From Prevotella sp. (GTDB lineage: Bacteria > Bacteroidota > Bacteroidia > Bacteroidales > Bacteroidaceae), in NCBI GenBank assembly GCA_017508965.1, contig JAFWQT010000064.1, forward strand, positions 1 to 32,567: a DNA stretch of 32,567 bases, written 5' to 3'. How positions within the stretch are numbered: position 1 is the first letter of the stretch; each line of letters opens with the position of its first letter. The position numbers and the translations under genes are program-made. A model generated the notes under the pieces. The model saw only the letters and a list, made by a program, of their open reading frames with translations, did no database searches and was not told the DNA's origin. This document shows, one piece after another, positions 1-32,567 of the stretch.

Positions 1-343
1 ACCACACCACGATGCGGGTAGTGGGTGAAGTCTGGGGAAAAGCATCCAACAACTGACTGGCCTCGTTGCCCTTCACCACCAGGAAAGCAAGTCCCGCAGC
101 CTTAGCCTTGCGGTAGGCTTCCACTACATCACTCGCGAGTTCTGTATGCAACCGTGGCGAGGCATTCACCGGATGGGGCGCAAAGAAGGTGACGTCGAGT
201 CCGTTGTCCCTCTCGGCCAGTTGGGTGGAAATCAGTGCGAACATATAGGCCGTCCCGCTGATGCCCGGGTTTCCGTCCAGCAACCGCATGCAGTCGATGC
301 GGCCCAGCAGTTCGTTTTTATAATAGAATCCTATTTTCATCAT
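1..343 (-). CDS. Glycosyltransferase, N-terminal part (cut by window edge)
   Basis: The minus-strand frame is open from the ATG at 343 (or the adjacent ATG at 340) to the window edge, giving about 114 residues. It begins MMKIGFYYKNELLG and contains a glycine-containing loop, GNPGISGTAYMF, near residues 25-36. That layout (beta strand, G-rich loop, helix, then a strand ending FFAPHP) is typical of the N-terminal Rossmann half of GT-B glycosyltransferases such as families GT4/GT1. The C-terminal half that binds the sugar nucleotide is outside the window, so donor and acceptor cannot be stated. The gene starts two bases after the stop of the upstream membrane-protein gene, so it is probably the distal gene of the same minus-strand glycan operon. 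The plus-strand open frame over the same bases is a shadow. Confidence 0.72.
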   Translation of the reverse strand, partial: MMKIGFYYKNELLGRIDCMRLLDGNPGISGTAYMFALISTQLAERDNGLDVTFFAPHPVNASPRLHTELASDVVEAYRKAKAAGLAFLVVKGNEASQLLDAFPQTSPTTRIVVW

Positions 344-345
344 GC

Positions 346-1671
346 TTAATGGTTGATGAGATATTGGGCGATGAGCGTGCCATTATAGGCCCATAGCAGC
401 AATGCAAGGATCAAAATGCCGGCCCGCAGCGGTTTCCACGAGACGTTTTTCAGCAGATAGCCTGCCGCCACTGGAATGACAAAGGCCCAATGGGCAGCCA
501 TGATATACACTTCGATAATGCCGAAGCCAAGCACCAGATGGAGCACCATGTCGAAGGCAAACCACGAAAGACACAGCCAAAGGAATAGTTCGCGACGGCC
601 GCACCAGATGCCCGCCAGCAACAACAACACTACAACGGTCACCACGCCATACTGCCACGCATGGCGATAGCGCACCAGTACGGGACGGTTCACATTGACG
701 TCTTCCAGCAAATGGTCGCGATGCAGCAGGATGCTCTCGCCAAACAGATTCTCCACTGCGGCATCCCAGCGCGAGGCTTCCGTATCGGTCCATTCGAAAA
801 GCGGGTTTTCGGATATCTGCCCCTGCTTGTTGCGGTTCATCACCTGGCTATGGGCCTCGTTGCGTTTCACGAACGTACTGTCGGTGGCAGCCCGCTTTGC
901 AGCCATCCGTTCGCCCCATTCCTTATCGGGTTTCACTACGTACTCGTTCTGATACCAATAGGCACCGCCCATCAGACAAACGGGCAGCACACCCGCAATC
1001 AGCAGATAGCGCCAATGGAACACCCGCTTGCCACAGGTAAACCATGCCGCCAGGGCTGGCTTCACGCCGTTGGTAAGCGTCACGCCCGACGTGACGAGCA
1101 GCAGAAGTCCCGTCAGCCAAGCCGGCATCGGCCGTTTCTCTTTCAGGTATTTACCGCCCACATACAGCGACAGCAGAAGCAGCATCATGGACACCCCGAA
1201 ATGGTCGCACACGAAACAGCTAATCATGACATGGGCAAACGAGAAGAACAACGCGGCAAGCAGAATGGCATCGGCTTTCTTCAGTCCGATAATCTCGCGC
1301 TCAATGCGATAGAGGAAAAGCAGACTGAAGGCATCGCAAGCGACCATGATAACGGCCCAGATGATGATGGCAAAATTGATATGCAACTCGAACATCAGCC
1401 AGTCGTTCAGGGCCGAAAAAGGATAAAGCATGGCCGCCAGCAGCGGATGCCGGTAGAGCTGGTAAAGGATGCGCCACTTGGAGAGCGTGATGTAGGTGTA
1501 GTCGTCGTAGCCCGATACTGGCACATGCCCGTGGAACATACTGTAGAATCCGCCGCGCCGGGCATGCGTGAAGGTGTCGAAGTCGTATTGCACCATCAGC
1601 CAGTTGAGCGCAATAAAAACCAGCACGCCCACCAGCAGCAACTGCCATTCGTCTTTCTTTATCTTAAACAT
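346..1671 (-). CDS. Polytopic membrane protein, DUF6080-like (copy 1)
   Basis: This is a 441-residue, very hydrophobic protein with roughly ten membrane-spanning stretches and no cleavable signal peptide. It starts MFKIKKDEWQLLLVG. It is a paralogue of the next gene upstream. Both share a VSGYDDYTY/VSGFDPITY motif near residue 50, YRHPLLA near residue 74, FGESI-L-DHLL in the central loop and a C-terminal block EVYIM-AHWAFVIP. The tandem pair resembles a Bacteroidetes-restricted family that I recall as DUF6080, and the general architecture is reminiscent of GT-C membrane glycosyltransferases. Both assignments are from memory and inference; no catalytic residue is proven. Lying between a UbiA/HAD pair and a glycosyltransferase, it may handle a polyprenyl-phosphate-linked sugar in envelope glycan assembly. 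Confidence 0.75.
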   Translation of the reverse strand: MFKIKKDEWQLLLVGVLVFIALNWLMVQYDFDTFTHARRGGFYSMFHGHVPVSGYDDYTYITLSKWRILYQLYRHPLLAAMLYPFSALNDWLMFELHINFAIIIWAVIMVACDAFSLLFLYRIEREIIGLKKADAILLAALFFSFAHVMISCFVCDHFGVSMMLLLLSLYVGGKYLKEKRPMPAWLTGLLLLVTSGVTLTNGVKPALAAWFTCGKRVFHWRYLLIAGVLPVCLMGGAYWYQNEYVVKPDKEWGERMAAKRAATDSTFVKRNEAHSQVMNRNKQGQISENPLFEWTDTEASRWDAAVENLFGESILLHRDHLLEDVNVNRPVLVRYRHAWQYGVVTVVVLLLLAGIWCGRRELFLWLCLSWFAFDMVLHLVLGFGIIEVYIMAAHWAFVIPVAAGYLLKNVSWKPLRAGILILALLLWAYNGTLIAQYLINH

Positions 1672-1684
1672 CCTTCTTCAGCGG

Positions 1685-3166
1685 TTAGAATAAAAGATAC
1701 TGCACATAGAGCGACGTGTTCCAAAGGACGAGGAAGATGGTTAGAATCAGCAGCAATTTGCTTAGCAGAGAGGAGACGCTCTCTGCACTCTCATCTTTCC
1801 TCTTTCCTCTCTCCTCTTTCCTCTCTCCTCTTTGCTCTTTCCTCAGCAAAAACCCCGTGGCAATGGGAATCACGAACGCCCAGTGGGCCGTCATGATATA
1901 TACCTCGTTCAGTCCGAATCCCAGTCCCACATGCAAGAAGAAATCGAGTGCCATGCCGGCCAGCGCCATCCACAGGAACCGCTCGCGACGGCCTTTCCAG
2001 ATGCCGGCAAGAAACAGCACCACGATGAGTATCTCGACGATATAGTTAATCCAACAATTGTATTTCACGATGACAGGCCGCGAACGCAGGGTGTCGCCCA
2101 GCAGATGGTCTTCGTGCAGCTGGATGCTCTCGCCGAAAACGTTCTCCACCAGCGAAGGCCATCGCGGAGTGGTGACGTCGGTCCATCGCATGAATTCTCC
2201 CTCCATCATGGGTTTTCCCGAATGACGGTTCACGGCCCGCTGTGCCTTTCGGGCAGCCCTCACGCTGTCGCGCTGTGCAAGGATGCGCTCATAGCCCTTC
2301 CGGATGGCTGCCGTGTCTTTCAGCCGGGTGGTGTCGCGGAATGTCTTTATCACGTGCTGCCGCTGTCGCTCAAGGGCATTCTTGGCCACCTCCTTGCGCG
2401 CCATTTCCTTGGGCCACACGAAGGTGTGATACTCCCAGCGGGCAAATCCCCACATCAATGCAGCAGGCAGGATGACCGCCAGCAGCAGGTATTTTGGACG
2501 GAAAAACCGTTTTCCGTTCACAAAGAAGGCATCCATGAAAATCTTCAGTCCGTTGTTCAGACTCACGCCTGCCGTAAAGACAAAGAGCAGCACGGTCTGC
2601 ACGATGGTCAGCTGCCGGCCTTTCTGAATACATTTCCCCGAGATATAAAGCGCCATGACCAGCAGCAGCATCGATAGGCCGAAATGATCGGGAACGGTAA
2701 AGGATAGCATCACATAACCGAAAGAGAAGCAATAGGCCGACAACAGAAGGGCACCACGCCTTGCCAGTCCTATCAGCTCACGGGCTATGCGATAAAGAAA
2801 CACGAAAGTATAGACTGCCGCCGCCACAAGCAGCAAGGCCACGATTACTTGCACCAGGTTGAGTCCCGTCAGCGCAAGGATTCCCTGATTGAGCATGGAG
2901 AAAGGCCAGACGAAGAACGCCAGCAGCGGATGGCGGTAGACATTGTAGCCGGCCGTCCACTCCGTCATCACGGAATAGGTAATCGGGTCGAAGCCGGAAA
3001 CCGAGAAAAGCTTCATGAAATCCTTCCAGCTGTCTTTGTCGCCCCACATGAAAAGATGGGCGTAGCAGGCGGTCACCAAAGCATTGACAACCACAAAGTA
3101 CAGGGCAACCACTGCTGTAGGCCACCGTTCCTCCTTCTTAATCTTGAACAACCCGAATAACTTCAT
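1685..3166 (-). CDS. Polytopic membrane protein, DUF6080-like (copy 2), with heptamer-encoded insert
   Basis: This 493-residue membrane protein is paralogous to the following gene. Shared blocks include YRHPLLAFF, NGLK, VFGESIQLHEDHLL and EVYIMTAHWAFVIP. It starts MKLFGLFKIKKEERW and has about ten hydrophobic segments. Between the last two segments it carries a charged stretch of R, K, E and G (about residues 440-457) that copy 1 lacks. That stretch is encoded by seven perfect 7-bp units of the type TTTCCTC/TCTCCTC on the plus strand (1796-1844). It therefore looks like an array that has entered the reading frame. A gain or loss of one unit would frameshift the last ~35 residues. The gene ends 13 bp before copy 1 and starts about 50 bp after the HAD gene, with a GC-rich palindrome in between. 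Exact function is unknown; a role in envelope glycan assembly is inferred from its neighbours. Confidence 0.78.
   Translation of the reverse strand: MKLFGLFKIKKEERWPTAVVALYFVVVNALVTACYAHLFMWGDKDSWKDFMKLFSVSGFDPITYSVMTEWTAGYNVYRHPLLAFFVWPFSMLNQGILALTGLNLVQVIVALLLVAAAVYTFVFLYRIARELIGLARRGALLLSAYCFSFGYVMLSFTVPDHFGLSMLLLVMALYISGKCIQKGRQLTIVQTVLLFVFTAGVSLNNGLKIFMDAFFVNGKRFFRPKYLLLAVILPAALMWGFARWEYHTFVWPKEMARKEVAKNALERQRQHVIKTFRDTTRLKDTAAIRKGYERILAQRDSVRAARKAQRAVNRHSGKPMMEGEFMRWTDVTTPRWPSLVENVFGESIQLHEDHLLGDTLRSRPVIVKYNCWINYIVEILIVVLFLAGIWKGRRERFLWMALAGMALDFFLHVGLGFGLNEVYIMTAHWAFVIPIATGFLLRKEQRGERKEERGKRKDESAESVSSLLSKLLLILTIFLVLWNTSLYVQYLLF
1796..1844 (+). repeat. TTTCCTC/TCTCCTC heptamer array, seven units, inside a gene
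   Basis: Seven units in perfect 7-bp phase (49 bp) encode the charged R/K/E/G stretch of the membrane protein. A short hairpin GCAGAGAG-CTCTCTGC lies just to the left. Confidence 0.9.
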
Positions 3167-3182
3167 GCCTTATCACCATTAG

Positions 3183-3217
3183 CTCCCTCCCCTTAGGGAG
3201 GGTTGGGGTGGGTCTTT
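3183..3217. repeat. GC-rich PLPKGG-type palindrome after the HAD gene
   Basis: CTCCCTCCCCTTAGGGAGGG then TTGGGGTGGGTCTTT touches the HAD gene stop codon and fills most of the 49-bp spacer. Confidence 0.8.
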
Positions 3218-3857
3218 AGAACTCCCTATAATGCCCTTCGTCGGCAAAGTCGAGCAAAGCAACGTCTCCCCTACTGTCGCCGTATGCCACCAGCTTATAT
3301 TCCCGACGGTCAGGATATTGCTCCAGCAGCCGGCGCACCTTCTCCTGCCCGTAACAGTTTTTGGTCAGGAAATAACCCGTCAGCTTCCCGTCAACCACCT
3401 GAATCTGCGTACCGATGATTTTTATAGGTGGTGGCAGTTGGGTGTTGGGTGTTGGGGAGTCAGACTCCCCTCCCTTCGGGAGGGGCTGAGGGTGGGTAAA
3501 GAAGGGGGTTACCCAGTTCTCCACCGAAGCCGAGATGACTACCACCCGGTCACCGTCCATCATCGCCTTGTTCACGGCAGCCATTCCCTTCTTACGGAGC
3601 AACGAAGCCTTTTCCTGGGCGAACTTCTCGCAGTATTCATTGAATTTCTCCAGCGTCATTCCCCCGAAGAAATACTGGAAAATGATGCGCTTCGTCTTCC
3701 AGTTGGGCATGATGCCAATCTTCATCAAAATCAGCAGATGAAGATGCTTCAGGAACCCGATGAGGAACTCCTTGTTGCCTTTCACATAGCGGATAAACTC
3801 TATCAGCGTGTCGCGCCTGGTGAGCGTTCCGTCAAAATCGAAAGCGTGTATGGTCAT
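3216..3857 (-). CDS. HAD-IB family phosphatase with repeat-encoded insert
   Basis: This is a haloacid-dehalogenase-superfamily phosphatase of 213 residues. Motif I is DFDGTLT, with D7 as the presumed nucleophile and D9 as acid/base. Motif II is VVISAS around residue 108, and motifs III/IV are YGDSRGD near the C terminus. I chose the ATG at 3857 rather than one 12 codons upstream. It forms an ATGA overlap with the stop of the UbiA gene, which suggests translational coupling, and it places motif I at the usual distance from the N terminus. Residues ~120-146 are not family sequence: they read THPQPLPKGGE followed by a Pro/Thr-rich run, encoded by a GC-rich palindrome next to GGTGTTG heptamers. 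By analogy with UbiA/phosphatase pairs that build polyprenyl-phosphate pentose donors, it may dephosphorylate the UbiA product; this is inference. Confidence 0.83.
   Translation of the reverse strand: MTIHAFDFDGTLTRRDTLIEFIRYVKGNKEFLIGFLKHLHLLILMKIGIMPNWKTKRIIFQYFFGGMTLEKFNEYCEKFAQEKASLLRKKGMAAVNKAMMDGDRVVVISASVENWVTPFFTHPQPLPKGGESDSPTPNTQLPPPIKIIGTQIQVVDGKLTGYFLTKNCYGQEKVRRLLEQYPDRREYKLVAYGDSRGDVALLDFADEGHYREF
3430..3497. repeat. GGTGTTG heptamers joined to PLPKGG palindrome inside the HAD gene
   Basis: About three GGTGTTG-type units (3438-3457) lie next to the palindrome with core CCCCTCCCTTCGGGAGGGG (3464-3497). Both are translated in frame. Confidence 0.85.
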
Positions 3858-4807
3858 AGGAAATAAATGATTAATAAGAACGTAAGTGCCCAAAGCACTA
3901 CCACCACCTGCGTGAACCTGTCTTGCAGCATCATCTTCGTCGGGTCGCCGCTCTTTTTGTCAACCACCGTAATCTGGATATATCGCAGCAGTCCAAGCAG
4001 CACGTAAGCCGTCGTCAGATACAGATAATCGGTATGCACACGGGCCACCACTTCGGGCGATATCGTGTACATGATATAGCACACCAGCGTCACCGAGGCC
4101 GTGATGGTGATGGCCTGGTTGATGAACGTCAGGTTGTAGCGGATGGTATTCTTCCGGGGTGCTTCTCCAGTGGTCTCCATTCGGATGACATCGTCGCGCC
4201 GCTTGGCAAACGAGAGGAAAAGCGTCAGCAGGAAGGTCATCATCACAATCCACTTACTCAGCACAATCCCCGTGGCAAAGCCACCGGCCAGCAGCCTGAG
4301 CACGAACCCGAAGGCGATGATACAAACATCCACGATGGCATACTTTTTCAGCCAGGCACAATAGGCCAGGTTCAGCACAAAGTAGAACAATAGAACCCCC
4401 ACCAAACCTCCCCAAGAAGAAACCCCCACCAACCTCCCCGAGGGGAGGCTTTCAGAAGCGGATTCAATCTCTCCCCCTCGGGGGAGCAGGAGGGGGGTCG
4501 GCAGTAGGGTGGTCAGCATCGCCAACACCACCATCAGCGCCATCAGCCCGTAGGCAGCCTTCATGGTAATAGCCCCCGAGGCAATCGGCCGTTTGCACTT
4601 CACCGGATGCCGCCGGTCAGCCTCCACGTCGATGATGTCGTTAAAACAATAAATCGACGACGCTATGAAGCAGAAAGCCACGAAAGCCACCAGCGAGGCA
4701 TACACCGTAGCCCCGTTGGTCAGTGCCCCGCCGAAAAACATCGGCACCAGCACAAACACATTCTTCAGCCATTGTTTCGGCCGTATCAGCCGCAAAACGT
4801 CCTTCAT
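3854..4807 (-). CDS. UbiA-family prenyltransferase (possible decaprenyl-phosphate phosphoribosyltransferase type)
   Basis: This is an integral membrane prenyltransferase of 317 residues. The start LIRPKQWLKNVFVLVPMFF is characteristic of the UbiA subgroup that includes DPPR synthase. The Asp-rich motif NDIIDVEADRRHP, expected to bind Mg-prenyl phosphate, follows at about residue 56. About eight to nine membrane segments are present. The ATG at 4807 is preferred over an upstream ATG at 4843, because a strong promoter -7 element (TACCTTTG, 4813-4820) lies between them. Only five bases separate it from the ATG, so the mRNA may be leaderless. About 36 residues after LTTLLP are encoded by GC-rich repeat sequence (LLLPRGGE and a degenerate second copy), in frame. 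The gene overlaps the HAD gene by four bases. Substrate identity is inferred. Confidence 0.82.
   Translation of the reverse strand: MKDVLRLIRPKQWLKNVFVLVPMFFGGALTNGATVYASLVAFVAFCFIASSIYCFNDIIDVEADRRHPVKCKRPIASGAITMKAAYGLMALMVVLAMLTTLLPTPLLLPRGGEIESASESLPSGRLVGVSSWGGLVGVLLFYFVLNLAYCAWLKKYAIVDVCIIAFGFVLRLLAGGFATGIVLSKWIVMMTFLLTLFLSFAKRRDDVIRMETTGEAPRKNTIRYNLTFINQAITITASVTLVCYIMYTISPEVVARVHTDYLYLTTAYVLLGLLRYIQITVVDKKSGDPTKMMLQDRFTQVVVVLWALTFLLIIYFL
4395..4500. repeat. GC-rich PLPKGG-type repeats inside ubiA
   Basis: Two degenerate copies beginning AACCCCCACCAA are followed by a copy with core CCCCCTCGGGGGAGCAGG. The whole insert keeps the reading frame. Confidence 0.75.
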
Positions 4808-4812
4808 GGTTG

Positions 4813-4844
4813 CAAAGGTACGATTAAGCGAGCACAAATGCAAA
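4813..4844 (-). promoter_or_regulatory. ubiA promoter, Bacteroidetes type
   Basis: On the minus strand TTTG (4841-4844), a 20-nt spacer and TACCTTTG (4813-4820) match the Bacteroidetes sigma consensus. The start codon begins five bases after the -7 element, so the expected transcription start nearly coincides with the ATG. Confidence 0.7.
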
Positions 4845-4885
4845 TAAAACTTGTTTTAATTTGCTTTGTCGAACGAAAGTACCTT
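4813..4885 (-). repeat. Dispersed promoter module, copy at ubiA
   Basis: The whole minus-strand segment from AAGGTACTTTCGTTCG to CGTACCTTTGC is similar to 31362-31437 upstream of purL. They share an inverted AAGGTAC/GTACCTT pair at the ends, CGTTCG-CAA, a T-rich middle and TTGTGCTC-CTTA. This is far more than a bare promoter consensus. Confidence 0.55.
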
Positions 4886-5043
4886 ATCAAAAGATAGCAT
4901 AAAAAAAATGATACGGCGAAGAGAATACCTACTTATTTTAGTTCTTCATCGCTGCAAAAACTTTTCACCTTTCCTCATAACATATTGAAGAACAGTGCTT
5001 TGCGGTGAAGGGTTCGCCGCCCATGCCCGCAGACGCTATCCGC

Positions 5044-5097
5044 CATCACCTAACACCCACCATTCACCATCCACCACCTAACACCCATTCACCACAG
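5044..5097 (-). repeat. Heptanucleotide array, GGGTGTT flavour (degenerate)
   Basis: Read on the minus strand this is about seven consecutive 7-mers of the type TGGTGAA, TGGGTGT, TAGGTGG, TGGATGG. The same flavour forms the gmk-nadD spacer and lies inside the HAD gene. Confidence 0.7.
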
Positions 5098-5215
5098 ACC
5101 ACTGAAGCCTGCATCCCCGCCACATTTGTTCTCAACAGGCAGGTAAACTCCCACATACCTATGAGATATCCTCAAACCACCCTATAATAATTCTCCTTTT
5201 CTTGTGAAGGAAGCA

Positions 5216-5280
5216 TTGCTGACGAACGTCAGCAACATTGCCGACACATGTCAGTAGTATTGCTGACAAAGGTCAGCAAT
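5216..5280. repeat. Three palindromes at exact 22-bp period
   Basis: Unit 1 (5216-5235) is TTGCTGAC-GAAC-GTCAGCAA. Unit 2 (5238-5257) is the imperfect TTGCCGAC-ACAT-GTCAGTAG. Unit 3 (5259-5280) is ATTGCTGAC-AAAG-GTCAGCAAT. Equivalent positions are 22 bp apart, about two helical turns, which would suit an array of dimeric operators on one face of the DNA. They could equally be RNA hairpins. Confidence 0.75.
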
Positions 5281-5460
5281 GCCTCGCGATGCAATTTACG
5301 TGAATTAATAACGTGAATCCGGACAATCTCCAAAGCCCACGAAAGGTAGTAGCATACGCTTACATTTAAACAGCCTATTTACTACTACAGGCATCCTGTG
5401 AGCATAACTCTATCATTTACGATGCACAAGTGACACATTTACGAATGCCCCGTTCACAAG

Positions 5461-5495
5461 GCTCCCTCCCTAAACAGGGAGGGTGGGGTGGGTCT
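5461..5495 (-). repeat. GC-rich PLPKGG-type palindrome, intergenic
   Basis: The copy has the CTCCCTCCC-TAAAC-AGGGAGGG core followed by TGGGGTGGGTC. It is the same family as the copies inside coding sequences. Confidence 0.8.
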
Positions 5496-5662
5496 CCTGT
5501 TGTGGGGTTGTCTTTTAACCCTTCACCTTAACCCCCTGTCATCAACCGTGTTACACCGCACGGTGAAGTATTTTTATTTGTTGCAACTCTTTAATAATAC
5601 TATCTCCATGCATCCAAAAATGTATCATCATTCACTTCTCGGAACATTTATAGCATAAATAA

Positions 5663-5694
5663 TTTGGCCAATTGGAAATATGTTTGTACTTTTG
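5663..5694 (+). promoter_or_regulatory. Promoter of the TPR-nuclease pair
   Basis: TTTG (5663-5666), a 20-nt spacer and TACTTTTG (5687-5694) match the Bacteroidetes consensus. The ATG is 46 bp downstream. Confidence 0.65.
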
Positions 5695-5739
5695 CCTGCA
5701 AACCCAATAAACGAGAATCTATTATAATACAAAAATCTC

Positions 5740-6573
5740 ATGAAAAGATTTCTATTGTTGTTGGTGGCCACCTTAACAATGACCTGTGGCTTCTCTCAGA
5801 ACCGAAGCTGGAAAGAGGTGAAAGAACACATTAATTCTTCCACCATTTCACTTTCTGAAGAGGAAAAGGATGTACATTTCGCAATACTAGAATATCTTAT
5901 GTTTGCTGCCGTTGACTCTATGAAGAATGAAGGGAGATTCATGCAAGCCCTTGAAACGATAGATTCCATTCAAGCAAACTGTAAATATATGACGGGGCGG
6001 GAACTCTCTACAAGAATGTACGAAACCAAGGTAAATATTCTGTTGAGCCTTGAAGAGTATGGAGAGGTGGTAAAGACAACCGAAGAATGTCTTTCTGTTC
6101 ATAAGAGTGACATCGACGATAGGGCAGCTGCTTATATGTACAGTCAGCAGGGGAATGCCCACATCGTTCTTAAGGAATATCTTGAAGCTATTCGTTCTAA
6201 AGAGAACAGTTTGTACTACCATACAAAAACAGGTGATATCGGAAGTCAAGGTGCTACCCTTTGCAGCATGGCTTATTGCTATAGTGAATTAGGAAAGTAC
6301 ACCACAGCCTTTTCATTCTACGAGAAAGGAATAAACAAGTTTCTTGATTATTTCGAAACGTCACGTTCCGTCCTTCTAAGAAGCGATTTCTCTGTCAAAG
6401 ACCCATACAACCAAAATCTTCTTGATATGTTTGCTATGAACCTGTTCTATTTTGCAGTTTTAGAACAGGATCATGGAAGCAAGCTTGACTCAAAGAATTA
6501 CCTCTTGATGTCGGCCCATTGTGGTTACGCAAAAGCAAAGAGCGAGTATCAGCGCATATACGGAGATAGATGA
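5740..6573 (+). CDS. Exported TPR-like hypothetical protein
   Basis: This is a 277-residue protein with a probable signal peptide (MKRFLLLLVATLTMTCGFSQ, cleavage near residue 20). Helical repeats follow that look like tetratricopeptide repeats. The clearest are around residues 125-200, with the A-x-x-x-G-N-A and AYCYSELGKYTTAFSFYEKG patterns. TPRs mediate protein contacts; no enzymatic motif is visible. Its stop codon overlaps the ATG of the next gene as ATGA, so the two products are probably made together, although one appears exported and the other cytoplasmic. It is preceded by a good promoter and is AT-richer than the housekeeping genes further right, consistent with an accessory island. 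I do not recognise a specific family. Confidence 0.7.
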   Translation: MKRFLLLLVATLTMTCGFSQNRSWKEVKEHINSSTISLSEEEKDVHFAILEYLMFAAVDSMKNEGRFMQALETIDSIQANCKYMTGRELSTRMYETKVNILLSLEEYGEVVKTTEECLSVHKSDIDDRAAAYMYSQQGNAHIVLKEYLEAIRSKENSLYYHTKTGDIGSQGATLCSMAYCYSELGKYTTAFSFYEKGINKFLDYFETSRSVLLRSDFSVKDPYNQNLLDMFAMNLFYFAVLEQDHGSKLDSKNYLLMSAHCGYAKAKSEYQRIYGDR

Positions 6574-7625
6574 AGCAAATCAAGTATAGCTATTGCCTGA
6601 ATGAGAACAACGAACTCGTTCACATCAGTAGCGTGACTGTAGATAACAGGCATAGCCATACTTTCCACTGCATAGAATGCGGACAGGAACTGATAGCCAA
6701 AATAGGCAAAATCAAGGTTCCTCACTTCGCCCATGGAGTGGACACTGCCTGTAATGGGGAGTCATACCTCCACAAACTGGCGAAGCGAAGGATCCTTGAG
6801 AAGTTTATGTCTGCAGACAATTTTTCTCTTAATTTTGTACGTGATATTCCCTGCAAGAACGCCGATAATTGCACTTTCTACAAAGATTACACATGTGTAA
6901 GCAGAGGCGAACTTATTAAGTTTGATCTTAAGGCCGTCTATGATACCTGCCAGGAAGAAGTCAGACTGGGAGAGTTCCAACCGGATCTGCTCCTGACAAA
7001 CTCGGCGAAGCCGGATAGGGAGCCAATCTTTATAGAGGTCTACAAGACCCACAAGTCAGACCAAAGAAAATTGGATTCAAAATATAGGATAATAGAAACA
7101 AAAAGACTTGAGAACGAGGCAGACATCGACGACATCGTCAGGCGTGGTTTTATCGAGTCAGTAAATTGTGAACTGTATAATTTCCATCCGAAATTTCCGC
7201 CTACAACCCCACCTATTAAAGACATGGAGTACGAACACCGATATACTAGATTCATTCTCAATAAGAACGATACGGTAACAGTCAAATTTGTTACCTGTGA
7301 GGATTTAAACAAAAGATTTGATCCCGAAGCGGTGCGAGAACTTAATATTGACGAATATTTCTATCAGCCTAACCAACTTGATAGTGACCTATGCTGGAAA
7401 GGGCTTGTCTATCTGATGAAAAAAGGGTTGACATTAAGAAATTGTTTTTTATGCAAATACTATAAGTATTACAAATTCAAAGAATATAGTATTTGCAGAC
7501 TGAAACCGTATCTTAGGCCGAAACAAGAAACAGCAATATCTTGTCCCAACTACTTAATATGGAATCAATATTTAGTTTATCCGCTTTCAGAATTGGAAAA
7601 GGAGATTTCAGAAGTTCCAATATAA
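6570..7625 (+). CDS. CoiA-like competence/nuclease family protein
   Basis: This 351-residue protein starts with a zinc-ribbon-like segment, CIECGQELIAKIGKIKVPHF (from about C34). The HFAH motif and a helix ESYLHKLAKRRILEKF follow. This order is typical of CoiA-like proteins. A restriction-fold nuclease core seems to come next: FQPDLLL around residue 131 and IFIEVYKTHKSD around residue 150 fit the PD-(D/E)xK pattern. The C-terminal part has four further cysteines (CFLCKYY, ICRLKP, ISCPNY), suggesting a second metal site. CoiA acts in natural transformation in Gram-positive bacteria; in Bacteroidetes the role of such homologues is unclear and defence or DNA processing is equally possible. Translation is likely coupled to the TPR gene by a 4-base overlap. 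Confidence 0.68.
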   Translation: MKQIKYSYCLNENNELVHISSVTVDNRHSHTFHCIECGQELIAKIGKIKVPHFAHGVDTACNGESYLHKLAKRRILEKFMSADNFSLNFVRDIPCKNADNCTFYKDYTCVSRGELIKFDLKAVYDTCQEEVRLGEFQPDLLLTNSAKPDREPIFIEVYKTHKSDQRKLDSKYRIIETKRLENEADIDDIVRRGFIESVNCELYNFHPKFPPTTPPIKDMEYEHRYTRFILNKNDTVTVKFVTCEDLNKRFDPEAVRELNIDEYFYQPNQLDSDLCWKGLVYLMKKGLTLRNCFLCKYYKYYKFKEYSICRLKPYLRPKQETAISCPNYLIWNQYLVYPLSELEKEISEVPI

Positions 7626-7676
7626 TTTCGGAATAAAGAATATAGATATTATAATACCGAACAAGCAGATGTCAAA

Positions 7677-7698
7677 GTGAACGGGGCTCCCCCGTTCA
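7677..7698. repeat. GTGAACGG hairpin, copy 1
   Basis: GTGAACGGGG-CTC-CCCCGTTCAT forms a 9-10 bp stem about 50 bp after the CoiA-like gene. Related hairpins follow the next two genes. It could act as a transcription terminator, but has no long T tract. A second imperfect hairpin (AGGGGA...TCCCCT, about 7711-7735) follows. Confidence 0.65.
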
Positions 7699-7780
7699 TG
7701 TGGAACCATTAGGGGATTTCAACGTCCCCTTTAATCCGGAAACATCCTCGTTTGTTCCTATTGAAAAATAAGTATATAAA

Positions 7781-7812
7781 TTTGCATATATGCTCTCTAA
7801 TATGTATTTTTG
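7781..7812 (+). promoter_or_regulatory. Promoter of the small exported protein gene
   Basis: TTTG (7781-7784), a 20-nt spacer and TATTTTTG (7805-7812) lie 17 bp before the chosen ATG at 7830. This places the upstream in-frame ATG at 7752 ahead of the promoter, so 7830 is the likely start. Confidence 0.65.
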
Positions 7813-7829
7813 CACAAAAAACAGAAAAT

Positions 7830-8228
7830 ATGAAGAAGCTACTTGGATTGGTTTGTGTGATAGTCATTGCTGCAGTTATGGTGGTGACTTGTCCCGACAA
7901 AAATGCCCACATGGATGTGATTCGTAACGAATTCAGCATGGCCATAGATGATATTATGGCTGATAATGTAAAGTCAGAAGGAGATAATGCAGCCTATCAG
8001 GTCGTGAAGTCGCTAGCATTGCCATTGTTGGAGACAGCTTGGAAGAATAAACTAGACTACAGGAACTATTTTGTGCTCAGCACTACTGCGGTTAAGGATG
8101 AAGGAGAGAAAAAGACCGTTTCCATCGGGGTGTTTGGTCATGTGTTCACATTCGACAGGAAGGATGTTGTTAAAGAGTTTGAGAAATACTTAAACGAAGA
8201 GAGTGGTGAGAAAAACGATTCTCGCTAA
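7830..8228 (+). CDS. Small exported or membrane-anchored hypothetical protein (DUF4359-like?)
   Basis: From the ATG at 7830 the protein is 132 residues: MKKLLGLVCVIVIAAVMVVT, a signal peptide or N-terminal anchor, then CPDKNAH and a soluble domain ending in a KDVVKEFEKYL helix. The ORF also extends upstream to 7752, but that start precedes the promoter and would destroy the clean N-terminal signal. The CPDK after the hydrophobic run resembles proteins I recall as DUF4359, a family of unknown function; this is a weak recollection. The middle contains NYFVLSTTAV and GVFGHVFTF, which suggests a small beta-rich fold. It has its own promoter and is followed by a hairpin repeat, so it may be a single-gene unit in the accessory island. 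Confidence 0.65.
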   Translation: MKKLLGLVCVIVIAAVMVVTCPDKNAHMDVIRNEFSMAIDDIMADNVKSEGDNAAYQVVKSLALPLLETAWKNKLDYRNYFVLSTTAVKDEGEKKTVSIGVFGHVFTFDRKDVVKEFEKYLNEESGEKNDSR

Positions 8229-8244
8229 CAACAATATATTACAT

Positions 8245-8271
8245 GTGAACGGAGAACCATCCCCCGTTCAA
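8245..8271. repeat. GTGAACGG hairpin, copy 2
   Basis: GTGAACGG (8245-8252) pairs with CCGTTCAA (8264-8271; 7 of 8 pairs). The loop begins AGAAC, as in copy 3. It lies 16 bp after the preceding gene. Confidence 0.65.
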
Positions 8272-8326
8272 GAATTGAATCAAAGAACCTTTCCGTGATT
8301 CTATCCCGTGATTCTAAAACTAAAAA

Positions 8327-9361
8327 ATGAAATTGGGCATTAAGCACGTAGTGATTGGAGGCATTATTGTAACCATCCTTTTCTGGATGTGGTTACTGAT
8401 GAATATGTTCCCTATTCCCAAGGGGGTACGGGTAAATGAACAATACTATACCTACAAAAAGAACATTTGGGGCATCTATTACATTTCCGTTGAAAACAGG
8501 CTCGCTTTACTGAATGTCGGCACATATCGCTATCTAAATGATTGTGACTCAAAGACTTTTTTGGTTTTAGATAACAACTGGGCAAAGGACAAAAATCACG
8601 TTTGGTATTGCTATGATGTGATAGAACAAGCAGATGTGGCATCGTTTCATATTGACAAGAGCGGACTGCCCAAAGACAAGAATTACATCTATTTACCAGA
8701 CGATGGACTTTTGTATAGTTGCCATCCCTCCAAAAGCAGCATAGATGTTGAGAGTGCCGAATATTTTAATAGACAAAACAGATGGGCAAACGGGATGTTG
8801 GTACGGGATAAAGAGAATGTCTATTTAGACGAAGAAAAGGTGGATGTCGATAGGAACACGTTCAAGGCTTTGGGTAATAGTTATTGGTTAACGGATAAGA
8901 ACTACGTATATATCCTGTCGTGGTTTGATACAGATTCCAAATGGAAACTCGAAAAGGTAGATTCCCTTCAGCCTCCCCTCGACACCCTTGTTGCAGGAAG
9001 TCAATATCTTCGAAACGGGCGGGATATCATTCATATGAATAAAGTCATCCTGAGCGATATTGATGTAAAGCGATTTGAAAATGTAGGTGTTGGAAAGTGC
9101 ATTGTCAACAATATGCTTTTTCTTAATGGAGAGCAGATTCTCAAGAATCGTCTCAATGTGGACAAGGCTAGATTCTATTTCTACGGACACATTGCCGCTG
9201 ACGGGCAACATGTGTTCTATCACGAACATCTTCTGAAAGGAATTGATGCCGCCAGTTTCCGTCAAATTAATGAGGAAACGTTTGAGGACAAGAATTTCAT
9301 TTACACTATCAAGGAATTTGCCTGGAAAGAAGAAGACCCATTTAATAGGAAAAAGAAGTGA
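8327..9361 (+). CDS. Membrane-anchored DKNYY-repeat protein
   Basis: This 344-residue protein has one N-terminal hydrophobic segment (about residues 8-28, VVIGGIIVTILFWMWLLMN) and then a periodic extracytoplasmic domain. Repeats of the type DKN-x-[VI]-[YW] followed by a D-x-x-[ST]-F step are visible: AKDKNHVWY, PKDKNYIYL, VRDKENVYL, LTDKNYVYI, AADGQHVFY and FEDKNFIY, spaced about 30-60 residues. This matches the DKNYY repeat family (Pfam DKNYY), found in many exported proteins of unknown function. No catalytic motif is seen. There is no obvious strong promoter directly upstream, so it may be read through from the preceding gene despite the hairpin between them. It is the last gene of the plus-strand island. 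Confidence 0.75.
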   Translation: MKLGIKHVVIGGIIVTILFWMWLLMNMFPIPKGVRVNEQYYTYKKNIWGIYYISVENRLALLNVGTYRYLNDCDSKTFLVLDNNWAKDKNHVWYCYDVIEQADVASFHIDKSGLPKDKNYIYLPDDGLLYSCHPSKSSIDVESAEYFNRQNRWANGMLVRDKENVYLDEEKVDVDRNTFKALGNSYWLTDKNYVYILSWFDTDSKWKLEKVDSLQPPLDTLVAGSQYLRNGRDIIHMNKVILSDIDVKRFENVGVGKCIVNNMLFLNGEQILKNRLNVDKARFYFYGHIAADGQHVFYHEHLLKGIDAASFRQINEETFEDKNFIYTIKEFAWKEEDPFNRKKK

Positions 9362-9673
9362 AAACGCAAGGGAGTCATGAAACCTGAAACATAATCACCA
9401 CAAACGCAAATGGACATCTTCATATCTGAAAAGATGGTTCCTGGTGTTATTTCCATGTTATCTATGGTGTACTGCCTTTATTGCTTGTTTTCAAAAAAGT
9501 AAATCAAAAACAATGGGGTTATCTTGTGTGAACGGGTAATGTGAACGGAGAACAGTCCCCGTTCACCGTTACCAACACGGCAGGGCAAGAAAACCTTTCA
9601 CCGTAAGACCCTGAAATCATATTAGATACTTCCCGTGGTGAAGATTAGCAGAATAGCTGTTATGGGGAAAGAT
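9362..9673. other. Non-coding gap between convergent genes
   Basis: I see no gene. It holds GTGAACGG hairpin copy 3 near its middle. It separates the plus-strand island from the minus-strand acyltransferase operon and probably contains the terminators of both. Confidence 0.6.
9535..9573. repeat. GTGAACGG hairpin, copy 3
   Basis: GTGAACGG (9541-9548) pairs perfectly with CCGTTCAC (9559-9566). The stem can be extended by GGTAA with TTACC after a small bulge. The loop starts AGAAC as in copy 2. It may terminate the island transcript. Confidence 0.7.
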
Positions 9674-10762
9674 TCACTTCTTCAGAGGCTTGATGAGCAG
9701 AGAAACGAGGCGGCTGAGGAGCCAGGCTAGGGGGATGGTGAAGGCGAACATCAGGAGGAAGGTGGGCCAGTAACCCAGGTGGTAGGGTCTGATGTAGACC
9801 AGCACGAAATGGATATGGATGAGATAGATTTCGAGGGAGATGCCGCCCACGAAAGTGAAAAAGCGAATCAACCACTGGGGGGCATGACGGAAGAACCAAC
9901 ACATCAGGAACATGCCGCTGACAGCCAAGGGAATGTAGACCATGCGCTCGGCGGCAGGCGGGAAGGCTCCACTCCGATGACCTTCCACATAGACGCAATA
10001 CCAGAGGGAGAGGAGGAAAATAAATGAAGAGTGAAGAGTGAAGAGTGAAGAATCCTTCCCCCTTGAGGGGGGATTGAGGGGGGCCTTCACCAACTCTCCC
10101 GCATTAATGCCCAACAGGAAGACGGGGATGCGGCTCCAGAAGATTTCCACATAGCCGACGGATTTCCAGAGTGGAGGCCAGTCGCGCACCAGCAGATACC
10201 AGAGAATCGTCACTAGCGGAAGCCATCGCCAGATGCGGTCGCGCTGGATAAGGCGCATATAGAAGGGGGCGATGAGATAGAGGGCCATAATGGCGGGAAC
10301 GAACCAGAACGTGAGGTCGTCGATACGCCAGAAACTCCAGCCCACCAGGATGTTGGCAATGAGATGAATCAGATTGGGACTGTAACCGCCGCCATTGGGC
10401 CAGTATTGGGGAATGTAATAAAGACTGGCAATGATGAGCCATGCGGGATAAAGGCGGAGGAAGCGCCGTAAATAGAATGAACCCACCCTATGTCCCTCCC
10501 GAAGGGAGGGATTTTCATTACTATTTGGCGCATCATCCAATTCCCCATCCCTTCGGGAGGGGGCAAGGGGGTGGGTTTTTGTCCACGAGTACCACAAGCC
10601 GATGCCGCTGAGGAACAGGAACATATCCACGCCATTGTTGCCGCAGCGCATCAGCCCGTAGAAGGCATCGCTGCGCGAGAGGGGCACATGGAAAAGCATC
10701 ACGATAATCATCGCAAAGCCCATCAACGGTGCACGGTATCGGCTGAGGTCGTTCCAGTTCAT
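9674..10762 (-). CDS. Acyltransferase-3 family membrane protein with two repeat-encoded inserts
   Basis: This 362-residue protein starts MNWNDLSRYRAPLMGFAMII and belongs to the acyltransferase-3 family, integral membrane enzymes that O-acetylate or otherwise acylate surface sugars. Family features seen are RAPLMG...MLFH in the first helix, FLSGIGLWYSW near residue 52, SFYLRRFLRLYPAW after it and about ten membrane segments. Two stretches look foreign. Residues ~61-95 (from THPLAPSRRDGE to SLREGHRVG) come from two inverted GC-rich palindromes. Residues ~225-247 (APLNPPSRGKDSSLFTLHSS) come from a palindrome plus four GTGAAGA heptamers. Both stay in frame and fall in loops next to membrane segments. 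One heptamer more or less would shift the frame, so this gene may be phase-variable. It follows the disrupted second acyltransferase after 47 bp. Acceptor sugar unknown. Confidence 0.82.
   Translation of the reverse strand: MNWNDLSRYRAPLMGFAMIIVMLFHVPLSRSDAFYGLMRCGNNGVDMFLFLSGIGLWYSWTKTHPLAPSRRDGELDDAPNSNENPSLREGHRVGSFYLRRFLRLYPAWLIIASLYYIPQYWPNGGGYSPNLIHLIANILVGWSFWRIDDLTFWFVPAIMALYLIAPFYMRLIQRDRIWRWLPLVTILWYLLVRDWPPLWKSVGYVEIFWSRIPVFLLGINAGELVKAPLNPPSRGKDSSLFTLHSSFIFLLSLWYCVYVEGHRSGAFPPAAERMVYIPLAVSGMFLMCWFFRHAPQWLIRFFTFVGGISLEIYLIHIHFVLVYIRPYHLGYWPTFLLMFAFTIPLAWLLSRLVSLLIKPLKK
10024..10051 (+). repeat. GTGAAGA heptamer array, four units, inside a gene
   Basis: One ATGAAGA and three GTGAAGA units run without interruption on the plus strand and abut the palindrome at 10052. 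On the coding strand they read SSLFTLHSS. The array lies in the frame of the minus-strand acyltransferase. Confidence 0.85.
10052..10087. repeat. GC-rich PLPKGG-type palindrome in acyltransferase gene
   Basis: The core CCCCCTTGAGGGGGG plus ATTGAGGGGGGCC is directly joined to the heptamer array and translated as APLNPPSRGK. Confidence 0.75.
10479..10580. repeat. Inverted pair of GC-rich palindromes (MITE-like, about 100 bp)
   Basis: The left copy starts ACCCACCC and has core TCCCTCCCGAAGGGAGGGA. The right copy is its inverted counterpart, with TCCCTTCGGGAGGG and ending GGGGGTGGGT. The whole unit sits in frame in the acyltransferase gene. The same outward-facing layout is seen at 27546-27651. 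Confidence 0.75.
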
Positions 10763-10767
10763 AAAAA

Positions 10768-10804
10768 AGACCCACCCCGGCCCTCCCTGTTTAGGGAGGG
10801 GGAA
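10768..10804. repeat. GC-rich PLPKGG-type palindrome between acyltransferase genes
   Basis: AAGACCCACCCC followed by CCCTCCCTGTTTAGGGAGGGGG occupies nearly all of the 47-bp spacer. Confidence 0.8.
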
Positions 10805-11130
10805 ACAGGTTATGGTTTAGGGATGTAACGTAGAATCCATTTGAGTAGCATGGCCAGGGCCACAGACGAGAGCAGGTAGATGAAGATGCCGCCGTAGATG
10901 TCGACCTTTCGGTAATGACCGATAATCAGTTCGCGCATCACGGGGTGCATCACAAAGAGCATGGCAGAGATGCTGCCGAGCCAACTAAGAGGAGAGAGAA
11001 AACCCTTGCTGGCAATAAGGAGCTTTACGGTAGCAATGGCACCCGTTACCACAAAGGCGGGAACGAACAACCACGTCCAGTAATTCAGGCTGCCGAAAAG
11101 GACTAAAAGAGCGGAAAGAAAAATAATAAA

Positions 11131-11269
11131 TGTAGAGTGTAGAGTGTAGAATGTAGAGTTATGATTACTTGTTGAAGCTGTATTTTGAGCAGATTCCGCG
11201 CTTGACAGGTTATCACAATTGCTTTTCCCTTCGGCCAGCGACCGTTGGTTCTCCATTCTCCATTCTTCC
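11131..11269. repeat. Heptamer-flanked element, type D, inside acyltransferase gene
   Basis: The left side has four TGTAGAG/TGTAGAA units (11131-11158) then TTATGATTAC. The right side has GTTATCACAATT (from 11209) and three TTCTCCA-type units (11249-11269). The same arrangement is found at 21987-22095, which suggests a distinct dispersed element about 110-140 bp long. Confidence 0.7.
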
Positions 11270-11662
11270 TGCCCACACGCCCATGCAGAAGGGCAACAGT
11301 CCGCCAATGAAATTATAGCGGATATAGTTGAGCCAGTCCTGACTTTCGGCGAAACATGCTTCCAAAACAACAGAACCCAACGCCAATGCCAGCAACAGCC
11401 ACTTGCTTCGCCAACGATGTATGACCAGGATGTAAAGGGCATACAACTGCAACATCAGGCCGAAGAACCAATAGGGACCGGGCTTGATGATGTGGTCGGG
11501 ATCGAAATATAGGAAGTTGATGGTCATGGTGAGCTGTGTGAGCACATGGTCCCATGAATATACCTGCGCCCCGTCGCTGTGGCGGAGCAGATACACGCCG
11601 ATGAACAACAGGTAGCCGATGATCATCAGGCGGAAAAGCTTGAGGAAATGCTTCTTAATAAA

Positions 11663-11713
11663 GTGAAGAGTGAAGAATCTCCCCTCCCTCCGGGAGGGGC
11701 TGGGGCTGGGCCT
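11663..11713. repeat. Two GTGAAGA heptamers joined to a PLPEGG-type palindrome
   Basis: Units at 11663-11669 and 11670-11676 abut a palindrome with core CCCCTCCCTCCGGGAGGGG. On the coding strand the palindrome reads AQPQPLPEGGE. This is the first frameshift site of the disrupted acyltransferase. Confidence 0.85.
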
Positions 11714-11980
11714 CATATTTCTTCACCAGTCCGTAGCCGCTGATGAAAAGGAATATGGGTACGCCATAGTGGCCAAGAAACGAGAAGAAATGGATGAACA
11801 GGTCGCTGTCGAGAGAGAAGAGCTTATCGAGGAACTGCATGGGCCGCTCAGCATCGAACTTGTACTCGTTTTCCTTCACGGCAAAACCGAGGAAGTGGCA
11901 ATAGTTGTGCAGGATAATTCCTAGAATGGCAATGCCACGCAATGCCGACGATTCCGTGCGGCTCAACAATTCCCCACTCC

Positions 11981-13846
11981 TCATTGTTTCATTTTCTCTT
12001 TTTCCCCATTTATTACTGCATCATAGTCGGTCTTATCCTTCAGGATGCGCTTGCGGGCCTCGTCGTACTTGATGCTCAGCAGATTGAGTTCGCGGCGATA
12101 GGATTTGGTGTGAATACCGCCCAGATAGACCAGCATGTGGGCCAGGGCATCGGTCATGAACGGCTTATGAAGCGCCTGCTCCACCTGCCAAACCACGTCG
12201 GGATGCGCCTCCTTGTAGGACGGCGACATATAAATCCAGAACGGAATCTCGTATTCATAGCGGGCCATGTGGGCATTAATTTCGGAAGCATGGTTGCGGC
12301 AGATGAAGTGAACATCGTTGTCGTACACCTGCTCACCGTGGTCGGGAACATAGAACACGATGGCCTCCTGCTGTTCGAAGCGACGGATAATCTGGTCGAC
12401 GATGGAGTCGTTGTAGAGCAGCGAATTATCGTACCATGCCAAACGCTGCCGTTCGGCGGCATTCAACTTCGGGCGGTCGTAGTCGTCGGCCTTGAATTTC
12501 ATCTTCGACTTCGGGCAGCGGGTACGGTAATCCACATGCTGCCCCTTCAGATGGAAGATAATCAGATTATGCGCGGTGTTCTCGGACTTCAGGCGGTCGT
12601 AGTCGTTCAGAAGACCTTCGTCGAAATAACTGAGCTTATCGTTGCGGGTATCGAACATAGCCTTCGAGAGCTCGGGATTGTTGAGGAAGAAACCGCCAGA
12701 GAAATCATAGACGGCCTCTTTAGCCTGCGGCAGGAACTGATTGGTGAGGAAGGTCACATGATAGCCGGCCTTGCGGAACACCTCGGGGAACAAAGGATAG
12801 TCGCTCCACTCGCCGCTGTCGCCCACACAATAGAGCGAGAACAGGTGCTTGAAGACGAAACTGGTCAGGTTCCACGGAGCCACCACATTGGTGAACGGAT
12901 AAAGCTCGCCGTTCATGGCGCGCGCCAGCTGTCGGGGCGTGGTGGGCTTTTCATAGCCATATAGCTGGGCGTGACTCTTATTGTAGCTCTCGCCGATGAT
13001 GAGCACGATATTCGGACTCTTAAACGAGCAGGAATCCACGTCCACATGGTCTTCGCGTTCGATGATGGTGCCTACCTGCGTAGAGGTGAGGCGGTTGGCA
13101 TAGAGCGAAAAGGCCAGCCTGTAGACAGGCTGATAGAGAACAGCCTTGTCGGGCTTGGTGAGTTCATGCTCCACATCGCCGATACGGTCGTACGACATGA
13201 GTCTCGACATTGCCTGTTTGTTGGGCCAGGTCTGCCAGACGCAATAGCCGAAGAAAGCAGCACATGCAAGTCCCATCACCACCTTCACCACCCTTTCGGC
13301 CTCGGGTGTCAGCTGCGGACCCGCCGGCCGATGGTATTCGCGATAGCGGTAGGAATGCTTGGGGCGCGTCTTACGCCACCAGAAGATGCTCCACGCCACA
13401 TGCACTAGCATAAGCAAGAGCACCCATCCCGTTCGTCCGAACACGATTGACGGCGAAAGGAAAGTGGAAATGAACTCGGCCGCCTCGCGCCCGTTGGTCT
13501 CTCCCACCAGCAACAGCATGGTAGGCGTAAGCGTGGAATCGAACTTTGAGAAACAGAACACGTCGGCAATGGCGACGCCATAGGCAATGACATAGAACAG
13601 ACGCTTCACCCATTTCCTGACGACCTTAGGCAAAATCGACAGCAGTACGCAAAGCAGATACACATCGGCAAACAGCTCGACCCACCACAAGGAATAGGCA
13701 TGAGCCTTGGGATTGTCGGGAACCACGGCAAACGTGCATATCGTCCCGAGCAGATACATAAATATGAAGAAGGCGCTGTTTTGGCGAATAGGATGAAAGA
13801 ACAGGCCCAAAAGTCTCACAAAAAAATTTTCTCTTCGCTTTCTCAT
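11981..13846 (-). CDS. Membrane phosphoethanolamine-transferase-like protein (alkaline phosphatase/sulfatase fold)
   Basis: This 621-residue protein has about five N-terminal membrane segments (first ~170 residues) and a large extracytoplasmic sulfatase-fold domain. NIVLIIGESYNKSH provides the first metal ligand pair; NLTSFVFKHLFS holds the likely threonine nucleophile; IIFHLKGQHVDY and FYVPDHGEQVYD give further metal ligands. This is the layout of EptA/CptA phosphoethanolamine transferases, which decorate lipid A or core sugars, sometimes affecting polymyxin sensitivity. The lipid or sugar acceptor cannot be read from sequence. A promoter-like TTTG-N20-TAATTTCG precedes it. Its stop overlaps the start of the acyltransferase gene by ATGA, so the three genes 13846-9674 appear to be one surface-modification operon. 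Confidence 0.83.
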   Translation of the reverse strand: MRKRRENFFVRLLGLFFHPIRQNSAFFIFMYLLGTICTFAVVPDNPKAHAYSLWWVELFADVYLLCVLLSILPKVVRKWVKRLFYVIAYGVAIADVFCFSKFDSTLTPTMLLLVGETNGREAAEFISTFLSPSIVFGRTGWVLLLMLVHVAWSIFWWRKTRPKHSYRYREYHRPAGPQLTPEAERVVKVVMGLACAAFFGYCVWQTWPNKQAMSRLMSYDRIGDVEHELTKPDKAVLYQPVYRLAFSLYANRLTSTQVGTIIEREDHVDVDSCSFKSPNIVLIIGESYNKSHAQLYGYEKPTTPRQLARAMNGELYPFTNVVAPWNLTSFVFKHLFSLYCVGDSGEWSDYPLFPEVFRKAGYHVTFLTNQFLPQAKEAVYDFSGGFFLNNPELSKAMFDTRNDKLSYFDEGLLNDYDRLKSENTAHNLIIFHLKGQHVDYRTRCPKSKMKFKADDYDRPKLNAAERQRLAWYDNSLLYNDSIVDQIIRRFEQQEAIVFYVPDHGEQVYDNDVHFICRNHASEINAHMARYEYEIPFWIYMSPSYKEAHPDVVWQVEQALHKPFMTDALAHMLVYLGGIHTKSYRRELNLLSIKYDEARKRILKDKTDYDAVINGEKEKMKQ

Positions 13847-13868
13847 TGCGTGTGACAGATTTTGCGGG

Positions 13869-13900
13869 CGAAATTACTGATTATTTTCGAAACTGCCAAA
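13869..13900 (-). promoter_or_regulatory. Probable promoter of the transferase/acyltransferase operon
   Basis: Minus strand TTTG (13897-13900), a 20-nt spacer and TAATTTCG (13869-13876), one mismatch from TAnnTTTG, lie 23 bp before the ATG. Confidence 0.5.
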
Positions 13901-13973
13901 TGTGCAGGCTAAAACTTTGACTTTTCCACCTTTTCTTTGGGTGTGCTGTCCATATAACACCGGGAAATCCTGT

Positions 13974-14561
13974 TCAAACATCATCGTGAGCGTAGAGATG
14001 CTCTTGCTCGATAACCGATGCCACATGACCGGGCACCAGTCCGCGAACGCTCTTTCCCTGACGCAGCCGCTCGCGAATCATCGTGCTGCTGATGTTGATG
14101 AGGGGAACCTTTACGAAGGTAACGTTGGGAAAAGCGGTTTGCATGTCATCGGGATTGGCATCCTGACGGGGATAGACCACGATGGGATATTCCCTGAGAA
14201 GGTCTTCATACCGATACCATTGGTCGAACAACTGCCAGTTGTCGCCGCCGATAAGCAGGGTGAAGCGGTGCTCGGGGTAGTCTTTTTTCAGGGCCTGCAG
14301 GGTATTCCAAGTATAGGAAGGCTTTGGCAGATGGAACTCGTAGTCGCAGGGTCGCAACCGGGGTTCATCATTCAGGGCGAGTTGCACCAGCCGGAACCGC
14401 TGGTTGTCGTCGAGCAACTGCCGGTTCTGCTTCAGCGGATTCTGTGGTGACACCATAAACCACACCTCATCGAGTCCGGTCTCGCGGAGCAATGCCTTGG
14501 CCAGCCAGACGTGCCCGTTGTGGATGGGATTGAAGGAACCGCCGAAGAGTCCGATGTTCAT
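13974..14561 (-). CDS. nadD: Nicotinate-nucleotide adenylyltransferase
   Basis: NadD transfers AMP from ATP to nicotinate mononucleotide, giving deamido-NAD in NAD synthesis. The 195-residue length is normal. The nucleotidyltransferase motif GGSFNPIHNGH is at residues 8-18, WFMVSPQNPLK follows, and the C-terminal ISSTMIRERL motif is intact. The start at 14561 is fixed by the N-terminal MNIGLFGGSF. It lies in a minus-strand run yicC-gmk-nadD. The entire 47-bp spacer after gmk consists of six 7-bp repeats. There is therefore no ordinary ribosome-binding region, and the leader directly before the ATG is repeat sequence. Changes in unit number could alter nadD translation; this is inference. Confidence 0.95.
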   Translation of the reverse strand: MNIGLFGGSFNPIHNGHVWLAKALLRETGLDEVWFMVSPQNPLKQNRQLLDDNQRFRLVQLALNDEPRLRPCDYEFHLPKPSYTWNTLQALKKDYPEHRFTLLIGGDNWQLFDQWYRYEDLLREYPIVVYPRQDANPDDMQTAFPNVTFVKVPLINISSTMIRERLRQGKSVRGLVPGHVASVIEQEHLYAHDDV

Positions 14562-14608
14562 GGGTGATGGGTGTTAGGTGATGGGTGATGGGTGTTGGGT
14601 GTTGGTGG
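14562..14608 (+). repeat. GGGTGTT/GGGTGAT heptamer array filling the gmk-nadD spacer
   Basis: Six perfect-phase units of the form RGGTGWT plus GGTGG extend from immediately after the gmk stop to the base before the nadD ATG. No non-repeat base remains in the spacer. Confidence 0.9.
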
Positions 14609-15181
14609 TTAGTTCAGGAAATCCTCTACCAGCCTCAATGCCTCGGCTTCGGCTGTGGTCAAATCGTCATTGACCACGATATGGTCGAACTTCGGGGCAA
14701 ATGTCAGCTCGTATTCGGCTTTGGCCAGGCGCTGTTCGATAACCTCGGGGGTATCCGTTCCGCGACCTTCCAGCCGGCGGCGCAATTCAGCTATCGAAGG
14801 CGGCTGGATGAAGATGCTCATGGCTCTCTTGCGATAGTGCTTCTTGATGTTAATGCCGCCTTTCACATCCACGTCGAACACTACGTTCAGCCCTTTGGCC
14901 GTCTTTTCATCCACCTGCGATTTCAGCGTGCCATAGAAGCGGTCCTCGTAAACCTCTTCGTATTCCAGGAACTCGTTCCTTGCAATCTTTTCGCGGAATT
15001 CATCGGCGGTGATGAAGAAATACTCCACGCCGTTCTGTTCCGTGCCTCGGGGGGCACGGCTGGTACACGAGACGCTGAAGGTCAGTTTCAGTTCCGGATG
15101 CTCGTTCATCAACCAGTTCACAATCGTTGACTTGCCGCTGCCGCTGGGGGCTGAGACAATGAGTAGTTTGCCCTTTTTCAT
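14609..15181 (-). CDS. gmk: Guanylate kinase
   Basis: Gmk phosphorylates GMP to GDP with ATP in the cytoplasm. The 190-residue protein has the P-loop SAPSGSGKST at residues 10-19 and the GMP-binding pattern SCTSRAPRGTEQNGVEYFF. The DVDVKGG segment and the lid region with RRRLEGRGTDTPE are also present. The length is typical and no motif is lost. It starts two bases after the yicC stop, a pairing (yicC-gmk) that is common in bacteria, so the two are co-transcribed. Its stop codon is followed at once by the heptamer array that leads into nadD. Confidence 0.96.
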   Translation of the reverse strand: MKKGKLLIVSAPSGSGKSTIVNWLMNEHPELKLTFSVSCTSRAPRGTEQNGVEYFFITADEFREKIARNEFLEYEEVYEDRFYGTLKSQVDEKTAKGLNVVFDVDVKGGINIKKHYRKRAMSIFIQPPSIAELRRRLEGRGTDTPEVIEQRLAKAEYELTFAPKFDHIVVNDDLTTAEAEALRLVEDFLN

Positions 15182-15183
15182 TA

Positions 15184-16059
15184 TTATAATGCGTTTAAGA
15201 CTTGTTCCTTGATTTGTTCCAGTTCGTCTTTCATCTTCACCACGATGTTCTGCATCTCGGCGTTGTTGCTCTTCGAACCCGTAGTGTTGATTTCGCGTCC
15301 CATCTCCTGGGCGATGAATCCCAGTTTCTTTCCCTGTCCGGCAGGCTCGTCCATCGACTCACGGAAGTACTTGAGGTGGTTGGCCAGTCGCTGTTTCTCC
15401 TCTGAGATGTCGAGTTTCTCGATATAGTAGATGAGTTCCTGCTCCAGCCGGTTCTTATCGTAATCCACCTCGGGAATGGTCTTCAGTCCCTCGATGATAC
15501 GGCTGCGGATTTTCTCTACCCTGCTCTTCTCAAAAGGTTCGATACTATCCAGCAGGGCGGCGATGTTGTTCACTTTCTCGGTGAACATCTTCTGCAGGGC
15601 GGCTCCTTCCTGTTTGCGGAATGCCACGATATTGTCCAGGGCCTGAGCTACAGCCGAGCACACCACCTCCCACTCTTCGTCGGAGAGCACTTCCACCTCT
15701 GTCTTGGTGAGCACGTCGGGCATGCGCAGCAAGGTGGCATACCAGTCGGCAGGCTCGGGGATTCCGGTCTTGGCCGAAATCTCCTTGATCTGCTTACAGT
15801 AGTTTTCCAGGAGTGCACCGTTGATGGGCGTGGCGTCAACGCCGGCCTCTTTCTCAATCCAGACATTGAAATCCACTTTTCCCCGTATCAGTGCCTTCGA
15901 CACCATCTGGCGCATCTCCATTTCCTTTTCGCGGTAAAGGGGTGCAATGCGCGTACTGAGGTCGAGAGTCTTAGAGTTGAGCGACTTGATTTCAACATTG
16001 ATTTTCTTATCCCTGAAGGTAGCGACAGCCTTGCCGTACCCCGTCATAGATTGTATCAT
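15184..16059 (-). CDS. YicC-family endoribonuclease
   Basis: This 291-residue protein begins MIQSMTGYGKA, the family signature, and continues with EIKSLNSKTLDLSTR. The C-terminal part has EKQRLANHLKYF and GKKLGFIAQEMGREINTTGSK, which is the conserved DUF1732 end. E. coli YicC has been described as an RNase that affects stability of the small RNA RyhB; whether that applies here is not known. It is adjacent to gmk as in many genomes. The promoter region is shared divergently with tsaB: TAATTTTG at 16087-16094 on the minus strand is its likely -7 element. Confidence 0.93.
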   Translation of the reverse strand: MIQSMTGYGKAVATFRDKKINVEIKSLNSKTLDLSTRIAPLYREKEMEMRQMVSKALIRGKVDFNVWIEKEAGVDATPINGALLENYCKQIKEISAKTGIPEPADWYATLLRMPDVLTKTEVEVLSDEEWEVVCSAVAQALDNIVAFRKQEGAALQKMFTEKVNNIAALLDSIEPFEKSRVEKIRSRIIEGLKTIPEVDYDKNRLEQELIYYIEKLDISEEKQRLANHLKYFRESMDEPAGQGKKLGFIAQEMGREINTTGSKSNNAEMQNIVVKMKDELEQIKEQVLNAL

Positions 16060-16086
16060 ACTTCTTGATTAACGTTAAATTTTCTG

Positions 16087-16124
16087 CAAAATTACTACTT
16101 TTTGGCGGAAAATACGTATTTTTG
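16087..16124. promoter_or_regulatory. Divergent promoter region, yicC / tsaB
   Basis: A minus-strand TAATTTTG (16087-16094) points to yicC and a plus-strand TATTTTTG (16117-16124) points to tsaB. Both match the TAnnTTTG -7 consensus. No convincing -33 TTTG at 19-20 nt was found for either. Confidence 0.4.
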
Positions 16125-16150
16125 CAAAATTATTTCGAAGATATTTGATT

Positions 16151-16843
16151 ATGCCGTGTATTTTGCATATAGAAACTAGCACCGACGTGTGCAGCGTGGC
16201 CGTCTCGGAAGACTCGAAAGTAATCTTCAACAAAGAAGACCACTCAGGCCATAACCATTCGGTCAGCCTGGGGGTGTATGTCGACGAGGCGCTCTCTTTC
16301 ATCGACAGCCACGCCATTCCTCTCGATGCTGTTGCCGTGAGCTGCGGCCCCGGTTCCTATACCGGTCTGCGCATAGGCACCTCGATGGCCAAGGGCATCT
16401 GCTACGGTCTCGACATTCCACTGCTCTCGGTACCTACGCTGAAGCTGATTTGCGTTCCCGTGCTGCTGCGCGAAATGATTCCGGAAGAAGATGCACTGCT
16501 ATGTCCGATGCTCGATGCCCGGCGAATGGAGGTCTATGCCGCACTTTATACGCGTGCGCTTAAAGAGGTGAGACCCATTCAGGCCGACATCGTCGACGAG
16601 AACACCTACCGGGAATACCTCGACCAGCATCCCGTCTATTTCCTCGGCAACGGAGCCGCCAAGTGCATGGAAGCCATCAACCACCCCAACGCCCGGTTCA
16701 TAAAAGACATTGAACCACTGGCTAAATACATGCAGCCGCTGGCCGAGCGCAACTATTTTCAGGAGCAATACGAGGACACTGCCTACTTCGTGCCCTTCTA
16801 CCTGAAGGACTTCGTGGCGAAAATGCCCAAGAAACTGCTTTGA
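16151..16843 (+). CDS. tsaB: tRNA threonylcarbamoyladenosine biosynthesis protein TsaB
   Basis: TsaB is the ASKHA-fold partner of TsaD in making t6A37 on ANN-reading tRNAs. The 230-residue protein starts MPCILHIETSTDVCSVAV and carries the family's SCGPGSYTGLRIG motif near residue 60 and AKGICYGLDIPLLSV after it. I use the ATG at 16151; a TTG two codons earlier is possible but unnecessary. It opens a plus-strand run through DUF4290, murA and rimM. The ATG lies about 26 bp after the -7 element. Confidence 0.93.
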   Translation: MPCILHIETSTDVCSVAVSEDSKVIFNKEDHSGHNHSVSLGVYVDEALSFIDSHAIPLDAVAVSCGPGSYTGLRIGTSMAKGICYGLDIPLLSVPTLKLICVPVLLREMIPEEDALLCPMLDARRMEVYAALYTRALKEVRPIQADIVDENTYREYLDQHPVYFLGNGAAKCMEAINHPNARFIKDIEPLAKYMQPLAERNYFQEQYEDTAYFVPFYLKDFVAKMPKKLL

Positions 16844-16867
16844 ACATTGAAAACCAGAAATTGAGAT

Positions 16868-17473
16868 ATGAATATTGAAGGATTAGACTACAACACCCAG
16901 CGGGAAAAGCTTGTGCTGCCCGAATATGGCCGTGAGATACAGGAAATGGTGGACTATGCCCAGACCATTGCCGACAAGGAAGAACGGCAGCACTGTGCAG
17001 AAACCATCGTGGCCATCATGGACCGTATGTCACCACAGAACAGGGAAAACCCCGACTACAAGCGGAAACTGTGGGACCACCTGGCCATCATGAGTAATTT
17101 CCAGCTCGACATCGACTGGCCCTACGACATTTCAGGAGCCACTCAGATAGCCCATAAGCCTGAGCCGCTCGACTATCCCATGACAGCCATTCCCGTGCGT
17201 CACTACGGAAAAATGATGTTCGAACTCTTCGAGAAACTGAAAACCATGCCCGAAGGCGAGGAACGCGACGAACTGGTGAGGCAGACCGCCAACCAGATGA
17301 AGCGCAACCTGCACCAGTGGAGCAACGGATCGACCGACGATGAAAAGATTGCCAGCGACCTGGCACGCTTCACCGACGGCAAAATACAACTCGACCTCGA
17401 CACGTTCAAGTTTGAGCATATCGACAATTCCCCATCCATCCAACAAACCAATAGCAAAAGGAAACGCCGCTAA
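16868..17473 (+). CDS. DUF4290-family protein
   Basis: This 201-residue cytoplasmic protein starts MNIEGLDYNTQREKLVLPEY. It shows a predicted helical content with PEYGREIQEMVDYA, NPDYKRKLWDHLAIMS and a DIDWPYDI motif, which I associate with the Bacteroidetes-specific family DUF4290 of unknown function. Its last base is the first base of the murA ATG (TAATG), so translation of murA is probably coupled to it. The constant placement next to murA suggests a role linked to cell-wall synthesis or division, but no biochemical function can be read from the sequence. The C terminus is a basic tail (SKRKRR). Confidence 0.88.
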   Translation: MNIEGLDYNTQREKLVLPEYGREIQEMVDYAQTIADKEERQHCAETIVAIMDRMSPQNRENPDYKRKLWDHLAIMSNFQLDIDWPYDISGATQIAHKPEPLDYPMTAIPVRHYGKMMFELFEKLKTMPEGEERDELVRQTANQMKRNLHQWSNGSTDDEKIASDLARFTDGKIQLDLDTFKFEHIDNSPSIQQTNSKRKRR

Positions 17474-18783
17474 TGCAGTCATTCATCATTGAAGGAGGGC
17501 ACACACTCAGCGGAACCATCACGCCACAGGGTGCCAAGAACGAGGCCTTACAGGTGATTTGCGCCACACTGCTCACCAGTGAGCCCGTCACCATTCACAA
17601 CATTCCCGACATCCTTGATGTGAACAATCTCATCCAGTTGCTCAGAGACATCAACGTAAAGGTGGAACGGCTGTCGCGCAACGACTACACGTTCCAGGCC
17701 GACGAGGTGAACCTGTCGTATCTGGAAAGTGATGAGTTCGTCAGAAAATGCGCCGCCCTGCGTGGTTCGGTGCTCATGATCGGACCGCTGCTCGCACGTT
17801 TCGGCAAGGCTGTCGTGGCCGAGCCCGGCGGCGATAAGATCGGACGGCGCCGGCTCGACACCCATTTTCTGGGATTCAAGAAACTCGGAGCCCGGTTCGA
17901 CTTCAACGAAGCGCGCAATGTTTACGAGATTCATGCTTCGGTGTTGAAGGGCTGCTATATGCTGCTCGACGAGGCATCGGTCACCGGAACGGCCAACGTC
18001 ATCATGGCTTCCGTCTTTGCCAAAGGCACCACCACTATCTATAATGCAGCCTGCGAGCCTTACATCCAACAGCTCTGCCATCTGCTGAACAAGATGGGAG
18101 CCGAGATTTCGGGCATTGGCAGCAACCTGCTCACCATCGTGGGCACCGACCGTCTGCACGGAGCCGACCATCGCATCCTGCCCGACATGATTGAGGTAGG
18201 GTCGTTCATCGGCATGGCAGCCATGGTGGGCGACGGCATCCGCATCAAGAACGTTTCGCTGAAAGACCTTGGCATCATACCCGATACCTTCCGTCGGCTC
18301 GGAGTGAAAATTAAGGTCGAGGACGACGACCTGCTGATTCCGCGTCAGCCGCATTATGTCATCGACTCGTTCATCGACGGTTCCATCATGACCATTGCCG
18401 ACGCCCCATGGCCAGGACTGACGCCCGACCTGCTCTCCGTGCTGCTTGTCGTAGCCACGCAGGCCCGCGGTTCGGTGCTTTTCCACCAGAAGATGTTCGA
18501 GAGTCGCCTGTTTTTCGTGGACAAGCTCATCGACATGGGCGCACAAATCATACTCTGCGACCCGCACAGGGCTGTGGTGGTGGGACACGACCACAAGAAG
18601 ATTCTGCGCGCCGGGCGCATGACCAGCCCCGACATCCGTGCCGGTATCGCTCTGCTCATTGCTGCCCTTTCAGCCAACGGCACCAGTCGCATCGACAACA
18701 TTGCGCAGATAGACCGTGGCTACGAAGACATCGAGTCGCGCCTCAACGCCTTAGGCGCCAAGATAACCAGAGTTGACAAATAA
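17473..18783 (+). CDS. murA: UDP-N-acetylglucosamine 1-carboxyvinyltransferase (Asp at the fosfomycin cysteine position)
   Basis: MurA transfers enolpyruvate from PEP to UDP-GlcNAc, the first committed step of peptidoglycan synthesis. The 436-residue protein has the GAKNEALQ motif (K22-N23 region), the EPSP-synthase inside-out barrel repeats and GSFIGMAAM. In E. coli the active-site loop reads PGG-C-TIG with Cys115, the residue alkylated by fosfomycin. Here the aligned residue is Asp121 in PGG-D-KIG (codon GAT at 17833-17835). Cys-to-Asp at this position is known to keep activity and give intrinsic fosfomycin insensitivity, as in mycobacteria. It overlaps DUF4290 and rimM by one base each. 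Confidence 0.95.
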   Translation: MQSFIIEGGHTLSGTITPQGAKNEALQVICATLLTSEPVTIHNIPDILDVNNLIQLLRDINVKVERLSRNDYTFQADEVNLSYLESDEFVRKCAALRGSVLMIGPLLARFGKAVVAEPGGDKIGRRRLDTHFLGFKKLGARFDFNEARNVYEIHASVLKGCYMLLDEASVTGTANVIMASVFAKGTTTIYNAACEPYIQQLCHLLNKMGAEISGIGSNLLTIVGTDRLHGADHRILPDMIEVGSFIGMAAMVGDGIRIKNVSLKDLGIIPDTFRRLGVKIKVEDDDLLIPRQPHYVIDSFIDGSIMTIADAPWPGLTPDLLSVLLVVATQARGSVLFHQKMFESRLFFVDKLIDMGAQIILCDPHRAVVVGHDHKKILRAGRMTSPDIRAGIALLIAALSANGTSRIDNIAQIDRGYEDIESRLNALGAKITRVDK

Positions 18784-19313
18784 TGATCCGACAAGAAGAT
18801 GTTTATAAGATTGGCCGGTTGGGCAAGCCGCATGGCGTGAAGGGAGAGATTTCCTTTCAGTTCACCGACGACGTGTTCGACCGCGTGGATGCCGACTACC
18901 TCATCATCGAAGTGGACGGCATTCTCGTTCCTTTCTTCATCGAGGAATACCGTTTTCGTTCCGACGAGACGGCCCTGCTGAAACTCGAGGACATCGACAC
19001 GCAGGAGGCCGCCCGCGAACTGACCAACAGCGACGTGTATTTCGAGCGGCGGCTTTCAGATGATGCCGGCGAGCCTTCCATGGCAGCCATCATCGGCTAC
19101 CGGCTCGTCAACGATGCCGACGGTCAGGAAATCGGGACCATCACCGGTATAGACGATTCCACCGCCAACATTCTCTTCGAAGTATTGAAATCCGGCACAG
19201 ACGACGACTCGCCGATACTCATTCCCGCAGCCGAGGAGTTCATCACCGGCATCGACAACGACAAACGGGAAATCAGCGTGGCGCTCCCCGAGGGCCTCCT
19301 AGACCTTCAATAG
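18783..19313 (+). CDS. rimM: Ribosome maturation factor RimM
   Basis: RimM assists 30S assembly around the S19/16S 3' domain. The 176-residue protein has the N-terminal beta-barrel signature IGRLGKPHGVKGEISFQFT and a PRC-barrel C-terminal half with PILIPAAEEFITGIDNDKRE. Both domains and the length are normal. The ATG shares a base with the murA stop (TAATG), indicating coupled translation within the tsaB-rimM run. A small palindrome, TGTTGC-CTA-GCAACA, lies just after the stop (about 19321-19335). Confidence 0.95.
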   Translation: MIRQEDVYKIGRLGKPHGVKGEISFQFTDDVFDRVDADYLIIEVDGILVPFFIEEYRFRSDETALLKLEDIDTQEAARELTNSDVYFERRLSDDAGEPSMAAIIGYRLVNDADGQEIGTITGIDDSTANILFEVLKSGTDDDSPILIPAAEEFITGIDNDKREISVALPEGLLDLQ

Positions 19314-19356
19314 TCAAGCATGTTGCCTAGCAACAAAAAATAAAAGAAAAGAAACA

Positions 19357-20529
19357 ATGAAACAGCAAACGTCTCAACTTGAGAAACTCCAGATATGTAT
19401 TTTAGGCTCCACCGGAAGCATCGGCACACAGGCGCTCGACGTTATCCGTGAACACAGCGACCGCTACGAAGCCTACGCCCTGACGGCCAACAGCCGATGG
19501 GAACTGCTTGCCCAACAGGCACGCGAGTTTCATCCGGCGGCAGTCGTCATTGCCGACGAAACCTACTACGGACAACTGAAAGAAGCACTGGCCGACACCG
19601 ATGTGAAAGTCTATGCCGGACAGCAAGCACTCGACGAAATAGTGGAGGCAGAGCCTATCCACATGGTACTCACCGCCATGGTGGGATTTGCCGGACTCTC
19701 TCCCACCATTCATGCCATCAAGGCCCGCAAGAAGATTTGCCTGGCCAACAAGGAGACGCTGGTCGTAGCCGGTGAACTGATTTGCCAGCTGGCCAACGAA
19801 TATCACACACCCATCCTGCCCGTCGACAGCGAGCACTCGGCCATTTTCCAGAGCATCGTGGGCGAGGGCGACAACGAGATTGAGAAGATACTGCTCACGG
19901 CTTCGGGCGGTCCCTTCCGTCTGAAATCCATGGACGAGATAGCCCACGTCACCAAGGCCGATGCCCTGAAGCATCCCACATGGGACATGGGCGCAAAAAT
20001 CACCATCGACTCTGCTTCGATGATGAACAAGGGCTTCGAGGTCATCGAGGCCAAATGGCTCTTCGGCGTGCCTGCCGAGAAAATTCAGGTACTGGTTCAT
20101 CCGCAGAGCATCGTCCACTCGGCTGTGCAGTTTGCCGACGGTTCAGTGAAGGCGCAGCTCGGCGTGCCCGACATGCGGCTCCCCATCCAATATGCCTTCT
20201 CCTATCCCGACCGTCTGCCGTTGAGCGGTGAGCGGCTCAATCTGTTCAGTCATCCGCTGGAATTCTTCGAGCCCGACCTTCAGAAATTCCGTTGTCTGGC
20301 ACTGGCCTTCGAGGCCATCCGTCAGGGCGGCAACATGCCTTGCATCGTGAATGCGGCCAACGAAATTGTCAACCGCGCCTTCCTCGAAGACCGCTGCGGA
20401 TTCCTACAGATGGGCGAAATCATCGAGAAGACCATGCAGAAGGCCACCTTCAATCCCCATCCCGACTACGACGTCTACGTACAGACCGACGCCGAGGCCC
20501 GTCGCATAGCCGGCGATTTCCTAAAATAA
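19357..20529 (+). CDS. dxr: 1-deoxy-D-xylulose 5-phosphate reductoisomerase
   Basis: Dxr converts DXP to MEP with NADPH in the MEP isoprenoid pathway and is the target of fosmidomycin. The 390-residue protein has the nucleotide-binding LGSTGSIGTQALDVI near residue 18 and ANKETLVVAGEL. The metal-binding PVDSEHSAIFQ, the flexible-loop TASGGPFR and SASMMNKGFEVIEA also follow in the usual order. No residue appears missing. It follows rimM after 43 bp and precedes rseP after 70 bp. That spacer contains an octamer array (CGTCATAA/CGACATAA). Dxr-RseP adjacency is common in bacteria. Confidence 0.96.
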   Translation: MKQQTSQLEKLQICILGSTGSIGTQALDVIREHSDRYEAYALTANSRWELLAQQAREFHPAAVVIADETYYGQLKEALADTDVKVYAGQQALDEIVEAEPIHMVLTAMVGFAGLSPTIHAIKARKKICLANKETLVVAGELICQLANEYHTPILPVDSEHSAIFQSIVGEGDNEIEKILLTASGGPFRLKSMDEIAHVTKADALKHPTWDMGAKITIDSASMMNKGFEVIEAKWLFGVPAEKIQVLVHPQSIVHSAVQFADGSVKAQLGVPDMRLPIQYAFSYPDRLPLSGERLNLFSHPLEFFEPDLQKFRCLALAFEAIRQGGNMPCIVNAANEIVNRAFLEDRCGFLQMGEIIEKTMQKATFNPHPDYDVYVQTDAEARRIAGDFLK

Positions 20530-20544
20530 AGAAAACCATCATCC

Positions 20545-20578
20545 CGTCATAACGACATAACGTCATAACGACATATCG
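20545..20578 (+). repeat. Octanucleotide array in the dxr-rseP spacer
   Basis: Four consecutive units alternate CGTCATAA and CGACATAA, the last ending CGACATAT. The period is 8 rather than 7, but the position between genes is like the heptamer arrays elsewhere. Confidence 0.7.
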
Positions 20579-20599
20579 AGAAAAAATAATAAAAAGTAT

Positions 20600-21973
20600 A
20601 TGGAAGTATTTTTGATAAGACTGTTACAATTCATTCTGGCCATCTCCCTTCTGGTACTGCTCCACGAGGGCGGCCACTTCTTTTTTGCCAAGCTCTTCGG
20701 TGTCCGCGTCGAGAAGTTCTACATGTTCTTCGACGTCGGCATCGGCAAATGGGACGGCTCACTCTTTAAGTTCAAACCCAAAAACAGCGACACCCAGTAT
20801 GGTGCAGGATGGCTGCCCCTGGGCGGCTACTGCAAGATTGCGGGCATGATCGACGAGAGTTTCGACAAAGAACAGATGGCTCAGCCCGAGCAGCCCTGGG
20901 AATTCCGCACCAAGCCCACCTGGCAGCGCTTGCTCATCATGATTGGCGGCGTACTGGTGAATTTCCTGCTCGCCCTCTTCATCTATAGTATGGTGATGTT
21001 CACCTGGGGCGACAGCTATTTCACCACACAGGACATGACCATGGGCTTCAAGTTCAACGACGATGCCAAGGCCATCGGCTTCCGCGACCACGACATCCTC
21101 ACCGGCTACGACGGCAAGACATTCGAGCGCTTCGACGTAGACGTATATCGCCACATTGCCGATGCCAAGACCGTTCAGGTGAAGCGCGACGGAAAGACTG
21201 TCAGCATCAACATACCCGAGGACATGAGTCTGCTGAACATGCTCAAGACCGAGCCTGCCTTCTGCCGTCCTTTCATCCCTGCCGACATCGACAGCGTGAT
21301 GCCCGCATCTCCGGCTGAGAAAGCCGGCATCAGAAAGGGCGACAAGATTCTGGCCGTCAATGGGAAACCCATAGACAGCTGGAACGAGTTCACCTATCAG
21401 ATAGGAATACTGAGCGACATGATGGCGACAGCCAAGACAAGAGGCGACAGCCTGAAACTGCGCACGGCTACCATCGTCACCAACCGCGACACCATTCGGA
21501 TGGTGCTTACCGAAGACCTGAAAATCGGTGTCACCCAGACCAGCCTCGCCTCTTACTACAAGCCCAAGGAGGTATCCTACGGTTTCTTCGAGAGTTTCCC
21601 TGCCGGCATCAAGTACGGCATCAACGTACTGCGCGGCTACGTGAGCGACCTGAAGTATGTGGCCACGGCCGACGGAGCCAAGTCGCTCGGCGGTTTCGGT
21701 GCTATCGGAAGCCTTTTCCCACCCACTTGGGACTGGATGATGTTCTGGCGCATGACGGCCTTCCTGTCCATCATCCTCGCTTTCATGAACATCCTGCCCA
21801 TCCCGGCACTCGACGGCGGCCATGTGCTGTTCCTGCTATACGAGATGATTACAGGGCGCAAACCCTCTGAGACATTCCTCATCCGCGCCGAATACGTTGG
21901 CTTCGGCATCCTCATCCTCTTGATGGTGGTGGCCAATCTCAACGACATCCTGCGCTGGCTGGGATATATGTAG
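20600..21973 (+). CDS. rseP: RIP zinc metalloprotease RseP (site-2 protease)
   Basis: This membrane-embedded site-2 protease of 457 residues cleaves transmembrane anti-sigma factors or signal-peptide remnants. The zinc motif HEGGH is at residues 22-26 in the first membrane helix. One clear PDZ domain is near residues 230-280 (SPAEKAGIRKGDKILAVNGK). The third metal ligand motif, MNILPIPALDGGH, is near residue 395. Four membrane segments are apparent. Its usual substrate in Bacteroidetes would be an anti-sigma factor, but none is encoded in the window. The 130-bp gap after it is almost wholly occupied by an inverted heptamer element. Confidence 0.95.
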   Translation: MEVFLIRLLQFILAISLLVLLHEGGHFFFAKLFGVRVEKFYMFFDVGIGKWDGSLFKFKPKNSDTQYGAGWLPLGGYCKIAGMIDESFDKEQMAQPEQPWEFRTKPTWQRLLIMIGGVLVNFLLALFIYSMVMFTWGDSYFTTQDMTMGFKFNDDAKAIGFRDHDILTGYDGKTFERFDVDVYRHIADAKTVQVKRDGKTVSINIPEDMSLLNMLKTEPAFCRPFIPADIDSVMPASPAEKAGIRKGDKILAVNGKPIDSWNEFTYQIGILSDMMATAKTRGDSLKLRTATIVTNRDTIRMVLTEDLKIGVTQTSLASYYKPKEVSYGFFESFPAGIKYGINVLRGYVSDLKYVATADGAKSLGGFGAIGSLFPPTWDWMMFWRMTAFLSIILAFMNILPIPALDGGHVLFLLYEMITGRKPSETFLIRAEYVGFGILILLMVVANLNDILRWLGYM

Positions 21974-21986
21974 TTTTAATTGAAAT

Positions 21987-22095
21987 TGTAGAGTGTAGAA
22001 TGTAGAATTATGATTACCAGGCAAGCCTAGCATTTGCGCAGCATGCTGTCTCCGACAGTAATCATAATTCTACATTTTCCATTCTCCATTCTACA
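21987..22095. repeat. Heptamer-flanked inverted element, type D, between rseP and the radical SAM gene
   Basis: The left arm (21987-22017) has three TGTAGAG/TGTAGAA units and TTATGATTAC. The right arm (22058-22095) has GTAATCATAA and four TTCTACA/TTCTCCA-type units. The innermost 17 bp are perfectly complementary. The 40-nt centre holds small palindromes AGGC-AA-GCCT and TGTC-TCC-GACA. The element ends eight bases before the next ATG. Confidence 0.8.
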
Positions 22096-22103
22096 TTAGA
22101 AAA

Positions 22104-23174
22104 ATGGACTACCATCTGAAGCTGAAACAGCGTGTGGCACTCGAGATGGAACGTGTCATCCGGCGCGACATCATCAACCGCCACCCACTCCGACAGCTGT
22201 TCTGGGAGTGTACGCTGCGCTGCAACATGCATTGCCGCCATTGCGGGAGCGACTGCCGGAAGGTGATGACCACACCCGACATGCCGCGGCAGGACTTCTT
22301 CGGCGTGCTCGACAATGTGGCAGCCAACACCGATCCTTCGAAGGTATTCATCATCGTCACCGGAGGCGAGCCGCTCATGCGCGACGACCTGGAGCTATGC
22401 GGACGCGGATTCCACGAGCGAGGGTTCGCATGGGGAATGGTCACCAACGGATTCCTGCTCACCCCCGAGCGGTTCAGCAACCTCCTCGACGCCCATCTCT
22501 ACACCGTGGCCCTCAGCATCGACGGACTGGCCGACGACCATAACTGGATGCGCGGCCACCCGGAGAGTTTCCACCGCGCCAGTCAGGCACTCGACCTGCT
22601 GGTCGCCGAGCCGCTCATCAAGTTCGATGTGGTCACCTGCGTCAACCGCCGCAACTATCCCCATCTTTCTGAAATCCGCGATTTCCTCATCCAGAAGGGC
22701 GTCAAGGCATGGCGCCTGTTCAGCATCTTCCCTTCAGGCAGAGCCGCTAACGACCCGATGATGCGCCTCAGCAACGAAGAATACCGCGGCATGCTCGACT
22801 TCATCAAGCAAACCCGCAGCGAAGGAGAAATCCACGCCTCCTATGGTTGCTCAGGATTCGTGGGCAACTACGAAGGTCAGGTGCGCGACCTTCCCTTCTT
22901 CTGTCAGGCTGGCATCACCGTAGGTTCCGTCATGGCCGACGGCGCTATCGCTGCCTGTGCCAGCATCCGTTCGGGCTACCACCAGGGCAACATCTACGAA
23001 GATCAGTTCTGGGATGTATGGCAAAACCGCTACCAGCCCCACCGCACCGACGAATGGAAGCGCACAGGCGACTGCGCCACGTGCCGCTTCTTCCGCTATT
23101 GCCATGGCAACAGCCTTCATCTGCGCGACGATGAAGGTCAGCTGAAAGTCTGCCACCTGAAGCGGTTGTTATGA
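22104..23174 (+). CDS. Radical SAM/SPASM protein (possibly TIGR04133-like)
   Basis: This 356-residue protein has the radical-SAM cluster motif CTLRCNMHCRHC (Cys37, Cys41 and Cys44 region), followed by TGGEPLMR (the GGE SAM-binding motif). A C-terminal SPASM region contains cysteines in FFCQAGI, IAACASI, CATCRFFRYCHG and KVCHL for auxiliary 4Fe-4S clusters. Such proteins modify peptides or serve as anSME-like maturases. I recall a Bacteroidetes rSAM/lipoprotein pair (TIGR04133 with a small lipoprotein); this gene resembles the rSAM member, but no lipoprotein is directly adjacent. Two small proteins with a MYGGP motif lie 4 kb downstream. The translation leader is formed by a heptamer element, and the stop codon lies in the first unit of another heptamer run. 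Confidence 0.85.
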   Translation: MDYHLKLKQRVALEMERVIRRDIINRHPLRQLFWECTLRCNMHCRHCGSDCRKVMTTPDMPRQDFFGVLDNVAANTDPSKVFIIVTGGEPLMRDDLELCGRGFHERGFAWGMVTNGFLLTPERFSNLLDAHLYTVALSIDGLADDHNWMRGHPESFHRASQALDLLVAEPLIKFDVVTCVNRRNYPHLSEIRDFLIQKGVKAWRLFSIFPSGRAANDPMMRLSNEEYRGMLDFIKQTRSEGEIHASYGCSGFVGNYEGQVRDLPFFCQAGITVGSVMADGAIAACASIRSGYHQGNIYEDQFWDVWQNRYQPHRTDEWKRTGDCATCRFFRYCHGNSLHLRDDEGQLKVCHLKRLL

Positions 23175-23199
23175 GAAGTGAGAAATGATGAGTGAAAAA
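23172..23199 (+). repeat. TGAGAAG-flavour heptamer array
   Basis: Four units (TGAGAAG, TGAGAAA, TGATGAG, TGAAAAA) start with the TGA stop codon of the radical SAM gene itself. Confidence 0.6.
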
Positions 23200-23231
23200 C
23201 GTCACCCTTTCACATTCTAGAGACTCTTTAT

Positions 23232-23320
23232 GGCACGGATTTCACAGATTTCCACTGATTTTCTTCTGCCAAACAAATAACAGAATTAACAAATCCGTGG
23301 AAATCCGTGAAATCCGTGCC
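23232..23320. repeat. 30-bp inverted repeat between convergent genes
   Basis: GGCACGGATTTCACAGATTT and the following ten bases (23232-23261) pair with 23291-23320, with three mismatches. Each arm is itself a run of GGATTTC-CAC type decamers. Placed between two convergent genes, it may work as a bidirectional terminator. Confidence 0.75.
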
Positions 23321-23338
23321 TAAATATCCGTTTGGGAA

Positions 23339-25381
23339 CTAATTAATCAGATAAATCTTTGTCAAACCATTATAGGTGGCCTTCACCGTGGCGCGGCCTT
23401 CCGTGATGGGACTGATTTCAAACTTCACGCCAGGCACATCCGACGTGGCCTCCAGTTTGCTGCCAGCCTGCAGCGGAGCATAGACTTGATAGCGTATCTG
23501 GTCGCTGTAACCATTCTGGTTGCTGAAACGGATGGGCGTAGCGGGAATACTCAGTTTCTGTCCGTCGGCGGTGAGGGTTACCTGCGGCACGCGGGGAGCC
23601 ACACAGGGATTGCCGGTCTTGCCGAAACCAATTCCGTGAAGGTCGAACAAACCCTGCGGACGCTGGGGCTGCTGAGGTCCGCGGCGCCCCCACTGTCCTT
23701 GTGGCTGCTGGGGCTGCTGCACCTCAGGTCCTTCGGTCACCAGATAGATGGCATGTTTGCCGGTAAGACCTTCAACCGCGGGCACATCTGCAACACAGTC
23801 TATCACGCCCTTGGCTTCTGCGGGCACGTTGATGGTTGCTATCTCCTTACCCTTCCATGGGTCGTCGAGCAGCACGTGAATCTTGAAAGCGCCCTTGCCG
23901 CTGGGAGTGAGGTTCAGGGTCAGACTGGTGCCATTGCCCTTCTTGGTTCCCTCGAAAGCCTTCACACCCTTGGTGTCTTTGGCCAAACCGCCAAATCCAA
24001 AGTATTTGAAACCTACGATGCCGCCGTTCTGGATGCCGGTCAGGTCCATCGAGTTGTTCCACACGTCGTGGTTGTCCTGCATCCAGTTGTTGCTGCCGGG
24101 ACCATACATGAAGCAGGCGTAGCCGGCGCTATAATAATTATAAGGTGGAAGACCGAAAATCTGGAAACCCTCGCTGGTCACTTCGGCACCTGTGTATTCG
24201 TTGCCGTCGCCGGCACGAGCCGTCCACTCGTTGTTCTTCACAAACGGGTCGTAGCCGGTGATGGTCACCCGTCCGCCCTTGGCCACGGGTTTCTTGTCCC
24301 AAGTAATCTTCACCGGGGCCACCATCGACTGCCGGGCATTGCCAAAACCGCGTGGCGGACGGTGATAGAACACATACCACTGGCCGTTAATCTCCTGCAG
24401 CGAACCATGGGTGTTGTGTCCGGCATTGGTGGTGATGAGTTTCGAACCATCCTCGTTGAGCACCACGCCGCGAGAGTCTACCAGCACGCCGCCGCTTCGC
24501 CACGGACCCAGCGGAGAGTCGCCGTAGGCATAGCGCAGGGCCGAGTTGGTGTTGCCCAGTCCGTATTCCTTACCAGAATAGCCGCTGAACACCATCACAT
24601 ATTTATTGCCCACCTGACGAATGGACGATGCCTCGAAGAAATTAAAGTCGAGCGGGTTCTGTCCCTTGTAAAGTGCTTTGTATTCCGAGCCTTCCTTATC
24701 GAGCAGACGGCCGTCGGCACTGCTGGCGGGAATGAAGGGGTCGATGAGTTCGGTGCCCGGACGCTTCGAGTACATGGTGTTCTGGTCGAGCTCGCAGGCC
24801 GTGGAGTGCTGGAATCCGTAGAACACGTAGGCACGGAATCCCTTGTCGTAGTCCTTGTCCTTTTTGTCGGTTATCTTCTCGATAAACACCGAAGGGTCGA
24901 AGTCGATGAGCGAGCCATCCACGCAGCGCGTGCCGTCGGGGGTCAGGTTCACGGGCGTGAACGGACCGTCGGGGCGGTCGCTCTTGCACACCATGGCTAT
25001 GCGTCCCCAGCCGCGGCTGTGGGGATACAGCCAGTAGGTCTTCTTGCCCGTCAGCCGTTCAACGGTCTCCACCAGGTCGGGGGCGAACATCGTGTCCCAT
25101 TGTCCGTTGACAAACCAAGTAAAGATGGGACCTTCGTCGCGCCACTTGCTCAGGTCTTCCACCGGAGCCGACCACATACGGATGTCGGGACCGCAATAAG
25201 CGCTGTAGGTCACGTCGTGCGAACCGATAATGTAGGCACGCAACTTCCCGGGATTATCGGGGTCTTCAAACACGCGGGGCTCGCCGTCGGGCACATGCTC
25301 CCACAGGGGCAGATAAGGGTTTTGGGCTTGCGCCGATGCTACGGTAATAACCAGCATCAGGCTAAGAAACAGTCTTTTCAT
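23339..25381 (-). CDS. Secreted GH43-family glycosidase
   Basis: This 680-residue enzyme has a signal peptide (MKRLFLSLMLVITVASAQAQ). The N-terminal part is a five-bladed GH43-type domain: DPD near residue 42, MFAPDLVE (the pKa-modulating Asp), FFEASSIRQ (the probable general acid Glu) and HGSLQEINGQWYVFYH late in the domain. A beta-sandwich that resembles CBM6 follows (GIVGFKYFGF, GKHAIYLVTEG). A Gln/Pro-rich linker of about 25 residues then leads to a C-terminal beta domain. GH43 enzymes act on arabinan, xylan or related plant glycans; the exact substrate cannot be read. It is monocistronic on the minus strand with a good promoter, and no SusC/SusD pair is present in the window. Confidence 0.88.
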   Translation of the reverse strand: MKRLFLSLMLVITVASAQAQNPYLPLWEHVPDGEPRVFEDPDNPGKLRAYIIGSHDVTYSAYCGPDIRMWSAPVEDLSKWRDEGPIFTWFVNGQWDTMFAPDLVETVERLTGKKTYWLYPHSRGWGRIAMVCKSDRPDGPFTPVNLTPDGTRCVDGSLIDFDPSVFIEKITDKKDKDYDKGFRAYVFYGFQHSTACELDQNTMYSKRPGTELIDPFIPASSADGRLLDKEGSEYKALYKGQNPLDFNFFEASSIRQVGNKYVMVFSGYSGKEYGLGNTNSALRYAYGDSPLGPWRSGGVLVDSRGVVLNEDGSKLITTNAGHNTHGSLQEINGQWYVFYHRPPRGFGNARQSMVAPVKITWDKKPVAKGGRVTITGYDPFVKNNEWTARAGDGNEYTGAEVTSEGFQIFGLPPYNYYSAGYACFMYGPGSNNWMQDNHDVWNNSMDLTGIQNGGIVGFKYFGFGGLAKDTKGVKAFEGTKKGNGTSLTLNLTPSGKGAFKIHVLLDDPWKGKEIATINVPAEAKGVIDCVADVPAVEGLTGKHAIYLVTEGPEVQQPQQPQGQWGRRGPQQPQRPQGLFDLHGIGFGKTGNPCVAPRVPQVTLTADGQKLSIPATPIRFSNQNGYSDQIRYQVYAPLQAGSKLEATSDVPGVKFEISPITEGRATVKATYNGLTKIYLIN

Positions 25382-25428
25382 ATAGGCTTGATGTTAAGAA
25401 TTGATACTATTCCATTGTCGAAACATTG

Positions 25429-25459
25429 CAAAGATACAAGAAAATCGCCTCTTCGCAAT
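25429..25459 (-). promoter_or_regulatory. GH43 gene promoter
   Basis: Minus strand ATTG (25456-25459), a 19-nt spacer and TATCTTTG (25429-25436) lie 47 bp before the ATG. Confidence 0.6.
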
Positions 25460-25532
25460 GTCATTATGTTCAATAGTTATTTCAACATGTAAACACCAGC
25501 CAATATGATACAATCAGCTATCTTTTTGTGAC

Positions 25533-25568
25533 AAATAAAGGTAAAAAAGTAAAAAGGTAAAAAGGTCA
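25533..25568 (+). repeat. AAGGTAAAA short tandem array
   Basis: Units AAAGGTAA, AAAAGTAA, AAAGGTAA and AAAGGTC repeat with period 7-8 and run up to the stop of the minus-strand lipoprotein gene. Confidence 0.5.
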
Positions 25569-26093
25569 ATTTTGCTGAATGATGTTCACCATTACGTTCT
25601 TGGCATAGAATTTGGAGCACAGGCCCCAATAATACATATTTGTGACAACATCATAATGACTGTCGGCCGAATTCACATAGAGATTCAGCACCACACAATT
25701 GTATCCCCTGCGAATCGTGAACTTCTCGGCATAGCAGGAACTGTGGCTCATGCGTTGCTGGCCCACCACGAGTGTATAGGCGTTGAAGTCGATCGCCGGA
25801 AGTTCCCTTTCGCCATCATAATATTTCTCAAGTTCCTGCTTGCTGTTGATGATACGGCAGACGTTCTGGTTAGAGCCCACGAAGAAGCCTGGTGAGAGAC
25901 TGCCCGACATTTTGGGCAGCTCGGTATTGAAAAAAGCCACGATATCGCTGCTAACCGCCGATTCCGCAATTACGGGAATGGACGTATCTTCGCCACTTCC
26001 GCTGTCATCATCGTCGCTGCCGCTGCATCCTGCCAGTCCTGCTGCCATAAGAATCACAGCCAAGAACAGCCAAAACGTTTTCTTCATATCCAT
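25566..26093 (-). CDS. Lipoprotein of unknown function (PrcB_C-like?)
   Basis: This 175-residue protein has a lipoprotein signal (MDMKKTFWLFLAVILMAAGL then AGC). The cysteine is followed by an acidic SGSDDDD stretch, consistent with outer-membrane or surface export in Bacteroidetes. The mature domain includes IINSKQELEKYYDG and IDFNAYTLVVGQQRMSHSSC. The pattern 'stress-on-IDF-then-Y-x-LV' resembles the protease-complex-associated PrcB_C domain, but this is a weak match by eye. A start at the third codon (MKK) is equally possible. A -7 element TACCTTTG at 26120-26127 precedes it on the minus strand. No operon partner is visible. Confidence 0.72.
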   Translation of the reverse strand: MDMKKTFWLFLAVILMAAGLAGCSGSDDDDSGSGEDTSIPVIAESAVSSDIVAFFNTELPKMSGSLSPGFFVGSNQNVCRIINSKQELEKYYDGERELPAIDFNAYTLVVGQQRMSHSSCYAEKFTIRRGYNCVVLNLYVNSADSHYDVVTNMYYWGLCSKFYAKNVMVNIIQQN

Positions 26094-26119
26094 ACGTTGT
26101 CTTTGTTTCCTTATAAATG

Positions 26120-26127
26120 CAAAGGTA
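26120..26127 (-). promoter_or_regulatory. Lipoprotein gene -7 promoter element
   Basis: Minus-strand TACCTTTG lies 26 bp before the ATG at 26093. The -33 region is poorly conserved. Confidence 0.5.
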
Positions 26128-26287
26128 AAGAAAAAAACTATCTGCCTGCTACGATTGCCGTTTATTTTCAGAACAATTAACTGTTCAACGTTTCAACCTA
26201 AGGACAAAAATCGGCACCCCTCCCCCGATTTGTCTCAACAACGCCTCTTAGTCTCAACAATTTAGGAAGAAAACAGCCAAAAAACAA

Positions 26288-26316
26288 TTGCGGCAAGGAA
26301 GAAACGCGTACCTTTG
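26288..26316 (+). promoter_or_regulatory. Promoter-like site with no gene after it
   Basis: TTG (26288-26290), 18 nt and TACCTTTG (26309-26316) read to the right into a region with no protein gene for over 500 bp. It could drive the candidate RNA. Confidence 0.45.
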
Positions 26317-26321
26317 CATCA

Positions 26322-26475
26322 GAAAAAAAACAAAGACCACCAAAACACGCGACAGACTAATATTTAGATTAAACAAAATTGAATGAGTAATAGTTAATAG
26401 TTTTTAGGTTAGTAGAATATCGTTTCTATGAGTGGTCCCCGGGGCGAGAGCCTCGGGGGCCGCTCATTTAACATC
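26322..26475 (+). ncRNA. Candidate structured RNA ending in a strong hairpin
   Basis: A transcript from the promoter-like site would run through an A-rich leader. It would then reach a 16-bp stem (26430-26445 with 26450-26465) closed by GAGA, a GNRA tetraloop. All 16 positions pair on the plus-strand RNA, three as G-U, whereas the opposite strand would have A-C mismatches at those three. This supports function as plus-strand RNA. No T tract follows. I do not recognise a known RNA family. The ends are estimates. Confidence 0.35.
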
Positions 26476-26530
26476 TTCCAAAGGGCAAAAAACGGCTTCG
26501 TTTCCGATTTTCGGTCAAAAATAGGGGGTT

Positions 26531-26574
26531 CGGTAGTAGGAAGGTAGTAGGTAAAACGCCTCTTCCTACTACCG
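26531..26574. repeat. 13-bp perfect inverted repeat
   Basis: CGGTAGTAGGAAG and CTTCCTACTACCG are separated by 18 nt that repeat GTAGTAGG. A further GTAGTAGGTA copy lies near 26609. Confidence 0.7.
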
Positions 26575-26667
26575 ATAACAGACTAATACTCAACGCTTTA
26601 AAGAAAAAGTAGTAGGTATAGGGGGTAAAAATCTTTTTTCGCGTATGGAGGAATCATCATACCGACT

Positions 26668-26752
26668 ACAAACTAAGTTAGTTTGTACGTCAAATAATGA
26701 TTATTTGCATGTCATTTAATAGGTTTTTGATGAACAAACTAAATTACTTTGT
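26668..26752. promoter_or_regulatory. Two operator-like palindromes
   Basis: ACAAACTAA-G-TTAGTTTGT (26668-26686) is a perfect palindrome. ACAAACTAA-A-TTACTTTGT (26734-26752) has one mismatched pair. Their centres are 66 bp apart and lie upstream of the small coiled-coil protein gene. They look like binding sites of a dimeric regulator, whose identity is unknown. Confidence 0.5.
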
Positions 26753-26838
26753 ACCAGTTCTGTCTGTTGGTTCGCCTGAACGGCGGTAGGCTGACAATTC
26801 TTTTGGCTTACATCCATTGCCGATTGAAAAATAATTAG

Positions 26839-26846
26839 TATATTTG
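26839..26846 (+). promoter_or_regulatory. -7 promoter element of the coiled-coil protein gene
   Basis: TATATTTG lies 26 bp before the ATG at 26873, with ATTG 19 nt upstream (26816-26819). Confidence 0.5.
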
Positions 26847-26872
26847 CGGCAGAATAAAAATACGTCTGAGAT

Positions 26873-27280
26873 ATGAAAAAGAAATTTTTCTCCGTGGCCA
26901 GCATTGCCTGCGCCGCCGTGATTGCCGGTCTGGGCTTCGGCTCTTGCAAGACCGGTAAGCTGGCTGCCCGCGAGCGTGCAGCACTGGGCCAGAGGGTTGA
27001 CTCGCTGAACGGCAGACTCTCGGAACTGATGTTCCAGATTAGCGAGATGCACGCTCATCTGGAGGCCGTGAAGCAGCAGACCATGCTCACCATGTATGGC
27101 GGACCGAATATGACTCAGGAAGAGCGCGAACGGATGATGAGGGCCGTCAGGGAGAAAGAGGAGGCTGCCCGGAAGGAGGCCCAGGCCATTGAGGGCCGAA
27201 TCGCAGAACTGCAGAATGAAGAGGCTTCCACAAGGGCCAAGCTGGAAGACACGCTGATTGTGCTGGGAAGTAGGAGATAA
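26873..27280 (+). CDS. Small coiled-coil lipoprotein with MYGGP motif
   Basis: This 135-residue protein begins MKKKFFSVASIACAAVIAGL and then GFGSC, a lipobox-like site with Cys26. The mature part is highly charged, with heptad-like runs from residue 32 (RERAALGQRVDSLNGRLSEL) and again from residue 80 (EKEEAARKEAQAIEGRIAEL), suggesting a coiled coil. A TMYGGPNM motif sits in the middle and recurs in the next, shorter gene. It may be an envelope spacer or scaffold protein; no family is recognised. GC-rich repeats follow its stop within four bases. It has its own promoter and two operator-like palindromes upstream. Confidence 0.7.
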   Translation: MKKKFFSVASIACAAVIAGLGFGSCKTGKLAARERAALGQRVDSLNGRLSELMFQISEMHAHLEAVKQQTMLTMYGGPNMTQEERERMMRAVREKEEAARKEAQAIEGRIAELQNEEASTRAKLEDTLIVLGSRR

Positions 27281-27283
27281 AAG

Positions 27284-27332
27284 GACCCACCCCAGCCACG
27301 GACCCACCCCAGCCCTCCCTATAGGGAGGGAG
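27284..27332. repeat. GC-rich PLPKGG-type palindrome with partial duplication
   Basis: GACCCACCCCAGCC appears twice. The second copy continues into the full CCCTCCCTATAGGGAGGGAG core. Confidence 0.8.
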
Positions 27333-27385
27333 CAAATAGTGATGGAGGCAGGGGGAGTACGAAGGAAGATTATAAATAATATATA

Positions 27386-27586
27386 ATGAAGAAGAAACTG
27401 TTATTTGTGGCGGGTGCCGTCTGTGCTTTCCTGCTTTCGCTCGTAGGATTCAACTCTTGTAGAAACCATGAGCGGGTGGAATGCATGTACGGTGGTCCCT
27501 CGATGTTCGAACAAGAACACAAAGAACTGGCCGACTCTATTGAAAAAAAGACCCACCCCCAACCCCTCCCGAAGGGAGGGGAGTAG
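27386..27586 (+). CDS. Short MYGGP lipoprotein, C terminus replaced by repeat (probably truncated)
   Basis: This 66-residue ORF starts MKKKLLFVAGAVCAFLLSLV, then GFNSC (lipobox-like), and has VECMYGGPSMFEQEHKEL. After DSIEKK the last eleven residues are THPQPLPKGGE followed by TAG, supplied entirely by a GC-rich palindrome. The natural C terminus is therefore lost or the family is very short. It is related to the preceding gene by the MKKK start, the lipobox and the MYGGP motif. The leading part resembles, from memory, small lipoproteins paired with radical SAM proteins in Bacteroidetes. Such a pairing with the gene at 22104 is speculation. Confidence 0.55.
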   Translation: MKKKLLFVAGAVCAFLLSLVGFNSCRNHERVECMYGGPSMFEQEHKELADSIEKKTHPQPLPKGGE

Positions 27587-27651
27587 TTAAAACTGCTGTT
27601 TGTCAGTAATTACTCCCCTCCCTATAGGGAGGGACTGGGGGTGGGTCTTTT
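27546..27651. repeat. MITE-like element of 106 bp with about 40-bp terminal inverted repeats
   Basis: Both ends read AAAAGACCCACCCCCA inward. Each arm contains its own CCCTCCC-GGGAGGG core and ends GGGGAGTA. The unique centre is about 25 bp. No transposase is encoded, and no clear target-site duplication was found by eye. Confidence 0.8.
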
Positions 27652-27690
27652 GGGGTGGGTCCGTAGGTTCGTTGGACCGGATTTTCTTTT

Positions 27691-28551
27691 TTATTCCTCC
27701 GGTGCCTTATCAATCAGCTCCATGAACTCGTCGAGCTTCGGAGTGATGATAATCTGGGTGCGGCGGTTACGCTGCTTGCCAATCTCGGTGTCGTTGGTAG
27801 CCAGGGGGTTATATTCGCCACGGCCACCGGCGGTCAGGCGCTTGGGATCCACACCGTAGTCGTTCTGCAAAGCCTGAACAACAGAGGATGCACGCAGACA
27901 AGAGAGGTCCCAGTTGTTGCGGATGTTCTCGCGCGAGATGGGCACATTGTCGGTGTTACCCTCGATGAGCACGTCGTAGTCCTTGTAGTCCTTGATAATC
28001 TTGGCAATCTTGCTCAGCGTCTCAGCAGCACGGCTGTTGATTTCGTAAGAACCGCTCTTGTAGAGCATGTTGTCGGCCAGCGAGATATAGACCACGCCCT
28101 TGAGCACCTGCACGTCGACTTCCTTCAGCTCTTCCTTCGAGAGCGAACGGGTAAGGTTGTTGGTGAGCACCATGTTCAGCGAGTCGCTCTTGGTCTTCAG
28201 GTCGGTCAGATGGCGGATATACTGGTTCGACTCGTTGATCTGGTCTACCAGTTTCTCGATAGAGATATTGTTCTGGCTGCTGTTGGCCAGACTCTTGTCG
28301 AGCGAGCGCTGCAAGCGGTTATAGGCCGACTTTTGCTGTGCGAGCTGCTCTTCGAGAGAGGTCACTCGGGCATTGGCGGCAGCCAGCTGCTCCTTGGTCA
28401 CCTGATAGCTGGTGTTCAGTTCCTTGTTCTCGTTCTGCAGGTTCTGGTTGTCCATCCTGCAATTCTCGAGGTCTTTCTTGCTGGCGCAGCTGCTCACGAG
28501 CAGGGCTCCGGCCAGCAGGGTCATCGTCAGAATGTTCTTTTTCATGTTCAT
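27691..28551 (-). CDS. OmpA-family lipoprotein
   Basis: This 286-residue envelope protein has a lipoprotein signal ending VSSC near residue 22. A long coiled coil runs from about residue 25 to 120 (many N, Q, E, L heptads, such as VTSLEEQLAQQKSAYNRL), and a C-terminal OmpA/MotB domain follows. The peptidoglycan-binding features are visible: IEGNTDNVPI, the NWDLSCLRASSVVQAL helix and GGRGEYNPLATNDTEIGKQRNRR. It probably anchors the outer membrane to peptidoglycan. It is a single gene with an excellent promoter, divergent from the aminopeptidase gene. Confidence 0.92.
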   Translation of the reverse strand: MNMKKNILTMTLLAGALLVSSCASKKDLENCRMDNQNLQNENKELNTSYQVTKEQLAAANARVTSLEEQLAQQKSAYNRLQRSLDKSLANSSQNNISIEKLVDQINESNQYIRHLTDLKTKSDSLNMVLTNNLTRSLSKEELKEVDVQVLKGVVYISLADNMLYKSGSYEINSRAAETLSKIAKIIKDYKDYDVLIEGNTDNVPISRENIRNNWDLSCLRASSVVQALQNDYGVDPKRLTAGGRGEYNPLATNDTEIGKQRNRRTQIIITPKLDEFMELIDKAPEE

Positions 28552-28583
28552 TTTCTATTTAGTGAGTATTCGGATTTCGGGTG

Positions 28584-28614
28584 CAAATTTATTGATTTGA
28601 CGAAACAAAACAAA
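28584..28614 (-). promoter_or_regulatory. OmpA-family gene promoter
   Basis: Minus strand TTTG (28611-28614), exactly 19 nt and TAAATTTG (28584-28591) fit the consensus. Confidence 0.7.
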
Positions 28615-28688
28615 CAAAGTTTCGTCCGATTATGGAATTTTAACCGTGGATATGCCTTTTTTAATGTACTTTTATAAGAAGTTTATCG

Positions 28689-28696
28689 TAACTTTG
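28689..28696 (+). promoter_or_regulatory. Aminopeptidase gene -7 promoter element
   Basis: TAACTTTG lies 31 bp before the ATG at 28728. The -33 position is not conserved. Confidence 0.5.
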
Positions 28697-28727
28697 CCGC
28701 GGAATTGACTAATACAGACAAAACAGC

Positions 28728-31076
28728 ATGAATACCACACAACGCCTGAAGATGGCCCTGATGCTCGCGGCAGCCTGTCTTTGCAGCACCACCTTTGCCC
28801 TGAACATCGAAAAAGGAGTGTCGAAAGAACTGGCCGAATACCGTGCTGCCCACGTCACCGACGTTCGGTACACGCTCAACTTCAGCATTCCCGACAGGAA
28901 GGAAGAACCGGTGACGGGCACAGCGGTCATCAGCTTCGGCTACGACGGCAAGGAAAATTTGCAACTCGACTTCCAGGGAAAAATGATGGACGGAGTCCGA
29001 ATGGCCGTCGTGAACGGCAAGCCGAGGGTCTGCAGGTATCTGAACGAGCATCTCATCATCGACAGGAAAGACCTGAGAAAGAAGGGAAAGGAAAACCAAC
29101 TTATCCTCTTTTTCGAAAGCACCGACAACGCGCTAAACCGCAACGACGACTATCTCTACACGCTCTTCGTGCCCGACCATGCCCGCAGCGCCTTCCCATG
29201 CTTCGACCAGCCCGACCTGAAAGCCACCTTCTCGCTGTCGCTCAAGGTTCCGAATGGCTGGACGGCCATCAGCAATGGGAACGGCGAACAGCAGGGCCAG
29301 ACCTGCCGGTTCCAGACCACAAAGCCGATTTCCACCTATCTGTTCAGCTTTACGGCAGGGAAATTCAGCGTGGCACAGGCCGAACGCGACGGACGCACAC
29401 TCACCTTATTATATAGAGAGACCAATCCGAAGAAAGTGGCACAGATACCGAAGCTGTTCGACGAAATAGCTCTCTCACTAAGATGGATGGAAGACTACAC
29501 GGGCATTGCCTACCCATTCGAGAAATACGGATGCGTGGCGCTGCCCGGCTATCAGTTTGGCGGCATGGAGCATCCCGGCTGCATCCAGTTCCGCGACGCC
29601 ACGCTCTTCCTGGGCGAGCATCCCACACCCGACGAGGAAATGAACCGACTGAACCTGATTGCCCACGAGACCAGTCACATGTGGTTCGGCGACCTGGTGA
29701 CGATGCGATGGTTTGACGACGTGTGGACCAAGGAGGTTTTTGCCAACTTCATGGCCGACAAAATTGCCAAAAAGCAGTTTCCCGACGTCGACCACGACCT
29801 GAACTTCATCAAGACACACTATATCCCAGCGCTGGAAACAGACCGAACGGAGGGAACGCACCCCATACAGCAGCCTTTGGACAACTTGAACCAGGCCGGA
29901 CTGCTCTATGGAAACATCGTCTATCACAAAGCACCCATCATGATGAGAAAACTGGAGGAAAGAATGGGCGAAGACGGATTAAGAGATGGTTTAAAACAAT
30001 ATCTTCGCACCTTTAAATACAGTAATTCTTCGTGGAATGAGCTAATTAGCATCCTGGACAGCGTAAAACCAGCGGCAGACATCAAAAAGTTCGACCGGGA
30101 ATGGGTGAAAAGCAAGGGCGTGAAGACTATCGAATGGAATCTGGAAGACGGACTGCCCAACCCAGACGGCACCGACTATGCAAGATACCTGCTGAAAGAT
30201 TCCATAGCCGTAATGGCGTATATCAACCTGTGGGATGAGCTGAAGACCGACCAAAGCCAACTGGCAGCCATCATGACCATTCACGAGAACTGGCTGGCCC
30301 ACAGGACAACTGCCGACCTGGCATTTACGGCCTATTGGATGCTTGCCGCCAGTATCAACAACGAGCAGACGCTCTCGTTATGCGGATCTTACCTGAATGA
30401 GCTGCTGCGCCACTTGTCGGCAGCAGAAAGACCAATGGCCGAAACGCTGCTTTTCGAGACTTTCCGCCGCCACCCAGTGCAGTCGTTCCGCCAGAAATTG
30501 CTGCGCGGTCTTTCGAGGAACTGCATCAGCCCGCAAATCACCGACAGCATCTACGCCATCTGGGAAAAGGCTGACGAACCGCTATTAAACGAGCGCGACT
30601 ATATGCGAATAGCCTACCATTTAATGACAAATAAACCAAATCGCAGGCTGCATATCGAAGAAACCCAACTGAAACGACTTTCAAGCGAAGACAGACGAAA
30701 AGAGTTCGAATTTATAAGTCAAGGCTGTTCGCCAGACACCTTGCAGCAGCAGAAAATCTTTGAAAGTCTGCTCCGGGCAGAAAACCGCAAGGTAGAGCCC
30801 TACGCTGCCGAGCTGCTGACCCTGCTGGCCGATGCCGACAGAGGGCAGCATGTGGAACAATACGTCGCTCCCGGACTGGAAATCATCGAAGAAATACAGC
30901 GCACGGGCGACATTTTCTTCCCGCTCGACTGGTGCGAGTCCCTGCTCTACAGACAACGAAGCAAGGCGGCAGCCGATGCGGTAGTTCGCTTTTTAGATTC
31001 CCACCCCACACTTTCCGACAATCTTCGTGGCAAAATCCAGCAGGCTGCCTTCCCGTTGCTGAACAGATTTTATTAA
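28728..31076 (+). CDS. Exported M1-family zinc aminopeptidase
   Basis: This 782-residue protein has a signal peptide ending near TTFA (residue 24), so it acts in the periplasm or on the surface. The M1 beta-saddle domain is followed by the substrate-binding GGMEHPG (in place of the common GAMEN) at about residue 285. The zinc motif HETSHMWFGDLVTMRWFDDV begins at residue 313, and the third ligand Glu is in KEVFANF 18 residues after the second His. A helical ERAP1-like C-terminal region makes up the rest. Length and order are as in other M1 enzymes of Bacteroidetes. Preferred peptides are unknown. Confidence 0.92.
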   Translation: MNTTQRLKMALMLAAACLCSTTFALNIEKGVSKELAEYRAAHVTDVRYTLNFSIPDRKEEPVTGTAVISFGYDGKENLQLDFQGKMMDGVRMAVVNGKPRVCRYLNEHLIIDRKDLRKKGKENQLILFFESTDNALNRNDDYLYTLFVPDHARSAFPCFDQPDLKATFSLSLKVPNGWTAISNGNGEQQGQTCRFQTTKPISTYLFSFTAGKFSVAQAERDGRTLTLLYRETNPKKVAQIPKLFDEIALSLRWMEDYTGIAYPFEKYGCVALPGYQFGGMEHPGCIQFRDATLFLGEHPTPDEEMNRLNLIAHETSHMWFGDLVTMRWFDDVWTKEVFANFMADKIAKKQFPDVDHDLNFIKTHYIPALETDRTEGTHPIQQPLDNLNQAGLLYGNIVYHKAPIMMRKLEERMGEDGLRDGLKQYLRTFKYSNSSWNELISILDSVKPAADIKKFDREWVKSKGVKTIEWNLEDGLPNPDGTDYARYLLKDSIAVMAYINLWDELKTDQSQLAAIMTIHENWLAHRTTADLAFTAYWMLAASINNEQTLSLCGSYLNELLRHLSAAERPMAETLLFETFRRHPVQSFRQKLLRGLSRNCISPQITDSIYAIWEKADEPLLNERDYMRIAYHLMTNKPNRRLHIEETQLKRLSSEDRRKEFEFISQGCSPDTLQQQKIFESLLRAENRKVEPYAAELLTLLADADRGQHVEQYVAPGLEIIEEIQRTGDIFFPLDWCESLLYRQRSKAAADAVVRFLDSHPTLSDNLRGKIQQAAFPLLNRFY

Positions 31077-31079
31077 GGA

Positions 31080-31155
31080 AGCCCCTCCAAACCTCCTCAA
31101 GGGGGATGCCCCGTACTCCCCGCCCCTCAAGGGGAGGGGTTAGGGGTGGGGTCTG
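31080..31155. repeat. GC-rich palindromes after the aminopeptidase gene
   Basis: A degenerate copy (AAACCTCCTCAAGGGGGA) is followed by a complete copy with CCCCTCAAGGGGAGGGG and TAGGGGTGGGGTC. Confidence 0.75.
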
Positions 31156-31198
31156 TAATCTCAAATTTTGCCTAATACTCTGCCTATTTTCTGAATAC

Positions 31199-31241
31199 TG
31201 ACCCCACCCCTTGCCCCTCCCCTACGATGGGAGGGGAGTCT
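31199..31241. repeat. GC-rich palindrome, inverted relative to 31118-31155
   Basis: GACCCCACCCC then CCCCTCCCCTACGATGGGAGGGGAGTC faces the previous copy across about 45 bp. Confidence 0.75.
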
Positions 31242-31338
31242 TTACGTTTTAAAGGGTATTGTCCTCGCTTATTGAATAAATTTTTCACGTTCGGCATAAT
31301 AAAATCATTTATTCTGCACTCACTTAATCAAAATTTTC

Positions 31339-31368
31339 GTACCTTTTAGAAGGTTTTCTAGAAGGTAC
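31339..31368. repeat. 13-bp hairpin GTACCTT...AAGGTAC
   Basis: GTACCTTTTAGAA and TTCTAGAAGGTAC flank a four-base loop GGTT with one mismatched pair. It joins two copies of the promoter module. Confidence 0.7.
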
Positions 31369-31437
31369 TTCCGTTCGGCAATAAAAATAAAAAAGGATTT
31401 TTATTTTGTATTGTGCTCACTTATGCGTACCTTTGCA
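31362..31437 (+). repeat. Dispersed promoter module, copy at purL
   Basis: Begins AAGGTACTTCCGTTCGGCAA and ends CGTACCTTTGC. It is similar over its length to the minus-strand segment 4885-4813 at ubiA. A degenerate further copy starts CGTTCGGCA near 31288. Confidence 0.55.
31405..31435 (+). promoter_or_regulatory. purL promoter
   Basis: TTTG (31405-31408), exactly 19 nt and TACCTTTG (31428-31435) match the consensus. The ATG is 38 bp downstream. Confidence 0.75.
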
Positions 31438-31472
31438 CACATTATTAAAATATAGCAATAATTCGAAAGATT

Positions 31473-32567
31473 ATGATTCTTTTCTTCAAGACTCCCGAAA
31501 AGAGCGTGATTGCCACGCAAGTGGACCATCAGCTCAACGAACAAGAAATCAAGGAACTTTGCTGGCTCTATAGTGATGCCACGCTGATTGACGGTGAAAC
31601 CCTCGACGGATTCTTTGTGGGTCCGCGACGTGAAATGATTACTCCTTGGAGTACCAATGCCGTGGAAATCACGCAGAACATGGGCCTCAAGGGCATCAAG
31701 CGCATCGAGGAATACTTCCCCGTCAGCAGTAAGGACGCTGATTACGACCCGATGCTGCAGCGTATGTACACAGGACTGAACCAGAACATCTTCACGGTGA
31801 ACATCCAGCCCGAGCCCATCAAGCACGTGGCCAACCTGGAGGAATACAACGAGCAGGAAGGTCTGGCCCTGAGTCCTGAAGAAATAGAATACCTGCATAA
31901 GGTGGAACAGCAGCTGGGCCGTCCGCTGACCGACTCCGAAATCTTCGGTTTTGCCCAAATCAACTCCGAGCATTGCCGCCACAAGATTTTCGGCGGTGTG
32001 TTCATCATCGACGGCAAGGAGATGGAGTCGAGCCTGTTCAACATGATCAAGAAGACCACTAAGGAGAATCCCCACAAGATTCTCTCGGCCTATAAAGACA
32101 ACGTAGCCTTCTCGCAAGGACCTGTCATTGAGCAGTTTGCGCCGAAAGACCAGAGCACCAGCGACTATTTCCAGGTAAAGGAAGTGGAGAGTGTAATCTC
32201 GCTGAAGGCCGAGACCCACAATTTCCCCACCACGGTGGAGCCTTTCAACGGTGCCGCTACAGGAACGGGCGGTGAAATCCGCGACCGTATGGGCGGTGGT
32301 GTCGGTTCTTGGCCTATCGCCGGAACGGCTGTCTATATGACCTCCTACCCACGTAAGAAGGATGACATCCAGAAGTGGGAAGAAATCCTGCCCGTTCGAG
32401 AGTGGCTCTATCAGACACCTGAGCAGATTCTGATCAAGGCTTCGAATGGTGCTTCCGACTTCGGTAACAAGTTTGGCCAGCCCCTGATTTGCGGTTCTGT
32501 GCTGACCTTCGAGCATCAGGAAGCCCCCGCCAACCTCCCCCTAAAGGGTGAGGCTACTAAATACGCC
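31473..32567 (+). CDS. purL: Phosphoribosylformylglycinamidine synthase, 5' part, with repeat-encoded insert
   Basis: PurL converts FGAR and glutamine to FGAM in purine synthesis. The frame from 31473 is open to the window end (365 residues). It starts MILFFKTPEKSVIATQVDHQ and shows IFGFAQINSEHCRHKIFGG, LKAETHNFPTTVEPFNGAAT and GTGGEIRDRMGGG of the large single-chain PurL. Residues 351-360 read APANLPLKGE between LICGSVLTFEHQ and ATKYA. This stretch is encoded by a GC-rich repeat copy (32523-32552) like those in ubiA, and homologues should lack it. The enzyme is essential for de novo purine synthesis, so the insert is presumably tolerated. The antisense open frame over 31401-32516 is a shadow. 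A full gene would be about 3.7 kb, so two thirds lie outside. Confidence 0.95.
   Translation, partial: MILFFKTPEKSVIATQVDHQLNEQEIKELCWLYSDATLIDGETLDGFFVGPRREMITPWSTNAVEITQNMGLKGIKRIEEYFPVSSKDADYDPMLQRMYTGLNQNIFTVNIQPEPIKHVANLEEYNEQEGLALSPEEIEYLHKVEQQLGRPLTDSEIFGFAQINSEHCRHKIFGGVFIIDGKEMESSLFNMIKKTTKENPHKILSAYKDNVAFSQGPVIEQFAPKDQSTSDYFQVKEVESVISLKAETHNFPTTVEPFNGAATGTGGEIRDRMGGGVGSWPIAGTAVYMTSYPRKKDDIQKWEEILPVREWLYQTPEQILIKASNGASDFGNKFGQPLICGSVLTFEHQEAPANLPLKGEATKYA
32523..32552 (+). repeat. GC-rich PLPKGG-type repeat inside purL
   Basis: GCCCCCGCCAACCTCCCC then CTAAAGGGTGAG gives APANLPLKGE in frame. It resembles the ACCCCCACCAACCTCCCC copies in ubiA. Confidence 0.7.

Follow-up and report, generated by a model that had tools for sequence, protein, structure and literature searches.

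In Haemophilus the number of heptamers controls hmw1A, an SSR contingency locus, and the tracts of such loci are expected to have many units. Heptanucleotide repeats are over-represented in many bacteria and, in the portions of two reports used here, are described mainly between genes: GGGAATC and GGGGAYT in Xanthomonas and Nostoc, and TAACTGA in Beggiatoaceae. TAACTGA is also reported from five Bacteroidetes, and in several Bacteroidetes and Cyanobacteria the arrays reach 43 copies (PMC4692102, PMC4679880). Rickettsia palindromic elements (RPE), about 150 bp long, lie in frame within many unrelated protein genes, according to an excerpt of PMC10969869. BrickBuilt, a tandem-repeat MITE of Porphyromonas gingivalis (Bacteroidales), is given as always intergenic in the relevant part of its description (PMC4596501). 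For Bacteroides, the mechanisms named in the sections available from a 2025 phase-variation review are inversion systems, and the words "heptamer" and "heptanucleotide" are absent (PMC11868660). Searches of one open-licence literature library turned up no account, for Prevotella, of heptamers inside genes or of hairpins with heptamer arms.

The window, by which we mean the whole stretch of DNA analysed here (32,567 bp), is one contig of a 188-contig draft genome of the Prevotella group, 71% complete, rather than the isolate sequence that the initial annotation took it for; the nearest named matches are MAGs, Prevotella sp. RGIG2694 (goat omasum) and RUG12994. It holds two Acyl_transf_3 genes, AT1 and AT2, next to a sulfatase-domain gene whose stop is overlapped by the start of AT1 (Table 1). 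AT1 had been annotated as a candidate acyltransferase contingency locus, broken into three frames at two heptamer tracts (GTGAAGA and TTCTCCA) that are each one unit out of frame, and otherwise open. The three frames and the place of the breaks are borne out. The stop codons leave frame 0 open as far as 11657, frame +1 between 11725 and 11215, and frame +2 between 11457 and 10812, so that each tract falls where two frames are both open. Loop 1 measures 61 bp and loop 2 148 bp; both lengths are 1 mod 3, and each junction is therefore +1. Two of the pieces match PF01757 above its curated cut-off of 31 bits (38.7 and 33.9 bits; E 8e-10 and 2e-8), and profile search with the C-terminal piece alone gave no PF01757 match. 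That deleting one unit at each tract would join the frames is weak evidence, since a broken frame has just two offsets and one heptamer more or fewer will always fit. The 386 residues that the initial annotation gave for the joined reading agree in size with the stop-to-stop ORFs of the homologues at loci L039 (385 residues) and L040 (383).

Aligned piecewise, the conserved segments of AT1 are gap-free against both of these homologues and carry no further stop or indel; in its best segment the middle piece is 86% identical to L039 and 74% to L040. Extreme ends aside, length differences within the coding region are confined to three loops. Close relatives have unrelated, repeat-like sequence in loops 1-3, and in L039 and L040 the ORF runs open from end to end. 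By sequence, these variable segments are probably inter-helix loops. The reading that we prefer, with a probability of about 0.7, is that AT1 encodes a membrane acyltransferase with permissive loops that accept foreign sequence, that these were colonised by repeats tolerated in frame, and that they have lately gone out of frame in this copy.

Table 1. Positions in the window of AT1, its loop inserts, neighboring genes and a reference hairpin
Feature	Coordinates	Strand	Basis or remark
Acyl_transf_3 gene AT1, split over three frames	10810..11984	-	ORFs; PF01757 on two pieces; homologues in one frame
AT1 N-terminal piece, 109 aa, frame 0	11655..11984	-	ORF and stop positions
AT1 middle piece, 167 aa, frame +1	11213..11716	-	ORF, PF01757, stop positions
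AT1 C-terminal piece, 210 aa, frame +2	10810..11442	-	ORF and stop positions
Loop-1 insert of 61 bp, made up of a GC palindrome and a heptamer tract	11651..11711	-	unalignable to L039/L040; tract common to G378
Heptamer tract GTGAAGA x2 (loop 1)	11663..11676	+	repeat scan
Family C, GC-rich palindromic dispersed repeat (loop 1)	11678..11711	+	matches in own genome
Loop-2 insert, 148 bp, family-A hairpin with family B nested	11116..11263	-	sequence comparisons
Family-A left arm, four heptamers; tract TGTAGAG x4.1 at 11131-11159	11128..11158	+	
Family-A core in loop 2, 60 bp, start TTATGATTAC	11159..11218	+	
Family B, about 28 bp plus AATT/TTC context, nested in family-A right arm	11217..11251	+	
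Family-A right-arm remnant, about two heptamers; tract TTCTCCA x2.6 at 11249-11266	11249..11269	+	
Loop 3, short GAGAGGA-type stretch; L040 version 21 bp longer	10984..11025	-	alignment
Sulfatase-domain gene	11981..13846	-	profile search: PF00884, E 2e-28; EptA/B N-terminal match under cut-off
Second Acyl_transf_3 gene AT2, single frame, follows AT1	9674..10762	-	ORF, profile match
Reference family-A hairpin, intergenic	21985..22098	.	absent at same site in G149

Comparison with homologues, which the initial annotation had proposed, showed most of them to be whole. All three pieces lie in one ORF at 104 of the 107 fetched homologue loci (some genomes are counted twice); the remainder are an N gap (L055), a contig edge (L063) and a homologue in Hoylesella pleuritidis (L081) that is broken in loop 1, within a repeat-like insert. 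A draw of 398 genomes of the genus contained 70, the window's own included, with a match at E <= 1e-30, and open frames in the other 69 are 286-460 aa long against 169 in the window's genome, though their completeness was not checked one by one. An earlier search of relatives gave matches in 63 of 149 genomes, own included, with short frames in G013 (271 and 183) and in G119 (180, with one TAA, from another family). When 32 ORFs of genome G149 were mapped to the window, 29 fell in one frame and AT1 alone in three; of the other two multi-frame cases, one seems on reading to lie antisense to two ORFs and the other to be an upstream extension over a neighboring gene. In G150 the second acyltransferase is in two frames near the end of contig C32 (L171:19250-19608), and the copy on contig C49 in one.

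The loops are also the parts measured as varying in length among 97 distinct intact homologue ORFs, spanning 12-75, 17-64 and 11-22 residues for loops 1, 2 and 3 (medians 18, 18 and 11); many distant homologues are short-looped. Besides identical ORFs this set omits L055, L063 and L081; L011 and L012 were not entered, being the same contigs as L041 and L042, and L021 was retained although a contig edge cuts it. At the DNA level, loop 2 of the homologue in G202 (L251) is filled in frame by inverted arrays of the unit GAGGTRC, and loop 2 in G085 (L010) has a peptide resembling that of G202.

The tracts in loops 1 and 2 are pieces of larger repeats, and parts of both inserts recur across the window's genome and in sister genomes. 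In loop 1 the family-C part has six further places in the genome at E <= 1e-3, and a seventh place matches the heptamer part; G378 (L249) has the same tract with additional sequence, in frame. Loop 2 holds a hairpin of family A, which consists of a heptamer arm, a core running from TTATGATTAC to GTAATCATAA, and an inverted heptamer arm, about 120 bp in all. The initial annotation overlooked its left arm, with a third and longer tract (TGTAGAG), the partner of the arm that bears TTCTCCA. Family B, a repeat of about 28 bp, breaks into the right arm; it recurs elsewhere in the genome at 97-100% over 35 bp, was seen in seven contexts and is nested in a similar way at L245.

Family A was found 26 times in sequence stretches sampled from the window's own and sister genomes, the copies being not all independent because some in sister genomes share a site with own copies; the core is 60 bp in 15 of the 26. 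Their 52 arms usually carry four units (40 arms), less often three (5) or five (3), with one arm each of seven and two units and two arms of none. One of these last belongs to L260 and the other is the right arm in loop 2, where the counting pattern gave none, about two units remain beyond family B, and the count calls for judgement because of the interruption. By codon score, 13 of 27 copies lie between convergent genes. The family is multi-copy and short with inverted ends, and empty sites occur in relatives: at the reference hairpin (21985-22098) the anchors are 134 bp apart in the window and 9 bp apart in G149, and at the priA site both G400 and G150 are empty. Junctions, including that of priA, were inspected for target site duplication, and the flanks proved too diverged. 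Among six hairpins at matching sites in the window's genome and a sister genome, the unit number of an arm differs in five; the two clearest pairs have 3 and 4, and 4 and 7, units, and in several pairs entire arms have been replaced, which is not simple slippage. In three same-site pairs (L173/L269, L191/L255 and L119/L272) the arm heptamers differ and the core, by reading, is apparently inverted.

A complete family-A element lies in frame within priA (primosomal protein N', by its NCBIfam name) of the window's genome, at L208:1501-1624 (C53:11379-11502); this copy was left out of the 26 because its core end misses the search pattern. Five relatives differ at this spot: G149 carries heptamers but no core, G378 one array, G400 and G150 nothing, and in G085 the hairpin is built from another heptamer. 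The priA ORF is open in all five. In the window's genome twelve arrays join confidently coded flanks in one open frame. One of them is in AT2 (10022-10054), which also carries a dispersed repeat (10479-10576); others of the twelve are in NRPS, AAA-domain and glycosyltransferase proteins, and array-bearing proteins also include PGA_cap and DUF6080 proteins. Frame is not always kept: an NRPS gene of G378, 95% identical to the window genome's copy, has a net loss of 7 bp and goes out of frame at its heptamer array, in a region that is rearranged with no clean single-unit loss; G400 has the window genome's length there. The window genome's copy, an NRPS-like ORF (L127:8946-12239; compare L297), ends further on at an in-frame stop where G378 has glutamine. 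Three arrays (L121:3278-3309, L121:6048-6071 and L123:8115-8138) apparently encode the hydrophobic part of putative N-terminal signal peptides, in a glycoside hydrolase family 2 protein, a GH115 protein and an OmpH-like protein.

We surveyed heptamer arrays in a 320-kb sample of the genome and found 56: 28 are wholly in ORFs, 18 lie between genes and 10 touch the edge of an ORF. ORFs make up about 90% of the sample yet hold half its arrays, which are thus under-represented in genes. Exact period-7 runs number 16 in this sample and none in an order-1 Markov control at the same threshold. They occur in 17 of 80 relative loci, and this, with the short loops of many distant homologues, indicates that the repeats are lineage-specific. 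A stretch from Hallella mizrahii, a cultured relative, has two exact runs. Across 506 kb, 71 array units fit the consensus RTKNNRR with a score of 4.93 nats, where heptamers drawn at random from the genome score 2.5-2.7, and 36 of the 71 are in stop-free stretches with a positive codon score, some perhaps spurious. A frame test by codon score on 74 arrays (506 kb) left 15 whose two flanks are confidently coded on one and the same strand. A single frame is open through 12 of these, the frames differ in two and a stop intervenes in one, these last three reading as gene boundaries. A looser test of 58 merged places gave 22 in which the frame differs and 12 with one open frame; 11 were unclear, 7 had their flanks on opposite strands and 6 had intervening stops. 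AT1 is among the 22, and the remainder were judged by eye to be neighboring genes. A genome-wide signature of phase variation was set aside on the codon-score test, the frame differences other than AT1 being read, as a matter of judgement, as neighboring genes.

Other repeats were noted along the way. Exact period-22 runs are also many (12 in the own-genome sample, 27 in the 80 relative loci), GC palindromes number 53 in 506 kb, eight of them inside ORFs with a coding score on both sides, and window positions 4807-4896 hold a dispersed repeat of about 85 bp with many matches in G149, G150 and G085. No Rfam match at the gathering threshold was found in the window, and no relative in IMG/VR.

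Under the preferred reading of colonised, permissive loops, dispersed repeats (heptamer arrays, hairpins of about 120 bp and GC palindromes) would arrive in the loops and there lengthen, shorten and be replaced, with selection usually holding the net insert length at a multiple of three. Both loop inserts being 1 mod 3, translation of the present copy would end after 109 residues, which would make it a recent null allele. The right arm in loop 2, with about two heptamers in place of the usual four, could by arithmetic alone give the observed shift, provided that the hairpin arrived in frame. We infer the order of events, and loss or gain of units as the cause of the shift; the frames, the identity of the repeats, the structure of their families, their in-frame tolerance elsewhere, the selection and the between-species differences in unit number were observed directly. 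The differences in heptamer number between species, together with the frame-broken NRPS gene of G378, make slippage plausible. Several points weigh against this reading. No in-frame ancestor of the window's AT1 copy was seen, the unit count of the right arm calls for judgement, the repeats are lineage-specific, and arrays are under-represented in genes. Two shifts arising independently within so brief a span are also much for ordinary decay, and a hypermutable switch or an assembly fault would fit them better.

Compared with L039, AT1 has a dN/dS of 0.072 over its conserved segments; the values for the sulfatase gene and AT2 are 0.049 and 0.132. By parsimony with L040 as outgroup, the window branch has 40 synonymous and 9 nonsynonymous changes, where 137 nonsynonymous would be expected if it were unconstrained, and its nonsynonymous share (9 of 49) is below that of the L039 branch (29 of 79; Fisher p 0.03). 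The unconstrained part of the branch is at most about 5%, or 11% with zero background, a rough bound since dS to L039 is about 0.9 and parsimony misses repeated changes. With the conserved segments gap-free and purifying selection strong, the breaks should be recent, reversible or artefactual. That AT1 is an old pseudogene with incidental microsatellites would account for two frameshifts, and is very improbable given this dN/dS, the absence of any other stop or indel and the low nonsynonymous share; we rejected it unless the break is very recent. Microsatellites pure and simple were likewise rejected, as the tracts are parts of dispersed repeat families. An artefact of assembly or strain mixing, in which the true AT1 is in frame and reads were misjoined through dispersed repeats, gains something from the draft state of the genome, in 188 contigs, and from both faults lying in sequence that recurs elsewhere in it. 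It is nevertheless improbable: the tracts are just 14-29 bp, short for read-based assembly, the mapped G149 ORFs are nearly all in one frame in the window (29 of 32), and twelve in-gene arrays of the same assembly are in frame.

The initial annotation's own proposal, a slipped-strand contingency locus in which frequent, reversible unit changes at both tracts switch AT1 ON and OFF within a population, seems unlikely to us, although part of it stands: the gene is out of frame at heptamer sites and was selected until very recently. As in SSR contingency loci, a tandem tract lies at the frame change and the gene is otherwise intact and selected, with an unconstrained share of at most about 5-11%; arm unit number differs in five of the six matched hairpins, loop 3 differs by 21 bp between the window and L040, and an NRPS gene of G378 is frame-broken at an array. 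But the tracts named have just 2 and 2.6 units and the third 4.1, too few for loci in which many are expected; family-A arms mostly have four, several matched hairpins show whole-arm replacement, one other clearly broken copy was met in 107 homologue loci, and 69 more genomes have open frames of 286-460 aa. Several close relatives moreover have other repeats inserted in these loops, in frame, which speaks against a dedicated locus, and the relatives, compared by sequence, do not suggest within-population switching of AT1. A broader version, which we regard as doubtful, would make the heptamer-armed hairpins undescribed small mobile repeats of the Prevotella group that colonise loops in frame, even in a replication gene such as priA, and, since every heptamer gained or lost shifts the frame, turn genes into slow or fast ON/OFF switches, with AT1 caught OFF.

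In proteins of this group, dispersed repeats spell out peptides inside enzymes (DSSLFTLHSSL, NTQHPSPN and KEERGKRK, for example), and apparently in signal peptides too. If general, such repeats would be a route to new loops and linkers; they would also leave many genes one unit from a frameshift and mislead gene prediction for assemblies from rumen and gut. They further provide a natural setting in which to ask how a 7-bp repeat is maintained by selection within a 3-bp code.

The repeats found here share features with each of the systems described above. Like hmw1A, AT1 has 7-bp units; unlike it, the AT1 tracts have about two units and lie within larger dispersed repeats. Like the repeats of Xanthomonas, Nostoc and Beggiatoaceae, those found here are tandem 7-bp units, plentiful in some genomes only; the former are described as close to one sequence, whereas here many different units share RTKNNRR, half of the arrays are in ORFs and inverted pairs form hairpins. 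With MITEs, and BrickBuilt in particular, family A has in common that it is short and multi-copy, with inverted ends and internal tandem repeats; in contrast to BrickBuilt, reported as always intergenic, it also occurs inside genes, namely in priA, where it is in frame, and in the broken AT1. Like RPE, family A lies in frame inside a protein gene, in one case with empty sites, priA; compared by description only, it differs from them in that its arms are tandem heptamers, usually four, of degenerate consensus, that it belongs to a different phylum and that many copies are intergenic.
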